A stretch of DNA of 64,000 nucleotides from Candidatus Uhrbacteria bacterium (GTDB lineage: Bacteria > Patescibacteriota > Patescibacteriia > 2-12-FULL-60-25). Each line of letters begins with the position of its first letter. Position 1 is the first letter of the stretch. Shown here piece by piece: positions 1 through 64,000 of this stretch. The stretch covers positions 1 to 64,000 of the forward strand of contig JADZEJ010000003.1 of assembly GCA_020850575.1 (NCBI GenBank), in the 5' to 3' direction. Made by a program: the position numbers and the translations under genes. The notes under the pieces are model-generated. The model had not been told where the DNA came from and did no database searches. It saw nothing but the letters and a program-made list of their open reading frames with translations.

Positions 1-1854
1 ATCTTTAGTTTCTTTTTCATTGCGTTATTATGGTTAAAGACCGAATCTAAGTCAGTCCGGATTATGTTATGGATCGCACTCTTCGTTGATATTGGTGCAT
101 TCATTGCCGCTCAATCTCGTGGAGCATTACTGGGGGTAGCTGTTGGTATTGTAGTATTTAGCGGAATGTGGGTATTGTTAAGTAAGAATAAAAAAGCGAA
201 AGCAGGAGTAGTAATTGCCATGGTCGCATTTTTCTCTTTATATGGTTTAGCCTATTCTTTAAAAGAACAACCGTTTATTAAAGAAACGCCGATGTATCGA
301 TTGCTTGATTTACAAGCAACGACTGAAACACGCTTTATCGCTTGGAAAATAGCTTGGAATGGATTTCTTGAACGCCCTCTCACTGGTTGGGGGTATGACA
401 ATTTTCATATCCTATTCAATAAAAAATATAATCCGGAGTCTTTGCGATTTGGGTATTATGAAACTTGGTTCGACCGTGCGCACAATACCGTAATGGATAC
501 CTTAGCCATGACTGGTCTTGGTGGTATTTTGACTTATATTTCGATTTGGGCTGCGTTATTTTATAGTGTGTTTCGAGCTTATCGAAAAGGGTGGATTGAT
601 GCGCCTTTTGCGAGTGTGCTCACAGCTTTGCCGATTGCGTATTTTGTTCAAAATTTATTCGTATTTGATCAGCCGGCTGGTTTTACCATGAGTTTTTTCA
701 TGTATGGATTCATCATTGTTGCAACCTCGGGTGAGTTTGTCGGGAAAAAAGAAAAAGATGATCTGAAAATAGAATCTGAAAAAGGAGGTTCATTTCCGGC
801 AGTCAGTTTTGCGTTGATTCAGCTTGTGGCATTAGTCATCGTTTGGCATTATTCAATTACGCCCTTTCGCATTTCAAAAATGACGATCGAATCGAATAAT
901 TACTTTGCTTCTGGATTATTGCAACAATCGTTTGATTTAGCAAAAAAAGCAGCTTCACTGCCAACGCCATATCTTGATGAGCAGACCTTTTTGCAATCAC
1001 GAAATCTAATGTCCATCATTGAGGCTAATGCGCTATCAAAAGTTCCAATTTGGAAAGAATGGTATGCATTGGTAAAAGATATAACCGATCGCCATTTAGC
1101 TGAACATCCAAACAACACACATCCACATTTCATCTATGCTCGCTTCTTACAAGCTTTTGCGAAAGCAGTTCCTGAAGATGCAGCGCTTGCGGAAGCGGAA
1201 TATCTAAAAGCGATTGATTCAAGTCCTACTAGGCAACAATTATATTTCAGTCTCGCACGTCTCTATCTTGAACAAGGCAAAAAACAACAAGCTTTTGATG
1301 AATTTAAAAAAGCAGCTGATTTAGATCCTGAAGTTGGTGAAAGTTTATGGTATGCGGGTTTGACTCAAATGTTTGATCTTGGGCAAATGGATGCGGGTGC
1401 AAAACTTGTTGCACAGTCGATAAAAGTGAAAGCGCCGTATGTACCAAAAGATATGCGTGAAGCAACTGCCTTGGCTGTTGCGCTATCAACAGTGTCTGAT
1501 GTTGATGACTTTAAAAAGTTAATGACAACACTCTCGACTCTGGCAAATGGAACGGCTCCGCTTTATTTAGATATTGCACGCTCAGCTGAGAAGCTGGGAT
1601 TAATCCAAGAACGAAATGATTTAGTAAATGCATTACTAAAAGCGGATCCATCACTCACGGCTCGACTCAGTCCACTGCAAAATGGTACCGCAACAAGTAT
1701 CAATGATGCCTTAATGATGACGGCGAATGTAACAACTACCGCACCCGTACCAACAACGACCTCTAAAGCTCCAGAAACACCACCGCCGACTAATTCCACG
1801 CCGTCTTTAGCGACTTCGAGTGCTTCTTCAGCCGGTCCACGTTTGCGCCATTAG
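1..1854 (+). CDS. O-antigen ligase/polymerase-like membrane protein with TPR tail (5' partial)
   Basis: The frame is open from base 1, so the true N-terminus lies left of the window; the first internal ATG is at base 64. The first half is strongly hydrophobic with several membrane segments and carries a GWGYDNF loop followed by RAHNTVMD, the pattern of the WaaL/Wzy O-antigen ligase family, which joins or polymerises undecaprenyl-linked glycans outside the membrane. The C-terminal half has tetratricopeptide-like repeats (LARLYLEQGKKQQAFDEF, then DPEVGESLWYAG) and ends in a Thr/Pro/Ser-rich tail. It is the first visible gene of the glycan locus and overlaps the convergent glycosyltransferase by 4 bases. 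Family assignment is good; polymerase versus ligase cannot be told. Confidence 0.8.
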   Translation: MFSFFFIALLWLKTESKSVRIMLWIALFVDIGAFIAAQSRGALLGVAVGIVVFSGMWVLLSKNKKAKAGVVIAMVAFFSLYGLAYSLKEQPFIKETPMYRLLDLQATTETRFIAWKIAWNGFLERPLTGWGYDNFHILFNKKYNPESLRFGYYETWFDRAHNTVMDTLAMTGLGGILTYISIWAALFYSVFRAYRKGWIDAPFASVLTALPIAYFVQNLFVFDQPAGFTMSFFMYGFIIVATSGEFVGKKEKDDLKIESEKGGSFPAVSFALIQLVALVIVWHYSITPFRISKMTIESNNYFASGLLQQSFDLAKKAASLPTPYLDEQTFLQSRNLMSIIEANALSKVPIWKEWYALVKDITDRHLAEHPNNTHPHFIYARFLQAFAKAVPEDAALAEAEYLKAIDSSPTRQQLYFSLARLYLEQGKKQQAFDEFKKAADLDPEVGESLWYAGLTQMFDLGQMDAGAKLVAQSIKVKAPYVPKDMREATALAVALSTVSDVDDFKKLMTTLSTLANGTAPLYLDIARSAEKLGLIQERNDLVNALLKADPSLTARLSPLQNGTATSINDALMMTANVTTTAPVPTTTSKAPETPPPTNSTPSLATSSASSAGPRLRH

Positions 1855-3008
1855 TGTAGATCAAGCGCTATTCGATTTGATTCAACTGTCCGTTCCCAAC
1901 TAAAACGAGAGCGGATTTGTTTTTCCGCGGCTGTGCCATATTGCTGGCAAAGTTCTGGCTCATGAATAAGTTTTTGCATAGCTTGGTATAACGCGGTCTG
2001 GTTATTTTTTGGAACGATCATCCCGCAAGGAGTATCGCTATCCTCAAGCATCCAACGACATGCACCAACATCTGTTGCAATGCAGGGGAGAGAGCTCGCC
2101 ATAGCTTCAAGCAAAGCCCAAGGCATGCCTTCTTTTTTCGATGGAAGAACAAAAGCGTCAAATGCACGATACAGCTGTGTTGCATTTGTTTTTTGACCTG
2201 CAAGAATGATCCTTTGAGAAAAAGAGGAGCGATTTCTCAATTGTTGCAATGTGGTAAATTGTGGTCCATCTCCAAGAATACAGATTGATACACATACATT
2301 TTTTTTAAGAAACACATCAATTTCTTGAATAAACGGAATCAGTCCTTTTGTCGCATAAGCATTTGAAACCAGACCAAAGACAAAATCAGAATCAGATAAA
2401 CCTAGTTCCGCACGAGCTAACTTACGAGAGATGAGTTGTTCTTGAAAAGAATCCGCATCAAGACCATTCACAGCCGTCTGCACTTGAAGACGGGGTTTAA
2501 TTCCAAGATCTTGAGCTAACTTTTCATCGTCCGGATGGACGGTTAAGATTATATCTTTGTATTTCGCTGTCCATTGTTCAGCTTTAAGATAAATCCATTG
2601 TTTAAACGCACCGACAGGCTCTAAAAATGACCAGCCACCAATACGATACACGATGCGTACATTCGGAGATTCTTTGCGATAACCTTGAGCGGCAATCGAT
2701 CCCAGAATACCCATCTTAGAACTATTTAAATGAATTGCATCAGGTTTAAAATGTTGATACAAAGCATAAATTTCTTGAATGGCGGCAATATCAGCTGAAG
2801 GTTTGATATCTCTTGTAACTTTTTCAAGTTGATGTGTTGGAATACCGGCTTCACGCGCCTTGTTCCACAGATCACCTTCTCCCGCCGCTGCTAAAAGCAC
2901 AGTATGTCCTTCTTTTTGCATGCGTGAAGCAAAGCGCACTAAAAAAGATTGAACCCCACCCCAATGAGCTTGGGTCACCAGAAATAGCAGACGTTTGGCG
3001 TTTGGCAT
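1851..3008 (-). CDS. GT4-family glycosyltransferase
   Basis: A GT-B glycosyltransferase of 385 residues, the usual GT4 length. The N-terminal domain opens with LLFLVTQAHWGGVQSF, a typical GT4 acceptor-domain start with a glycine loop. The C-terminal nucleotide-sugar domain has the EX7E motif (EGMPWALLE) followed by SSLPCIATDVG. It probably transfers a sugar from a nucleotide donor to a lipid-linked glycan on the cytoplasmic face of the membrane. It is transcribed away from asnB, with 53 bases between the two starts, and converges on the O-antigen ligase gene. The sugar specificity is unknown. Confidence 0.88.
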   Translation of the reverse strand: MPNAKRLLFLVTQAHWGGVQSFLVRFASRMQKEGHTVLLAAAGEGDLWNKAREAGIPTHQLEKVTRDIKPSADIAAIQEIYALYQHFKPDAIHLNSSKMGILGSIAAQGYRKESPNVRIVYRIGGWSFLEPVGAFKQWIYLKAEQWTAKYKDIILTVHPDDEKLAQDLGIKPRLQVQTAVNGLDADSFQEQLISRKLARAELGLSDSDFVFGLVSNAYATKGLIPFIQEIDVFLKKNVCVSICILGDGPQFTTLQQLRNRSSFSQRIILAGQKTNATQLYRAFDAFVLPSKKEGMPWALLEAMASSLPCIATDVGACRWMLEDSDTPCGMIVPKNNQTALYQAMQKLIHEPELCQQYGTAAEKQIRSRFSWERTVESNRIALDLH

Positions 3009-3061
3009 ACGATGTGGATAACATAGGGGAATAATGTAAATCAGTCTAGAGATAAAAGTCT

Positions 3062-4948
3062 ATGTGTGGCATCGCCGGGATTTTAAAAAAAGACGGTTCT
3101 CAGCCCGACGAGGGGCTGCTTAAGCGCATGCAGCAAGCGATCCATCATCGAGGTCCGGATGCTCAGGGGCTACGGCTGTTCTCGGGCTGTGGCTTAGTTC
3201 ATTGCCGTCTTTCGATTATTGATTTAAGCCCTGCAGGCGCCCAGCCCTTAACCGATGCTTCAGGCAGATACTGGATCGTTTTTAATGGAGAGATTTATAA
3301 CTATCGCGAATTACGATCAGAACTTGAAGCGCGAGGGGCTACATTTCAGACGCAAACTGACACCGAGGTAATTATTGAAGGTTATCGTAGCTGGGGAACA
3401 AAGGTTGTAGAACGACTACGCGGCATGTTTGCTTTTGCCATTTGGGATACACAGGAGCAGGCGCTTTTTATGGCACGTGATCATATCGGGAAAAAACCAT
3501 TATTCTATACAATAAATACTGGAAATTTCTTTTTTGCTTCTGAATTAAAAGCGCTTCAAGCCGTGTGTCCTGCTAATGTAGATTGGGATGCGGTGCGACT
3601 TTTTCTTGGTTTGCAATATGTTCCATCGCCAAAAACCGGATTTATTGGAATTGAGCAATTACCTCCATCAAGTTTTTTGATTTGGAGTAAGGGAAATATT
3701 CAGATTAAAACCTATACCGTCCAACATATATCGGTAGTCGATTCATTACTTAGTGAAAAAGCTTCGGATGCTGAATTACTTCATCGTTTTGAGGATGCTG
3801 TGCGTATCCGCCTGCTTGCAAGTGATGTCCCCGTGGCTGCATTTCTTTCCGGCGGAATTGATTCAGCTGCAATTGTTGCATTTGCTTCTAAACAAGTATC
3901 TTCTCCACTCAAAACATTCACCATGGGTTTTGAAGATGGGGAATTCGACGAAAGAGATCAGGCGCAAACGCTGGCAAAACACTTTGGAACCGATCATCAT
4001 GCTTTTTTAGCAAAACCGGAAGATTTATTGCGCATTGCTGATGAAGTTATTCATCATTATGATGCGCCATATGCAGATTCATCCGCCTTACCCTTGTGGT
4101 TATTAGCCGAACAGACGGCAAAGCAAGTAAAAGTTGTGTTAACAGGTGATGGAGGTGATGAATTATTCGGTGGGTATCGTCGCTATCTTCATTTGTTACG
4201 AGGTGAGCAAATTGCGCGCACTCCGCTTTTTGGTTCTTGGGCTGGACGTAATATGCGTAAAATAGGCACCTGGTTTCATGATACGGACATAGTTCGTATG
4301 GGGCGCTATATTGAAGTCTTGCGCACCAAGCCGAGTAGCGCATACGGCGAGCTGTTTACCGGAGCCTATTTTGATTCGCAGGATCTAAGTCATGTCTTTA
4401 AACCAGATTTTTTGAAACAAACTGCTCCATCGGATGCTGTAGAATATGTTTCAAATTTTGCATCAAAATCGAAGTCAATGCCTGAATCAATTCTCGCACA
4501 AGCGATGAATTTTGATCTCTATTCTTACATATCAGATGATTTAAATGTCAAAATGGATCGAGCAACCATGCGCTTTGGTCTCGAAGCACGTTCACCATTT
4601 TTAGATCAAGAAATGCTTGCTTTTGCCGCCCAGCTTCCGTTGAAAGAAAAAGTGGCGCATGGTAAGACCAAAATAGCCTTAAAACGAGCCTTGAAAGGTA
4701 TTATTCCCGATGATGTGATACAAAGACAAAAACGAGGTTTTCAAGTTCCATTAGCTGTTTGGTTTCGCGGTCCATTAAAACAAGCTTTCGCTGAACGTTG
4801 TTTGGATCAACAAGCAGCACTGGCAAAAATCGTTGAACTTGAAGAAGTAAAACGACTAGTTGAAGCAAATGATGCGGGAGCAAACCATGGCAATCGATTA
4901 TGGATGCTATATAGTTTGGCGACTTGGTTAAATGGACACATTTCATAA
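3062..4948 (+). CDS. asnB: Asparagine synthase (glutamine-hydrolysing)
   Basis: The protein starts MCGIAGIL, so Cys2 becomes the N-terminal nucleophile of the class II glutaminase domain after Met removal; this fixes the start. The glutaminase domain covers about residues 2-200 and the ATP-pyrophosphatase domain about 235-600, with the PP-loop SGGIDSAA. The length of 628 is typical of AsnB. It makes asparagine from aspartate, glutamine and ATP, but AsnB paralogues inside polysaccharide loci often amidate a uronic acid instead. The location, first in a run of glycosyltransferase genes, makes that alternative plausible. It overlaps or nearly abuts the next gene. Confidence 0.92.
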   Translation: MCGIAGILKKDGSQPDEGLLKRMQQAIHHRGPDAQGLRLFSGCGLVHCRLSIIDLSPAGAQPLTDASGRYWIVFNGEIYNYRELRSELEARGATFQTQTDTEVIIEGYRSWGTKVVERLRGMFAFAIWDTQEQALFMARDHIGKKPLFYTINTGNFFFASELKALQAVCPANVDWDAVRLFLGLQYVPSPKTGFIGIEQLPPSSFLIWSKGNIQIKTYTVQHISVVDSLLSEKASDAELLHRFEDAVRIRLLASDVPVAAFLSGGIDSAAIVAFASKQVSSPLKTFTMGFEDGEFDERDQAQTLAKHFGTDHHAFLAKPEDLLRIADEVIHHYDAPYADSSALPLWLLAEQTAKQVKVVLTGDGGDELFGGYRRYLHLLRGEQIARTPLFGSWAGRNMRKIGTWFHDTDIVRMGRYIEVLRTKPSSAYGELFTGAYFDSQDLSHVFKPDFLKQTAPSDAVEYVSNFASKSKSMPESILAQAMNFDLYSYISDDLNVKMDRATMRFGLEARSPFLDQEMLAFAAQLPLKEKVAHGKTKIALKRALKGIIPDDVIQRQKRGFQVPLAVWFRGPLKQAFAERCLDQQAALAKIVELEEVKRLVEANDAGANHGNRLWMLYSLATWLNGHIS

Positions 4949-6392
4949 AAGTATGGAAAAAAAGTGCATCGTGGTAATTGGTGGCGCAGGTTTTATCGGC
5001 GCGGCTTTGTGTAAGGAATTAGTACCACAAGAGCACCGCATTATTTCGGTTGATAACTATTTCACGGGCAGTACTGAACGACACATTTCTGGTGTTGAAT
5101 ATCGTTATGGACATTCTCGTGATATTGCACAAATTGTTCCCGAGTCACCCGATCTTGTATTCCATTTCGGAGAGTACTCTCGAGTAGAAAAAAGTTTTGA
5201 AGATCCGATTCAAGTTATTTGGGATCTAAACATTGCAGGAACATTTTCTGTATTAGAGTTTTGTCGCAAAAAAAAGTGTAAATTGGTATATGCGGGTTCA
5301 AGTACAAAATTTGCCGATGATGGTGAAGGAAAAAACCAAAGTCCATATGCCTGGAGTAAGTCAGCCAACTCTGAGCTCGTTTGTAACTATGGAAAATGGT
5401 TTGATCTCGATTTTGCAATTACCTATTTTTATAATGTATATGGCGAAGGAGAGATTTCAACTGGTCCATATGCGACAGTTATTGGTATCTTTAAGCAATT
5501 GTATGAGCGCGGATTGCCTTTAACTGTTGTTTCACCTGGAACACAAGCGCGTTGTTTCACGCACATTTCAGATATTGTAAATGGACTAATGCTCGTTGCA
5601 GAAAAAGGGAAAGGAGACGGTTATGATATTGGGAATCCACAAGCTTTTTCAATGATACAAGTTGCAAAAATGTTTAGTGAAGATATTATGATGCTTCCTG
5701 AGCGCAAAGGGAATCGTCAATCAGCACATATTGATCCTTCAAAGATACGAGGGCTTGGCTGGGAACCTCGTATCGCATTGACTAATCATATCGAACAATT
5801 TAAGAAATCAATAGTGCCATCAAGTGGAATTGAAAAACGAGTACTTGTTTTATCCACGAGTTTTTTTCCGGATGAGGGTCCGGCAGAGAGGGCGTTATTA
5901 GAAGTGATTCACGAAATGAAAGATATTCAATTTGATATTATTACGACTCAGACAACAAAAGAAAGTACAACGAACGTATTGCCAAATGCAAATATTTACA
6001 GAGTTGGAAGAGGTGATATGTTTGATAAATATCGATTGATGCTTGCTGGAGTAAAAAAAGCTCAAGAACTAAGCAAACAACATTCGTATATTTTTACCTG
6101 GGCAATTATGGCGAGCTATGCCGCAATCGCTGCATCGTATTTCCGACGAAATTCATCTACTCCACTTCTTATCTCTCTCGCAGATCACAAAATCGATCAA
6201 GTGAGACCATGGTTACGCTTTGTTTTGCGTCATATTTTTAAAAAAGCAGATCAGATATCGGTATCTTCCATCCAACAAGAACAAGAGGTTGGGCGTTTAA
6301 GTTCTCAGCTTTGTGGAATTACGAATAATGCATCTGGAGATGCATTTGCAAATCAAGTTCGCTTTCTCTACAATATGAAACTCAAATCATGA
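4932..6392 (+). CDS. Fused NAD-dependent sugar epimerase/dehydratase and half glycosyltransferase
   Basis: Residues 10-295 are an extended SDR: the NAD-binding loop GGAGFIGAAL near the start and the catalytic YxxxK (SPYAWSK). At about residue 305 a second domain starts with RVLVLSTSFFPDEGPAERA, like the N-terminal Rossmann half of a GT4 enzyme. It runs about 180 residues and ends before the nucleotide-sugar-binding half, so no EX7E motif is present. An ATG at 4953 (residue 8), 4 bases after the asnB stop, is an equally good start. The next gene has its own complete N-terminus, so this is not simply a frameshifted neighbour. The half-domain is either an acceptor-binding relic or a decayed fusion. 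Confidence 0.8.
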   Translation: MDTFHKSMEKKCIVVIGGAGFIGAALCKELVPQEHRIISVDNYFTGSTERHISGVEYRYGHSRDIAQIVPESPDLVFHFGEYSRVEKSFEDPIQVIWDLNIAGTFSVLEFCRKKKCKLVYAGSSTKFADDGEGKNQSPYAWSKSANSELVCNYGKWFDLDFAITYFYNVYGEGEISTGPYATVIGIFKQLYERGLPLTVVSPGTQARCFTHISDIVNGLMLVAEKGKGDGYDIGNPQAFSMIQVAKMFSEDIMMLPERKGNRQSAHIDPSKIRGLGWEPRIALTNHIEQFKKSIVPSSGIEKRVLVLSTSFFPDEGPAERALLEVIHEMKDIQFDIITTQTTKESTTNVLPNANIYRVGRGDMFDKYRLMLAGVKKAQELSKQHSYIFTWAIMASYAAIAASYFRRNSSTPLLISLADHKIDQVRPWLRFVLRHIFKKADQISVSSIQQEQEVGRLSSQLCGITNNASGDAFANQVRFLYNMKLKS

Positions 6393-6395
6393 TTT

Positions 6396-7532
6396 ATGCA
6401 TAAACAAGCTCTTATTTTTTCAACCGCTTACTTCCCAATGGTTGGAGGAGCAGAGGTTGCAATGAAAGAAATTACAGACCGGCTTTCAGATTGGGATTTA
6501 CATGTTTGGTGTGCGCGCATCCGTCCAGGTTTGGCGTCTACGGAACGATGGGAGAATGTCACAATTCGACGTGTAGGTTTTGGTTTCCCAGTAGATAAAT
6601 ATCTATTGCCTTTTTTAGCTGCACCACTTGCCGCATGGAAATTTCGTTCAACAAAACCAGTTGTTTGGGCCTTGCTTGCAAGCTATGGAGGCTTCTCTGC
6701 ATTGGTATATACCTGGTTGCGACCATCTTCAAAAATGCTGCTGACGCTCCAGGAAGGTGATCCTTTGGAGCATTATGATAAACGCACAGGATTCCTTGGA
6801 TTTTTACATCGAGCAATCTTTGTTCGCGCAAATGAAGTTCAGGCAATCAGTAAGTTTTTAGCTAATTGGGCTAAACGCATGGGATTTGCCGGAGATCCGC
6901 ATATCATCCCAAATGGTGTCGATATTTCGCGCTTTACAAAGACGATTTCTGCAGAACGTAGGTATCAGATTAGACAAGAATTCGGAGTAACAGAACAAGA
7001 CATTGTCATCGTCACAGCATCACGTCTTTCTCTAAAAAATGCAGTCGACGACATAATTCGAGCTCTAACTTTCTTACCAGAAAAGTATAAAGTATTAATT
7101 GCAGGTGAGGGAGAAGACAAAAAGATGCTCGAGTCCTTGGCTGCAAATCTCGGTGTCTCATCAAGGGTCGTCTTCTTGGGAAGGCGTAGTCATGATGAGT
7201 TGCCTGGTATTTTGATGAGTGCAGACATGTTTTGTCGCCCTTCGCTTTCAGAAGGTCTCGGAAATTCATTTCTCGAAGCAATGTCGGCAGGGCTCCCGAT
7301 TATTGGTACGCCAGTAGGTGGAATTCCAGATTTTTTGATTGATGGAGAAACCGGGGTTTTTTGTGAACCACGTAGTCCAGAATCTTTAGCAAAAGCGGTG
7401 CTGCGTATCACAGAGGAGCCTGGATTACGCGAAAAACTATCTCGACAAGGTAAGCAAAAAGTAGAAAAAGAATATAATTGGGAACAAATTGTAAAAGACA
7501 TTCGTGAGATAATAAAAAAATTAGATGCATAG
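6396..7532 (+). CDS. GT4-family glycosyltransferase
   Basis: A complete GT4 enzyme of 378 residues. It begins ALIFSTAYFPMVGGAEVA, the glycine loop typical of the family. The C-terminal domain carries NGVDISRF, a KNAVDDIIRAL helix and the EX7E motif EGLGNSFLE, followed by AGLPIIGTPVGGIPD. It starts 3 bases after the upstream fusion gene and overlaps the following GT4 gene by up to 8 bases, so it is part of a coupled plus-strand operon. It probably extends the lipid-linked repeat unit in the cytoplasm. Donor and acceptor are unknown. Confidence 0.9.
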   Translation: MHKQALIFSTAYFPMVGGAEVAMKEITDRLSDWDLHVWCARIRPGLASTERWENVTIRRVGFGFPVDKYLLPFLAAPLAAWKFRSTKPVVWALLASYGGFSALVYTWLRPSSKMLLTLQEGDPLEHYDKRTGFLGFLHRAIFVRANEVQAISKFLANWAKRMGFAGDPHIIPNGVDISRFTKTISAERRYQIRQEFGVTEQDIVIVTASRLSLKNAVDDIIRALTFLPEKYKVLIAGEGEDKKMLESLAANLGVSSRVVFLGRRSHDELPGILMSADMFCRPSLSEGLGNSFLEAMSAGLPIIGTPVGGIPDFLIDGETGVFCEPRSPESLAKAVLRITEEPGLREKLSRQGKQKVEKEYNWEQIVKDIREIIKKLDA

Positions 7533-8649
7533 TATGAAGTATCTATTAGCAACTGGAATTTACCCACCTGATATCGGAGGACCGGCGAGTTTCACGTATG
7601 ATTTTGCTAAGGAACTTGTAAAGTTGGGTCACAAAGTTACGGTTGTATGCTATGGAAATAGTGAAGACCGCAAAGAAGAAGGATGGGATGTCGAATATAT
7701 AACAAAAAAAACACCTGTACTTTTCCGTTATTGGAAATATTTTTTGAAAATTTTTTTCTTAGCTCCAGGTTTTGAAATAGTTTTTTTCCAGGGGCCTGTT
7801 TCCGAAGGGTTTCCTGGTTCAGTTGCATGCGTGCTTCGTAAAAAAAAATACGCACTCAAAATTGTTGGAGATGTTGCTTGGGAACAATACTCGCAAGATA
7901 GTACACAATCACCTGAATTACTTGATGAATTCGTCAAACATCGTCATTTTGGAAAATATCAAATCATGGAATTGATGGAACGTTGGACGGCAAAGAGAGC
8001 TGCGCATGTTTTTGTTCCAAGTCAGTATTTAAAGAAAATCGTTATACAGTGGGGTATTGATGCTTCTCGTATTAAAGTAATCTTAAATACAATTACTCCA
8101 TTCGAATTAGACAAGACACGGGAACAAATACGTAAAAAATTCAATCTAACTGAAAAGATTGTTTTATTTAGTCCTGGAAGAATGGTGCCATGGAAGAACT
8201 TTGATTTTATTTTCCGGCTACTACCAAAGCTGCCAGACATGTATGTGTATGTTTTAGGCGGTGAAGGAACGTGTCTTGAAAAATGGAAAAATACCGTCAA
8301 AGATATTGGAATTGCTGATCGTGTGAGTTTTGTGGGAAGATTAAAGAGGCAGGAAATTGGCGAATGGATGCTAGCTGCAGATGTACATCTTTTACCGTCT
8401 TCCTATGAAGGCTTTCCGCATGTAGTAGCCGAAGCAGCAAGTTTGGGTCTACCAAGCATCGTGAGTGATCGAGGTGGAAATCCAGAAACAAGAGAAATAT
8501 TTCCTGGTTTAGTGCAAGTCGCGCCATTTCTTGATGAGCATTTTTGGATAAGCGCACTCCAAAGCATTCCAGAAAGAAAATCTTCTTTACAGCCAAGAAA
8601 ATTTACTGAATTAGTTCATGAATATATTACAAATATAAACTCAGTATGA
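7525..8649 (+). CDS. GT4-family glycosyltransferase
   Basis: A GT4 enzyme of 374 residues. The N-terminus reads KYLLATGIYPPDIGGPASF, a classic GT4 start; Met4 (base 7534) is directly after the upstream stop and may be the real start. The donor-binding domain has PGRMVPWKNFDFI and EX7E as EGFPHVVAE, then LGLPSIVSDRGGNPE. Its stop codon overlaps an ATG at 8646 (ATGA), which couples it to the interrupted methyltransferase gene downstream. It is part of the same glycan operon as its neighbours; specificity is unknown. Confidence 0.9.
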   Translation: MHSMKYLLATGIYPPDIGGPASFTYDFAKELVKLGHKVTVVCYGNSEDRKEEGWDVEYITKKTPVLFRYWKYFLKIFFLAPGFEIVFFQGPVSEGFPGSVACVLRKKKYALKIVGDVAWEQYSQDSTQSPELLDEFVKHRHFGKYQIMELMERWTAKRAAHVFVPSQYLKKIVIQWGIDASRIKVILNTITPFELDKTREQIRKKFNLTEKIVLFSPGRMVPWKNFDFIFRLLPKLPDMYVYVLGGEGTCLEKWKNTVKDIGIADRVSFVGRLKRQEIGEWMLAADVHLLPSSYEGFPHVVAEAASLGLPSIVSDRGGNPETREIFPGLVQVAPFLDEHFWISALQSIPERKSSLQPRKFTELVHEYITNINSV

Positions 8650-9248
8650 AATCCCATACTCAATTTGAAGCATAGAGTTTTCAACAGATTACTCAAACAA
8701 ATAATCTTATTTTAGATGTTTGTGGAGGGTCTCGATTTATGAAGGGGATGAAAAAGTACGAGCATTTATTTGTGAATTGTACGTATAAAACTATGGATGT
8801 TTCAAAAGATTATAATCCAGATATTGTAGCTGATATTCACGACATTCCAATTGAATCAAATACAGTTGATGCAATTATTTGTCGCTCAGTTCTAGAACAT
8901 GTAAGGTCTCCAGAAAGAGCTTTACAAGAAATGTTTTGGATTTTAAAACCAGGAGGGAGATTATTTGTTCAAGTACCATCAATATACCCCTATCATGCTC
9001 GTACCGGAAACGGTGCGTATCCGGATTATTGGAGGTTCTTTGAGAGTACTTTGCGTGAATTGTTTCAGTCATTTTCTCATATAGAATTTGCAAGACATGG
9101 TGGATGGTTTAGCTCGATGGCTTTTTTCCTACCTGGTCAAGCGAATCTAGGGAAGATGTGGCAATCCATTGCTTCAATATTAGATACGGTGTGTAAAACA
9201 GATAAAAGAACGACTACACCAATCCTGTACTGTTTCTGTAAGAAATAA
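8646..9248 (+). pseudogene. SAM-dependent methyltransferase with in-frame amber codon 10
   Basis: A class I methyltransferase of about 200 codons. The natural start is the ATG at 8646, coupled to the upstream gene by an ATGA overlap, but codon 10 is TAG (8673-8675). The same frame stays open through the SAM-binding motif I (LILDVCGGSRF, about 8706-8738) to the stop at 9248. The first later ATG (8739) starts after motif I, so a protein from there would lack part of its cofactor site. Motif IV-like ADIHDIPI, DAIICRSVLEHV and LKPGGRLFVQVPS are intact. TGG to TAG is the simplest change (FEA-W-SFQQI). It is a fresh nonsense mutation, a sequencing error or a site of read-through. Confidence 0.75.
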
Positions 9249-9252
9249 AAAT

Positions 9253-11304
9253 ATGAAGATTTTAATGCTTAGTCGTGATGCACGAGGAATTGATCAAGAT
9301 TCTTCTACTTTTTTACGTTGGAAAACTATAGCAGCTAAAGGAATTGAACTACGCTGTATCGTAAGCTCATTCAAAGCATCGGATGAATTTTGTGGAAAAG
9401 TTTGTGTAAAATCTACAGGTGGATCATATAAGCTGTTGCGGTATTGGCGACTATGGAAAATAGCGAAGAATTGGTCTGAGGATGTTGATCTTATTACGGC
9501 TCAGGACCCATTTGAATTAGGATTAATCGCCTGGTTTATTGGAAAGATACGAAAAAAACCAGTTGAAATCCAAGATCATGGAGGTTTTTTTGATGACAAA
9601 CCAAACGGCGAACCCCTCTGGTTAATCCGAAAATATTTTGCATATTGGCTCATGAAGCGTGTATCCGCAATCCGTACGGTGAGCCCAAGAAGCTTTGAAA
9701 AGCTAGTACAATATGGATTTGGTTCAAAGACAATCCTTTTACCAATCAATGTTGATAAACGTTTTGCAGAAGCTATATATAGACCAATTCCGCATCATAT
9801 TCTGAGCGTGTCACGACTTATAGTAGTAAAGAATCTTAGTCTATCACTAGAAGTTTTTGCAGCATATTTTGCACGCCACCCAGAGGCTCGTTATACCATT
9901 GTCGGGGATGGACCAGAAAAAGATCTGTTAAAAATGCAAGCGGTGAAATTACGTATCGCGCATGTCGTAGATTTTGTTGGAGAACAAGATCCGTTGCCGT
10001 GGTTGGAAAAAGCTGCTTGCTTCCTCTTTTTATCTCAACATGAGGGTTGGGGAATTGCCCCGGTAGAAGCAGCGACGGTAGGTGTTCCGGTAGTCATGAC
10101 CGAAACTGGTTGTGCCACACTATTAAAACAACAGGGTCTAGCTTTTCTTGTAGAAGAATGCTCCATCACTTCAATGACGGATGTAGTTGAACAAGCGATT
10201 GCACGTGGAGAAAAGTCTACCGCTAAATACCTTGAAGATTATACAATCCAATATGCAGCTCACTGGGAAGAAAAGAAAAAATCACGTATCTTAGTTCTTG
10301 TGCAGGCAGTCGATACAAAGGATGCATTGATGGGATTTTTTGTTGATTGGTTACGCGCAGCTTCGAAAGAATTTGCAGAGATTACAGTTCTTGCACTTCG
10401 GACAAGTGATATTTTAATTGCAAAGAATGTGCGTGTAATTCCGCTTCGAAAAGATATCTCTTCATTAAAGATTGGTATACTTCTGAATGCATGGTGGTTA
10501 TCTTGGAAATGGCGTCATGAATATCATGGTGTATATGTGCGTGGAGATATTCAATATGTTTTGGGTTGCGCATTGCTTTGGCGAATTTTGAATAAACGTA
10601 TTGTTTTATGGTTTGCTCACTACAAGCCACACAAATTACTTAATGTGGCAGCTCATATGGCGCATATTGTTGCAACCTCTGTACCTGAGGCTTGTGCGTA
10701 TAGTGGACACAAACGCCGTATAATTGGTCAAGCGATCGATCCGATTATTTTTCCATTTTACAAAAAAATGGAAAATAAAATGAGGGTTTTAATTTTTGGT
10801 CGCGTATCTCCAGCAAAACGCATCGCCGAAGCAGTTCGGGAACTTAAGAAAATGGATATTCCAGGAATGGAAGTAGAAATTATTGGTAAAGCATTGGATG
10901 ATCAGTATCGGAGATTGATTTTAGAAGAACTGCGTGATGCGACAAATATCCGCTGGAAAGAGCTAGATATATCTTTTGCAGAAATCCCCACATTGTTTAA
11001 ACAGTATGATATTCTTTTGAATTCAACCAATGGAAGCTTGGATAAAGTAATCTTGGAAGCAGCATTTAGTGGAGTTATTCCGATTGTAGAGACTTCAGGT
11101 ATAAAAAGCTTTTTGCCACCTTTGTACTCATTTCTTCACACAATAAGCCAAGAGGAACGAAGAATTGCATTGCAAAAACTTTCCGATATGTCGCAAGAAA
11201 ATAGGCAAATAATCGCGAAAGAAATTGCACAATCCGCAATCAACCATCATTCTATAACGCATCAATTAAAAGAATTAGTGCGTATATTTGATTTATCAAA
11301 ATAA
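9253..11304 (+). CDS. Two-domain glycosyltransferase (tandem GT4 modules)
   Basis: At 683 residues this is about twice the GT4 length. Residues 1-340 form a GT4 module with SRLIVVKNLSLSLEVF, VGDGPEKDLL and EX7E as EGWGIAPVE. Residues 345-683 form a second GT-B-like module: a start ILVLVQAVDTKDALMGFF, VLIFGRVSPAKRIAEAV as the donor-domain signature and NGSLDKVILEAAFSGVIPIV in place of a standard EX7E. It begins 4 bases after the methyltransferase. A bifunctional enzyme that adds two consecutive sugars is the simplest reading; the second module is divergent and could be non-catalytic. Confidence 0.85.
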   Translation: MKILMLSRDARGIDQDSSTFLRWKTIAAKGIELRCIVSSFKASDEFCGKVCVKSTGGSYKLLRYWRLWKIAKNWSEDVDLITAQDPFELGLIAWFIGKIRKKPVEIQDHGGFFDDKPNGEPLWLIRKYFAYWLMKRVSAIRTVSPRSFEKLVQYGFGSKTILLPINVDKRFAEAIYRPIPHHILSVSRLIVVKNLSLSLEVFAAYFARHPEARYTIVGDGPEKDLLKMQAVKLRIAHVVDFVGEQDPLPWLEKAACFLFLSQHEGWGIAPVEAATVGVPVVMTETGCATLLKQQGLAFLVEECSITSMTDVVEQAIARGEKSTAKYLEDYTIQYAAHWEEKKKSRILVLVQAVDTKDALMGFFVDWLRAASKEFAEITVLALRTSDILIAKNVRVIPLRKDISSLKIGILLNAWWLSWKWRHEYHGVYVRGDIQYVLGCALLWRILNKRIVLWFAHYKPHKLLNVAAHMAHIVATSVPEACAYSGHKRRIIGQAIDPIIFPFYKKMENKMRVLIFGRVSPAKRIAEAVRELKKMDIPGMEVEIIGKALDDQYRRLILEELRDATNIRWKELDISFAEIPTLFKQYDILLNSTNGSLDKVILEAAFSGVIPIVETSGIKSFLPPLYSFLHTISQEERRIALQKLSDMSQENRQIIAKEIAQSAINHHSITHQLKELVRIFDLSK

Positions 11305-11347
11305 GTATATTTTGCTGTATTTTATCTATATTAAGCAAATAAATTAA

Positions 11348-11376
11348 TTGACTGTATTTCACAAAGTTGCTACTTT
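11348..11376 (+). promoter_or_regulatory. Sigma70-type promoter for the epimerase at 11387
   Basis: TTGACT (11348-11353) and TACTTT (11371-11376) are separated by exactly 17 bases, and the start codon follows 10 bases later. It lies in the 82-base gap that breaks the otherwise coupled glycosyltransferase operon. Confidence 0.55.
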
Positions 11377-11386
11377 TTTGTGAGTT

Positions 11387-12397
11387 ATGTCTCAAAACGT
11401 TTTTATAACCGGCGTGGCAGGTTTTCTTGGAAGCCATCTAGCGGATCGGATGCTTGAAAAAGGAAATCGAGTAATCGGAGTAGATAATTTGATCGGTGGG
11501 TACTTGGATAATGTACCCACAGGTGTTGAATTTTATCAATACGACTGTGCTAACCATGATGCCATGACTAAGCTAATGCGCGGTGTAGATGTGGTTTATC
11601 ACTGTGCCTGTACAGCCTACGAAGGTTTATCGGTTTTTTCACCGCATCTTGTAACACAAAACACCTTTGGTATCTCGATGTCGGTTTTATCTGCTGCAAT
11701 CGCAAATAAAGTCCGTCGTTTTGTGTATTGCTCCAGTATGGCGCGTTACGGGACGCAAGAACGCATTCCATTTACCGAAGATATGATACCAAAGCCACAA
11801 GATCCGTATGGAATCGCAAAATATGCAGCTGAACTAGCAATTCGTGAATTGTCTGAAACCCATGGCATGGAGTATGTTATAGGAGTTCCGCATAACATTA
11901 TCGGCCCTCGTCAAAAATACGATGACCCATACCGCAATGTCGCTTCAATCATGATTAATCTCATGCTTCAAGGTCGTCAACCGGTTATATACGGGGATGG
12001 AATGCAAAAGCGCTGCTTCTCTTTTGTAGATGATGTAGTTGATCCACTTGAACAATTGGCGATTTCTGATCATGTAGTAGGTCACACGATTAATATTGGT
12101 CCAGATGAAGAATTTATTACGATTAATCAATTAGCAGAGATAATCGCAAAGTTATTGAATTTTAATTTGCAGCCAATTTACATGCCAGATCGTCCACGCG
12201 AAGTAAAACATGCGACGTGTTCAGCAGATAAAGCACGTGAAATGTTGGGATATAGAACAACACACAATCTTGAAAAAGGCTTAGGTGAGTTAATTAAATA
12301 TATCCAACTTCGTGGGGTAAAGTCATTTAAATATCACTTACCTTTAGAAATCATAAACGAAAAAATGCCACAAACCTGGAAGGATCGTTTATTCTAA
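11387..12397 (+). CDS. NAD-dependent epimerase/dehydratase
   Basis: An extended SDR sugar-nucleotide enzyme of 336 residues. It shows the cofactor loop TGVAGFLGSHLADRML, the CSSMARYG strand with the catalytic Ser region, and the YxxxK motif (DPYGIAKYA). The C-terminal part has INIGPDEEFITI and a substrate-binding RPREVKHATCSADKARE segment common to UDP-glucose 4-epimerase-like proteins. It probably inverts or modifies a UDP- or GDP-sugar for the adjacent glycosyltransferases. It has its own promoter candidate and is followed 30 bases later by a GT2 gene. The exact substrate is not assigned. Confidence 0.87.
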   Translation: MSQNVFITGVAGFLGSHLADRMLEKGNRVIGVDNLIGGYLDNVPTGVEFYQYDCANHDAMTKLMRGVDVVYHCACTAYEGLSVFSPHLVTQNTFGISMSVLSAAIANKVRRFVYCSSMARYGTQERIPFTEDMIPKPQDPYGIAKYAAELAIRELSETHGMEYVIGVPHNIIGPRQKYDDPYRNVASIMINLMLQGRQPVIYGDGMQKRCFSFVDDVVDPLEQLAISDHVVGHTINIGPDEEFITINQLAEIIAKLLNFNLQPIYMPDRPREVKHATCSADKAREMLGYRTTHNLEKGLGELIKYIQLRGVKSFKYHLPLEIINEKMPQTWKDRLF

Positions 12398-12427
12398 AAT
12401 TAATGCTGGAAAATTAACGCTGTACAT

Positions 12428-13153
12428 ATGTATCGCAATAGGAAAGTAAGCATCATTTTGCCTGCATATAATGAACGCGAAAACATTCGAGCATGTATCG
12501 AAGAGTTTTTTCTTCATCCTGCAGTAGATGAAGTAATAGCTGTAGACAATCGTTCTACGGATGGCACAAAAGCTGAGATTCAGCATACTCACGCGAAATA
12601 TGTGTATGAAGAAGTACCAGGGTATGGATCCGCTTTACGTCGTGGCATGAAAGAAGCATGTGGAGAAATACTAGTCACCGTTGAACCGGATGGAACTTTT
12701 TCCGTTAAAGATTTAGAAAAACTACTGATTTATTCTGAAGATTTTGAGATTGTCCTTGGTACGCGTACATCTCGTGCTTTAATTTGGTCTGGGGCGTACA
12801 TGCCATTTAGTGTCCGCATTGGAAATTGGGCTGTGGCAAAATTGCTTGAGTATTTATTCAATGGCCCTTCATTAACCGATGTTGGCTGCACGTATAAACT
12901 TATTAAACGTCATGCATACGAGCAGACAGTAGGAGGTTTTACGGTGAACGGATCGTATTTTTCTCCAGAATTTATAATCCGTGGTCTACAGGCGAAAATG
13001 TCTTGCGCAGAAATTCCGGTGCATTATGGCAGTCGGATTGGAACTTCTAAAATCACCGGTAATGCGTGGCATGCAATAGTGCTGGGCTTTGTAATGATTA
13101 AATTTATTATCAGTGAACGTATATGGCCAACCTGGAAACCCAAAAAAACGTAG
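12428..13153 (+). CDS. GT2-family glycosyltransferase (polyprenyl-phosphate mannosyltransferase-like)
   Basis: A 241-residue GT-A enzyme beginning SIILPAYNERENIRACIEEF, the hallmark of DPM1/GT2 proteins. AVDNRSTDGT and VEPDGTF supply the nucleotide and metal-binding acidic residues. No long C-terminal membrane region is present. Enzymes of this type charge a polyprenyl phosphate with a sugar for use by membrane GT-C transferases, and one such protein (13785-15425) lies two genes downstream. Its end overlaps the next methyltransferase by 31 bases. Confidence 0.88.
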   Translation: MYRNRKVSIILPAYNERENIRACIEEFFLHPAVDEVIAVDNRSTDGTKAEIQHTHAKYVYEEVPGYGSALRRGMKEACGEILVTVEPDGTFSVKDLEKLLIYSEDFEIVLGTRTSRALIWSGAYMPFSVRIGNWAVAKLLEYLFNGPSLTDVGCTYKLIKRHAYEQTVGGFTVNGSYFSPEFIIRGLQAKMSCAEIPVHYGSRIGTSKITGNAWHAIVLGFVMIKFIISERIWPTWKPKKT

Positions 13154-13788
13154 GCTATTTTGATGTTCGTTTGCGACCAGATGCGCGACGTTCTATCGTT
13201 TGGAAAGAGATTGTAAGTTATCTCACGCCATGGTTACAAACAAGAAATAAAAAAGTTGTTGAAATAGCAGCTGGATATTGTGCATTTATTAATGCAATTT
13301 CTTCGAGCTCACGTACAGCAATCGACATAGATCCTATAGTAATGGAATCGGCAGAAAAAGGAGTAACTGCCCATGTTTCTGATCTCCGTCAATCTTGGCC
13401 ACAGGGTCCTTTTGATATTGTTCTTGCGAGTAATTTTTTTGAACATTTAACAAATAATGAATTCGAACAGATGCTTACCGACATCTGGAGAAACACAGCT
13501 CCTCAGGCAAAACTCTGCATTATTCAGCCGAATTTTCGTTATGCTTGGCGTGAGTATTTTGATGATTATACGCATAAAAAAATATTCACACATGAAGGAA
13601 TATTAGGGATTCTGCGTGCATCAGGTTGGAGTATTTTGCATGTAGAGCCTCGCTTTCTCCCATTCTCATTAAAGTCTAGTCCGGGAAGAATCCCCTTAAT
13701 TTTCTACGCATACATCGTTCGTTGGTACCTTCGTTCACCATGGCGCCCACGAGCTGGACAGATGCTCATCATTGCTCAAAAACCATGA
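13123..13788 (+). CDS. SAM-dependent methyltransferase
   Basis: A class I methyltransferase of 221 residues. Motif I is degenerate (KVVEIAAGYCAFINAI), followed by the acidic SAM-ribose strand AIDID, and by DIVLASNFFEHLTNNEFEQML and AKLCIIQPNFRYAW. No alternative ATG lies closer to the stop of the GT2 gene, so the 31-base overlap appears real. It stops in an ATGA overlap with the membrane protein that follows. It probably methylates a sugar or a lipid-linked intermediate; the acceptor is unknown. Confidence 0.82.
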   Translation: MANLETQKNVGYFDVRLRPDARRSIVWKEIVSYLTPWLQTRNKKVVEIAAGYCAFINAISSSSRTAIDIDPIVMESAEKGVTAHVSDLRQSWPQGPFDIVLASNFFEHLTNNEFEQMLTDIWRNTAPQAKLCIIQPNFRYAWREYFDDYTHKKIFTHEGILGILRASGWSILHVEPRFLPFSLKSSPGRIPLIFYAYIVRWYLRSPWRPRAGQMLIIAQKP

Positions 13789-15425
13789 TTAATTTCCGTA
13801 GAGTATATACTTCAATCGCGATTATTATCGCTTTTATTGGGTTACGCGCTGCCGCTCTTGGGCAAATTTATCATCAAGATGAGTATAAGTGGGCACAAAT
13901 TGTCGATCATGCATACGGACTCCAGGGAACAATTCCTCATCCGCCACTCGGTGAGACATTGTATCATATATGGGGTTTAGCATTTGGGTATGGGGCCTTA
14001 CGTGGTCTTCCATTTTTGATTTCGATACTGAATCTTATTTTGCTCGCAACCCTTGTTTATAGGCAGTGGGGTGAGAAAAGAATGATCGCAGTTATTGGAA
14101 TGCTCACGATATCCCTTGCTAACATAATTGCTTCGGTACAAGTAGATATTGATGGTTCTCTATTAATTTTTTGGACAATTCTAACTTGGATAGCATATAC
14201 CCTATGGGTAGATGAAAGAAAACATTTTGGAAAATGGTTGATGCTTGTATCACTCATCGGGGGATTATTATGCAAGATTTCATATATTTTGGTTATCGTA
14301 GCCCTACTTGCACCAAAAATTCTTAAACAAAGAAGACGTTTGTCAAAAAAATGGATTCTTGCAGGCATCGTATTTTGTCTAGTGGGTATAATTTTTTGGT
14401 GTTCATCGTGGATTGATTATATTAATTTTGTACAATATGCCAAGGGATTTGGGGTTGGTAATCTGCAGACGCGTTCATTCTCGCAACTATTTTTATTAAA
14501 TACCAAAGTTTTAGTTTTGCTTGGACCGGCGTGTATCTTAGCCCTCTACGGGATTATTAAGAATCCAAAACGCTATCAGCGTGAGATGTGGTATAGCATT
14601 ATGCAAATACTCTTTTACGATGTAGTTTTTGACTTTACTCATCGTACAATAGATCGTTATTTGCTTGTGCTGTGCATTCCCGTTTCGCTCGTAGCGGGAG
14701 ATGTTTTGATGGAATGGTTAGAGGCTGTTCCGTATAAAAGTGTATATAAAAAAATACTCCCAGTAACTTTTGGGATTATTTTTACAGCAGTGTTGGCGAT
14801 TCCAAAAGATATTCTACCACTGCATCCAAAAAATGCGTTTATCGAAAGATTTTTTAGTGGTGACTTGCGTTTTCTTATTCCAATAAGTAGTGGATCTGGT
14901 CCGATAGGGTTTTTTGTTCCAGCAGATGTAATTACGTTCTCGATGTTTGCAGTGGTAGTCGCAACTTTATTCACGTTACGTCATCCGATGCGACGTCAAA
15001 TTATGGTTCCTCTTGTATCAATTATTATCGTACTTTACGGTTTAACGTTTGGAATCGAATATGCGCAAGGACCTTTGTACGGCAATGCGTCACGTATCGC
15101 TAAAAAAGCATTGAAATTCATCCAGAATGATGCAGAAATAAAGAATGTAATCACCTATAACGACATCGGAGGATGGGAATTAGGCGAAATGAAAAAATAT
15201 TATAAACGTTTCTACTTAAATCCTGAGTTTCTTGGATCAACGGAACGTCGTTTTGCGAGTTTTCAAGGTCATTATTTAGTGGTCGGAATGCCACCAATCT
15301 CACGAGAAACAAAGCAAGCAAAATACTTAGAAACCTGTAAAAATATTCATCAAGAGACTTCAGGATACATCAATGCTACAGTCTATGACTGTAGAGGTAT
15401 TCCATATCCAACAGAAAAAAAATAA
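13785..15425 (+). CDS. GT39/ArnT-like membrane glycosyltransferase
   Basis: The start at 13785 is chosen because it overlaps the upstream stop as ATGA and gives an N-terminal membrane segment; the frame also extends back to 13722 without support. The 546-residue protein has about ten hydrophobic segments. The first periplasmic loop holds QIYHQDEYKW and GTIPHPPLGETL, matching the acidic D-E and HPPL motifs of GT-C enzymes that use polyprenyl-phosphate sugars. It likely decorates a glycan or lipid on the outer face of the membrane. It converges with the FkbM-like gene with a 5-base gap. Confidence 0.8.
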   Translation: MINFRRVYTSIAIIIAFIGLRAAALGQIYHQDEYKWAQIVDHAYGLQGTIPHPPLGETLYHIWGLAFGYGALRGLPFLISILNLILLATLVYRQWGEKRMIAVIGMLTISLANIIASVQVDIDGSLLIFWTILTWIAYTLWVDERKHFGKWLMLVSLIGGLLCKISYILVIVALLAPKILKQRRRLSKKWILAGIVFCLVGIIFWCSSWIDYINFVQYAKGFGVGNLQTRSFSQLFLLNTKVLVLLGPACILALYGIIKNPKRYQREMWYSIMQILFYDVVFDFTHRTIDRYLLVLCIPVSLVAGDVLMEWLEAVPYKSVYKKILPVTFGIIFTAVLAIPKDILPLHPKNAFIERFFSGDLRFLIPISSGSGPIGFFVPADVITFSMFAVVVATLFTLRHPMRRQIMVPLVSIIIVLYGLTFGIEYAQGPLYGNASRIAKKALKFIQNDAEIKNVITYNDIGGWELGEMKKYYKRFYLNPEFLGSTERRFASFQGHYLVVGMPPISRETKQAKYLETCKNIHQETSGYINATVYDCRGIPYPTEKK

Positions 15426-15430
15426 AAGAG

Positions 15431-16381
15431 TTAAACTTTCTCAAGAGGAAGGTGCTTGATTTGTTCAAATTGTTGATCGGCAGTAGGAAATAGTTTAGCG
15501 CGTCGCATTTGAGGAATGAAGCCTTGTTCAACAGTGACTTCTTCAATCTCAGAAATCATTACATCATTACGAATAAAAAAGGCATTTACTCCACCTGTTG
15601 GTTCGCAGCCGACAAATGTATAACCTTTTTCTTTCCCAAGCTTTACTGCAGCTGACAGAGAGGTTCCATAGTAGTAACCAAATGGATGAGATGCATAACG
15701 GTCAAAGTTTGGATCAAGTGGGATTGTAAGAGGTTCATGCTTACCTAGAAAGCTATTATATTCGATAACGACAACTCGAGGCGAGATAACTTTAATTGCT
15801 TTCCAGACCCAGTAATCATGACTGTCGATATCAATGGAGAGAAAATCAATTTCACCTGTCATTTCGGCAGAACAGAGAAGGTCATTAATATTTGTAGGAG
15901 TAACAAGCGCTTCAATTAATGTAATGCGATCAGCAGCTGGTCCGATTAAATGCGTGCGATAAAAAGAACGGGCTTTTTCAGAAATTTTTGGGTTTGCTTC
16001 CATGACAACGCCTTTCCATTGACACAATAAACCAAAAATATTGCTTAAATTCTCGCGGCCGTCACTTACACCGAATTCAACAAAACGGAAATACTTCACT
16101 CCGATCAATTGAAAAATATGTAGCAACATCCCATCTTCTCCATACTGGGAAAAGATTTTTCCTTGTTTTGCATGAATTGCATTCTGTGGTATGTAGGGAG
16201 CAATGATGGAAGGAAAGTTCTTTTTTAAAAAGAGCTCAGCAAGACCTCGAAAACTCCTCTCATCGTAATCGAGGCGACGTAAGGTAAACTCAAAGTCTGC
16301 TGTGAACAAAAGTTTAATATTACGGTAGACACGCCTCCATGAAGTAGGGAGTATGGACTTGATAGAAGATGATGAACTCAT
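15431..16381 (-). CDS. FkbM-like methyltransferase
   Basis: A 316-residue protein with a Rossmann methyltransferase core: FSQYGEDGMLLHIFQLIG, then YFRFVEFGVSDGRENLS as motif I, GVVMEANPKI as the ribose-binding strand, and IDFLSIDIDSHDYWVW as a conserved acidic strand. This order is common in FkbM-like proteins of polysaccharide loci, which methylate sugar hydroxyls. It is the only minus-strand gene in its neighbourhood and is divergent from the next gene across 96 bases. Substrate unknown. Confidence 0.75.
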   Translation of the reverse strand: MSSSSSIKSILPTSWRRVYRNIKLLFTADFEFTLRRLDYDERSFRGLAELFLKKNFPSIIAPYIPQNAIHAKQGKIFSQYGEDGMLLHIFQLIGVKYFRFVEFGVSDGRENLSNIFGLLCQWKGVVMEANPKISEKARSFYRTHLIGPAADRITLIEALVTPTNINDLLCSAEMTGEIDFLSIDIDSHDYWVWKAIKVISPRVVVIEYNSFLGKHEPLTIPLDPNFDRYASHPFGYYYGTSLSAAVKLGKEKGYTFVGCEPTGGVNAFFIRNDVMISEIEEVTVEQGFIPQMRRAKLFPTADQQFEQIKHLPLEKV

Positions 16382-16477
16382 ATGGGGCTACTTTGCCTGA
16401 ATAATTTAAATAATTCAATGTTTATATTGTTTGTTAGTGCTGCTAAAACATGCTAATTTCAAAACATATCAACATAT

Positions 16478-17287
16478 ATGTTAAAAAAATTTTTGAAGTT
16501 AATAAATAATCTTCCCTTTAAATTCACGATTGCACATGTCGAAACTTTTGGCTCACAAACAAGAGTTCTAAAAGAAGGGAAGCTAGACTCACCAGAATCC
16601 TGGGATCTCTTACGTCGAGATCATCCGCATTTCTCTATTTCTTCAAATCGTAAAGAGTGGCTAGAAATCTGTAATTTAAAGACAAAAAAGGACGGGCAAG
16701 ATGGCGGGCTTATAAGACGCGCAAAAGATATTGTTGCTCTATTGAAGGAGAGCTATGTTACTTCACTGTTTTCCGTAGGTGCTGGGGGAGCTGGTTTAGA
16801 ATATCATGTGAAAAACATGTTTCCACAGCTATATCTTGTCTGTTCAGAATACGCTGCAGATAATGTCGACTTGTTGAAAAAAGTTTTTCTAGAAGCAGAT
16901 GAAGTCGTGTCTTTCGATATGAAAGCCATAGACTGGAAGCAGGCGCTTCGTCAGCGTGAAGTGGGCGAGCATCTCGTATTAATGTATCGAATAGATCCTC
17001 ATGCGACTGACAAAGAATGGCGAAAGATATTTGAACGAATGCATGGCGAAGACGTAAAAAATATTCTTTTCATTCCTTGTGGTTTCCTGACTCTACATTC
17101 TTTAATCAAGCGCAAATGGCGTATACTGAAGCTCTCTCTTCAAGGAGAATCTTTTGTTTTTTCAGGTTATCTACGTACACGAATGACCTATGAATCATAC
17201 TGGGATGGATTGTATAGGGCTAAATTGCATAAATTTGGTGGTTTAGATGGTTATTATTTGCAACATAAGGACATTCCTGTACGATAA
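16478..17287 (+). CDS. Predicted class I methyltransferase-like protein
   Basis: A 269-residue protein of uncertain family. The central part, VTSLFSVGAGGAGLEYHVK, followed by YLVCSEYAADNVDLLKKVF and a later VLMYRIDPHATDKEWRKIF, follows the strand order of a SAM-dependent methyltransferase. Residues 1-85 and the C-terminal 70 residues are unassigned. It is the first gene of the plus-strand run that continues with the cupin and aminotransferase genes, 17 bases upstream of the cupin. A role in modifying a sugar nucleotide or glycan is inferred from context only. Confidence 0.6.
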   Translation: MLKKFLKLINNLPFKFTIAHVETFGSQTRVLKEGKLDSPESWDLLRRDHPHFSISSNRKEWLEICNLKTKKDGQDGGLIRRAKDIVALLKESYVTSLFSVGAGGAGLEYHVKNMFPQLYLVCSEYAADNVDLLKKVFLEADEVVSFDMKAIDWKQALRQREVGEHLVLMYRIDPHATDKEWRKIFERMHGEDVKNILFIPCGFLTLHSLIKRKWRILKLSLQGESFVFSGYLRTRMTYESYWDGLYRAKLHKFGGLDGYYLQHKDIPVR

Positions 17288-17304
17288 TACAAGCATGAAA
17301 ATCT

Positions 17305-17688
17305 ATGAAAATCATTGAAACAAAAGTAATTTTTCATGACGGACGTGGGGATATCCGCGATGTGATTTCTGATACACCGATTAGTACTATTACACACATG
17401 ACATGCGAGCCAGGATCGGTGCGCGGCAATCACTGGCATAAGGCTACCACTCATTATGATTATATTTTGAAGGGCTCTTTCGAGCTGTATATAAAAACAA
17501 GTGATGGGCGTACTGAAAAGACGATTATTAAAGCAGGAGATGTTGTTTTCTCCCCACCTGGAGAAGCAAGAGCATTTAAGGCTTTAGAGTACAGTGAATT
17601 TCTATCCTGTACCTATGGTCCTTCTCGCAATAATTCAGAGGATTTTTATAAAGATACGGTAAAGCTTGAAACGCCTCTTGTAACCTAA
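17305..17688 (+). CDS. Cupin-domain protein, sugar-nucleotide modification context
   Basis: A single-domain cupin of 127 residues. The first motif reads GSVRGNHWHKATTHYDYILKG, with paired His residues and a Tyr before the Gly-rich turn. The second motif is KAGDVVFSPPGEARAFKAL. The ATG at 17305 is preferred. Small cupins beside sugar aminotransferases can act as ketoisomerases or epimerases; here it precedes the DegT gene by 8 bases. The specific reaction is not determined. Confidence 0.75.
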   Translation: MKIIETKVIFHDGRGDIRDVISDTPISTITHMTCEPGSVRGNHWHKATTHYDYILKGSFELYIKTSDGRTEKTIIKAGDVVFSPPGEARAFKALEYSEFLSCTYGPSRNNSEDFYKDTVKLETPLVT

Positions 17689-17696
17689 GTAACAAT

Positions 17697-18830
17697 ATGC
17701 TAAATATCCCAGTTTCTCGACCTTTTATTGGTGAAGAAGAGGCGGATGCGGCGCGTGATGCGGTTATAAAGGGTGACATCTCAGGGATTTTTGGTTCATA
17801 TATTCAAGAGTTTGAAAAAGGGTATGCTTCTTTTTGCGGAACGAAGCATGCGATTACAGTTAATAGTGGAACAACAGCTTTGCATCTTGCTATAGCTACA
17901 CTTGAGATTGGTCCAGGTGACGATGTATTGGTTTCATCTTTAACCAATATGGCGACATTTTTTGCCGTCCTCTATCAAGGTGCTCGTCCAATTCCAATCG
18001 ATATTAAACCTGATACCTATAACATTGACCCGGCTTTACTCGAGGAAAAACTCACTCCAAAAACGAAAGCTATAATCATCGTGCATCTGTATGGTCATCC
18101 TGTTGATATGGGTCCAGTAATGGAGTTTTCGCATAAGTATAGATTGCGGGTTATCGAAGATGTGGCAGAAGCGCACGGAGCAGAATGGAATGGACAACGT
18201 GTAGGATCTTTTGGGGATATATCTTGTCATAGTTTCTATGCAAACAAAATTTTGACAACAGGTGAAGGCGGTATGCTGACCTTAAATGATGATAGATTAG
18301 CAAACCGCGCAAAAACACTGAAAACACTTGCTTTTGGAAAAGAAAATAAATTTATTCATCAGGACATTGGGTATAATTATCGTTTGACGAATATTCAGTG
18401 CGCTATTGGTGTGATTCAATTAAAAAAAATTAATGAGATTCTTCGTTTAAAACGCAGTATGGCAGCATTCTATACGCAAGAGTTAAATGATATTGAAGGC
18501 TTACAACTCCCTGTCGAAAAATCATATGCAAAGAATGTATACTGGATGTACCACGTTGTATTAACTGGTTCATTGGAGGGAAAACGCACTGCTATTATGT
18601 CCAAATTAAAAGAACGAGGTATTGAAACGCGTGAGAGTTTTGTTCCGTTTAACCAACAGATCGATATTATAAAAAAATATCATCTTGATCAACCACACGA
18701 TTGTCCAATAGCAAATCGAATTAGCCGCGAAGGATTTTATTTGCCAAGTGGCACAGTCATTAGTCAATTAGAACTTGAAACAGTTGTTCACGAGGTAAGA
18801 AGCATTTGTCGCAAAATATCCTGTATATAA
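17697..18830 (+). CDS. per: DegT/DnrJ/EryC1 aminotransferase, probable GDP-perosamine synthase
   Basis: A PLP-dependent sugar aminotransferase of 377 residues. It starts NIPVSRPFIGEEEADAARD, has TVNSGTTALHLAI, VIEDVAEAHGAEWNGQRVG and the PLP-lysine segment SFYANKILTTGEGG, then GYNYRLTNIQCAIG. These segments closely resemble perosamine synthases, which aminate GDP-4-keto-6-deoxymannose using glutamate. A GDP-mannose 4,6-dehydratase gene that would supply this substrate lies two genes downstream. No GDP-fucose synthase is seen, which favours perosamine over fucose. The family call is firm; the substrate is an inference. Confidence 0.85.
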   Translation: MLNIPVSRPFIGEEEADAARDAVIKGDISGIFGSYIQEFEKGYASFCGTKHAITVNSGTTALHLAIATLEIGPGDDVLVSSLTNMATFFAVLYQGARPIPIDIKPDTYNIDPALLEEKLTPKTKAIIIVHLYGHPVDMGPVMEFSHKYRLRVIEDVAEAHGAEWNGQRVGSFGDISCHSFYANKILTTGEGGMLTLNDDRLANRAKTLKTLAFGKENKFIHQDIGYNYRLTNIQCAIGVIQLKKINEILRLKRSMAAFYTQELNDIEGLQLPVEKSYAKNVYWMYHVVLTGSLEGKRTAIMSKLKERGIETRESFVPFNQQIDIIKKYHLDQPHDCPIANRISREGFYLPSGTVISQLELETVVHEVRSICRKISCI

Positions 18831-18831
18831 T

Positions 18832-20127
18832 ATGAAAATTTTAATCGCTGGAACGACCGGGGAAAGCATGCCACCACCATACGGTGGAGTTCCAAAAGCA
18901 TCTCTTTTATACGCACGCGAATGGATTCAGCGATTAAACGAGCGGGTTGGAATTGCTTTCGTCTTTGCTCCTCCAAACCCAGATGATCTTGGTGCCGGCG
19001 CAGATTATTTTTTTGAATTTGATTCACAGCCAAACAAATTAAGTAAGATATGGTTTTTGTTACGTCACTCGCTTGCACACCCTATTCTGTATCTACGAAT
19101 TATTAATGCTTACTTTAGAGTGCATCCTGTTCTAGTAAAAGATATTTTTTTATATGCTGCGTATGGTATTTGGATCGATCAATTACTTCTAAGGTATAAA
19201 CCGGATGTTCTTTTACTAGAGAGCGCCCTGATCAAAGGTGTTGTTGCCGCTTTTGTAGCAAGTTGGAGAAAAATTCCTATTGTTACAGACAGTTATGCAG
19301 AAATATGCGATGAACACATGGGGGTAAATGCTTACCTCACATTTGAACAAAAAAAGACGTATTGGACAAAGGTTTTAAGCATGTCTGAGTATGTATTAGG
19401 TATTAGTAATTGTTCGATTGGAGCTCTGCACTACTTACCAAAAGAAAAAGTAAAAGTATTCTACGATACGTGTGACTTCACGCTCTGTCGTTCCGAAATT
19501 CCATTTACACAAACAAAATTGCGTCAACAATTTCAATTAGCGGAGCATCGTTTCTTGGTTGGAGCTGTCGGTGCTTTTGAATATCGCAAGGGACATCATC
19601 ACCTTATTCAGGCAGCTGCTTTAGCGATAAAAAAAGGATTAGATATTGGTGTTGTTATCTGTGGCGGATCAGGTGATCCAGAAAAATGGCGTAAGCTGGC
19701 TACTGAATTTGGGATACAGGATAGATTATCAATTTTTGAAAAATTACCTGAGCAAGAATTAGTAAAAATATTGCATTGCCTTGATGTTTATGCAAATCTT
19801 TCAAACACTCACCGTTCATGCGGTTTAGATCTAGCCTTGCTCGAAGGAATGGCTTCCAGTATTCCTGTGATAGTGTATAAAAATGGGGGTTTACCAGAAG
19901 CAGTCTCTGAGGGAAAGAATGGCTGGATCGTTAATACAGATGATATTCCTGGGGTCGCAAAAGTTCTAGTCGATGCCTATGCACTATCACCAGAACAGCG
20001 TCGAGAAATGGGTGCAGAGAGCTCTCGAATTGCATCTAAGTATGATATTCGTTTCACGTCTGTCATAAAACATGATTGGTTACGTGAGGCTGTATCAAAC
20101 TATACATCAAGACAAAAGTCTGCTTAA
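18832..20127 (+). CDS. GT4-family glycosyltransferase, atypical active site
   Basis: A 431-residue GT-B enzyme, longer than its neighbours because of an extended N-terminal domain. It shows GAFEYRKGHHHLIQAA as the donor-domain signature and GSGDPEKWRKLATEFGI. Where the EX7E motif should be, the sequence is RSCGLDLALLEGMASSIPVI: the second Glu is present but Cys occupies the position of the first. It lies 1 base after the aminotransferase stop and 20 bases before gmd, so it may transfer perosamine. The changed residue leaves activity uncertain. Confidence 0.85.
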   Translation: MKILIAGTTGESMPPPYGGVPKASLLYAREWIQRLNERVGIAFVFAPPNPDDLGAGADYFFEFDSQPNKLSKIWFLLRHSLAHPILYLRIINAYFRVHPVLVKDIFLYAAYGIWIDQLLLRYKPDVLLLESALIKGVVAAFVASWRKIPIVTDSYAEICDEHMGVNAYLTFEQKKTYWTKVLSMSEYVLGISNCSIGALHYLPKEKVKVFYDTCDFTLCRSEIPFTQTKLRQQFQLAEHRFLVGAVGAFEYRKGHHHLIQAAALAIKKGLDIGVVICGGSGDPEKWRKLATEFGIQDRLSIFEKLPEQELVKILHCLDVYANLSNTHRSCGLDLALLEGMASSIPVIVYKNGGLPEAVSEGKNGWIVNTDDIPGVAKVLVDAYALSPEQRREMGAESSRIASKYDIRFTSVIKHDWLREAVSNYTSRQKSA

Positions 20128-20147
20128 AAAAATAAGCTTATCATATT

Positions 20148-21158
20148 ATGTTTCAAAAACGTGCACTGATTACGGGTATCACGGGGCAAGATGGTGCCTA
20201 TTTAGCTAAATTTCTTATTGAAAAGGGGTATAAGGTTACAGGCACGTATCGACGTTCTTCAACCCGTAATTTTTGGCGACTACACTATCTTGATGTAAAA
20301 AAAGACATCAGTCTACTGCCAGTAGATCTTCTTGATCAAACGTCTATCATGCATGCGTTGCGAGAGGTCGAGCCTGATGAGGTATATAATCTGGCAGCTC
20401 AGAGTTTTGTTGGGGACTCATTTGCTGAACCTCAGGCAACTGCCGAAATTACCGGTATCGGTAGTCTTCGAGTTCTAGATTCTATTCGTTTCTTAAATCC
20501 AAATATTCGTTTCTATCAAGCTTCAACAAGTGAGATGTATGGAAATGCTAATCAAACAGGTCAGTCTGAAAATACTCCATTTCATCCAGCAAGCCCGTAC
20601 GCAAACGCAAAGTTATTTGCCCACTGGAATGTTGTAAATTATCGTAAAGCATACAATTTGTTCGCCACAACTGGTATCTTGTTCAACCATGAGTCTCCAA
20701 TTCGTGGTATTGATTTTGTTACAAAAAAGATTACAGATGGTGTTGCGCGTATTAAATTGGGTATGTCAGAAAAATTATTGCTCGGTAATTTAGAGGCAAA
20801 ACGAGATTGGGGATTCGCTGGTGATTACGTGAAGGCTATGTGGATGATGATGCAGCAATCAGTCGCAGATGATTATGTAATTGCAACAGGAGAGACGCAC
20901 AGTGTTCGTGAATTTTGTGAAGCTGCTTTTTCGCGCGTTGGCTTGGATTACACTAAGTACGTAGAAGTAGATAAAAAATTTTTACGACCACACGATGTCG
21001 TATTTTTGAAAGGAGATCCATCTAAGGCTAAGCGTATTTTAGGCTGGGATCCATCAGAAACATCTTTTATTAGCTTAGTAAACATGATGGTAGATGCCGA
21101 TATGGAAAAGTATCAAAATCCTGAACGACAAATGAAACAATTCTTGAAGCATATCTGA
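20148..21158 (+). CDS. gmd: GDP-mannose 4,6-dehydratase
   Basis: An SDR enzyme of 336 residues that converts GDP-mannose to GDP-4-keto-6-deoxymannose. Diagnostic segments are ALITGITGQDGAYL (NADP loop), QASTSEMYG (catalytic Thr and Glu), SPYANAKLFAHW (YxxxK), FNHESPIRGIDFVTKKI and LGNLEAKRDWGFAGDY. The combination is specific to GMD. It ends the perosamine-type gene run and converges on the broken methyltransferase gene with a 46-base overlap. Confidence 0.93.
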   Translation: MFQKRALITGITGQDGAYLAKFLIEKGYKVTGTYRRSSTRNFWRLHYLDVKKDISLLPVDLLDQTSIMHALREVEPDEVYNLAAQSFVGDSFAEPQATAEITGIGSLRVLDSIRFLNPNIRFYQASTSEMYGNANQTGQSENTPFHPASPYANAKLFAHWNVVNYRKAYNLFATTGILFNHESPIRGIDFVTKKITDGVARIKLGMSEKLLLGNLEAKRDWGFAGDYVKAMWMMMQQSVADDYVIATGETHSVREFCEAAFSRVGLDYTKYVEVDKKFLRPHDVVFLKGDPSKAKRILGWDPSETSFISLVNMMVDADMEKYQNPERQMKQFLKHI

Positions 21159-21920
21159 GAAGGAGGAGAATTTTTAGGTTTACGTAAAATATAATAAAAA
21201 GATTTATCAAAAATAACTGCAGTGATTCTAGCGAAGCGCTCTTTCCATTTCATATTTATGTTTATCGGAATAAGAGAATAACGGGTAAACATCAAAACAG
21301 ATTGATAATATTTTTGAGCGAACAGTTTTTCCAAAAAAGGCACACGGGTATATGTCCACAGACTTTTTTCAGTACTATGAATACATGTATAATGAGGATT
21401 TTTTTGGATTAACCATTGTTTTAATACTCGAGGAAACAAAAAATTATGCATGTTATAAATAACGGTGCCAGTCGATTTTTCTATTTTTTGACAGGCTTTA
21501 ATGTATAATATGCGGTGTTGAATAGGAAAGATAAAATTTATTCTATGAAATGGGAACCAGATAACATCAAACGTATCGGGAAGATATGTTTGATCGAGAA
21601 AAGCTGCATCAAGAGTGTAAAAATTAACTGAACTCTTCAGTAGAGCTTTTTGTGATTCGGCAGCTCGAATCATCTCCGGTGAAATATCACAAGCTGAGAC
21701 GGTATAACCCAGTTCTCCAAACGGAAAGACAGTACGCCCAGTGCCACAACCAACAACGAGAATATGTGCCGGCACAGACGGAAAAACGTTTAACAATGGT
21801 TTTTTCATCTTCACGAAGACCAATATGAGTATAAGATTCTACAGTAGAATCAAAATTTTTCGTATTTTCAAGTTGGGCATCCATAAAAAAATCGAATCTT
21901 ACATAGTGATATTTATACAA
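21113..21920 (-). pseudogene. SAM-dependent methyltransferase split by a +1 frameshift
   Basis: Two overlapping minus-strand frames encode one class I methyltransferase. The N-terminal frame starts at 21920 or 21884 and reads NFDSTVESYTHIGLREDE. The second frame then continues KPLLNVFPSVPAHILVVGCG (motif I), SACDISPEMIRAAE and DAAFLDQTYLPDTFDVIWF. The shift falls in a T6 run on the plus strand (21800-21805); five Ts would restore one frame. From the second frame alone the nearest start is 21823, a poor N-terminus just before motif I. It is a homopolymer sequencing error, a phase-variable tract or a decaying gene. The 3' end overlaps gmd by 46 bases. Confidence 0.75.
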
Positions 21921-22019
21921 TAATATAAAATTATAAAAGAATAAGCATTATTTCTAAGTATACAAATAAAGTAACAATTTGCAAAACAAATTATAACCTG
22001 AAAAAATATTAAAAATGAT

Positions 22020-23315
22020 ATGTCAAAAAATTATTCATATGTAAAAAAAATAAAAATCTGGATTGTACGGCAATTACGCCTTCTAGAGAAATATACTAAA
22101 ACAGATAATATTTATATTATAAAAAGTGGAATTGAGATGTTTCTTGGATCATCCCTTGGACTTGTTACTGGGGTTATCATGTATATATTGTATTCATATT
22201 TTCTCTCTACAGAGACGCTCGGTGTATATAAGTACTACTTAAGTCTGTATGCATTATTCGGAATAACGACATTCACAGGAATAGACTCATCCTTAGGTCG
22301 GAGCGTCGCACGCGGATATGACGGGTCATTAGCAACTGCATTTCGACAAAAATTTTTCGGTGGTTTGTGTGGTTCGATAATCGGTCTCATCATTGCTATT
22401 TGGTACTTTATGCACGGTGAAAAAAACCTTGCATTGGGTTGTATCTTAATTTCAACATTGGCACCAGTCATATATGCTTCAAGTTTATATGGAAATTTTC
22501 TGGTGTCAAAGAAAAAATTTACGGAATATCGAAAAACAGTATTAACCGTGGGCTTAGTTTCATTTTGTATTTTAGTGGTAAGCGTTTTAATTATTCGTAA
22601 TCCTGTTGGTTTATTCGCAATGAACCTCATTTCAAACACGACTATTATAGCAGCATACATACATGTTAGTCGACGATTCGTCTCAAATGAAAAAAATGAT
22701 CCAGAACTCATCCCATATGGCCGCCGCTTATCATTAGTAGAATTTATTGGAACTTTCGCATCTCAAGTAGATAGTCTATTAGTATTTCATTTTTTAGGTG
22801 CTGCACCTCTCGCAGTTTATAGTATTGCAAATATGCCTGTTGATCAGGTTCGTGGATTTCTAAAAATAGGATCAGCAATTGCTTATCCTAAAATTTCTGC
22901 TCAATCAGAGATTAACGTAAAGAATATTTTGCATAAGGCTGGATTAATGATGCTTGTAGCATGTTTTACTGCTGTTATTTACGTGTTTCTTATTCCAATC
23001 TTTTTCCACACGATAATCCCAAGGTATAATGAATCTATTGCCTACTCCCAGGTTTTGGTATTTACTCTCATTTTTGCTTCTCCAACAACTTTTCTTGTGA
23101 CATTTTTTTATGCACGCGGAGCAACAAAAAATATTTTTGTATTTAATTTAGTGAATTATGGAAGTCTAATACTTTTTAATCTGATCGGTGTCTTGTATTG
23201 GGGCATCTGGGGTGTTGTATATGCTTCTTTCGCAAATCGTACACTTATTTGGATATTCGCAATTTTGCAAGTAATCTGCATTGATAAAACAAAACCCGGA
23301 CTTTCGCGCGCATAG
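22020..23315 (+). CDS. Polysaccharide flippase (Wzx/MATE-like)
   Basis: A 431-residue polytopic membrane protein with about 12 hydrophobic segments. The start region IYIIKSGIEMFLGSSLGLVTGVIMYILY and later FIGTFASQVDSLLVF fit the oligosaccharide flippase superfamily, which moves undecaprenyl-linked repeat units across the cytoplasmic membrane. It is isolated on the plus strand between two minus-strand transcripts. Its last 71 bases overlap the convergent FemAB-like gene. Its presence together with the ligase/polymerase at base 1 suggests a Wzx/Wzy-type export route. Confidence 0.85.
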   Translation: MSKNYSYVKKIKIWIVRQLRLLEKYTKTDNIYIIKSGIEMFLGSSLGLVTGVIMYILYSYFLSTETLGVYKYYLSLYALFGITTFTGIDSSLGRSVARGYDGSLATAFRQKFFGGLCGSIIGLIIAIWYFMHGEKNLALGCILISTLAPVIYASSLYGNFLVSKKKFTEYRKTVLTVGLVSFCILVVSVLIIRNPVGLFAMNLISNTTIIAAYIHVSRRFVSNEKNDPELIPYGRRLSLVEFIGTFASQVDSLLVFHFLGAAPLAVYSIANMPVDQVRGFLKIGSAIAYPKISAQSEINVKNILHKAGLMMLVACFTAVIYVFLIPIFFHTIIPRYNESIAYSQVLVFTLIFASPTTFLVTFFYARGATKNIFVFNLVNYGSLILFNLIGVLYWGIWGVVYASFANRTLIWIFAILQVICIDKTKPGLSRA

Positions 23316-24042
23316 CAGAGATATGTTCAAAAAATATAAATAAGGATGATCGCCAGGAGTATTGATATTCATTTTCTATCTGTGCACCGAAACCGCTCTT
23401 AAAGCGTGCGATAGATGCTTTTTCAGGATCTGTTAAGTTGATTGATGCAAGATCAATAATAATGACTTGATGAGTTATTCCGTAGATGCATAGCTCATAG
23501 ATCAGTCTTTTGGTTGCGTATCCGATGACTTTATAGAGTTCAGAATTTTGCTCATCAAGAGCGGTCATGCGTGAAGAGAAGATTGAACGCACACGTATCA
23601 CATTTTCTGATTGGTAAAAAGTAATTCCTGAAACATATTTTTTCTTCCAACGGGCACTTACGATAGTAAATAGATTAAATTCTTGTTTACTAATAGGGGA
23701 TCTTTTTTGTGAGAGTTCAAATGCCCGATAAATTTCGTAAGCCTCTGTAGGACATATATCGGGTAGTTGAATAGTGAATCCAGGAAGTTTTTTTGTACGA
23801 TGAATTTCATTGCGGACAGTATCTCGAAAACGTCGAAATACAGCTTCCATTCCATCTTGGAGGTATATATTCGGTGTGAGCTTTTGTCTAAGCTGAAAGT
23901 CGGGTACATGAACCTGAGGATGATGGTGAAGAATGGTGATTCGAGCGTATTTTTTTTTAAGTTCGCGGATATTTTCCAAAGAGAGATCTTCAAAAAAGAT
24001 ATCAATAATACGAAATGGTCCGCGTTTTTGTTCGATTCTCAT
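23245..24042 (-). CDS. FemAB/GNAT-like acyl- or peptidyl-transferase
   Basis: The start at 24042 is 1 base after the upstream stop and is preferred to an in-frame ATG at 24075. Of 265 residues, the middle FRDTVRNEIHRTKKLPGF and the C-terminal VIIIDLASINLTDPEKASIARFKSGFGAQIENEYQYSW resemble the GNAT-fold FemAB-like proteins often placed in exopolysaccharide loci, where they add an amino acid or acyl group to a sugar. It is the last gene of a five-gene minus-strand operon. Similarity is judged by eye, so the family call is moderate. Confidence 0.6.
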   Translation of the reverse strand: MRIEQKRGPFRIIDIFFEDLSLENIRELKKKYARITILHHHPQVHVPDFQLRQKLTPNIYLQDGMEAVFRRFRDTVRNEIHRTKKLPGFTIQLPDICPTEAYEIYRAFELSQKRSPISKQEFNLFTIVSARWKKKYVSGITFYQSENVIRVRSIFSSRMTALDEQNSELYKVIGYATKRLIYELCIYGITHQVIIIDLASINLTDPEKASIARFKSGFGAQIENEYQYSWRSSLFIFFEHISAMRAKVRVLFYQCRLLAKLRISK

Positions 24043-24043
24043 A

Positions 24044-24829
24044 TCAAAAACCCCATGCCGCCAAACGTAGCACACGTGCCCGGAAGAGACGAAAAGAGAC
24101 GTCTTTTGTTATCGGAAGTCTCGGGATTGCATATATCGGCACGCCATAGGTTACACTTCCATGACCAGCAACAGCTAACTTATAACCAGATTGTTCTACG
24201 ATGCTGAAGCTAGAAGCACGAAAACGTCCTTTTGGATAGCTAAGTTCAGATACATTTTTTCCTGTAAGATGTTCCAGAATATTACGCGATCTTGTGAGTT
24301 CATTAACTAATTCCGTATCAGAACAGTTTGATAAATCATGATGAAGATGAGTATGGCTCCCGATAGTAAAACCTTGAGAAGAAAGTTTAGAAACTAGTTC
24401 TGGTTGCATTGGTGAAAGACCGATTTGCGGAACGCTTGTGACCAGTGTGAAAGAAGTAACGACAAAGAAAGTTGCTGGTAAGAGGTGTGATTGAAGAATT
24501 GGTCCAGCATGTTCGATCCAGTCCGCATATCCGTCATCAAAGGTAATCCCAACGATAGGGCGTCGCATGAATATTTGTCCAGATCTTGCCGTCACGAGTG
24601 CTTCTGATACGGGTATGGGTTTGGTATATTTTTTCAACCAATTCATTTGCAAGGAAAATAATTCCGGAGAAACTGCATGGATCCATGGGCTATAACTAAT
24701 TGAGTGATAGGCTAGCAAAACAACGCGCCTACTTCCAATACAACGTAACCAAATCCAAGCAAGGACACCGATACTGATTTCTGCGGCGTTGATAAATTTG
24801 TTTACGCATAAGAACTTACGGATATTCAT
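24044..24829 (-). CDS. Polysaccharide deacetylase (NodB homology domain)
   Basis: A 261-residue protein with one N-terminal hydrophobic segment and a NodB domain. Motif 1 is GITFDDGYAD, giving the catalytic base and metal Asp. Motif 2 is SHTHLHHDLS with the metal His residues, and motif 3 is LSYPKGRF. All metal-site residues appear intact. It removes N-acetyl groups from a glycan, probably at the outer membrane face or on a lipid-linked intermediate. It overlaps the upstream GT4 gene by 4 bases and is followed at once by the FemAB-like gene, which could act on the freed amine. Confidence 0.87.
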   Translation of the reverse strand: MNIRKFLCVNKFINAAEISIGVLAWIWLRCIGSRRVVLLAYHSISYSPWIHAVSPELFSLQMNWLKKYTKPIPVSEALVTARSGQIFMRRPIVGITFDDGYADWIEHAGPILQSHLLPATFFVVTSFTLVTSVPQIGLSPMQPELVSKLSSQGFTIGSHTHLHHDLSNCSDTELVNELTRSRNILEHLTGKNVSELSYPKGRFRASSFSIVEQSGYKLAVAGHGSVTYGVPIYAIPRLPITKDVSFRLFRARVLRLAAWGF

Positions 24830-26001
24830 AAGAGATTCCGAATAAAATCAAAAATCTTCCGACCACGTATTTCCCAGGTATAAGAATGAGCATCTTTTTC
24901 GGCCTTTTCAGAGATAGATTTTGCTAATTCCGGATGATCAATAAGTCTCCGTATGGCTTCAATCCATTGTTGTGGTTGATCAGCATTTATCAAAAGAGCA
25001 TTATCTTCATGATGAAGAATTTCGTTGACAGGAGGGGTGCTCGCGGCGATAATTGGCTTTTTCATTGCCAAATAATCAAACATTTTTGATGGTGAAGATC
25101 CTGGCGCCGTACCAACACGCGGCATTAATAGGATATCGGCTGCACCTAAGTATGACATAACAATACTTCTATCTGTCCACGGACGCAGGATAACACGATG
25201 ATTGACGCCAGCTTGTTTTGCTCGTAAACGAAGAGTGTCAGCATCGCGTTCATCACGCACACCAACTATCACGGAGATATAGGATTCAGGTAAAGCAGGA
25301 AGGATGTCGACGAGGGTTTCTACTTCATAACTGATGCCTTGAATTGTTCTTCCGAGTGAACCAGTATAGCACAAAATGTTTGATTGAAGTGGTAAGTCCA
25401 ATTGCTTACGCAAATCAATTAAGGAAGTTGTCGGGACAAGCTCTGATTCACTTGCATGACAAGGGGTGACGATGGATTTTTCTTTCAACAAGTTATAGTG
25501 GACACGAAGTGCATCTGTAATACACACGACGCCGTCTGCAAAACGAACGGAGAACCACGTCAGTGCTTGGGCTAACCAATTATATATATAAACATAGTGA
25601 GATTCGAATATTACACATTTGCCAAAAACAAAATGCCAAACAAAAGCAGGAAGAGAAATAAGGTGAAATCGATAGTAAACGACATCTATTTCATTTCGAT
25701 GAACGATGAGATATTTGGTAAATAAAAAATTAATTTTTAAGAGTGTTAAAGTACGTCGCCATCGAGACGGATGAATAGTCTCAGCGAACGGAGCAATTTT
25801 GAGAAATACCATCTCAAAAGGAACACGAATATCATGATGATCTTTGATTTCTTTAACAGTAGATTCAGTAAGAGGATCATCATTACTAATAAGTGAGATC
25901 TGCGCACCCGCTTGAGAGATGGCTTCAACGGTCTTTAACGTATTATGAACATGCGCCCGAGTACCACGAAAGTTTATGTGGGTGAAATAGGCGATGCGCA
26001 T
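24826..26001 (-). CDS. GT4-family glycosyltransferase
   Basis: A 391-residue GT-B enzyme. The N-terminus RIAYFTHINFRGTRAHVHNT and the donor-domain segments CYTGSLGRTIQGI and GAADILLMPRVGTAPGSSPSK followed by MFDYLAMKKPIIA match the GT4 subgroup with a PSK(L/M)FxYLA motif in place of the standard EX7E loop. It sits 6 bases after the phosphotransferase-like gene and overlaps the deacetylase gene by 4 bases, so the operon order is fixed. Sugar donor unknown. Confidence 0.87.
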   Translation of the reverse strand: MRIAYFTHINFRGTRAHVHNTLKTVEAISQAGAQISLISNDDPLTESTVKEIKDHHDIRVPFEMVFLKIAPFAETIHPSRWRRTLTLLKINFLFTKYLIVHRNEIDVVYYRFHLISLPAFVWHFVFGKCVIFESHYVYIYNWLAQALTWFSVRFADGVVCITDALRVHYNLLKEKSIVTPCHASESELVPTTSLIDLRKQLDLPLQSNILCYTGSLGRTIQGISYEVETLVDILPALPESYISVIVGVRDERDADTLRLRAKQAGVNHRVILRPWTDRSIVMSYLGAADILLMPRVGTAPGSSPSKMFDYLAMKKPIIAASTPPVNEILHHEDNALLINADQPQQWIEAIRRLIDHPELAKSISEKAEKDAHSYTWEIRGRKIFDFIRNLL

Positions 26002-26007
26002 ACAGCA

Positions 26008-26925
26008 TTAGATGGAATAGGCGAGTTTAACAGCAGTCTCAAGATACGAAACAAAAAGTTTTTCGGATTCAAGACTAATCGGCTTTTTATAGGAAAGATT
26101 TTTCCTCCATTCTGTACCAATTGAAGTGAGGCAGACGAGAAGTGGAATACTATTTGGTTTAAGTTGGAGTATTTGAAGGCTTTCAAGAATATGTGTTTTA
26201 TATAAGGTATAGACTTTTGATGGTTTTTTCTCAAGATGCTGAACTAGTGTGAGGACGTCAAATAAGGGGAGTTGGATTCTTCCAAATAGATCACAGTCAA
26301 TAAGATACAAAAGATCTCCATCAACAAGGATATTGCTTTGAGTAAAATCTCCGTGCTGCGGAATAGCTGGAAGCTGGATGTCATTGCCAGCATGTTCTAA
26401 GACTTTCAAAAAAATTGCCTCGACACGTTGTTGATTTTGAGGATGACTGAGTCTTAATCCGTCTTTCCATGAGTCAAACAAGTCTCGTGGATTTAACGGT
26501 ACATGAGAAGCATCTTTTCCGTATGAAAGCCAAATATTCAGCGCATTGAATATGCGCTCGATGGATTGTTGATCCATATACGAAAGAGCACATCCAGGAG
26601 CAACAGATTCTGCAGAGACTGGAACATCTCCGACGCGTGTAATCCAAAGAGGCTCAGGAATGATTAAAGGTGTGCGACTTTGGCGTATCCACATTGTTGC
26701 CTGATGCAAACAGCTGAATGCTGTTTCAATAACATGTGCATCTGTGGGATGACGTACTGTTTTCAAAAAAGAGACAGGATTATCACCACGAAAACAGATA
26801 AACGAAACTTTTGGATTACTGTAGGCTAATCCATTATGAAGTTTGATGAAAGAGTAATTTCTTCTTTCTCCACCAAAGTGCTCAACTAAGAGAGATTCAA
26901 GCTGCGGAATCATATGTAATATCAT
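26008..26925 (-). CDS. Aminoglycoside-phosphotransferase-fold kinase
   Basis: A 305-residue protein of the APH/choline-kinase-like superfamily. The catalytic loop is PAIPQHGDFTQSNILVDG (HGD..N) and the metal-binding segment is LIDCDLFGRIQLPLFDVL. The N-lobe is divergent. An alternative start at Met5 (26913) shortens the overlap with the upstream methyltransferase from 29 to 17 bases. In this operon it more likely phosphorylates a sugar or lipid head group than an antibiotic. Confidence 0.75.
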   Translation of the reverse strand: MILHMIPQLESLLVEHFGGERRNYSFIKLHNGLAYSNPKVSFICFRGDNPVSFLKTVRHPTDAHVIETAFSCLHQATMWIRQSRTPLIIPEPLWITRVGDVPVSAESVAPGCALSYMDQQSIERIFNALNIWLSYGKDASHVPLNPRDLFDSWKDGLRLSHPQNQQRVEAIFLKVLEHAGNDIQLPAIPQHGDFTQSNILVDGDLLYLIDCDLFGRIQLPLFDVLTLVQHLEKKPSKVYTLYKTHILESLQILQLKPNSIPLLVCLTSIGTEWRKNLSYKKPISLESEKLFVSYLETAVKLAYSI

Positions 26926-27973
26926 GTTTTACCGCGTACAAATTATAGCTAAAGAAGAAATAACGATAGAGCCAGAGGATGCCTGGTATACGAGCAAGTT
27001 TTTTCACAATTCTTTTTTTCCAGTTCAAATTCCCCATGAGATGATCCATGGTGTAAGCTAGGCAGGCGGTATTTTCAAAAGGAATCAAAATACGTTGATC
27101 ATTATATCCGGGAAAAGGCATCATGGTACGTATGTTAGTAAAACCACCTTTCTGTAGAAGACGAATATACCCAGGCTGGCTATGCGTGTATGTTCGATAA
27201 TCGATTCCGAGACGAAGCTTTGTATATGGTCGAGCAAGAAATCGTGGCATCCAGCTCGTCCAACGAAGTCCGACATGATCCGGCGTGCCAGTGAGGTAAG
27301 AAATAGCCCAACGATTCTCAATACCAATGTAGAAACGTCCTCCAGGTTTCAATAGTCGAAAAACTTTTTGCATAACCCAGACCTGAACATCATAAGGATC
27401 TGCAAATTTCATATCTTGTCCGATCCATTCAAGAATTCCATTAAAAATAACAACATCAAACTGCTCTTCCTTAAGAGGAAGATTGATAAAATCCGCCGAG
27501 AAGACTTGAATATTTGTTTTTCCTTCATGCTGCGCTCGAAGCTGTACAAACTTCGCTCTCATCCAAGAGAGGTCGAAAGAGACGATCTCTTTGGCGATAT
27601 CACACAAGGCGAATGTGTTGCCTCCCATTCCACACCCAACATCAAGTACCCGATCTGTTGATTTGATTTCAGTACCAAAACGCCAGTCCGCGCGAGAAGA
27701 GTCAAAGAAAAAGCGGTATAGGTCTATATTATTATCAAGCTCATGAATTAAATCTTGGGTTGCTTGTTCTATGCCTTTTTTGGGAATAGTGTCTAAGTAT
27801 GAGCGCATATTTTGTTCCGGCACCTCTCCCCAATATAAATCTGAACCAAATTGATAAACACCTTCACGTTTTAGCCAGGAAGATTTGCACGCAGTGCACT
27901 CAATGGAGTTGACTGAGGCATTCTCAATCAAGCTCGTCATACATTTCGGACACTGAAAGATAAGATCACTCAT
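26897..27973 (-). CDS. SAM-dependent methyltransferase with N-terminal zinc ribbon
   Basis: A 358-residue protein. Residues 9-36 hold two cysteine pairs (CPKCMTSLIE, then CTACKSSW) that would bind zinc. The methyltransferase core follows with VLDVGCGMGGNTFAL (motif I), SFDLSWMRAKFVQLR, QVFSADFINLPLKEEQFDVV and LKPGGRFYIGIENRWAISYL. It is the first gene of the minus-strand operon running to 23245. The gap to the divergent epimerase at 28131 is 157 bases. It probably modifies a sugar of the glycan; substrate unknown. Confidence 0.83.
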   Translation of the reverse strand: MSDLIFQCPKCMTSLIENASVNSIECTACKSSWLKREGVYQFGSDLYWGEVPEQNMRSYLDTIPKKGIEQATQDLIHELDNNIDLYRFFFDSSRADWRFGTEIKSTDRVLDVGCGMGGNTFALCDIAKEIVSFDLSWMRAKFVQLRAQHEGKTNIQVFSADFINLPLKEEQFDVVIFNGILEWIGQDMKFADPYDVQVWVMQKVFRLLKPGGRFYIGIENRWAISYLTGTPDHVGLRWTSWMPRFLARPYTKLRLGIDYRTYTHSQPGYIRLLQKGGFTNIRTMMPFPGYNDQRILIPFENTACLAYTMDHLMGNLNWKKRIVKKLARIPGILWLYRYFFFSYNLYAVKHDITYDSAA

Positions 27974-28130
27974 AGAAGCATGTAGAAAACTGTAACATAG
28001 ATATCATCCTAACGTCATTTTGTTCTTTTGCCCAGAGCATAGCTAAGAAATAGCTCATATGAAAAGTGGATACCGTGGATATCTATGAAGAATAAAGTGC
28101 GTTTGTTAAGATGTGAATCTATCCATCCCT

Positions 28131-29051
28131 ATGTCCACCTATCTCATTACCGGCGGCGCCGGCTTCATCGGTTCTAATCTCGCTGAAGAGTTATTACGTC
28201 AAGGTCATACTGTACGTATCCTTGATAATTTTTCAACTGGTAAACGCGAACATCTTCAGTCGGGAACTCAGTTATTCGAGGTAGATTTCACCAATCTTGA
28301 AGCAATCAAACCCGCATTCCAAGGAGTAGATGGAGTTTTTCATATGGGAGCACTTCCTAGTGTGCCATTTTCCATCGAACATCCGATTGAATCAACTAAA
28401 ATAAATATATTAGGAACCGTGAATGTTCTTGAGGCTTGCCGTTTGGCAAAAGTGAAACGTGTCGTCTATTCCGCTTCATCTTCTGCCTACGGCATTCAGC
28501 CGGAGCTTCCTCAGCGCGTCGATATGCCGACTGATCCGCTTAGTCCATATGCCTTGCAAAAACTAACCGGCGAAAAATTTTGTCAGCAGTATGCCAAGCA
28601 TTTTGGCGTTGAAACCATCTCACTTCGATATTTTAATGTCTATGGACCACGCATGAATGATACTGGGGCTTATGTGCCAGTTTTTACCTTTTTCATTCGT
28701 CAAAAGCTAGCAGGTCAACCATTGACCGTATTTGGTGATGGGGAAACCTCGCGTGATTTTACTCATGTATCCGATGTTGTTCAGGCGAATATCCTTGCCA
28801 TGCAATCACCCAATGTTGGCCATGGAGAAGTATTAAATGCAGGTGCTGGTGGAAATATTACCTTAAATCAAGTCGTAAAATTATTTGGCGGTCCAGTTCA
28901 GTATCTGCCTTTTCGGGAAGGGGATGTTCCTCGTTCACAGGCGGATATCTCCCTCACACGTAAATTGATTGGGTACGAACCAAAAATTGCTTTCAAAGAT
29001 GGATTACGCGAAGTACTTAAATCGCACGGCATCGTGATGATTGAAGAGTGA
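28131..29051 (+). CDS. NAD-dependent epimerase, UDP-glucose 4-epimerase-like
   Basis: The start at 28131 gives MSTYLITGGAGFIGSNLAEE, placing the NAD loop at the extreme N-terminus as usual; an in-frame ATG at 28113 adds six unconvincing residues. The protein is 306 residues with YSASSSAYG, the catalytic YALQK motif and LRYFNVYGPRM, all typical of GalE-like bacterial epimerases. It stands alone on the plus strand, convergent with the glycosylphosphotransferase gene across 3 bases. It probably interconverts UDP-sugars used as the first sugar of the glycan. Confidence 0.87.
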   Translation: MSTYLITGGAGFIGSNLAEELLRQGHTVRILDNFSTGKREHLQSGTQLFEVDFTNLEAIKPAFQGVDGVFHMGALPSVPFSIEHPIESTKINILGTVNVLEACRLAKVKRVVYSASSSAYGIQPELPQRVDMPTDPLSPYALQKLTGEKFCQQYAKHFGVETISLRYFNVYGPRMNDTGAYVPVFTFFIRQKLAGQPLTVFGDGETSRDFTHVSDVVQANILAMQSPNVGHGEVLNAGAGGNITLNQVVKLFGGPVQYLPFREGDVPRSQADISLTRKLIGYEPKIAFKDGLREVLKSHGIVMIEE

Positions 29052-29054
29052 ATC

Positions 29055-30446
29055 TTAGGTTCCTTGTCGACGCAACACGATACCAATTGTTTTGAGTAAG
29101 ATTGTGATGTCTAAGAAAAATGATCGATGACGAATATAATACAAATCGTATTGAAGTTTCTTTAAATTATCATCAATACTTGAGATTGGTGTGAGGAAGC
29201 GAGTTTGTGCCCAACCGGTTAATCCAGGACGTGTTAAATGGCGTAAGGCATAAAATGGCATACGTTCAATAAGTGGAGTTACAAATTCCGGTCTTTCCGG
29301 TCTTGGACCAATCAGAGATAAATCACCACGCAAAACATTCCAGATTTGTGGAAGTTCATCAATCCGCAATTGTCTCAGTATTCGACCAACTGGAAATAAA
29401 CGAGGATCGGTTTTTGCATCGGTAGTGAACTGTGCACCGGATGTTTCCGCACTTCCGTCAGCTGATAATACATTCATGCTACGAAATTTATACAAGGTAA
29501 ATGGTTGTCCCAGCTTTCCGATACGTGTCTGTCGAATCAAGAAGGGTCCCGGTGAAGATAAACGAATAGCAATAGCGACAAAGGGAAAAATCAAAATCGT
29601 AAATATTCCAAATGGAACAGCCATGAACAAATCGAATACACGTTTTACACCTTCGTACCAAGCTTTTTCAACTTCACGGAGATTTTCCAGGAACCAGGTT
29701 TGTGAAACGAATTCCAAAGGTACCCGACCGGTAATCGCTTCTTCAAGCGTAGCTCGATCGAGAACGCTAACCGACATAAAGAGCGTTTTGTATAAAGCAT
29801 CACGTAAACCTGGAACTTCATCCGGTTTCTGACCAAGGACGATGGTCTGGATGGATCGTTCACGAATAATACGATCAATTTGCGAAACATCAACATACCA
29901 AAAAACGGAATGATCTTCTATACGACTACCGGGAGCTGTTTCGATAACTGCTTTTAATTCATAACCTTGACCATTCTGTTTAAGGATTTCTTGTAATTTA
30001 CGCGTATCATCTGCATGCCCGATATACATAATCGCATTACGAAAAAACAAAGGAGCAATCATGCGTGCATGAAAAATACGCCAGGCATACCCCAATAGTA
30101 ATGCTATAGCTACGTATAAAAATAAATTAGTACGAGGTTCGATACTGAATGGAATAATATAGAAAAAAGCGAGACCGAGTAACAAATTAACAAACATTGC
30201 TTCGACATATTTTCGAAATTGTAGGAATTGATCGCGAGCGAACAACGTGTCATATAATCCATTCACATAAAATGAACAAATCCACAACACGCCTAAGAGA
30301 CTAAAAGGTAAAAAATGACGTTGGAAATCTATATACTGAAACGCACCATAACGAATGACGAGTGTAAGAATAAGTGCAATATGCAAGACGAGATAGTCTC
30401 CAACCAACATGGAAAGTCGTTTAAAACGTAAACCAAGATGAATCAT
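29055..30446 (-). CDS. Polyprenyl-phosphate glycosyl-1-phosphate transferase (initiating enzyme)
   Basis: This PHPT family enzyme transfers a sugar-1-phosphate to undecaprenyl phosphate and starts the repeat unit. The N-terminal half has about five membrane segments and a CoA-binding-like domain. The catalytic domain starts at KRVFDLFMAVPFG, followed by SSPGPFLIRQTRIG, FTLYKFRSM, GRILRQLRIDELPQIWNVL, GDLSLIGPRPERPEFV and RPGLTGWAQ, all canonical. The start at 30446 (463 residues) is preferred because an ATG at 30485 would overlap the divergent gene's upstream region. It faces away from the subtilase across 68 bases. Confidence 0.9.
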   Translation of the reverse strand: MIHLGLRFKRLSMLVGDYLVLHIALILTLVIRYGAFQYIDFQRHFLPFSLLGVLWICSFYVNGLYDTLFARDQFLQFRKYVEAMFVNLLLGLAFFYIIPFSIEPRTNLFLYVAIALLLGYAWRIFHARMIAPLFFRNAIMYIGHADDTRKLQEILKQNGQGYELKAVIETAPGSRIEDHSVFWYVDVSQIDRIIRERSIQTIVLGQKPDEVPGLRDALYKTLFMSVSVLDRATLEEAITGRVPLEFVSQTWFLENLREVEKAWYEGVKRVFDLFMAVPFGIFTILIFPFVAIAIRLSSPGPFLIRQTRIGKLGQPFTLYKFRSMNVLSADGSAETSGAQFTTDAKTDPRLFPVGRILRQLRIDELPQIWNVLRGDLSLIGPRPERPEFVTPLIERMPFYALRHLTRPGLTGWAQTRFLTPISSIDDNLKKLQYDLYYIRHRSFFLDITILLKTIGIVLRRQGT

Positions 30447-30471
30447 ATTGACATAAAGCTTGACAGATGCA

Positions 30472-30490
30472 GCGAATTGTCGCAATTCGC
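30472..30490. promoter_or_regulatory. Perfect palindrome between divergent genes
   Basis: GCGAATTG-TCG-CAATTCGC is an 8-base perfect inverted repeat with a 3-base centre. It lies in the 68-base region between the initiating glycosyltransferase and the subtilase and would overlap the -35 region of the subtilase promoter. It could be an operator; a hairpin is also possible. Confidence 0.4.
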
Positions 30491-30502
30491 AATGATCTCG
30501 GG

Positions 30503-30508
30503 TACACT
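30503..30508 (+). promoter_or_regulatory. Candidate -10 box for the subtilase gene
   Basis: TACACT ends 6 bases before the ATG at 30515. No good -35 hexamer is seen at standard spacing; the palindrome occupies that position. The closeness implies a leaderless or nearly leaderless transcript. Confidence 0.35.
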
Positions 30509-30514
30509 TATATC

Positions 30515-32401
30515 ATGATAGTAAAGCAAAAAAAGTGGCTAATAAGCTTCTTGATCGGATTCTTGGTAAGCGTGATGCATAGTGGATCATTTGCGTATGC
30601 GCAGACTATCGGAATCAATGACACTTTTTTGGAAAAAGAATGGCATCTATCGGCAATCAACGCTCCAATGGGTTGGATACAAACGACTGGAACGAGTGAT
30701 GTTGTGGTTGCGGTGATTGACTCGGGTGTGGACATTGATCATCCGGACTTACGATCCAATATTTGGACCAATCCAAATGAAATTCCAAATAATCAAAAAG
30801 ACGATGATGAAAATGGTTTTGTTGATGACGTACATGGTTGGAATTTCGTTGAACAGTCAAATGACGTGCGTCCAATAATATCGAAAAATGGTATTGACGA
30901 AGCATTTATTCATGGGACAGTAGTTGCTTCCTTAATTGGTGCGCGTGGCAATAACAATGTCGGCATTGCAGGTATTGCTTGGAATGTACGTCTGATGCCG
31001 ATTGTGGTACTGGACTCGCAAGGTGAGGGAAGTGATGTTGACATAGCACAAGCGATTCGATACGCCGTTGCCCAAGGTGCGGATATTATTAATTTGAGTT
31101 TCGTTGGATATCAAAAAGATGAAATCCTAGCTACTGCGGTGAATGAAGCTACGTCACAAGGTGTCTTGATCGTGAGTGCTGCGGGAAATGGAGAAACCAC
31201 ATCGGGTGAAGATTTGGATAAGACGGCAGGTTTCCCGGCTTGCGATAAAGGGGCTGGTGGCAAAGGCGCAATGAGCGTCACCGCAATCGATAAAAATGGA
31301 AAGAAAGCAGACTATGCCAATTTTGGAACTTGTGTTGATGTTTCTGCACCCGGTGAAGATCTTTTTGCCGCAAGACCGACGTATAAATCATCAGATCGTA
31401 ATCTTACCGCTGCAGGGTATCGCGGAAATTTAAGCGGTACATCGGTTGCTGCCCCTCTTGTCACGGGATTAGCGGCTCTCATCAAGTCACAACATCCGGA
31501 TTGGACGGCAGAAGAAATCGCGCAACATATTCGGAGTACCGCGCAATCGGTTGATCAAAAAAATCCAAATAATAGTGGCAAAATAGGTACAGGACAAATT
31601 AACATTGCCCGCGCACTTGCAACCGATCAACTGACAAAACAGCCTCGAAGTCCATTCTTTCTTGAAGCGTCTTTAAAAGGGCAGAGATCTATGGTTCGGA
31701 TTCTTTCTAATACGGGCGAGGCAATACAGTATATTGATCTTGGTCTGTCCAAAGCAGCGCAAGTTCGTGCGAGTTTCTTGCATTGGCAGATCGCATCTTT
31801 GCCTGATATCGCTGTGACTTCTGATGATGCATCCGGTTCATGGAAAATCAATCGATGGGATGGAATTTTGCTTGCTGCCGGAACGGTTGGAAAAAGTGAT
31901 ATAAAAGGTGGATTAATGCTGGCATCACAAGATTTGGATGCAGATGGAAAAGATGAGCTGCTTTTACTCGAAGCAAAGGGATCACGGATGTGGTTAGTGT
32001 CGGCTAACAACAAGACACCTCTTGAGATAAAGCCTTTTGAGCATCAAATATCACAAGGAAGTTCAGCTTTGTCTGTTTCTCGCCCCCGATCCGGATTTTT
32101 AATAGCATCACGTGGAAATGATCGACAGATTGTTATTATTGGTCGCAATGGGAGCATCTTGGCCCACGGTCCAACGAGCACTGCGCGTAAATCATCCGGA
32201 TGGAGTATTCGACGAGCTGCAAGAAAAGGAAACGGCTCAGTATATGAATTACAAGCTAAAGATGGCAAACTTATTCTCATGAATGATGGTTCTGGTCTAA
32301 CTCCGACGAACAATGGAATTCCTGTAACGCGTTGGACTCAAGTTCCTGATGGACAAGTGTTACACGATGGTTGGCTTTATTATGAATCCTGGCCTCGATA
32401 A
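30515..32401 (+). CDS. Secreted S8-family subtilisin-like protease
   Basis: Starting at 30515 gives a clear signal peptide (MIVKQKKWLISFLIGFLVSV, then SFAYA); the frame extends back to 30467 without reason. The S8 triad is visible: Asp69 in VVAVIDSGVD, His133 in HGTVVAS and Ser310 in LSGTSVAAPL, with oxyanion Asn225 in SAAGN. The catalytic domain ends near residue 375. The last 250 residues form a beta-rich domain with a DLDADGKDELLLL segment like FG-GAP/VCBS repeats, suggesting surface attachment or glycan binding. It overlaps the following GtrA gene by 20 bases. It probably acts at or outside the cell surface. Confidence 0.9.
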   Translation: MIVKQKKWLISFLIGFLVSVMHSGSFAYAQTIGINDTFLEKEWHLSAINAPMGWIQTTGTSDVVVAVIDSGVDIDHPDLRSNIWTNPNEIPNNQKDDDENGFVDDVHGWNFVEQSNDVRPIISKNGIDEAFIHGTVVASLIGARGNNNVGIAGIAWNVRLMPIVVLDSQGEGSDVDIAQAIRYAVAQGADIINLSFVGYQKDEILATAVNEATSQGVLIVSAAGNGETTSGEDLDKTAGFPACDKGAGGKGAMSVTAIDKNGKKADYANFGTCVDVSAPGEDLFAARPTYKSSDRNLTAAGYRGNLSGTSVAAPLVTGLAALIKSQHPDWTAEEIAQHIRSTAQSVDQKNPNNSGKIGTGQINIARALATDQLTKQPRSPFFLEASLKGQRSMVRILSNTGEAIQYIDLGLSKAAQVRASFLHWQIASLPDIAVTSDDASGSWKINRWDGILLAAGTVGKSDIKGGLMLASQDLDADGKDELLLLEAKGSRMWLVSANNKTPLEIKPFEHQISQGSSALSVSRPRSGFLIASRGNDRQIVIIGRNGSILAHGPTSTARKSSGWSIRRAARKGNGSVYELQAKDGKLILMNDGSGLTPTNNGIPVTRWTQVPDGQVLHDGWLYYESWPR

Positions 32402-32843
32402 AATTTGGCATCGATGTAAACCGGAATTGCCACGTCTCCTGAGATTTATCGGCGTGGGAATTTTATCACTTGTTTTGACAACGGGTATGTATGCTGTAAT
32501 CACCAGATTTTTATGGAAAGAAGGCAACCGTACATTTATTTACGCTTCAGTCATTATCATCGTAACCTGGATAAATTATATTCTGAACAAAAAACATACA
32601 TTCAATGCGCAAGGTAAGTGTGCGCAAGGAGCAATTGGTCGTTTTACGACTGTCGCCATCATCGCTACTGTGATGAATAATGTTTTCTTTTGGATTGGGC
32701 ATGATATCTTCCATGTATTTGATCTCTTGGTGATTCTCTGTAACACGGGGATTATAGCGGTATTCACCTTTAGTTCGCATCGTCTTTTCACCTTCCATCA
32801 CGAGCCTTGGCGTTTTATAAAAAAACCCATAAAACCAACATAA
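32382..32843 (+). CDS. GtrA-family membrane protein
   Basis: A small polytopic protein (153 residues from the ATG at 32382; an earlier in-frame ATG at 32349 lies inside the protease gene). It has four hydrophobic segments, with RLLRFIGVGILSLVLTTGMY, TWINYILNKKHTF and FTFSSHRLFTFH, matching GtrA. These proteins flip or help use polyprenyl-linked sugars in glycan decoration. It overlaps the end of the protease gene, so it is probably co-transcribed. Confidence 0.82.
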   Translation: MNPGLDKIWHRCKPELPRLLRFIGVGILSLVLTTGMYAVITRFLWKEGNRTFIYASVIIIVTWINYILNKKHTFNAQGKCAQGAIGRFTTVAIIATVMNNVFFWIGHDIFHVFDLLVILCNTGIIAVFTFSSHRLFTFHHEPWRFIKKPIKPT

Positions 32844-32913
32844 TTATAGAATAAACAGAACGGTATTTTGTTTTGAAAAAAGAGATAAACCTTTGTAATA
32901 AAATGATAATTGT

Positions 32914-32941
32914 ATAACCAGATAACGATAACCAGATAACG
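32914..32941 (+). repeat. Tandem 14-base direct repeat upstream of UXS-like genes
   Basis: ATAACCAGATAACG occurs twice in direct tandem with no mismatch. It lies about 45 bases upstream of the -10 candidate of the gene at 33007, a plausible activator-binding position, but it may be a simple replication slip. Confidence 0.6.
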
Positions 32942-32983
32942 TCTTAAACGGAAAATGTAAGTACCAAAAGAAGATGGCTTTTG

Positions 32984-32992
32984 TGCTACACT
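32984..32992 (+). promoter_or_regulatory. Extended -10 promoter element
   Basis: TGCTACACT is a TGn-extended -10 box 14 bases before the start at 33007. No clear -35 hexamer is present, as is common with extended -10 promoters. Confidence 0.45.
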
Positions 32993-33006
32993 AGTAAAGA
33001 TGACAT

Positions 33007-34020
33007 ATGCCAGACCGTCCAATTTTTGAAAAACGAAACATACTTGTTACCGGTGGTGCAGGTTTTATCGGATCTCACTTATGTGAGCGCTTGGTTCGTG
33101 ATGCTCATGTAATATGTGTTGATAATTTTTTGACGAGCTCAGTTTCAAATATTGATCATTTGCTTCAAGATCCGAATTTTGAATTTATTAATCACGATAT
33201 TATTAATCCATTGGATCTAGAAAAACTTCCTGAGTTAGAACGTTTCAAAATTCGCTTTCAAGGTATTCAAGAGATATACCATCTCGCTTGTCCAATTTCA
33301 AAACGCCACTTTGATGATTACAAAATAGCCACAGTTTTAACAAATTCAGTCGGTGTAAAAAATATTTTAGATATTGCTGTCAAGTACGGATCAAAAATTC
33401 TTTATGCTTCTTCAAGTGTGCTGTATGGTCCACGCCAGCCTGGAAAATTATTCTATTCTGAGATGGATGAATGTCATATCGATCATCTTACATCTCGTGG
33501 TGCGTATGATGAAGGAAAACGTTTTTCAGAAGCCATTCTACAAACTTATGCCGATGTATATAACTTAGATATAAAAATTGCTCGTATTTTCCGAACATAC
33601 GGTTCACGCATGAAGATTTTTGATGGGAATTTGATACCTGATATGGTTTTGTCCGCATTGGATAATCGCGATATCATGATCTCTGGAGATGAAGAAACCC
33701 GTATTTCTCTCTGTTATGTGACAGATATTGTTGATGGAATGATCCGTCTCATGGTCACGCCAATCGACATTACATTGTTAAATCTAGGCTCAGATATAGA
33801 AATTAGACTCGTTACCGTAGCACAACGGATTCTAGAATTAACTGGTTCAGGCTCACGCGTTCGTTTCGAGGCGCCATATAATCATCTCACTGAAGCTGGG
33901 TTACCTGATACCATGAGAGCGCGAGAAGTTTTAGGCTGGGTACCATTGGTTCGGCTTGAAGACGGATTAAAGAAAATGATTGATTATACTCAATCTCATC
34001 GTCACTTGATTGCATTTTAA
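33007..34020 (+). CDS. UDP-glucuronate decarboxylase-like SDR (copy 1)
   Basis: A 337-residue extended SDR: NILVTGGAGFIGSHLCERL, ICVDNFLTSSVSNIDHLL, EFINHDI and the catalytic SRGAYDEGKRFSEA, with the YDEGKR box typical of UDP-xylose synthases. The strand that normally reads STSEVYG is SSSVLYG here, so the catalytic Glu is replaced. With its tandem neighbour (clearly paralogous throughout) it probably arose by duplication. It may produce UDP-xylose, the 4-keto intermediate or an epimer. It is first in a two-gene unit 11 bases apart. Confidence 0.82.
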   Translation: MPDRPIFEKRNILVTGGAGFIGSHLCERLVRDAHVICVDNFLTSSVSNIDHLLQDPNFEFINHDIINPLDLEKLPELERFKIRFQGIQEIYHLACPISKRHFDDYKIATVLTNSVGVKNILDIAVKYGSKILYASSSVLYGPRQPGKLFYSEMDECHIDHLTSRGAYDEGKRFSEAILQTYADVYNLDIKIARIFRTYGSRMKIFDGNLIPDMVLSALDNRDIMISGDEETRISLCYVTDIVDGMIRLMVTPIDITLLNLGSDIEIRLVTVAQRILELTGSGSRVRFEAPYNHLTEAGLPDTMRAREVLGWVPLVRLEDGLKKMIDYTQSHRHLIAF

Positions 34021-34031
34021 TACTCATTACT

Positions 34032-35054
34032 ATGGAAAATGGTCAACAAAAGAAAAACGTTCTTGTTACCGGTGGAGCAGGATTCATCGGTTCATTTTTA
34101 TGTGAACGGTTGCTCGAAAAACATCGAGTCATTTGTGTCGATAATTTCATAACATCGCAAGAATCAAATATTGATCATTTACTCAAAAATTCAGATTTTG
34201 AATTCATTCGTCATGATTTTAATACACCATTTGATCCGGAAGTATACCCTGAGCTTGCACGTTTTCGTGTGAAGTTTGATGGTTTGCACGAAGTGTATCA
34301 TTTAGCATGTCCCACGAGTCCAAAAAAATTCGATCAGTATCGAATACAAACATTACTTGCAAATTCACAAGCAACAAAGAATGCACTTGATCTTGCGGTA
34401 AAATATCGTTCTAAAATTCTACTTGCTTCTACATCAGTGGTATATGGTCCGAGACCGGCAGATAATCAAGCATATAAAGAAGAGTATGTCGGCATGGTAA
34501 ATAATCTTTCACCTCGTGCTTGTTATGACGAAGGAAAACGGTATGCCGAAACAATGTTCGAAACCTATGCCCAAGTCTATGGCATCCAAGTAAAGATCGC
34601 CCGTATTTTTCGTACATATGGTCCACGTATGCCATTATTTGATGGTCAAATGATTCCAGATTTCATTACAAATGCGCTTGATGGAAAAGACTTGGTAATA
34701 TATGGCGACGAAACATTCCGCACATCCCTTATATACGTGTCCGATGTCGTTGATGGAATGACAAAATTAATGAACACTTCATCATCCGACATTGGTCCGG
34801 TGAATTTTGGTAGCGATTTAGATATACCATTGATTGAAGTGGCACAACGTATCATAGAAATGACAGGTTCGACATCTCGCATCGCATTTGAACCTTCGTT
34901 ACTTTTTATGTCGCAACTCGGTTTGCCTGATATCACCAAAGCGAAAGATAAATTAGGCTGGTTGCCACTAGTTCGGCTTGATGAGGGTCTTAAAAAAACT
35001 ATTGACTATACAATAGCTCATAAGAGTTTATTAGGATTCAAATTTGGCTCTTAA
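34032..35054 (+). CDS. UDP-glucuronate decarboxylase-like SDR (copy 2)
   Basis: A 340-residue paralogue of the preceding gene, with the same order of motifs: VLVTGGAGFIGSFLCERLL, ICVDNFITSQESNIDHLL, EFIRHDFNTPF and PRACYDEGKRYAETMF. The usual STSEVYG segment is STSVVYG, so the catalytic Glu is again replaced by Val. The second copy has diverged evenly along its length and keeps a full set of cofactor residues, so both copies look functional. The pair may form a heteromer or act on related sugars. Confidence 0.82.
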   Translation: MENGQQKKNVLVTGGAGFIGSFLCERLLEKHRVICVDNFITSQESNIDHLLKNSDFEFIRHDFNTPFDPEVYPELARFRVKFDGLHEVYHLACPTSPKKFDQYRIQTLLANSQATKNALDLAVKYRSKILLASTSVVYGPRPADNQAYKEEYVGMVNNLSPRACYDEGKRYAETMFETYAQVYGIQVKIARIFRTYGPRMPLFDGQMIPDFITNALDGKDLVIYGDETFRTSLIYVSDVVDGMTKLMNTSSSDIGPVNFGSDLDIPLIEVAQRIIEMTGSTSRIAFEPSLLFMSQLGLPDITKAKDKLGWLPLVRLDEGLKKTIDYTIAHKSLLGFKFGS

Positions 35055-35164
35055 AAAAAGTAGTAAAAATACTTTTGTCGACCAAAACAAAACGAAATTT
35101 TTTTTCACGACGTCTCATATTTCTGCGTCTCGTATTGTCTCAAGAATAGATAGTAATCTTTACT

Positions 35165-35830
35165 TTATTTTTTGAGTCGGTAAGCCTTCATGGTGACACC
35201 GCTAATCGTCAGTGGAAAAGATTCGAACGAAAACTTCTTTTTCAATGATTTTTTTGCAGCGGAAGTGATTAAAATTTCACCACGTTCCGCAACATCTTCT
35301 CCAAGTTTAGAGGCGAGATTGAGTTCATTTCCATACATATCATCACAAGCGAGTAGCGTCGGACCATATCCAATACCTATTGATACATGTACATCGCTTT
35401 CATCCGGTGTTGCCAAGTTTGCGACTTCTAGATCATGTTGAATTTGTAAGCTCGCATGTAGCGCATCATCTGTATTTTGGAACACAGCAAAGCAATTATC
35501 CGCTTCAAATTTAATCACCATCCCACGAAAAGCCTTGATAGCCGGATTAACCACCCGTCGCATGCGTAATATCATGGCCAGGTAATGAATAATGCCAAAT
35601 TTTTGAACTAATTTTGAAAAACCGCTCATATCTAAAATAAAAATGGCTGTAGTCCGCTCAAATTGCTTTCTAATGGCAACGTCAATTTGTTTCGTTTTTT
35701 CCGGATGCTCAATACGCTGAATCAGTAGTTCATCTAACAAATTGCAAGAGGGGAGATTGAGAAAATGGGTTTTAGATATATTAACGTTTTTTTTGATAGC
35801 GGTTGAAGATTGGGTTTTTTTAGCAGGCAT
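35165..35830 (-). CDS. Class III nucleotidyl cyclase domain protein
   Basis: A 221-residue soluble protein whose residues 55-215 fit an adenylate/guanylate cyclase catalytic domain. AIFILDMSGFSKL gives the first metal Asp, VIKFEADNCFAVF gives the substrate Lys and second metal Asp (with EA in place of the usual G before Asp), and DDMYGNELNLASKLGED gives the transition-state Asn, with Lys in place of the usual Arg. No receptor, HAMP or membrane part is present. It might make cAMP or cGMP, or be a degenerate sensor. It is convergent with copy 2 of the UXS-like gene and divergent from the GT2 gene. Confidence 0.75.
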   Translation of the reverse strand: MPAKKTQSSTAIKKNVNISKTHFLNLPSCNLLDELLIQRIEHPEKTKQIDVAIRKQFERTTAIFILDMSGFSKLVQKFGIIHYLAMILRMRRVVNPAIKAFRGMVIKFEADNCFAVFQNTDDALHASLQIQHDLEVANLATPDESDVHVSIGIGYGPTLLACDDMYGNELNLASKLGEDVAERGEILITSAAKKSLKKKFSFESFPLTISGVTMKAYRLKK

Positions 35831-35838
35831 ATGCTAAA

Positions 35839-35867
35839 AGCATAGCAAAATGTATCACTCTACCCAA
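35839..35867 (-). promoter_or_regulatory. Promoter of the cyclase gene
   Basis: Read on the minus strand, TTGGGT (35867-35862) and TATGCT (35844-35839) are 17 bases apart, with a TGC extension before the -10. The -10 box ends 8 bases before the ATG at 35830, suggesting a leaderless transcript. Confidence 0.5.
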
Positions 35868-35895
35868 TATTGACAGCATCGGATAGAGTACCAGC

Positions 35896-36576
35896 ATGAA
35901 GTTCATGGCGATTATCCCGGCTTTTCAAGAAGCTGGACGCATCAAAAATACGATTGAAGCCGTAAAACCGTATGTAAACAGGGTTATTGTGGTTGATGAC
36001 GGTTCAACGGATACAACCTTTATTGAAGCGATACAAAGCGACGTGACTGTATTGCGACATATGGTGAATCGAGGTCAGGGCGCAGCTTTACGTACGGGTA
36101 CCGAAGCGGCATTGCGATTGGGCGCCGAATGTATTATTCATATCGATGCCGACGGACAACACGATCCATCGTTCATTCCGAGCATAATCGAACCGCTTAA
36201 AAAAGGGGAAGCGGAAATCGTTTTCGGCTCACGTTTTCTTGGAATTACTTCGGCAAATATGCCATTTATGCGTCGCATGGTATTAAAAGCGGCAAAAACC
36301 TTTAATACCTTGCTTATGGGGATACCGCGCCATGTAACAGACCCACAAAGCGGGATGCGCGCTATGACTGCAGCGGCTGCTCGTCGTTTGAATTTTCGAC
36401 AAGATCGTATGGCACATTGCTCTGAGATTCTTCGTTTAACAACCCGTGGTGCATATAAATGGTGCGAGATTCCGGTACGTATTCACTATAGCTCAGAATC
36501 ACTCGCAAAGGGACAAAAATCAAGCGATGCATTAGTCATTGTGTGGCAATTATTCTTAGGTATTTTTGCGGATTAA
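35896..36576 (+). CDS. GT2-family glycosyltransferase (polyprenyl-phosphate mannosyltransferase-like)
   Basis: A 226-residue GT-A enzyme: FMAIIPAFQEAGRIKNTIEA, VIVVDDGSTDTT and IIHIDADGQHDPSFIP, the last giving the DxD metal site. VTDPQSGMRAMT is the usual acceptor-side segment. It lacks a membrane tail. The next gene, a DUF2304 protein, begins in the base directly after the stop, a pairing common in surface-glycan loci, where the small membrane protein may anchor the transferase. It probably makes a polyprenyl-phosphate sugar. Confidence 0.9.
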   Translation: MKFMAIIPAFQEAGRIKNTIEAVKPYVNRVIVVDDGSTDTTFIEAIQSDVTVLRHMVNRGQGAALRTGTEAALRLGAECIIHIDADGQHDPSFIPSIIEPLKKGEAEIVFGSRFLGITSANMPFMRRMVLKAAKTFNTLLMGIPRHVTDPQSGMRAMTAAAARRLNFRQDRMAHCSEILRLTTRGAYKWCEIPVRIHYSSESLAKGQKSSDALVIVWQLFLGIFAD

Positions 36577-36909
36577 ATGAATATGTTACTCATTCAAATT
36601 ATTTTAGTGGCAATACTCATAGGAGCTATTTACATGACCTGGAAACGCTCCAAGGAACAAGCGATTGGTTTTCGTGAAGCGGTTTTGTGGACGATTTTAT
36701 GGGTAACTGCGGCAATGATTATTTTACTCCCACAAACCACGACCACGATTGCAAATATACTCGGCGTTGGTCGTGGTGTTGATGTGATCTTGTATGCATC
36801 GGTCATTCTGTTATTTATTGCCTTATTTCGTCTTCATGTCATCGTTGAAAGGTTAGAGAGAAAATTGACTGATATTGTGCGTGCTGAGGCTTTACGAGAT
36901 ATAAAATAA
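36577..36909 (+). CDS. DUF2304-family small membrane protein
   Basis: A 110-residue protein with three hydrophobic segments: an N-terminal MLLIQIILVAILIGAIYM, a middle VLWTILWVTAAMIILLP and a third VDVILYASVILLFIALFRL, ending in a short charged helix (VIVERLERKLTDIVRAEALR). The layout and the position directly after a GT2 gene fit DUF2304. It probably acts as a membrane partner of that enzyme. Biochemical function unknown. Confidence 0.8.
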   Translation: MNMLLIQIILVAILIGAIYMTWKRSKEQAIGFREAVLWTILWVTAAMIILLPQTTTTIANILGVGRGVDVILYASVILLFIALFRLHVIVERLERKLTDIVRAEALRDIK

Positions 36910-36931
36910 CCTCAGTTCAAGTATTGTCTGT

Positions 36932-38008
36932 ATGTCTTTACCAACCGTCGATGTTATCACCGTTCTCTGGAAGAGTCGGTCTTTTTTACCCACACTATTC
37001 GAAGGATTGGTCGCTACGGATTACCCTCACGAGCAATGGCGTGTACATATTGTTGACAATAATCCGGGAGACGGATCACTGGATGAAGTTCGCCACCAAA
37101 TGGAACGTTTCAAAGGATCGCTTCCTGAAATCATCATCCATGAGCCTGGTAAAAATACTGGATTTTCCGGGGGGAATAATATCGCTATTCGTCAAGCGAT
37201 CGCAGAAGGACGTGACTGCGTGTATTTACATAATCACGATGCTCAATTTGAAGCCAGTGCCTTACGTGAAGCGGTAGAAGCTTGGATCACTGAAAAAAAT
37301 GTTGGTTCGGTTCAGTCCTTATTGGTATTGGCGCAAAAACCCGATGAAGTAAATTCAAGTGGAAATGCCATTCACTATATAGGTTTTGGCTATGCAGCAG
37401 ACTATCATGTTCCTCGCAATGCGATTCCGTTAGATATAAAAGAGATTGCATATGGATCAGGTGCTGCCGTGTTAATACCCACCAAAGTTTTAAAAGAAGT
37501 TGGTTTATTGGACGAAACCTTGTGGTTGTATCACGAAGATTTGGATTTAGGATGGCGTATTTTGCTGGCAGGATATCGGAATATTATGGCGCCAAAAAGT
37601 GTCGTTCGCCATCGATATGAATTTTCTCGTTCAATGGCAAAGTGGTTTTGGATGGAGCGGAATCGTGATGCCGTTATGTTAAAAAATTATCGTTTGGGTA
37701 CGATATTTTTATTGGTACCGCAAATCATTTGTGCTGATATTGGTTTACTCGCATTTGCCATAAAAGGGGGTTGGTGGCGTGAAAAACTTCGTGCAAGTTA
37801 TTGGTTATTCAAATGGTCAACATGGAAATATATCTTTGAAAATCGTAAGAAAATTGCAACCTTACGTAAGGTTGGTGATGCAGAAATTTTAAAACGGTTT
37901 ACACCTTTTATTTCCTATCAAGATATTGAAAGTAAAATTGTGAAAAAATTTCTTAATCCAATTTGGGAAGTATCTTTTAGAATATTAAAAGTATTCGTAA
38001 TTTGGTAA
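36932..38008 (+). CDS. GT2-family glycosyltransferase (rhamnosyltransferase-like)
   Basis: A 358-residue GT-A enzyme of the WbbL type: VDVITVLWKSRSFLPTLFEG, HIVDNNPGDGSLDEVRH, NTGFSGGNNIAIRQA and YHEDLDLGWRILLAGYRNI. The HNHDAQF segment stands where the metal-binding DxD is expected. Hydrophobic stretches near residues 250-285 may associate it with the membrane. It starts 22 bases after the DUF2304 gene and is followed 7 bases later by a GT4 gene. It probably transfers rhamnose or a similar deoxy-sugar. Confidence 0.87.
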   Translation: MSLPTVDVITVLWKSRSFLPTLFEGLVATDYPHEQWRVHIVDNNPGDGSLDEVRHQMERFKGSLPEIIIHEPGKNTGFSGGNNIAIRQAIAEGRDCVYLHNHDAQFEASALREAVEAWITEKNVGSVQSLLVLAQKPDEVNSSGNAIHYIGFGYAADYHVPRNAIPLDIKEIAYGSGAAVLIPTKVLKEVGLLDETLWLYHEDLDLGWRILLAGYRNIMAPKSVVRHRYEFSRSMAKWFWMERNRDAVMLKNYRLGTIFLLVPQIICADIGLLAFAIKGGWWREKLRASYWLFKWSTWKYIFENRKKIATLRKVGDAEILKRFTPFISYQDIESKIVKKFLNPIWEVSFRILKVFVIW

Positions 38009-38015
38009 ATTAAAT

Positions 38016-39128
38016 ATGCGCATTATTCATCTAGCCTGCGTTGCACCGCCTGTTATCGGAGGTATAGGACGTGTTGCTTATGAAGAAGTCGTTCGTCTGC
38101 AAGCTCAGAAAAATGATGCAATGTTGTTCGCCCCTCACGGAGAAGATGGGCGCAGCATTCGACGTCTACCGACTTGGATGAGCGTTGGAAATGCCTGTAT
38201 TCCGAATCTGAAAAAACTAGAAAGTTTGCTAGTGAATGCTGATATCGTACATTTGCATTATCCATTTTATGGTACGGATGGGTATATCTCACGTTTGCGA
38301 CGACAGGGAAAAATTAAAAAACTCGTTATCACTCTGCATATGGATGCGATTGCAGATAATTGGAAAGGTTGTATTTTTGATCTACATAGAATGCTTCTTC
38401 AAAAGAGAGCGCTGCAAGCGGCTGATGTGTTAATTTGCGGTTCATTGGATTATCTTGCGAACGCGTCATACGCGTATCTCTTGCACGATCCACGTTTGAA
38501 GGAAATACCATTTGGCGTTGATACGGAAAGATTCACACCAGACCCAATAAATAAAAAACGTTTTAAATTACCCGATGAGGTAAAGACAATTGGTTTCATT
38601 GGTGGGATGGATCAAGCGCATGCTTTTAAAGGCATAGACATTTTGTTGCGTGCTGTAGCTCGTTTACCCGCAAATATTCATGCACAGCTAACAGGTTCTG
38701 GATCATTACAAGCTTCATATGAAACGCTTGCAAAAGAACTAGGTATCAGTGAACGTTGTCATTTTCTTGGAAGAGCGACTGATGATGAGTTGGTGTATCG
38801 GTATCGTTCGATGGATGTATGCGCTTTTCCTTCGATTTCCTCGGCCGAAGCATTTGGTCTTGTTGCACTCGAAGCACAGGCGTGTGGAATTCCCGTTGTA
38901 GCATCAGATTTGCCCGGAGTAAGAACGGTAGTCAAAGACAAGCAAACAGGATTCCTTGTGCCGGTGAAAGATGTCGAAGAAGTAGCCGCGCACATACGAT
39001 TGCTACTTGAAAATACAGAAATGCGTCACTCTTTTGGAATCGCTGCACGTGATCACGTTGTGCAAAATTTTTCTTGGGATGCGCACATGACAAAACTCAT
39101 GCAAATGTATCGTCAGTTGATTGCATAA
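38016..39128 (+). CDS. GT4-family glycosyltransferase
   Basis: A 370-residue GT-B enzyme: RIIHLACVAPPVIGGIGRVAYE at the start, IPFGVDTERFTPDP at the domain junction, and EX7E as EAFGLVALE, followed by CGIPVVASDLPGVRTVV. Length and motif order are typical. It is 7 bases after the GT2 gene and 2 bases before the next GT4 gene, so it is translated from the same transcript. Sugar specificity unknown. Confidence 0.9.
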   Translation: MRIIHLACVAPPVIGGIGRVAYEEVVRLQAQKNDAMLFAPHGEDGRSIRRLPTWMSVGNACIPNLKKLESLLVNADIVHLHYPFYGTDGYISRLRRQGKIKKLVITLHMDAIADNWKGCIFDLHRMLLQKRALQAADVLICGSLDYLANASYAYLLHDPRLKEIPFGVDTERFTPDPINKKRFKLPDEVKTIGFIGGMDQAHAFKGIDILLRAVARLPANIHAQLTGSGSLQASYETLAKELGISERCHFLGRATDDELVYRYRSMDVCAFPSISSAEAFGLVALEAQACGIPVVASDLPGVRTVVKDKQTGFLVPVKDVEEVAAHIRLLLENTEMRHSFGIAARDHVVQNFSWDAHMTKLMQMYRQLIA

Positions 39129-39130
39129 GT

Positions 39131-40198
39131 ATGCGTATCGCAATTTTGACTAATGCCATAGATGAGAAAGATGGTGGAGCTGGTCGCATCGCTGCACTTG
39201 GAGTACAGGGTTTGAAAGATCGTGGACACGAAGTTCGTACATGGGGACCAAAGCCATGGTTTGTACATCGTGCATCTTTACCTGTTTTGTACCGACTATT
39301 TGAACATATACGTGACCTCGCTGCTTGGAAAGAAACAGGAAAAGAAATCAAAGACTGGAAGCCTGATATTTTATTGACACATAACCTTACTGGTTGTGGG
39401 TTCGGAACACCGAAAGGTGTTCAAGCTTCCGGTATCCCATGGATTCACATTATTCATGATGTTCAGCTTGTCGAACCATCTGGGCAAATAGCATTCCAAG
39501 AAACAAAATATTTTTTTAAATTAGCCTGGAGATATTTTTGGTCAGAATTACGTAAGTTTGTTTTCGGTACACCAAATATCGTAATCTCACCAACCAGATG
39601 GTTAGTTGATTTTTATAAAAATTGGGGCTGGTTTAAAAAAAGCAGTATTCGTATAATTCCAAATCCGGCACCAGAATGTAAGCCTGTGGAAACGCATCAA
39701 CCGGGAACGATTTTATATGTTGGACGTCTTGAATCAGATAAAGGTTTTGACGATATTCTAAAGGCTTGGTTAAACATAACTTCATCGGATGCAAAATTAA
39801 TTTGTATCGGTCAAGGTTCATTACAAAAAAAAGCTGAGTCAATGCACGACACAAGAATAAAATTTCTGGGTCAATTATCTTCTGATCAGGTGCTTGAAGT
39901 AATGACGCAAATAGCCGTCGTAGTAGTACCATCAAAGATAATTGAGAATCAACCAACGGTTATTTTAGAAGCATTGGCAAGCGGCTGTGAGGTGGTGGCA
40001 AGTAATCTTGGTGGTATTCCGGAAACGCTGAACGGTCAAGGATATTTGTTTTCACCGGGTGATATTCAAGAACTTGCACGAATCTTAAACGAAGTATTGA
40101 TGAAAAAAAAGAAAACATCTGATAAAAAACTTTCGAGAGTTCACGAGTTTAGTAACTATATTGATCAATTGGAAGCGGCTTTGAGAGAAAAACGGTAG
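39131..40198 (+). CDS. GT4-family glycosyltransferase
   Basis: The ATG at 39131, 2 bases after the upstream stop, gives MRIAILTNAIDEKDGGAGRI, a standard GT4 start; the frame runs back to 39074 inside the previous gene. The mature length is 355 residues. Donor-domain features are ILYVGRLESDKGFDDILKAW and EX7E as ENQPTVILE, then SGCEVVASNLGGIPE. The end overlaps the convergent membrane protein gene by 34 bases. It closes the plus-strand glycosyltransferase run. Confidence 0.9.
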   Translation: MRIAILTNAIDEKDGGAGRIAALGVQGLKDRGHEVRTWGPKPWFVHRASLPVLYRLFEHIRDLAAWKETGKEIKDWKPDILLTHNLTGCGFGTPKGVQASGIPWIHIIHDVQLVEPSGQIAFQETKYFFKLAWRYFWSELRKFVFGTPNIVISPTRWLVDFYKNWGWFKKSSIRIIPNPAPECKPVETHQPGTILYVGRLESDKGFDDILKAWLNITSSDAKLICIGQGSLQKKAESMHDTRIKFLGQLSSDQVLEVMTQIAVVVVPSKIIENQPTVILEALASGCEVVASNLGGIPETLNGQGYLFSPGDIQELARILNEVLMKKKKTSDKKLSRVHEFSNYIDQLEAALREKR

Positions 40199-42318
40199 AC
40201 ATCAACACTTGCGCCAATACCGCGTTCGGGATTCCCAAAAGTCCAGTGATCTTGAGCGATTGCACGTAATGCTTCATTGAGAATTGTCGCATTCCACCAA
40301 TAATCATTAATGATAACGTAAATCTCATCTGATTGTGTAAGTTGAGCGGCATCTTTGATCGGATAAAGAGTTTGGTCACGATATGTTAAGCGTAAAAACA
40401 ACTCATACAGTGGACCCCCGGTTGGAATCGGATAAAAGAAAATATCATTATTCGCATAACGCTTAAAACCAAGTTGTGAAACCGCAGCCGCGCTTACACT
40501 TTGATTTGAAAGTACGGCATACGGTGTTTTTCCGGCTTGCCGATCGATAAAACGTACGGCTTCCATGTCCGCCTGGCTCGTACTCCAACCGCGTCCGGTA
40601 ATCAAAGCATCATGTCGAGGTAAGGCATTGTAAATCATGGCTCCGGTTACACTCGCATAACTAAGAAGAACGATAAGACTTATAAAAATAGGTTGTACTC
40701 GCAATAAGCTGAGTCTTGAACCAATCCATGGAGCGGCAGCGGGTAAACAGAATAATACCCCAAGGGTAAAAACACGATCGGCATAATTTCCGCGTTCATA
40801 ATCTATCAAGAAGGCAAAATCTCCGGTTGATTTCAAAATGACGTAAGATACAAATAAACTGATTCCAATGATAAGTAGGCAAGCGATTGTACCTGAAGAG
40901 GGATTAGGTTCATCTTCTTTTTGTTTGCGTGCTTGTAGCCACGATAAAATACCACAAATAAGACATATTAGAGGGATGCTTGCTTGTACGAAAGAACTCC
41001 AAGCCGGCCAAATGACATAATAATTTGTAAAAGACGGAATGAGTTGCGTAAAGAGGTCTTTCCAGGGCTGAATGGTTGTCAGAAGAGAAAATTGCCAGTT
41101 GTCAGCGGTACCTTGCTTTATGCTTAAAAGATAAAACAGTACTGGGATGCTAAAACCGGCGAGAAGGGAGCTGCCTAAAAAAACAATACGACGAAACCAG
41201 GCATGAAAAATAGATGATGTTTTTGTTTCGCAAAAAATAATAGCTAAACTACCAAAGAAAAATGGTATCCCTGCCAACGGGTGCACAGCAATACTCCATA
41301 AACCAATACTGAGCGGGGCTAGCCAATGAATATAACGATTTTTTGTACCGAGACTTAAAAGCAATGCGGAAAAACCAAGAACATAAGAAAAAGATTGCGG
41401 AGTACTTGTAACAAATACCCCAATAGGGAGTAAGGCCAATGGAAAAAAACGATACGAAGAAATGTGAGATGAAATTAAGAAAAGAATGAAACTAAAACCT
41501 ATTGCCGTCGCCAGCGGTACTAACCAATGGTCAATCGTTGCCAGCGGTAGATCCGTTAAACGACTAAACCAGGTTGTAAAAACATATTGCCCAATATAAT
41601 AAAATGGTTTTGGTTGAAGGGTTCCGGTTGCAAGTAAGATTTTTTCTGAAGCTATGTGTAAAAAACCATCAAATCCAAAACCGATCCGATATATAAGTGA
41701 AGTAATCGCTGTAATCGAAAAGAGACTGATCGCATCAAGAAAAAAGATAACGAGCCGTCCAAGTTGGAATAATCGTGCACATAAACTGACAATATAAATA
41801 CAGGTAAAAGCAGCGATTGATCCGATAGGTAATAGCGGCCAAGGTGATCGAATCGAAAGTGTCGTTCCCGAACGCCACGCAGGTAACAAAATAGAAACGC
41901 TTAAAGCAATTGAAAGGAGAATAAGAAAAAGTGGGAGAAGTCCGTTTTTCCAATTTTTTTTCTCGGGATAATAATCTGCTTCATTTTTTTCTAAAAATAA
42001 ACAAAATAATTGAGCTAATCCAATACTAAAAATAAGACTCAAAGCATCGCTCGTTTTTCCCAATGATCCACCAAGATAGAACCAGGTGGTTTGACAAAGG
42101 GCGATAAAAGCAAGAAAAACCCAGCTTCCGGCAAACACGGCTGAAATAGATCCTGAACGTGTAAATAAGCGCTGTCCGAGCAATTGTCCGTGGAAGAGGA
42201 TGCTGAATAGCACCACAAAGTACATAACAAAAGGAACAGGGGATGGAAATATCGTTCCCAAGCCAGCAAGACCAATCATGATGACTCCGACCAAGATGTC
42301 CTTGATTTTGTCTCCCAT
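40165..42318 (-). CDS. Large polytopic membrane protein, GT-C-like
   Basis: A 717-residue protein with about 14 hydrophobic segments followed by a soluble C-terminal region of about 150 residues. A loop in the first half reads FDGFLHIASEKILLATGTLQ, with acidic and His residues like those of GT-C glycosyltransferases, and the soluble part resembles the periplasmic domain such enzymes often carry. No diagnostic motif was found, so the assignment is only a suggestion. It converges with the GT4 gene and is divergent from pgsA. Confidence 0.65.
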   Translation of the reverse strand: MGDKIKDILVGVIMIGLAGLGTIFPSPVPFVMYFVVLFSILFHGQLLGQRLFTRSGSISAVFAGSWVFLAFIALCQTTWFYLGGSLGKTSDALSLIFSIGLAQLFCLFLEKNEADYYPEKKNWKNGLLPLFLILLSIALSVSILLPAWRSGTTLSIRSPWPLLPIGSIAAFTCIYIVSLCARLFQLGRLVIFFLDAISLFSITAITSLIYRIGFGFDGFLHIASEKILLATGTLQPKPFYYIGQYVFTTWFSRLTDLPLATIDHWLVPLATAIGFSFILFLISSHISSYRFFPLALLPIGVFVTSTPQSFSYVLGFSALLLSLGTKNRYIHWLAPLSIGLWSIAVHPLAGIPFFFGSLAIIFCETKTSSIFHAWFRRIVFLGSSLLAGFSIPVLFYLLSIKQGTADNWQFSLLTTIQPWKDLFTQLIPSFTNYYVIWPAWSSFVQASIPLICLICGILSWLQARKQKEDEPNPSSGTIACLLIIGISLFVSYVILKSTGDFAFLIDYERGNYADRVFTLGVLFCLPAAAPWIGSRLSLLRVQPIFISLIVLLSYASVTGAMIYNALPRHDALITGRGWSTSQADMEAVRFIDRQAGKTPYAVLSNQSVSAAAVSQLGFKRYANNDIFFYPIPTGGPLYELFLRLTYRDQTLYPIKDAAQLTQSDEIYVIINDYWWNATILNEALRAIAQDHWTFGNPERGIGASVDVYRFSLKAASN

Positions 42319-42321
42319 ATC

Positions 42322-42327
42322 TATAAT
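42322..42327 (+). promoter_or_regulatory. Consensus -10 box for the pgsA-like gene
   Basis: A perfect TATAAT lies 22 bases upstream of the ATG at 42350. The best -35 candidate, TTGATT at 42302, is only 14 bases away, so the -35 is uncertain. Confidence 0.45.
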
Positions 42328-42349
42328 TATGGTAGCATGCCGTTATGAT

Positions 42350-42931
42350 ATGTTGATGACGAACGAGAATGTAAAGTTAACTATTTATGATCCAATCTTG
42401 GCTAAGACGATCTTGGTTTTGATTCCTCAATGGATTAAGCCAAATCATTTTACCATTGCAAGGATCTGTATAACACCTGGTGTTTTATATGCCATTTGGT
42501 CGGGAAATTGGACCTGGTCGATTTCACTTTTCTTACTGGCTGCAGCTACCGATTTTATCGACGGATCTTTAGCGAGAACGCGAAAGCAGATCACCATGTG
42601 GGGAACAATTGCGGATCCGGTGGCAGATAAGATACTTATTTCCACAGCTGTTATCGTTTTCGTCGCTCGCGAGATTAATCCAATTTTTTCATTGATTATT
42701 ATCACGCTAGAAATATTAATCAGTCTTACCAACTTGTATCGGAAATTGAATGGTTCAATGATTAGTGCGAATTGGGCGGGTAAAACCAAAATGTTTCTTC
42801 AGTGTGTCGGTGTATTAGGATTGTTTTGCGCAAAGTTGTTCGACATCGACTTATTTGTTCCTTTTTCAATTGGAACATTTTCCTTAGCGATTGTATTCGC
42901 AATCATTTCTCTTGTAACGTACGGATTTTAA
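42350..42931 (+). CDS. pgsA: CDP-alcohol phosphatidyltransferase (PgsA-like)
   Basis: A membrane enzyme of about 193 residues that exchanges CMP for an alcohol phosphate in phospholipid synthesis. The complete family signature DGx2ARx8Gx3Dx3D is present as DGSLAR, then G, TIADPVAD. The ATG at 42350 (or 42356) is chosen because the frame further upstream lies within the divergent membrane protein's coding region. Phosphatidylglycerophosphate synthase is most likely, but other CDP-alcohol transferases share the signature. The Mur ligase gene follows 10 bases later. Confidence 0.83.
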   Translation: MLMTNENVKLTIYDPILAKTILVLIPQWIKPNHFTIARICITPGVLYAIWSGNWTWSISLFLLAAATDFIDGSLARTRKQITMWGTIADPVADKILISTAVIVFVAREINPIFSLIIITLEILISLTNLYRKLNGSMISANWAGKTKMFLQCVGVLGLFCAKLFDIDLFVPFSIGTFSLAIVFAIISLVTYGF

Positions 42932-42941
42932 TGACACATGT

Positions 42942-44261
42942 ATGTTACATCGTTTAAAAAAAGTAATTCCTGATTGCGTATTAAATCAGTATCATCGCTT
43001 TTTATCTTGGTTCGCTGCCTTGATATACGGAAATCCTTCCAGAGAAGCGGTCGTGATCGGAGTAACCGGAACCAATGGAAAAACAACCGTCTCTTATTTG
43101 ATTGCAAAGGCACTTGAAGCCATGGGTGATCAAACGGGTTGTACTTCGACAGCCATCTTTAAAATAGGAAAATTAGAATGGTTAAATGATCGTAAAATGA
43201 CCATGCTTGGTCGTTTTCAATTACAAAAGCTGCTTAGGCGAATGGTTAACGAAGGTTGCAAATACATTGTTGTAGAAACATCATCACAAGGTATTTTGCA
43301 ATATCGTCATACGAATATTGAATATGATATATGTGTTTTTACCAATCTAACGCCTGAACACATCGAAGCGCATGGTGGGTTTGAAAATTATAAACAAGCG
43401 AAAATTGAATTATTTCGTCATCTTGCTCGTGGGTATCAGAAAAAAATTTTTGGAAAAGTCTGGAAAAAAACAGCCGTTCTAAATCGACTTGATGAACATG
43501 CGAACGCATTTGCACTACCTGGTCTGGAGTTGGCTTGGTATGGCATAGGTGAAGGACAAGGAATGAATGCACTTGATTTGAAAGATGAAGGTTGGGCGAC
43601 ATCATTCACGGTGAATGGAATACGCGGAAAAATTAATCTTCCCGGTAAAATGAATGTTGAAAATGCTATGGCTGCCATTGCGGTTGCTACAGTTTGCGAT
43701 TTTCCTTTGGCGGAAGTAATAAAAAAAGTGGGAATGGTTTCTGGTTTACCTGGTCGCTTTGAACGTATCGATGAAGGTCAGGATTTTACAGTCATTGTTG
43801 ATTATGCTCCTGAACCAGCTTCTCTAACTAAATTGTATGAAGCGGTTCAAAATATACCTCACGAGCGAATTATTCATGTATTTGGTTCTTGTGGTGGTGG
43901 ACGTGACATTGCACGTCGCCCGATTTTAGGTTCAATTGCTGCCAAACATGCTGATGAAGTATTCATTACGAATGAGGATCCATATGATGACGATCCACGT
44001 ATTATCATGGAACAGGTGGCTGAGGGGGCGCGTAAACAAGGAATAGCTCAAGAATATCTTCATATAATTTATGATCGAAAACAAGCGATTGAGCAGGCGA
44101 TTCAATCAGCAAAAACCGGAGACATAGTTTTATTGACAGGAAAAGGTTGTGAGCAAGCTATTATAGGCGTTGCGGGTTCAAAGCAAGCTTGGGATGAACG
44201 AGTAATAGCGCGTGAAGCTTTACGTACCCGTCTGTTATACTCAAAACATGTTTCATCTTGA
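42942..44261 (+). CDS. MurE-like Mur ligase lacking the N-terminal domain
   Basis: A 439-residue ATP-dependent amide ligase. The P-loop VTGTNGKTT is at about residue 42, whereas in standard MurE it lies past residue 100, so the UDP-binding first domain is missing. The central domain has VVETSSQGI and FTNLTPEHIEAHGGFENY, and the C-terminal domain GRFERIDEGQDFTVIVDYAPEP. The amino-acid-specificity box, DNPR or DNPA in usual MurE proteins, reads EDPY (ITNEDPYDDDP). It probably adds the third residue of the peptidoglycan stem, but the amino acid cannot be predicted. The PH-domain gene starts inside its 3' end. Confidence 0.8.
   Translation: MLHRLKKVIPDCVLNQYHRFLSWFAALIYGNPSREAVVIGVTGTNGKTTVSYLIAKALEAMGDQTGCTSTAIFKIGKLEWLNDRKMTMLGRFQLQKLLRRMVNEGCKYIVVETSSQGILQYRHTNIEYDICVFTNLTPEHIEAHGGFENYKQAKIELFRHLARGYQKKIFGKVWKKTAVLNRLDEHANAFALPGLELAWYGIGEGQGMNALDLKDEGWATSFTVNGIRGKINLPGKMNVENAMAAIAVATVCDFPLAEVIKKVGMVSGLPGRFERIDEGQDFTVIVDYAPEPASLTKLYEAVQNIPHERIIHVFGSCGGGRDIARRPILGSIAAKHADEVFITNEDPYDDDPRIIMEQVAEGARKQGIAQEYLHIIYDRKQAIEQAIQSAKTGDIVLLTGKGCEQAIIGVAGSKQAWDERVIAREALRTRLLYSKHVSS
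44233..44241 (+). promoter_or_regulatory. Extended -10 promoter element inside the Mur ligase gene
   Basis: TGTTATACT (TGn plus TATACT) ends 6 bases before the ATG at 44248, inside the 3' end of the Mur ligase gene. It could drive a leaderless transcript of the PH-domain gene. Confidence 0.45.
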
Positions 44262-44910
44262 AGATGTCCTACAGCTAAAGGAAGGGGAAAATGTCGTGCG
44301 CCTCACTCGACGCCATGTGCTTACTCTTGCACCGGGACTTATTTTAGCGCTCATTTTGATCGTATTGCCATTTTTTTTGCTATTTCCACTTTTTAGTTTG
44401 GGTGTTCTTGGGGTAATGATGTTCGGTATTTCTGTTTTAATCGGTATCGGTATTGCCTATCGAACCTTTGTTCTATGGGATGCGGATGTTTTGCTAATGA
44501 CCACCCATCGTTTAGTGGATGTTGATCAAAAAGGGTTATTTACCAGAAATGTGACCGAAGCACAGATGCAAAACATTCAAGATGTTTCCTGGTCTAAAAA
44601 AGGCATTTGGGAAACCATTTTCCGGATGGGTTCAGTGAGTATCCAAACGGCTGGAGCTTCAAGTAATATAGAGGCGATCAAAGTTTCTGAACCTCAACGT
44701 TTGGCAGAATTTTTGAATGATATTCGTCATCAAACGGCACCTAAAAAAACCGTCATAGACCCAGAAAAATATGAAAAAATGAAAACCATTCAAACGATGT
44801 TGCAGCAGTTTTCGCTGGAAGAATTAGAACGTATCGAAACTATTTTGAAAGCACGGGAACGCCAGACAGTGACGGATGCTTTTATGGAAGACGCGAAAAA
44901 AACAACGTGA
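44248..44910 (+). CDS. Bacterial PH-domain membrane protein
   Basis: The start at 44248 gives MFHLEDVLQLKEGENVVRLT, which fits the family better than the in-frame ATG at 44212. The 220-residue protein has two membrane segments (about residues 30-75) and then a bPH2-like beta domain with LMTTHRLVDVDQKGLFTRNVTEAQMQNIQDV, the standard pattern of this family. Its C-terminal 60 residues form a charged helix. It overlaps the Mur ligase gene by 14 bases and leads into the FtsB-like gene. Role unknown; envelope-associated from context. Confidence 0.8.
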   Translation: MFHLEDVLQLKEGENVVRLTRRHVLTLAPGLILALILIVLPFFLLFPLFSLGVLGVMMFGISVLIGIGIAYRTFVLWDADVLLMTTHRLVDVDQKGLFTRNVTEAQMQNIQDVSWSKKGIWETIFRMGSVSIQTAGASSNIEAIKVSEPQRLAEFLNDIRHQTAPKKTVIDPEKYEKMKTIQTMLQQFSLEELERIETILKARERQTVTDAFMEDAKKTT

Positions 44911-44922
44911 TAATATACAAAT

Positions 44923-45348
44923 ATGCAAGCATCGTCCGTAAAGCCAAAATCATCACGCATACGATCAATGTTGCGTTGGCCGGCTTTTTTGGTAGCGAAT
45001 CTCGCACTTTTTGTTTTAGTTGGAGTTTCCACTGCACGCGAAACCTATCGCGGCTGGACAGTTGATCATGAAATTCAAACTCTCCAATCTCAAGCAACAG
45101 CGTTGGAAGCTCGTAAATTAAAGCTAGCCGAATTAGCTAGTGGCATTTCTTCTCCGGAACAGGTAGAGTTGGAAGCACGAACGAGACTGGGCTGGAAAAA
45201 ACCGGGTGAACAAGTCATTGTATTGACTGGGTACGAACCAAATACCGCCTTAAATGAGCCGGAAACCGTCGTTCTGCCTCCCGAGCCGCCCCCGGTTTCA
45301 ATCCCGCATGCTTGGTTTAATTATTTTTTTCATTCTAAAACGAAATAA
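44923..45348 (+). CDS. FtsB/DivIC-like septum formation protein
   Basis: A 141-residue bitopic protein: a cytoplasmic basic N-terminus, one membrane segment (PAFLVANLALFVLVGV), a coiled coil (DHEIQTLQSQATALEARKLKLAEL) and the family-typical EARTRLGWKKPGEQVIVL region. FtsB/DivIC joins FtsL and FtsQ/DivIB at the division site. The C-terminal tail is Pro/Glu-rich. It lies 12 bases after the PH-domain gene and 10 before the SurA-N-like gene, in an envelope/division operon. Confidence 0.82.
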   Translation: MQASSVKPKSSRIRSMLRWPAFLVANLALFVLVGVSTARETYRGWTVDHEIQTLQSQATALEARKLKLAELASGISSPEQVELEARTRLGWKKPGEQVIVLTGYEPNTALNEPETVVLPPEPPPVSIPHAWFNYFFHSKTK

Positions 45349-45358
45349 TTCCTAATCT

Positions 45359-45976
45359 ATGAATAAACCTTCAAATAAAAATTTGGCAATTTTTGGTGGA
45401 ATCGGACTCTTTTTTATTGCAACTTTCTTCGTTGCCTGTTTAGCGAAAGGTGTTTATCTAGATCGAAGTGATTCAAAATTTGTACGCACTTTCGGTTCTT
45501 GGCTACCTGCGGCAAAGATTGATGGCGAAAAGATCTCGTATGGAGAAGTCTTACAAACACGAGATACATTAAAAACATATTTAAAGAGTGATGCGGCTAA
45601 AGCGCAAGGATTTGCTCAAGATCTAACACCAGATCTTGAAAAGAAAGCAACAGTTGAACGTTTGATTCGTGATCGTATCGTTGAAGGTCTGGCTCGTGAA
45701 AAGAAAATCGAATTGAATGGAGCAGATATTCAAGCGGAATATGAAAAAATGATTTTAGCTGCCAGTACGACAATGCCAAACGTCAGTGAATTTCTCTCAA
45801 AGAGCTTTGGTTGGAATGAAGAAGATTTTCGTAAGAATGTCGTACGCCCAGCTTTACTTGAAAATCGCGTTTCCATGACTTACGGAACATCAACTGAGGA
45901 GCAAATTATGGGTTTTCAGCAAGATGTGGAGAATCGCATGAAATCTGACAAAATTAAAATTTACCTCAAATATTAA
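45359..45976 (+). CDS. SurA-N-like membrane-anchored chaperone-domain protein
   Basis: A 205-residue protein with one N-terminal membrane anchor (LAIFGGIGLFFIATFFVACL) and a periplasmic helical domain. The segment AAKIDGEKISYGEV is the conserved start of SurA/PpiD/PrsA N-terminal chaperone domains, and ATVERLIRDRIVEGLAREKKIELNGADI continues that fold. No parvulin isomerase domain follows, so only the substrate-binding part is present. It probably helps fold exported proteins. The tRNA pair follows about 65 bases later. Confidence 0.7.
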   Translation: MNKPSNKNLAIFGGIGLFFIATFFVACLAKGVYLDRSDSKFVRTFGSWLPAAKIDGEKISYGEVLQTRDTLKTYLKSDAAKAQGFAQDLTPDLEKKATVERLIRDRIVEGLAREKKIELNGADIQAEYEKMILAASTTMPNVSEFLSKSFGWNEEDFRKNVVRPALLENRVSMTYGTSTEEQIMGFQQDVENRMKSDKIKIYLKY

Positions 45977-46041
45977 AAACGTCTTCTCGCCGAAGTATTC
46001 TCAGTTTTTTAGCCTTTTGGAGTCTTTCCAATAAGGCACAT

Positions 46042-46116
46042 GCGGGTATCGTATAGTGGCTATTATGTGGCCTTCCCAAGGCTAAGAGAGGGGTTCGATT
46101 CCCCTTACCCGCTCCA
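46042..46116 (+). tRNA. tRNA-Gly (anticodon CCC)
   Basis: A complete cloverleaf: acceptor arm GCGGGTA/TACCCGC, anticodon loop TTCCCAA, T arm AGGGG-TTCGATT-CCCCT, discriminator T and an encoded CCA end. Confidence 0.9.
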
Positions 46117-46242
46117 GAATGAGATTTTAGTCGGAAATAGTAAAGAATGAATGGTATAAGCATACCCTTGCCTGATTTTTTTCATTTTGCCTCTTGCTCA
46201 AAAGAAGAAGAGTTGATAATCTCCATCCGCATTTAATAATAA

Positions 46243-46318
46243 GCCAATTTAGCTCAGTTGGTAGAGCAATGCTTTCGTAAAGCAGAGGTCCCGGGTTCGA
46301 CTCCCGGAATTGGCTCCA
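46243..46318 (+). tRNA. tRNA-Thr (anticodon CGT)
   Basis: A complete cloverleaf: acceptor arm GCCAATT/AATTGGC, D arm with AGCTCAGTTGGTAGAGC, anticodon loop TTCGTAA, T arm CCGGG-TTCGACT-CCCGG and an encoded CCA end. A rho-independent terminator follows. Confidence 0.92.
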
Positions 46319-46321
46319 TGC

Positions 46322-46350
46322 AAAAACATGCCGAAAAAGCATGTTTTTTT
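46322..46350 (+). terminator. Intrinsic terminator after tRNA-Thr
   Basis: A-rich stem AAAAACATGC pairs with GCATGTTTTT around a 7-base loop and runs into seven Ts, 3 bases after the tRNA CCA end. Confidence 0.8.
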
Positions 46351-46548
46351 GATATTGAGATTCTTTGATAGAAAAAAAGATGAAGATGAAAAAAATATTT
46401 CCAACAACAAGATATGATCGCTTTCGCCACACTCGAAAAAGACGGTAGAGCATGGTATCCTTACAAAGGATATTTGGTTTTCTGTATTAGTTAGTTTTTC
46501 AAAGTCTCCAACCGTGACTATCTGATTGAAAAGAAAAAAAATTTGTTC

Positions 46549-46564
46549 ATGTGACCACACATGG
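46549..46564. promoter_or_regulatory. Short palindrome upstream of ftsE
   Basis: CATGTG-ACCA-CACATG, a 6-base inverted repeat, lies 49 bases before the ftsE start. Another hairpin (TATCCTT-ACA-AAGGATA, 46456-46472) lies further upstream. Either could be regulatory; neither matches a site that can be named. Confidence 0.3.
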
Positions 46565-46613
46565 TGATAACTAGGTTTTCCGTAGAAATAAAAGATATTA
46601 CTCTAAAAATTTC

Positions 46614-47300
46614 ATGATTTTCCTCGAGCATGTTTCAAAGATGTATCCACCCGATGTTCACGGCTTGCGTGATATCTCTTTGCATATCCAACCGGGAGAG
46701 TTTGTTTCAATCGTTGGTCAAAGCGGTGCGGGAAAAACGACCTTGGCAAAAATGTTGATCGCGGAAGAACGAGCAACGCGTGGTAAAGTCACAATAGGGG
46801 GTTGGGATATCACGCATATAAAAAACCGAGATGTTCCTTTTTTACGACGTCAAATAGGAGTAGTCTTTCAAGATTTTAAATTATTGGCTCAAAAAACAGT
46901 GTACGAAAACGTAGCATTTGCCTTAGAAGTTGCTGGGATAACTGGTAAACGTATTCGTGAAGTAGTTCCGCAGGTTTTAAAAATTGTTGGACTCGAAGAA
47001 AAGGCATATCGCTTTCCACGTCAGATCTCTGGCGGTGAACAACAACGTGTAGTTATCGCTCGAGCATTAGTTCATCGTCCGAAAATTTTATTAGCTGATG
47101 AACCAACAGGTAATTTAGATACCATCAATACGCGTGAAATTATTGAACTTTTGCAAAAAATAAATAGTTTTGGAACAACAATTGTTTTGGTAACTCATAA
47201 TCGTGAAGTGGTAAATTCATTAAGGAGACGCGTGATCACGCTCGGTCAGGGAAAAGTTGTATCAGATCATGCCGAAGGCAAGTACTTACTTCCAACGTAA
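46614..47300 (+). CDS. ftsE: Cell-division ABC ATPase FtsE
   Basis: A 228-residue ABC ATPase. The Walker A is GQSGAGKTTLAK, the Q-loop FQDFKLLAQKTV, the signature SGGEQQR, Walker [12 protein letters not shown] and the switch His is in VTHNREV. The N-terminal FLEHVSKMYPPDVHGLRDIS is typical of FtsE. With FtsX it forms a complex that activates septal peptidoglycan hydrolases. The ftsX start follows 4 bases later at 47305, so the two are co-translated. Confidence 0.94.
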   Translation: MIFLEHVSKMYPPDVHGLRDISLHIQPGEFVSIVGQSGAGKTTLAKMLIAEERATRGKVTIGGWDITHIKNRDVPFLRRQIGVVFQDFKLLAQKTVYENVAFALEVAGITGKRIREVVPQVLKIVGLEEKAYRFPRQISGGEQQRVVIARALVHRPKILLADEPTGNLDTINTREIIELLQKINSFGTTIVLVTHNREVVNSLRRRVITLGQGKVVSDHAEGKYLLPT

Positions 47301-47304
47301 ACAC

Positions 47305-48222
47305 ATGACGATACATATCAATTCTTGGCGTATCATCGTCGCCGCTTGGAAACATTTCGTACGTAATATTTGGTTATCACTAACCACAGTGTTCGTATTA
47401 TTTTTAGCCATTCTTTCCGTTAATGTTTTAGTCGGTGTAAATGCATTGTTAATGAATGCCGTTAGTCTTTTAGAAAATAAAGTTGATGTTTCCGTGTATT
47501 TCAAAGCTGATACGGCACAAGGTGTGCTCGATCAGGCAAAGTTTTTTGTGATGGGTTTACCGCAAGTCCGTTCTGCCGAATTAGTTTCAGCCGATCAAGC
47601 ACTCGATGCTTTTAAAAAACGTCATGCCGGAGATGACACGACATTATCGGCTCTAAATGAAATTGACGGGAACCCTCTAGGCGCAACCTTAATCGTAAAA
47701 GCGAAACGCACTTCAGATTACACATTCTTACTGGAGGCTTTACAAAACCCACAATTCAATTTTGCAATTGAATCAAAAAACTTTGAAAGCCATGAAGACG
47801 CAATCCAGCGCGTGCGACTCATTGGGCAGTCTGTTCGTTCTTTCGGAGTTGGTCTGATCGCTGTTTTCGCTGCATTTTCTGTACTCATTGTATTCAATAC
47901 GATACGTGTTGCAATTTATACTCAACGTGAAGAAATAGGGGTCATGCGTTTAGTCGGTGCTTCAAATGCCTTTGTTCGGTGGCCTTTTGTTATCGAGGGA
48001 TTGTTCTTGGCTGGTTTGGCGCTTTTTGCAGCCACCGCAATTGTTGCGGTAAGCGTAACGTGGCTCGAACCTCATATCAATCCATTTTTTGATGGGCAGG
48101 CTGGGTTGGTAGAATATTTTATGGTTCATGCTCAACAATTGCTCTTAATTCAGGGATTGGGCTTGGGTGTTTTGGTTGCCTTATCCTCTTGGGCGGCAGT
48201 TGGAAGATATTTAAAAAAATAA
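47305..48222 (+). CDS. ftsX: Cell-division membrane protein FtsX
   Basis: A 305-residue permease-like protein. The N-terminal SWRIIVAAWKHFVRNIWLSL leads into the first membrane segment, followed by an extracellular domain (DVSVYFKADTAQGVLDQAKF) and three more membrane segments with EEIGVMRLVGASNAFVRWPF, the conserved FtsX cytoplasmic loop. The start at 47305 is preferred to an in-frame ATG at 47257 inside ftsE. With FtsE it couples cytoplasmic ATP use to hydrolase control outside the cell. Confidence 0.93.
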   Translation: MTIHINSWRIIVAAWKHFVRNIWLSLTTVFVLFLAILSVNVLVGVNALLMNAVSLLENKVDVSVYFKADTAQGVLDQAKFFVMGLPQVRSAELVSADQALDAFKKRHAGDDTTLSALNEIDGNPLGATLIVKAKRTSDYTFLLEALQNPQFNFAIESKNFESHEDAIQRVRLIGQSVRSFGVGLIAVFAAFSVLIVFNTIRVAIYTQREEIGVMRLVGASNAFVRWPFVIEGLFLAGLALFAATAIVAVSVTWLEPHINPFFDGQAGLVEYFMVHAQQLLLIQGLGLGVLVALSSWAAVGRYLKK

Positions 48223-48228
48223 TAACAC

Positions 48229-49431
48229 ATGAAGATCGCAATTCTTAAACCGCATAAAGAAATTCCTGTTCTTGCAGGTCACCCTTGGATTTTTTCAGAA
48301 GCATTTGCGTACTCACCCGAAGCAGAAAACGGTGAAATTGTTATTGTTAAAACAGCTGAAGATAAAGATTTGTGTATCGGAACTTGGAATTCACGCAATT
48401 CTATTAGATTACGTGTTTTGTCACGTGATACGTCAGTTCGTATTGATGATGATTTTTTCGTACGTCAATTCACGACGCTAAGAAATTGGAAATTATCTCG
48501 CTTACCGCAAAATACAAATGGGTATCGAATCGTACATGCCGAAGCTGATGGCATCCCTGGTTTAATCGTTGATCAGTACGGCGATGCGATTGTATTTCAA
48601 ATTCATACTGCCGGTATGGAATTGCTGCGTGAGCCGATCTTGCAAGCACTTAAAAAAGTGTTTCAACCAAAAATACTTGTCGAACGATCTGACTTGGATA
48701 TTCGTCGCATTGAAGGTTTATCAGATCAGCCGGTCACGATTCACCAAGGTTCTATTAATGAACCGATACAATTTAATGAAACGGGTATTCGCTTTGAAGC
48801 GGATATCATTCATGGTCAAAAAACCGGATTCTTTTTAGATCAGAGAGAGGCGCGCCGTATAGTGGGTCGAATCGCAAAAGGAAAACGCATCTTAAATTTA
48901 TTTTCGTATAGCGGTGCATTTAGCGTTCATGCAGCGCTTGGCGGTACATCATTCGTAATGAGTGTCGATGTTTCCGTATCAGCATTGGAATCTGCCGAAC
49001 GACAATTTCGGTTAAACGGATTAAATCCAGACGATACAACGAAGTATGGCTTTTTAGAAGCGGATATTTTCGATCTGATGAAGGAAGAAAGTGCTCCTGA
49101 AGGTCCGTATGATGTGATTATTTGTGATCCTCCGGCTTTGGCAAAATCGGCAGCGCATCTCCCACAAGCCAAAAAAACCTATACATCATTAAATGCGCAG
49201 TGTCTACGTTGGCTTGCACCCGGTGGAATTCTTCTTACAAGTTCCTGCTCAGGACGTCTTCAACCGGAAGATTTTCGGTCATTATTACGTTTAGCTTCAG
49301 GTCGTGCAAAACGGGATGTTCGCATCGTTGACTGGCTCCCACAACCCGTTGATCATGCAGAGCGTCTGGCGTATCCGGAGGGGAGATATCTCAAAACAGC
49401 TATTCTAGAGGTTCAATCAATTTTGAGATAG
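48229..49431 (+). CDS. RlmI-like class I 23S rRNA (cytosine-C5) methyltransferase
   Basis: A 400-residue protein: an N-terminal PUA domain (KEIPVLAGHPWIFSEAF), then a central RlmI-type domain (ETGIRFEADIIHGQKTGFFLDQR) and a Rossmann core with ILNLFSYSGAFSVHAALGG, MSVDVSVSALESAERQF and DVIICDPPALAKSAAHL. The PPALAKS strand and the Cys in LTSSCSGRL fit the catalytic region of C5-methyltransferases acting on large-subunit rRNA. It follows ftsX by 6 bases. The exact nucleotide is inferred from family only. Confidence 0.88.
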   Translation: MKIAILKPHKEIPVLAGHPWIFSEAFAYSPEAENGEIVIVKTAEDKDLCIGTWNSRNSIRLRVLSRDTSVRIDDDFFVRQFTTLRNWKLSRLPQNTNGYRIVHAEADGIPGLIVDQYGDAIVFQIHTAGMELLREPILQALKKVFQPKILVERSDLDIRRIEGLSDQPVTIHQGSINEPIQFNETGIRFEADIIHGQKTGFFLDQREARRIVGRIAKGKRILNLFSYSGAFSVHAALGGTSFVMSVDVSVSALESAERQFRLNGLNPDDTTKYGFLEADIFDLMKEESAPEGPYDVIICDPPALAKSAAHLPQAKKTYTSLNAQCLRWLAPGGILLTSSCSGRLQPEDFRSLLRLASGRAKRDVRIVDWLPQPVDHAERLAYPEGRYLKTAILEVQSILR

Positions 49432-49526
49432 CTATTACAATAAATTGTTTGTTAGCTTGCCAATAAGGTCAAGAATGCATATACTTCCTATTTAGATAGG
49501 TACCTGTTCTTTAGAAGGAGGATTTT

Positions 49527-49958
49527 TTGGCTAAAAAAAAGCAGAATCTGAAAGGTAGCGGAACATCGATTGATTTTCTTGTGAAAACAACGCGCGCAGA
49601 ACGCGGCTCTATGAGCGAAAATCGTTTTTTCAGCATAAGTAAAAGCTGGGAAGACAAGCCCGATTGGTTTTTGAGAGTTGTTCAAAGTTCAGTTGAAGAG
49701 GACCATCATGATGGTATTGATGCTTGGGTTGAAACCACGGATGCAGGGCGCATTCCGATTCAGATAAAGAGTTCGGATAAAGCTCGTGTTGTTTTTGAAC
49801 AAGGAACAGTTCTGAGAGGGCGTCTTCCAGTAAATCGTCCTCTGGTCGTGGTGGTTCGTCCGGATTCGTCAGATGAGCACATACGTCGTTGTATTCTCAT
49901 CGGTACAGGTTATTTGCGCCACCTACGACTCATTAATGGTTGCAAACAAAGTGCTTAA
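49527..49958 (+). CDS. Predicted restriction-endonuclease-fold protein (PD-(D/E)XK-like)
   Basis: Translation starts at TTG 49527, supported by a near-perfect ribosome-binding site AGAAGGAGGA (49513-49522). The 143-residue protein has a candidate nuclease core: Glu in MSENRFF, Asp in HHDGIDAWVE and PIQIKSSD as the (Q)xK strand, as in DUF4365-type domains. No domain for target recognition is seen. It is an orphan with its own terminator. A Q in place of D/E is allowed in this fold, but activity is not proven. Could also be a non-catalytic fold relative. Confidence 0.6.
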   Translation: MAKKKQNLKGSGTSIDFLVKTTRAERGSMSENRFFSISKSWEDKPDWFLRVVQSSVEEDHHDGIDAWVETTDAGRIPIQIKSSDKARVVFEQGTVLRGRLPVNRPLVVVVRPDSSDEHIRRCILIGTGYLRHLRLINGCKQSA

Positions 49959-49966
49959 ATCTATAC

Positions 49967-49998
49967 AACCACCCTGATACGGATCAGGGTGGTTTTTT
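49967..49998 (+). terminator. Strong intrinsic terminator
   Basis: AACCACCCTGAT and ATCAGGGTGGTT form a perfect 12-base-pair stem around an ACGG loop, ending in a run of six Ts. It ends the transcript of the TTG-started gene. Confidence 0.92.
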
Positions 49999-50143
49999 AA
50001 TGGCAAAAAATTTATAATAATAAGTTTTTTGAGCAAATTGATATAATACAAATTACAGAAATCAAAATTTTTCGTTACTGAAATAAAAGAATATCTGTTT
50101 TAAGTTAAAAATTTTTCGAAGGAAATAGCAGTTAAGTAAGTTT

Positions 50144-51181
50144 TTAAAACGGAAGACGTTCATTTTTTCTATTCATGATCACTCGATAAATCTCTAGCAG
50201 TGCCAAAAGAAGGCTGATTGTTAATGGACCAAAAATAAATCCTAGTGGTCCAAATAAACCAATTCCACCAATAACTGAAAAGAGAATAAGCATTGGATGA
50301 ATTTGAATATGCTTACTTAATAGGCTTGGAGCAAGTAAATTATCGATGAGACCAACGGCAAACAAGCCCCATAGAGTCATACCGATCGCTCCAATGATAT
50401 TTCCGGTTAAAAATAAATAAACAATAGATGGGATCACAACCAATGAAGTTCCGACGCCTGGAATTAACGCACAAACAGCCGTGATACTTCCCCAGAGAGA
50501 TGGATTAGGAACTCCAAAAATTGTAAAGCCGATACCGGTTAAAGTTCCTTGAATAAGCGCAACTAAAAGTGACCCACGAAATACGGAATACACCGCTGTT
50601 CGAAGTTTATGTAAAATATCACGATCATATCGATCAGGTAATGGACTGTAACTCATGAGCGCTTTTGCGAAGATGGGACCGTCTTTTAAAAAATAAAACA
50701 AGGCAATTAAGCTTAAAAATACGTTGACGATGGTTGTAATAGTTCCTGTAAAAATATCATCAAAATGATTCACAACCCATGAAATACTTTGTTTTAGAAT
50801 AGTAGCCGGATCGATTTGTAAGTAGGGTAAATGCGGTTGAGCATAATTCATGAAAAGGGTATTTATATGTGCGAGATATTCACTTCGATTGCCGGTAATT
50901 TCGACATAGAGATCACGTGCTTCTTGAAAGATTTGAAAACCAATGAGACTGATTGGAAGAGCGATAGCAAGAACAACACCAATGGTCACAATAGCTGCCG
51001 ATGTTGCCGGTTTTCCTCCAAGAGTAATTGAAAGTCTTCGATGTATCGGTTCAACAAAGATAGCCAAAGCTCCAGCCAGGGCGAGTGTTTCAAAATAGGG
51101 AAGAAAAATACGCCCGACTAAAATCAATATCGCGATAAGCAATGTGAAGAAAAACAAATGTTGTAAGTCATGTTTTTTCAT
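50144..51181 (-). CDS. AI-2E family transporter
   Basis: A 345-residue membrane protein with about eight hydrophobic segments in the family pattern: an early FETLALAGALAIFVEPIHR, the central amphipathic region and a C-terminal GLFGPLGFIFGPLTISLLLA. AI-2E family proteins are permeases of varied substrate (YdiK, TqsA and others), so the signal molecule should not be assumed. It overlaps the upstream DoxX-like gene by 4 bases and is the last gene of its operon. Confidence 0.87.
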   Translation of the reverse strand: MKKHDLQHLFFFTLLIAILILVGRIFLPYFETLALAGALAIFVEPIHRRLSITLGGKPATSAAIVTIGVVLAIALPISLIGFQIFQEARDLYVEITGNRSEYLAHINTLFMNYAQPHLPYLQIDPATILKQSISWVVNHFDDIFTGTITTIVNVFLSLIALFYFLKDGPIFAKALMSYSPLPDRYDRDILHKLRTAVYSVFRGSLLVALIQGTLTGIGFTIFGVPNPSLWGSITAVCALIPGVGTSLVVIPSIVYLFLTGNIIGAIGMTLWGLFAVGLIDNLLAPSLLSKHIQIHPMLILFSVIGGIGLFGPLGFIFGPLTISLLLALLEIYRVIMNRKNERLPF

Positions 51182-51729
51182 GAGCGTGTTTGATTCAATG
51201 GTTTTTTTTCAATTTTTCTATGTTTCAAACGTTGTTGAACTGGTAATTTTATTGGTAAATTTTTTGGGTGTAAACGAGCAATCATACATGTTGCCAATGC
51301 AACAATGACAACATTTTTCAAAATATATTGTCCTTCAAGCGTTGGTACGAATGGTTTAATCCAAGTTACATCAGGTAACAGAACGAGTGGCATAAATGTC
51401 ATGATCAGATGCACAGCAAGTGCACTAAAAACAATCCGCTCAAACGATTGAAAGAGAAATAAAAGACCTATCGTCATTTCAAAAATACCAAATCCAATTA
51501 AAAATGTTTGTGGATCAACGAATGGGAGCGTGTGACGCAGTAAATCAAGAACCAGCGGTTGTGCGGGGCTTGTATCAATCACTTTTAATGCACCAAACCA
51601 AAAAAAAATGAAAAAAAGTGAGGCACGGGTTAATCCCACGTGAACCTTACGCGCTATTGAGATCACTTTCTGATCAAACAGTATACGAATTGTATGGAAT
51701 GAATACATCATCTTACATGAGTATATCAA
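51178..51729 (-). CDS. DoxX-like small membrane protein
   Basis: A 183-residue protein with four membrane segments, including ASLFFIFFWFGALKVIDTSP and FLIGFGIFEMTIGLLFLF, resembling the DoxX/YkgB-like family. The first 20 residues contain internal ATG codons (Met7, Met8), so the start is uncertain. It overlaps the AI-2E gene by 4 bases, so both are translated together. Function of this family is poorly known; a link to redox or membrane metabolism is only a possibility. Confidence 0.6.
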   Translation of the reverse strand: MIYSCKMMYSFHTIRILFDQKVISIARKVHVGLTRASLFFIFFWFGALKVIDTSPAQPLVLDLLRHTLPFVDPQTFLIGFGIFEMTIGLLFLFQSFERIVFSALAVHLIMTFMPLVLLPDVTWIKPFVPTLEGQYILKNVVIVALATCMIARLHPKNLPIKLPVQQRLKHRKIEKKPLNQTRS

Positions 51730-51780
51730 AAAACCGACAGGTATGTCGGATTTTTGTTTGAAGTGTTGAACCGGTTGAGT

Positions 51781-53142
51781 TTAGTAGTTTTGAACAGATC
51801 GTTTAGAAAAACGGTGAGAACGATTTTTGCCGCCTTGATGACGACCGCTATGATTTTTTTGTTGATTCCGATTGTGTTGAGGACGAGCTGACGAACGATC
51901 AGATAATTCAAAAGATGTGCGATTGTCGCTGCTACGGAATCCTCGGAATCCGTTTCTGTGAGAAGAGTCAGCTTTTTCAATTGAAGGTGTTTCGCGGTGT
52001 GGAGGTAAAACGGGTAATTGAGATTGTTTGATATTTGAATTAAGCAAGCGTTCAATATCACGCACGTCTCGTTTTTGATCCGGTGTCGCAAAAGCAATCG
52101 CATGACCAAGATGATCGGCGCGACCAGTACGACCAATTCGATGCACATAGTCATCAGGATTATCAGGGAGATCGTAATTAATAACGAGCTCTATACCTTT
52201 GACATCGATCCCTCGAGCAGCGATATCAGTTGCAACAAGGACACGATATTTTCCATTTTTGAAACCTTCAAGTGCCGCTTTTCGTTGATTAAGAGAACGA
52301 TCAGAGTGGATATCGGCAGAAGTATGTCCCATTTGCTTGACTTGACGAGTTAAACGTGTCGCACCGTGTTTCGTTCGACTAAATACAAGAACGGTTCCAC
52401 GATATTCAGATAAAATCTTCTCCAAGAGACGCGGCTTATCTGTTTTGCTGACGAAAAATAATTCTTGCGTGACACGTTTGTTCGCTGTACCCGGTCGCGC
52501 AATTTCGACACGTACAGGCATTTGCATGTATTTCGAAGCGATATTCATGATCTGCGGCGGCATGGTGGCAGAGAATAACATCGTTTGGCGTTCAGCTGGT
52601 ACGGTTTGCAAAATACGTTTAATTTGGGGTTCAAAACCCATATCAAGCATGCGATCGGCTTCATCTAAAACAAGTATAGCAATGCCTCGTAAGTCGGTAT
52701 TTTTTTGATCCAAATGATCAATTAAACGTCCAGGAGTCGCGACGATGATATGTGGTCGTGCGCGTAATTCCTGAATTTGTTTGTACATACTGGCACCGCC
52801 AATTAAAACAGCAGTACGTAAATTGATTGCTTTACCAAATTGCTTTAATGCTTCTTCAACTTGTAGAGCAAGTTCACGTGTTGGAAGAATAATCAAGGCA
52901 CGTTTATCTTTTAATTGTGCCAAACGTTGAATGGTTGGGATACCAAAAGCCATAGTCTTCCCGGTACCAGTTTCAGCTATTCCCATCACATCTTTTCCTT
53001 CGAGAGCTATTGGAATTGATTTGAGCTGGATTGGAGTCGGATGGACATACTTCATCTGCTGTAAAATATCAAGCAGACGCGGAGCGATTCCGAGTCCGTA
53101 AAAGGTCGGAGTCGTAGGATGGACAGAAGAATGGATTGTCAT
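51781..53142 (-). CDS. DEAD-box ATP-dependent RNA helicase
   Basis: A 453-residue helicase from the ATG at 53142, chosen because the frame further up to 53184 overlaps the promoter. All motifs are present: Q motif FYGLGIAPRLLDILQQM, Walker A AETGTGKTMAF, PTRELALQV, LDEADRMLDMGFEPQ, SATMP, ATDIAARGIDV and HRIGRTGRADH. The C-terminal 75 residues are rich in Arg, Asn, Gln and His, an RNA-binding tail like those of RhlE/DeaD relatives. It probably remodels ribosomal or messenger RNA. Confidence 0.92.
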   Translation of the reverse strand: MTIHSSVHPTTPTFYGLGIAPRLLDILQQMKYVHPTPIQLKSIPIALEGKDVMGIAETGTGKTMAFGIPTIQRLAQLKDKRALIILPTRELALQVEEALKQFGKAINLRTAVLIGGASMYKQIQELRARPHIIVATPGRLIDHLDQKNTDLRGIAILVLDEADRMLDMGFEPQIKRILQTVPAERQTMLFSATMPPQIMNIASKYMQMPVRVEIARPGTANKRVTQELFFVSKTDKPRLLEKILSEYRGTVLVFSRTKHGATRLTRQVKQMGHTSADIHSDRSLNQRKAALEGFKNGKYRVLVATDIAARGIDVKGIELVINYDLPDNPDDYVHRIGRTGRADHLGHAIAFATPDQKRDVRDIERLLNSNIKQSQLPVLPPHRETPSIEKADSSHRNGFRGFRSSDNRTSFELSDRSSARPQHNRNQQKNHSGRHQGGKNRSHRFSKRSVQNY

Positions 53143-53155
53143 GTAATTTGCGGCT

Positions 53156-53184
53156 TTAATATCATAAAAAACAGAATTTGTCAA
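53156..53184 (-). promoter_or_regulatory. Sigma70-type promoter of the helicase gene
   Basis: On the minus strand TTGACA (53184-53179) and TATTAA (53161-53156) are exactly 17 bases apart, with a TG before the -10. The start codon follows 13 bases later. Confidence 0.75.
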
Positions 53185-53242
53185 GCGTTTTTAGTAACCT
53201 AGAAGAGAATAGTGTATCACAAAAAAATAGAGAATCTCTCAG

Positions 53243-53271
53243 TTGACGATTACCGAACCTTATCGTAAGCT
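53243..53271 (+). promoter_or_regulatory. Sigma70-type promoter of tRNA-Gln
   Basis: TTGACG (53243-53248) and TAAGCT (53266-53271) have a 17-base spacer; the tRNA begins 14 bases after the -10. Confidence 0.6.
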
Positions 53272-53285
53272 TCTGCGTGCACTAT

Positions 53286-53359
53286 TCGGAGATCGTCTAA
53301 TGGTAGGACAGCGGCCTTTGAAGCCGTGAATCTAGGTTCGAGCCCTAGTCTCCGAGCCA
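53286..53359 (+). tRNA. tRNA-Gln (anticodon TTG)
   Basis: A complete cloverleaf: acceptor TCGGAGA/TCTCCGA, anticodon stem GCGGC/GCCGT with loop CTTTGAA, T arm CTAGG-TTCGAGC-CCTAG, discriminator G and an encoded CCA. Confidence 0.92.
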
Positions 53360-53414
53360 ATAAATTAGACACTAACTTAATCTTCACATGAGTTAGTATT
53401 TAATTTATTGGCTC
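53354..53414 (+). repeat. Long inverted repeat overlapping the tRNA-Gln 3' end
   Basis: GAGCCAATAAATTA (53354-53367) is the perfect reverse complement of 53401-53414, and inside it ACTAACT (53371-53377) pairs with AGTTAGT (53391-53397). The arms are nearly continuous, giving a stem of about 25 pairs that includes the tRNA discriminator and CCA end. No T-run follows, so it is not a standard terminator. Confidence 0.7.
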
Positions 53415-54037
53415 CGTTTATATGATGAAATTCAAACATATTTCCAGTTGCTTAGCGACTTGAAAAAGTTTTAATTCCATCAACATAAGCAAAACCCATT
53501 GGTTAACAATATGAGAATCAAAAACCAGAGATTGTATTTTATTTTATAGCACAATTGGATAATCACCATTTTTGGCAATTTGTTATTGTCACAAGTTCTA
53601 AAAAAAGAACACGAAAACATAACTCGCAAGGGAACGCTTCTTTTCGAGTCAAGAAAAATACTTGGTCGCATCAAAGAAATGACGTCAGAAATAATTACAT
53701 ACGAACCTATAAAGAAAATAGTAGCTTAATCCATAAGTGAAGGATCAATATAAGCGACTGTTAGTATTTCCAAAACCCATTTTTCAAACGATCAAAAATC
53801 CATCGTAGCCATGGAAGTAAATTTGACTGGTAAAGGAATTGGTAAAGCATTGGTTCTATTTGCTCGTCAAGACAATTGCCGAAAGATATCTAAGGATTTA
53901 ACAAGGTTAAAAGAATGTCTTGAATCCGCGAAAGAGTAGCTTTTTTACAAGGCAAAAAATATAAATATAGGTATACACGGGTGTTATTTGGAAATTTGTT
54001 ATTTGATCTTAGGATAAATACAAGGTATTTTCAGTAA
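53415..54037. other. 623-base region with no convincing gene; possible gene remnants
   Basis: No gene is recognised. On the plus strand, 53550-53729 is open for 59 codons (containing GNLLLSQVLKKEHENITRKG) directly after a stop and without a usable ATG until late, which looks like a decayed gene fragment. At 53811-53939 an ATG frame encodes a 42-residue charged peptide (MEVNLTGKGIGKALVLFARQ at its start) with no clear ribosome-binding site. Neither matches a family known to me. The rest is AT-rich sequence ahead of the next glycosyltransferase. Confidence 0.4.
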
Positions 54038-55192
54038 ATGAAAATTGCATTTATCCATAATGAAAAAAAATTAGGAACCGGTGCACATTTTATTAATGAT
54101 TTAATTGCTTGTCGTTTACGAGATTCAGGTGTTAAAGTAAAAAACTTTTACCCAAAACATCCATTGATTGATGCGCCGCATCATTTGAAAGGAATAAGTA
54201 ACATTTTATTTTTTTACTCTCTCCTTGAACATAAAGATGAAGTATTGAAATACGATATTATTCAAGGAACGACATATACGCCTTTAGCATTTTTACCATT
54301 TAGGATTCCTGTTGTAAGTCATTTTGGTTCAACGTCATGGGGTTTTTTGAAAGCAGTTCCTTTAGCAAAGGACATGGATCATGAATTAAGAGAGATCTGG
54401 TTAAAATTAAAAAAAAGTAAAGCCATTAAAGAACTGAATGTCCGTACAAGACGACCATTAAAAGATATTGCGGAAATCGAAAAATTTGTTGCCCTTCGTG
54501 CGAATGCGGTTATAGCTACTTCACAAATCGTAAAAAGTAACTTACTTGATATCGGTGTATCTTCAGAAAAAATTCACGTTGTCCCGAATGCGATAGAAGA
54601 TTATTGGTTTACGCATAAGCCAGTACAAACGAGTGAAAAACCGGCTTTAATTTTTTTGGGTCGAATTGGTTCTGATGCCTTTACTCTTAAATTAAAGGGG
54701 ATTGATAGACTGGTTGATTATTATCAGCGATATCCATTGTTAAAAAAATATACGATTGGGATGACGACCGATAATCATTTTGTAAATTGGTTCAAAAGTG
54801 AAATACAAAATCATATTTTTCATGTGAATCTGATAAAAGAAAAAATTCCAGAAATTTTATCTGATAAGGCGGGGAGCATTTTACTTATTACTTCTCGATA
54901 TGAAGGTTTTTCTTTGAGTTTGGTCGAAGGAATGTCTCAAGGATTGATCCCGATTACATATCCGGTTGGGATTGCGCCTGAAATAATTCAAAATGGGAGT
55001 AACGGTTTTATTGTTACTTCACAAAATGAAGGAAAGAAAGTAATCGAATATATACTAAAACTCTCAAAAGATGATAGATATGTACTTGCGCAAGCTGCAA
55101 GAAATACCGCACGTGCGTATGCGTCAAAAGCGATCAGTAATCGATTATTGACCGTTTATGAAGAAACATTGAAGACAAAAAATAGAAAATAA
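54038..55192 (+). CDS. GT4-family glycosyltransferase (isolated)
   Basis: A 384-residue GT-B enzyme away from the main glycan locus. It starts KIAFIHNEKKLGTGAHFIND, has VVPNAIEDYWF at the domain junction, ALIFLGRIGSDAFTLKLKG in the donor domain and EX7E as EGFSLSLVE, then QGLIPITYPVGIAPEII. The flanking AT-rich gap with gene remnants suggests a separate acquisition or a decayed neighbourhood. It converges with the NirK-like gene across 77 bases. Confidence 0.87.
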   Translation: MKIAFIHNEKKLGTGAHFINDLIACRLRDSGVKVKNFYPKHPLIDAPHHLKGISNILFFYSLLEHKDEVLKYDIIQGTTYTPLAFLPFRIPVVSHFGSTSWGFLKAVPLAKDMDHELREIWLKLKKSKAIKELNVRTRRPLKDIAEIEKFVALRANAVIATSQIVKSNLLDIGVSSEKIHVVPNAIEDYWFTHKPVQTSEKPALIFLGRIGSDAFTLKLKGIDRLVDYYQRYPLLKKYTIGMTTDNHFVNWFKSEIQNHIFHVNLIKEKIPEILSDKAGSILLITSRYEGFSLSLVEGMSQGLIPITYPVGIAPEIIQNGSNGFIVTSQNEGKKVIEYILKLSKDDRYVLAQAARNTARAYASKAISNRLLTVYEETLKTKNRK

Positions 55193-55211
55193 TTTGGTTT
55201 ACATAAACAGG

Positions 55212-55240
55212 CACTTCGTTTTTTAACAAAATACGTAGTG
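55212..55240. terminator. Weak hairpin between convergent genes
   Basis: CACTTCGTTTT pairs imperfectly with AAAATACGTAGTG around a short loop (one mismatch, one bulge). It sits between the convergent glycosyltransferase and NirK-like genes, but no clear T-run follows on either strand. Confidence 0.3.
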
Positions 55241-55269
55241 AAAAATAAGTATAGATATATTTGTGTGAT

Positions 55270-56508
55270 TTAGTTGTCTAGTTTTTTGAATACTTCTTCA
55301 TTTTTCTCTCCCGTGACTCGGAGTTCAATCCAAGCTCCCTTATTTATTCTGGCTAAGGCATGATCGACAATTGTATATGTTCCGGGGACATCGGCGACGA
55401 ATTCAACAATTGTCGAACCACCTGCCGGAATAAGTGTCGTTTGGACATTTTTAAGAATTGTGGAACCTGTTCCAATTGCACCTTCGGGATAAACGGTATC
55501 GAATATTTCACCGATGATATGAAAAGATGAAATGAGATTGACGCCACCATTGCCAACAAAAATCCGAACTCGATCTCCGCGCTTTACATCCATTGTATTT
55601 TGGGACGAAATTTTTCCATTGAAGGTAACATATGACGGCTTTCCATCTACCAGGTTTTGTGAATCAAATGGAACCAAACCTTTTTTTCCGGTGCCGCCAA
55701 TCGTATAAAGCTCACCTTGCATCAAATAAAATTCTTTATCGACATCTGGTAAACCTTCTTCCGGTTCAACTAAAATCAAACCATATTGTCCATGGGCATT
55801 ATGTGTACTGACATTCATGGTGCCGCAATGATAAACATACAATCCGGGATTCAGAGCTTTCCATTGGAATGTTTTCGTTTCCCCAGGCTCAACATTTGTA
55901 AGCGCAGCACCTCCTCCCGGCCCTGTTACGGCGTGTAAATCAATATTATGTGTATGGATGCTTGAAGCATCATTTGTTAGTGATACTTGAACCACATCCC
56001 CAACACGCACGCGAAACATTGGACCGGGAACTTGCTCATTATAAGTCCAGTAGTTGAACGAAATACCGGGAGCTATTTCTGAAATAACTTCTTTCGCAGT
56101 CAGGTGTATTTGTTGAATTTTAGGAAAATTTCGATGCACTGGCAGTGGAACGGCATTTGGATCTCCTGCGATATTCTGTATTTTTTTAATCTGTGCTGAT
56201 TGAAATAAAAATCTAACAGCATTGACTAATGGAAGCTCTGGACCGAATCGATGCGGTGCAAAATTCTGCATCCATGGGGGCATGGCGAAGTGAGGTGCAT
56301 ATGTTTTATTCGCATAAATACCAAGCAAAAAGGCTATCGTTAAGGAGACGAAACAAATTTTTATTGATTGTTTGCGAATCGCTTTTTTCAACGACTTCGT
56401 TCGTATTATTGTGGTAAAAATGATCGCTATCGACAGAATCCCAATAATCCAAGCGAGAACATTCAGGAGAATATAAAAATACATATGTACATTAAGTACG
56501 AATTTCAA
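55270..56508 (-). CDS. nirK: Membrane-anchored copper nitrite reductase-like protein with Gln at the T1 axial site
   Basis: A 412-residue two-cupredoxin protein. Residues 10-65 hold two membrane segments in place of a signal peptide. By motif alignment to NirK/AniA proteins: type 1 copper ligands His187, Cys228 and His236 are present, but the axial Met is Gln241 (HNAHGQYGLILVEP against AniA HIANGMYGLILVEP). Type 2 ligands His192, His227 and His383 and the catalytic Asp190 and His330 (FHIIGEIF) are present. It should reduce nitrite to NO with a lower-potential type 1 site. It overlaps nrdG by 17 bases, or lies 7 bases after it if Met9 (56484) is the start. Multicopper oxidase is a weaker alternative. 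Confidence 0.85.
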   Translation of the reverse strand: MKFVLNVHMYFYILLNVLAWIIGILSIAIIFTTIIRTKSLKKAIRKQSIKICFVSLTIAFLLGIYANKTYAPHFAMPPWMQNFAPHRFGPELPLVNAVRFLFQSAQIKKIQNIAGDPNAVPLPVHRNFPKIQQIHLTAKEVISEIAPGISFNYWTYNEQVPGPMFRVRVGDVVQVSLTNDASSIHTHNIDLHAVTGPGGGAALTNVEPGETKTFQWKALNPGLYVYHCGTMNVSTHNAHGQYGLILVEPEEGLPDVDKEFYLMQGELYTIGGTGKKGLVPFDSQNLVDGKPSYVTFNGKISSQNTMDVKRGDRVRIFVGNGGVNLISSFHIIGEIFDTVYPEGAIGTGSTILKNVQTTLIPAGGSTIVEFVADVPGTYTIVDHALARINKGAWIELRVTGEKNEEVFKKLDN

Positions 56509-57193
56509 TTGTCAGATCAGGACGACGGGCACGCATTTCGTTGGCGATATGTTCCAAATCTAGTTGCTTTTTTTGCGGTAGATTTTGTTGAAACATTTTA
56601 TCATAGCGAATGCTTTGAAGCGCATAGTGCTCGCCGACATTCAACTGATCAACAATGAGATCCAAGTCTTCTTTCTCGTGAAAGCCTGAATATACAGTCG
56701 TCCTGAATTCATGTGGAATTGTAGAATTTTGGATAAGGTTGAATGTTTCTCGACAATTATCAACAACGTGTTTTTGACGGATTCCTATCACCTCAGAATA
56801 TCGCTCCCATGTATGCTTAATATCCATTGCAAAGAAATCCACCATTTTTTCTTTAATGAGAAGTTCGACCACACGCGGTGATATTCCATTTGTATCTAGT
56901 TTCACTAGTAGACCCAACCGTTTTACTTTCAGTATAAAATCTGGAAGATCATGGTGAATGGTTGGTTCTCCTCCGGTAATACAAACTCCCTCAACAATAT
57001 GTTTTCGTCGATGTAGATGTTCAAGAATAACTTCTTGTTTAAGATATGTCGTAATATCCGGTGCTTTAAGCGGAATAAGCTCTGGATTATGACAATACCC
57101 GCAACGGAATGGGCAACCTTGAGTAAAGATAATAGAACAAACAATTCCAGGATAATCAAGTAAACTCAGTGGTTGGAAGCCGGAGATAATCAT
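56492..57193 (-). CDS. nrdG: Anaerobic ribonucleotide reductase activating protein
   Basis: A 233-residue radical SAM enzyme. The cluster motif CxxxCxxC is GCPFRCGYCHNPELIP (Cys27, Cys31, Cys34), after GFQPLSLLDYPGIVCSIIFT, typical of NrdG-type activases. GVCITGGEPTIHHDLP is the second SAM-binding strand. It is longer than classic NrdG (about 155), like the longer activases common in archaea and many anaerobes. It makes the glycyl radical on NrdD using SAM. Its start overlaps the nrdD stop by 4 bases. Confidence 0.92.
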   Translation of the reverse strand: MIISGFQPLSLLDYPGIVCSIIFTQGCPFRCGYCHNPELIPLKAPDITTYLKQEVILEHLHRRKHIVEGVCITGGEPTIHHDLPDFILKVKRLGLLVKLDTNGISPRVVELLIKEKMVDFFAMDIKHTWERYSEVIGIRQKHVVDNCRETFNLIQNSTIPHEFRTTVYSGFHEKEDLDLIVDQLNVGEHYALQSIRYDKMFQQNLPQKKQLDLEHIANEMRARRPDLTIEIRT

Positions 57194-59340
57194 GAAACTT
57201 GAAGTACTTTAGGAGATTCTGGTTCGATATGTTCTTGTTTTTGAGATGTAACAACGTATTCCTTTCGTTCAACATATTCACTTTTCTTTCCCTTGTTCCA
57301 CTGGTCGACTGGACGGAAGTATCCAACGATTCTTGACCATACTTCACATGTTGAGGAACAAGTCGGACACGTTTGATTTTCACCAGACAGATAACCGTGC
57401 TTAGGACAAATACTGAAGGTTGGTGTAATGGTGAAATATGGTAAGTGGTAAGACTCAGCAACCTTTTTGACGAAAGTTGCACAGGTTTTCCAGTCACGAA
57501 CTCGTTCACCTAAGAAAAGGTGGAGTACCGTACCTCCGGTATATTTCGTTTGCAAAGAATCCTGATGGTCAAGAGCAGTAAGAGGATCATCTGTGTAACC
57601 GACAGGTAGGTGGGTTGAATTGGTGTAATAAGGTGCGTCAGATGTTCCTGCTTGTATGATGTTTGGGTAACGTGATCTATCTTCCTTTGCAAAACGATAG
57701 GTTACGCCTTCGGCAGGTGTCGCTTCAAGATTGTAAAGTGTACCAGTTTCGTCTTGGTAAGCAATCAAACGATCTCTCATGAAATCAAGGATCTCTTGAG
57801 CAAATTCTTCTCCTCTCTTCGAACCGATATTCACACCCAAGAGATTTAGACAGGCTTCGTTCATTCCGTTTAATCCAATAGTAGAAAAATGATTACGCAA
57901 TGATGGTAAATAACGCTTAGTATATGGCAGGAGACCTCGATCGATATTTTCTTGAACAACCTTTCTCTTTATTTCAAGCGATATCTTTGCCGTATCCATG
58001 AGTCTCCCGAGTCTATCAAAAAACTCTGATTTTGTTTTTGCTAAATAAGCAATGCGAGGAAGATTAATCGTGACGACTCCAACACTTCCGGTCATTTCTG
58101 CCGAACCAAACAAGCCACCGCCGCGAGCTCGTAAGACACGGAGGTCGAGTTGTAACCGACAACACATGCTACGAACATCACTTGGATTCAGTGAAGAATT
58201 CATGAAGTTTTGAAAATATGGAATTCCGTATTTCGAAGTCATTTCAAAAAGCAATTTGGCATTTTCAGTATCCCATTTAAAATCTTTCGTAATGTTGTAC
58301 GTAGGTATTGGAAAGGTAAAAATACGTCCCTTTCTATCTCCTTTGGTCATGACTTCAATAAACGCTTTATTAATGAGATCCATTTCCGGTTGACATTCTG
58401 CATAGGTATACGGCTCTTCTTTACCTGCAATGATTGGACGTTTATTTTTTAAATCATCTGGCGCAACCCAATCAAGCGTGATATTGGTAAACGGTGTCTG
58501 CATGCCCCAGCGAGATGGGACATTCAGATTGAAAACAAATTGTTGTATACCTTGAAAAATTTCTTCATAGGTGAGCTTATCTCGTTTGACATAAGGAGCG
58601 AGCATTGTGTCGAATGAAGAAAACGCTTGAGCGCCAGCCCATTCATTTTGGAGAGTTCCGAGAAAGTTAACCATTTGACCGAGTGCGGTTTCAAAATGTT
58701 TTGGAGGATCTGATTCGACTTTCCCAGTAACTCCGTTAAAACCCTCTTCAAGCAGTTGTCGCAAACTCCAGCCGGCGCAATATCCTGAAAACATTCCAAG
58801 ATCATGAAGATGGAAATCTCCTTCAGTGTGCGCTTCACGCACTTCCTTTGGATAGATGTAGTTTAACCAATAGTTTGCCGTGACTTTACCTGAGGTGTTC
58901 AAAATCAACCCACCTAATGAGTATCCTTGATTCGCATTTTCATTAACGCGCCAATCTGACTGATGCAAATATTCGGTAATAGTTGATTCTACATTGATTG
59001 AGACTTTTGCTTCATCTCGTACGTATTTTTGTTTTTCTCGATCAATAATAATTTTTTTTGCAGTTTTAAAATATCCAGATCCCATCAAAGTGGACTCGAT
59101 ACTATTTTGAATTTCTTCAATGGAAATCTCTGCATTATCTCCGTTTCTTTTTAGAATGTCTTCGACGATAGTATTGGTAAGTTGACGAGACATCGTGAAG
59201 TCAAATTCATTCGTCGATAGTGACGCCGTATTGATTAAATTGAAAATTTTTTCTGCGTTAAACGGAATTTTTTGACCGTCGTGATGTAAAACAGCTAACG
59301 AGATGGTGGATGGTGTAATCATAATGAAATTAATGAACAA
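57190..59340 (-). CDS. nrdD: Anaerobic (class III) ribonucleoside-triphosphate reductase
   Basis: A 716-residue enzyme that reduces ribonucleotides to deoxyribonucleotides without oxygen. An N-terminal ATP-cone (about residues 15-110) precedes the barrel. RSMCCRLQLDLR (Cys393/394) is the active-site loop. C-terminal Cys645, Cys658, Cys661 and Cys665 form the zinc site, and Gly673 in RIVGYFRP is the glycyl-radical residue. The ATG at 59322 (Met7) is an alternative start. It is followed by nrdG with a 4-base overlap. Two NrdR boxes lie upstream of the operon, and the ATP-cone would give allosteric control. Confidence 0.95.
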   Translation of the reverse strand: MFINFIMITPSTISLAVLHHDGQKIPFNAEKIFNLINTASLSTNEFDFTMSRQLTNTIVEDILKRNGDNAEISIEEIQNSIESTLMGSGYFKTAKKIIIDREKQKYVRDEAKVSINVESTITEYLHQSDWRVNENANQGYSLGGLILNTSGKVTANYWLNYIYPKEVREAHTEGDFHLHDLGMFSGYCAGWSLRQLLEEGFNGVTGKVESDPPKHFETALGQMVNFLGTLQNEWAGAQAFSSFDTMLAPYVKRDKLTYEEIFQGIQQFVFNLNVPSRWGMQTPFTNITLDWVAPDDLKNKRPIIAGKEEPYTYAECQPEMDLINKAFIEVMTKGDRKGRIFTFPIPTYNITKDFKWDTENAKLLFEMTSKYGIPYFQNFMNSSLNPSDVRSMCCRLQLDLRVLRARGGGLFGSAEMTGSVGVVTINLPRIAYLAKTKSEFFDRLGRLMDTAKISLEIKRKVVQENIDRGLLPYTKRYLPSLRNHFSTIGLNGMNEACLNLLGVNIGSKRGEEFAQEILDFMRDRLIAYQDETGTLYNLEATPAEGVTYRFAKEDRSRYPNIIQAGTSDAPYYTNSTHLPVGYTDDPLTALDHQDSLQTKYTGGTVLHLFLGERVRDWKTCATFVKKVAESYHLPYFTITPTFSICPKHGYLSGENQTCPTCSSTCEVWSRIVGYFRPVDQWNKGKKSEYVERKEYVVTSQKQEHIEPESPKVLQVS

Positions 59341-59393
59341 AATAAAAACTCACGACATGTGAGCTTCTGGAGCTTCTATGAAAACAAACTGAT

Positions 59394-59585
59394 TTAGGTG
59401 GATTCTTTTGAATCCCAGCTAACACGATTAGGACATTTCTTGATCAAGCATAGTAGTTCGTTGAATTGAGTAGCTGAAATAATATTCAGCTTGTTGCAAT
59501 ACCTACATTTTACTTCGATATTGCCCTCAACGAGCAACCCCTTGAAGAACAGTTTATGACAGGACGTGCATCGATATTCATTCAT
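59394..59585 (-). CDS. Com-like small zinc-ribbon protein
   Basis: From the ATG at 59585 the protein is 63 residues; the frame runs back to a GTG at 59612. YRCTSCHKLFFKGLLVEGNI and VKCRYCNKLN match the CxxC-x(n)-CxxC zinc ribbon of the Com family (Mu-like prophage regulator of mom translation, and standalone homologues in many bacteria). It is the first gene after the NrdR boxes, 53 bases or more before nrdD, so it is probably transcribed with it. A nucleic-acid-binding role is likely; the target is unknown. Confidence 0.65.
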   Translation of the reverse strand: MNEYRCTSCHKLFFKGLLVEGNIEVKCRYCNKLNIISATQFNELLCLIKKCPNRVSWDSKEST

Positions 59586-59671
59586 GCAATTAGCCATACT
59601 CTGTGTACACACGATAGCGTCAAAGACGTGTAACGTAAAGGTATGTTAGATTAGCGAAATTTTTTGGTTAT

Positions 59672-59687
59672 CCACAATATATAGTGG
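59672..59687. promoter_or_regulatory. NrdR box 1
   Basis: CCACAATATATAGTGG matches the NrdR consensus acaCwAtATaTwGtgt, as I recall it, at 14 of 16 positions. It overlaps the likely -35 region (TTGTGG) of a minus-strand promoter whose -10 is TAATCT (59653-59648). Confidence 0.85.
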
Positions 59688-59703
59688 TAAAAATATTTTT
59701 ATA

Positions 59704-59719
59704 ACACAATATGTTGTAT
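59704..59719. promoter_or_regulatory. NrdR box 2
   Basis: ACACAATATGTTGTAT matches the recalled NrdR consensus at 14 of 16 positions. It is separated from box 1 by 16 bases (32 between centres, three helical turns), the spacing known for paired NrdR boxes. Confidence 0.85.
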
Positions 59720-59764
59720 TGCTAGAAAATAGAAAGTTATACGTTCTGAGTTAAAAATAACAGC

Positions 59765-59845
59765 ATGAAATCAAAATTTCGACCTCAAAAAAAGAGTTTT
59801 CATGGTACAAAAAAATGGGAAGAAAATGATGAAGATAGCGTTTAA
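59765..59845 (+). CDS. Possible 26-residue basic peptide
   Basis: An ATG frame encoding a short peptide with a basic N-terminus (MKSKFRPQKKSF) and acidic C-terminus. There is no good ribosome-binding site. It is listed only because it lies in the regulatory gap, divergent from the nrd operon and 35 bases before the NifU-like gene; it may well be chance. Confidence 0.25.
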   Translation: MKSKFRPQKKSFHGTKKWEENDEDSV

Positions 59846-59880
59846 TATAAAACAGGGGTATAACAAATACGCAAAATCAT

Positions 59881-60114
59881 ATGCAACAATATTATGCAGT
59901 TTTACAAGATACGATAGACATGTTTGAGTCTTGTGGTTGCACAGTATCTTTAACGTCTCCTTCACTGAATCATGTGACGTTAACGATTAATGGACCGATA
60001 CAGATGTGTCCTAGCAGTATCTTTGAAGAGTATGTCGATCAAGCAAAAAAAATAATGAGTGAAACATTTACTGATATTGCATTTGAAGTGTGTATAATTG
60101 AAACTGAATACTAA
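59881..60114 (+). CDS. NifU C-terminal-like small protein with a lost Fe-S cysteine
   Basis: A 77-residue protein. The segment VTLTINGPIQMCPSS, followed by a helix and TDIAFEVCII, aligns with the NifU C-terminal domain, whose pattern is V.v.L.GaCggCPSS. The second cluster Cys is kept (MCPSS) but the first position is Ile. It is divergent from the nrd operon across the NrdR boxes. If the likeness is real, it is a degenerate relative that cannot bind a cluster in the usual way. No other family comes to mind. Confidence 0.5.
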   Translation: MQQYYAVLQDTIDMFESCGCTVSLTSPSLNHVTLTINGPIQMCPSSIFEEYVDQAKKIMSETFTDIAFEVCIIETEY

Positions 60115-60146
60115 GTCAGTATTTTTTCATCAAGAAGAACAACATT

Positions 60147-60611
60147 CTATTGAGTTTGACGTATTTGAACTGTTTCAGCGGTAATGCTTCCATCCGTATT
60201 TTTTTTTCCAATAATAAATACCGGCATGGAATCTTTCATTGCATCTTGTTTGATTTCAGACATTTGCATAACTTTCGTAGAGGAACTCATGATAATGAGT
60301 TTACTGCCACCATCTGGAGTTTTGAGAGTGAGCATGCCGTTTTCAATGTTAGATATTTCACCCGCTGTCATACCACCGTTCGCTCCACCCATACCTCGAA
60401 AAAGGTTGCGACCAGTAGCAACGCCTTTCTGACCACCGTTTCCATTTTCGCTCGACCCAAAGGCGCCATAACCAGCCCTAGCTTGTTGTCCACCAGAAAA
60501 ACGAGAGTTGTCTGGAGATCGATATTCTGAGTATTTTATACCAAAAAAGAAAGAGAGTCCTGCAAGAATGATCGTCAGAACGGTACTAAACATGATGTGT
60601 GATTTTGACAT
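60147..60611 (-). CDS. Membrane-anchored DUF5666-like protein of the efflux operon
   Basis: The ATG at 60611, 22 bases after the permease stop, gives an N-terminal membrane anchor (MFSTVLTIILAGLSFFFGI), then a Gly-rich linker (about residues 35-85) and a small beta-domain with NIENGMLTLKTPDGGSKLII and ITAETVQIRQ, resembling DUF5666/OB-like domains. The 154-residue protein is the last gene of the MacAB-like operon. It is probably extracytoplasmic and accessory to transport. Function not established. Confidence 0.6.
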   Translation of the reverse strand: MSKSHIMFSTVLTIILAGLSFFFGIKYSEYRSPDNSRFSGGQQARAGYGAFGSSENGNGGQKGVATGRNLFRGMGGANGGMTAGEISNIENGMLTLKTPDGGSKLIIMSSSTKVMQMSEIKQDAMKDSMPVFIIGKKNTDGSITAETVQIRQTQ

Positions 60612-60633
60612 ATGGTTTTTTATAAAAAAAGAA

Positions 60634-61857
60634 TTATTCAAAACGTAAAGCTTCAATCGGATTCATCTTTGCCGCTCGCCGCGCGGGATAATAACCAAAC
60701 AGAATACCGATAGCGGCCGAAACTCCAAAAGCGAGTCCTATGGTGGAAAATGTGACCGATGTTTGCGTTATGCCGAGTCGTTCAACCGTATAGGCAATCA
60801 ACCAGCCGAGAATAATTCCAATCGTTCCTCCGATAAAAGTAAGAGCAACGGATTCAAGGAGAAATTGCAAGCTAATATCTTCCTCTTCTGCACCGATAGC
60901 TTTACGCAAACCAATTTCACGCGTACGTTCGGTAACGGTAGTTAGCATCATATTCATGATGCCAACACCGCCAACTAATAGTGAGATGCTGGCAATCGCC
61001 GCAAGCAAAGTAGTGAAGGTAGATGTCACACTTGATGCCGTCGCCACGATATCCGCTTGATTCAGTATATTGAAGTCTGCCAAAGAAGGATCTTTAATCT
61101 TATGACGTTCGTACAAGAGTTCGGTTACTTGTGTTTGAATAGACATCATCGAGGCTTCATCCGGAGCTTGAATGCCGATACTGGAATTATAGCTTTCCCC
61201 GGTTAAATAACGTTGAGCCGTGGTAATTGGGATAAACACGCTATCGTCCGGATTTGAGAAGCCGCTACCACCTTTCGCCGTGGTGACTCCAATAACGGTA
61301 AATTCTATTGAATTAATACGAATTATTTTTCCGATAACATTCGCATCAGTCCCGAATAAATCATCACGAGTAGTTGGTCCAAGGACGGCAACTTTTGCGA
61401 TTGATGAAATATTTTTATCGGTTAAAAAAATACCTTGTTGAATTGAAAAGTTACGAACAGTCGCATAATCTTGCGTTGTTCCAATAACTTGTGTGTTTGT
61501 GTTTGCGCCTTTCGTTGTTACTTGGTAACGACGGCTAAGTTCCGGTGAAATGCCTTTAGCTATGGTCACGGTCTTTTTAATTGCTTCTGCATCTGCTTGC
61601 GTTAGTGTTTGCGCCGAACCTTGTCCGGCGCGGATTTGAGTGCCGACGCCACGTTGCTGACCTGGATATACGGTGAGCATGTTTGCTCCGGCGGATTGGA
61701 TACTTGCTTGGATACTTTTTTGTGCTCCTTGCCCAACGGCAGTCATTGCAATGACAGAAGCGATACCAATGATAATTCCAAGCATTGTCAAAGCAGAACG
61801 CGCTTTATTCGCAGAAAGCGCAATATACGTTTCTTCAAAAAGATCTGTAATAAGCAT
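60634..61857 (-). CDS. MacB-like ABC transporter permease
   Basis: A 407-residue permease. The N-terminus reads ALSANKARSALTMLGIIIGI, the first membrane helix pattern of MacB/FtsX-type permeases. A large extracytoplasmic domain (about residues 45-270) is followed by three membrane helices with TERTREIGLRKAIGAEE and the C-terminal PARRAAKMNPIEALRFE. The ATPase is encoded by the separate gene at 61860, 2 bases upstream. Such systems export peptides, lipids or antibiotics with an adaptor protein. Confidence 0.92.
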   Translation of the reverse strand: MLITDLFEETYIALSANKARSALTMLGIIIGIASVIAMTAVGQGAQKSIQASIQSAGANMLTVYPGQQRGVGTQIRAGQGSAQTLTQADAEAIKKTVTIAKGISPELSRRYQVTTKGANTNTQVIGTTQDYATVRNFSIQQGIFLTDKNISSIAKVAVLGPTTRDDLFGTDANVIGKIIRINSIEFTVIGVTTAKGGSGFSNPDDSVFIPITTAQRYLTGESYNSSIGIQAPDEASMMSIQTQVTELLYERHKIKDPSLADFNILNQADIVATASSVTSTFTTLLAAIASISLLVGGVGIMNMMLTTVTERTREIGLRKAIGAEEEDISLQFLLESVALTFIGGTIGIILGWLIAYTVERLGITQTSVTFSTIGLAFGVSAAIGILFGYYPARRAAKMNPIEALRFE

Positions 61858-61859
61858 AC

Positions 61860-62546
61860 TTATGCGTGGATAGTCACATTATCAGACAAAACGAGACCGT
61901 CACGAATCGTGATGATCCGTTTAGCATGCTCAGCAACGTCTTTTTCATGAGTGATTAAGACGATAGTGTGACCGGCTTCATGTAATGCACGAAATGTTTC
62001 AAGAACAATCTCACCCGTTTTGGTGTCCAAGTTTCCGGTGGGTTCATCAGCCAAAATTAAACTAGGATCATTTACGAGAGCTCGTGCAATTGCAACACGT
62101 TGCATTTGACCACCCGATAATTGGTTTGAGGTATGGCTAAAACGTTCTCGATCCATACCGGCAGAAAGTAATGCTTTCTCCGCTCGCAAGTTTCGTTCTT
62201 TTTTTGGTACTTCAGCATACATGAGCGGCAATGCGACATTACGTAGCACCGTTGTCCGAGGGAGCAGATTAAATGCTTGAAAAACAAATCCGATTTTCCC
62301 TTTTCGAATACGAGCAAGCTCATTAGCTGAAAGTTGAGCAACGTCTTGGTTATCTAAAATATACTTCCCTGAAGTTGGTGTATCTAAAGCGCCTAAGATA
62401 TTCATGAGTGTAGATTTTCCTGAACCTGAAGGACCCATAATGGCGACATATTCGCCATTTTCAATTTTAAAACTAATCCCTTTCAATACGGGTACGGATT
62501 GTTCAGAGTTTACATACGTTTTCGTGATCTTTTGTAATTCAATCAT
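61860..62546 (-). CDS. MacB/LolD-type ABC transporter ATPase
   Basis: A 228-residue ABC ATPase: Walker [14 protein letters not shown]-loop [12 protein letters not shown], signature LSGGQMQR, Walker [13 protein letters not shown] and the His switch in LITHEKDV. The closest group by eye is the MacB/LolD type, which pairs with permeases like the adjacent one. It lies 11 bases after the adaptor gene and 2 bases before the permease gene, so the operon order is adaptor, ATPase, permease, accessory protein. Confidence 0.93.
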
Positions 62547-62557
62547 ACGGCTCTTGT

Positions 62558-64000
62558 TTAGCGTATACGCATAGCACCGCCCCCAAAACCACCTACTGGG
62601 AAGCCTGTTGTTCGAGGGCTTGTTGTTTTCTGTGTTGTGGCAGCTGGGGCAATCGTTTGAAAGATGATCTTCTCTCCTTCTTTTAATCCTGAAGTGACCT
62701 CAGTTATTTCATCATTTGAAATTCCGGTTTCAATCGGCAGCCGAGAAGGTGGTATGGTTGACTCAATCAAACCGGTTGTTGATGACGTGTTCTTAGTTTC
62801 CAATGTTTCAACATACGATTGTTCGTTCTGAGTCTTGATAGCGGCATTTGGTACCACGAGAACATCTGGACGTACATTGGTAATAATAGAAACTGAAGCG
62901 CTCATACCGGATTTAATTCGTTCATCTTCAGAATCGAAAGCGATTTGAACGGTGTAGTTCACGACACCTTGGGTCAATGTTCCTATTTGACTGAGTAGAA
63001 TCACTTCTCCAGTTAAACTAAGTCCATCGATTGCATCAAACGTAATGGTTGCTTTTTGTCCATTTTTAACCTTTGCCGCATCAATTTCGTTTAGTGGAAC
63101 TGATACAATTTTTTGAGAAGTCATAAGCGTCGCCACGGATGATCCGGGTGAGGCATCAGAAGAAATACCAAAAAAAAGAGCGACAATCGTTCCGTCAAAC
63201 GGCGCAAGAACGGTGTAACTGTTTAAAGCATCCTGTGCATCGGCTAGTTTATTTTGAGCACTCGTTAATGAAGATTGACGTTGTTCTAGACTGTTTTTTG
63301 CAAGTGCTGTGTCGATCGAATCAGGTTTTGAACGTAATGCTTCGAGTGAAGCTTCTGTTTCACGGACACGCTCTTGAGCCGTAGAGATATCCGAAGACGT
63401 GGCACCGGCTTTAATTTTTTCTAATGAGTTAAGCGTCTTTTGATAACTGAGACGATCGCTTTCATAAGAATCTTTTGCTTTCTGAATTGCTTGAGTACCA
63501 GTCAAAAGAGCGCTGGATTTAGAAGAAATAGAAGAACGATCGCTTTCAATTTTATTTTTTAATCCATCTAATTCACTCTGACTAAAATCAGAAGCGGTCA
63601 AGCTGGCTTGTAATGCATCCGACGTGTGCTGAAGCATTGCCGAAGACTGATCTAAAGCCTGGGCAACTAATAGGCGTGTATTTTCGATGGTTGATGGATC
63701 TTCGTTCTTGGCGTTGAGAGATTTCACGGCATTTGATGCGGCTAAAATAGAGATTTTCGCACGACCATATTCCTGAGTGGCAGTATTTTTAAGTGAGGTA
63801 TCAAGTAAAGAAATATATTTGATATAACGCATGCTCGTGATTGTTGAATCAATACCAAGTACGCTATCCGCATCATTTAAATACTGATCAAGATTGTGTG
63901 AGATGTCTTGTAATGTGATAACGAAAGAATCATAAGAATCACGTACGGTAGTCGGCATTGATCCGTCAGTTAGGCGGATACGAAACTCGGCATTCGCTAC
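62558..64000 (-). CDS. MacA/HlyD-like periplasmic adaptor protein (5' partial)
   Basis: The frame stays open to the right edge, so the N-terminus with its membrane anchor lies outside the window; an ATG at 63958 is internal. The visible 480 residues hold a long alpha-helical hairpin (SDISTAQERVRETEASLEAL) flanked by a lipoyl half (YTVLAPFDGTIVALF), then the beta-barrel and membrane-proximal domains (VLVVPNAAIKTQNEQSYVET). This is the standard MFP adaptor order. It bridges the ABC permease to the cell exterior. The tail is Gly-rich. Confidence 0.87.
   Translation of the reverse strand, partial: VANAEFRIRLTDGSMPTTVRDSYDSFVITLQDISHNLDQYLNDADSVLGIDSTITSMRYIKYISLLDTSLKNTATQEYGRAKISILAASNAVKSLNAKNEDPSTIENTRLLVAQALDQSSAMLQHTSDALQASLTASDFSQSELDGLKNKIESDRSSISSKSSALLTGTQAIQKAKDSYESDRLSYQKTLNSLEKIKAGATSSDISTAQERVRETEASLEALRSKPDSIDTALAKNSLEQRQSSLTSAQNKLADAQDALNSYTVLAPFDGTIVALFFGISSDASPGSSVATLMTSQKIVSVPLNEIDAAKVKNGQKATITFDAIDGLSLTGEVILLSQIGTLTQGVVNYTVQIAFDSEDERIKSGMSASVSIITNVRPDVLVVPNAAIKTQNEQSYVETLETKNTSSTTGLIESTIPPSRLPIETGISNDEITEVTSGLKEGEKIIFQTIAPAATTQKTTSPRTTGFPVGGFGGGAMRIR

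Follow-up and report, generated by a model that had tools for sequence, protein, structure and literature searches.

The question raised by this locus is why the frame of a class I SAM methyltransferase, in the genome (about 1.04 Mb) of a member of the Patescibacteria, should be interrupted by an amber codon close to its start, and whether that codon is decoded, bypassed, erroneous or simply a stop. The gene occupies positions 8646-9248 on the forward strand of the window, by which we mean the whole 64,000-nucleotide stretch of DNA that was analysed. It comprises 200 codons counting the TAG at codon 10 (8673-8675, forward strand) and ends with a TAA (9246-9248). The sequence-only reading had placed the amber codon at 8674, which is its middle base, and had proposed that the ATG at 8646 is coupled to the stop upstream. 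Both statements hold, as the start shares the ATGA at 8646-8649 with the TGA of a GT4-type glycosyltransferase gene (7525-8649, forward strand), and the frame remains open after the TAG (SFQQITQTNNLILDVCGGSRFMKG...) up to the terminal TAA. Apart from the TAG we find no second stop, no frameshift and no excess divergence. A genome search recovered the methyltransferase gene as a single copy, with its 5' segment occurring once; there is no paralogue that could replace it.

Homology across the stop

The closest intact orthologue, locus L021, encodes 200 residues in a genome of another genus of the same family (G007; Patescibacteria group bacterium isolate Gw_Eff_bin_226, JAGOQX010000001.1). With this sister sequence as query, residues 7-195 align to 8661-9230 with the one TAG inside the match (E 8e-68, 54% identity). 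The two loci, at 54-55% identity, share the segment RFMKGMKK and the neighbours on both sides, namely the GT4-type glycosyltransferase upstream and a two-unit glycosyltransferase downstream (9253-11304, forward strand, 683 aa in the window and 718 aa next to L021). They differ in that the frame of L021 is open and has Gly in motif I, whereas the window gene carries the TAG and a Cys. Among 381 genomes searched, 23 others gave a match at an E value below 1e-20, and in each of these the matched stretch was free of stops. Since homology to intact methyltransferases runs through the TAG and these 23 genomes lack the stop, the interruption is not a chance juxtaposition. No relatives of the methyltransferase were found in viral contigs, and those in plasmids are only distant, at about 29-32% identity among the matches listed. 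A distant relative (L012, G023:C44:1840-2238) has two in-frame TGA codons in the matched stretch, which may point to a second case of gene interruption, to a frameshift or to a contig of lower quality. At 9015-9035 (AYPDYWR) and 8736-8765 (FMKGMKKYE) the codons of the window gene and L021 are nearly identical, although the proteins share only about 54% of their residues. As a sign of an overlapping element this identity is borderline, with a longest identical run of 23 nt (AYPDYWR) and a P value of 0.03 to 0.05 under synonymous shuffling.

Read through the TAG, the frame matches Pfam Methyltransf_11 at residues 24-108 with 53.8 bits, against a curated cut-off of 21.2. The match covers profile positions 2-95, and only 47-95 in the product from 8739; motif I is thus restored in the read-through frame, and the prediction that translation from 8739 would lose it is borne out. 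The segment LILDVCGGSRF, previously taken as the SAM-binding motif, does lie at the position of motif I (LDVCGGS, codons 23-29, 8712-8732, forward strand; a predicted strand at residues 21-25 followed by a loop), but LDVCGG is atypical of that motif. Its first Gly is replaced by Cys at codon 26 (8721-8723), where 31 of 31 relatives have Gly, and this Cys is unique among the 32 sequences. Cys also occurs here in some functional UbiE/MenG-type methyltransferases, so the replacement need not be damage. In common with class I enzymes of the Methyltransf_11 and Methyltransf_23 families, the read-through protein has the motif I region, the SVLEHV and LKPGG regions, a Rossmann-type order in the structural model and scores above the curated cut-offs. 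It differs from them in the TAG, in the Cys and in a Trp at codon 98 (8937-8939, forward strand), where relatives have the Arg that precedes ILKPGG (RILKPGG). A fold search returned generic class I methyltransferases, with a poor superposition (rmsd about 10) that says little beyond the fold class. With Cys in place of the first Gly in the read-through frame and motif I missing entirely from the 8739 product, we file the window gene as an interrupted member of the Methyltransf_11 family and not as a working enzyme.

Decoding of the TAG and the start at 8739

TAG acts as a stop in this organism. It terminates 7 of the 57 long ORFs of the window (TAA 36, TGA 14), and the gene for release factor 1 (RF1) is present, scores over its curated cut-off and has an open frame, in agreement with the earlier view that TAG is a normal stop here and that recoding across the genome is unlikely. 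None of the 44 tRNA genes detected with the Rfam model, each read with ARAGORN, has the anticodon CTA, and the model of the pyrrolysyl-tRNA synthetase PylS yields only weak matches far below the cut-off; most control genomes give the same result. Genome-wide recoding is rejected on these grounds, and the suggestion of suppression by an amber suppressor tRNA finds no support in the same survey. A reassignment of TAG to a sense codon, or a pyrrolysine-type system, would have nothing but the stop itself in its favour and, against real genes that end in TAG and an intact RF1, its probability is negligible.

The residue that preceded the TAG had been suspected to be Trp, encoded by TGG. However, the alignment with 31 relatives has E, K, N, D, Q or A in this column and W in none, which leaves TGG as the original codon without support, and Trp is rejected as the original residue. 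The first predicted helix spans residues 3-17, before strand 1, and includes codon 10, whose position is tolerant of many residues. The residues of the relatives are compatible with an ordinary nonsense change.

Could the stop nevertheless be bypassed? It is possible that the TAG is read through at a low level by near-cognate decoding, giving a little full-length enzyme, but we regard this as quite improbable. A body conserved at a normal rate would agree with it, as would a TAG column in which many inserted amino acids would be acceptable. Many in-frame stops in bacteria have been argued to be tolerated rather than to mark pseudogenes, with read-through as the proposed explanation (PMC7918605). 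The window gene resembles the stops under purifying selection described there in the normal conservation of the gene body despite the stop. However, the window stop is found in one genome only and conserved in no relative; moreover, RF1 is present, a suppressor tRNA is lacking among the tRNA genes detected, and motif I has an unusual Cys. Nothing singles out the window TAG as conserved or decoded.

Somewhat less improbable, although still unlikely, is that the gene now starts at the ATG at 8739 and encodes a shortened protein without motif I in a non-catalytic role. An ORF annotator would call this frame (8739-9248, forward strand, 169 aa), whose start is the first usable ATG without read-through and has a GGAGG (8724-8728) 10 bases ahead of it. 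Shine-Dalgarno-like sites precede only 2 of the 35 window starts checked, 8739 included, the 16S rRNA retains the anti-Shine-Dalgarno GGATCACCTCCTTTCT, and the body is well conserved, with a leave-one-out score of 225 bits against 229 for the sister. Yet the GGAGG lies within two adjacent Gly codons of motif I. Ten of the 31 relatives have it too, nearly all of them without an ATG behind it, while L021 has the ATG at the restart site and lacks the GGAGG. It is thus most likely a by-product of the Gly-Gly codons, and an internal start with a Shine-Dalgarno sequence is ruled out as a conserved feature. In addition, the head of the frame, before 8739, continues to match the family, with 24 bits, which a long-abandoned head would not do. 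This leave-one-out score is the lowest of 15 (the others range from 34 to 63), in part because the stop is scored as X and because of the Cys in motif I. As Shine-Dalgarno sites are few in this genome, the TAG might also be imagined as a brake, in which a nine-codon leader peptide ending in TAG limits the amount of methyltransferase, while rare read-through gives full-length enzyme or a restart at 8739 gives a motif-less partner protein; we give this a slightly lower probability than read-through alone.

Probable recent loss or assembly error

On balance, and without great confidence, we regard the TAG as a nonsense mutation of very recent origin or as a variant within the population that the assembly happened to capture. 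Ribosomes passing from the upstream glycosyltransferase to the ATG at 8646 would stop after nine codons, and a product started at 8739 would lack motif I and, judging from the fold class, should not bind SAM. Owing to the premature stop and the missing motif, the methyltransferase gene would have little or no activity in the lineage that was sequenced. Alternatively, the assembly may represent one allele of a population that is in the process of losing the gene. Both the authenticity of the TAG base and the absence of a full-length protein are inferred.

A loss of this kind would have to be young. The end branch of the window gene is as long as that of the sister (0.57 against 0.60), from which it follows that the loss, if real, is recent. 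Of 26 near-invariant columns, the read-through protein departs at two, the motif I Gly and the Arg at codon 98, and another relative with an open frame departs at four. The two departures fit an early loss of constraint, but they are not exceptional. Simulated neutral evolution at 0.04 changes per site produces about 2 changes at near-invariant columns and about 1 further stop, and 38% of the runs lack any further stop; a dead gene would therefore have died recently. The locus shares with young bacterial pseudogenes interrupted by nonsense changes the single in-frame stop, the preserved gene, the intact relatives and the lack of a decoding apparatus. It differs in that the stop is known from one genome, the only one of its genus covered, and may or may not be fixed.

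The most serious competitor, to which we assign a clearly smaller but substantial probability, is that the living gene is intact and that the TAG arose in the assembly, through a wrong consensus base or through strain variants that were merged incorrectly. Since it is the only frame-breaking lesion, such an error explains the stop itself equally well: the lesion is of the single-base type, the remainder of the 200-codon frame is open, shows normal divergence and has no second lesion, and the genome is known only as a 7-contig assembly. However, no other interrupted genes are apparent among the 57 ORFs that cover 94% of the window, and the departures to Cys and Trp would have to be explained separately. 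Substitution errors that create a stop are rare in deep assemblies. Of the explanations offered by the sequence-only reading, knock-out and error are retained as the leading ones. What the interrupted methyltransferase seems to show is an ordinary, recent loss of function or a wrong base in the assembly, and no new reading of the code.

Genomic setting and consequences

The methyltransferase gene is located in a cluster of the surface-polysaccharide type. In the same window, a frame at 4932-6392 (forward strand, 486 aa) joins an NAD-dependent epimerase to a GT4-like glycosyltransferase of which only the N-terminal half is present (about residues 303-486). Three genomes of the same family (G033, G016 and G035; loci L109-L111) have matches to this tail within open frames of 484-495 aa, for which reason the fusion looks like a stable architecture and not an accident. 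Elsewhere, an 806-base stretch (59341-60146) of this 94% coding window has no ORF of at least 120 aa; an 87-codon open frame lies inside it at 59851-60111.

Nothing about the interrupted methyltransferase points to a changed genetic code. It does carry a warning for annotation, as gene callers would report a methyltransferase of 169 aa from 8739 that has no SAM-binding motif. If the stop is real, a reduced Patescibacteria genome would have lost the activity of one more modifying enzyme of a sugar cluster, and the loss of the methyltransferase could change the glycan while the operon stays.
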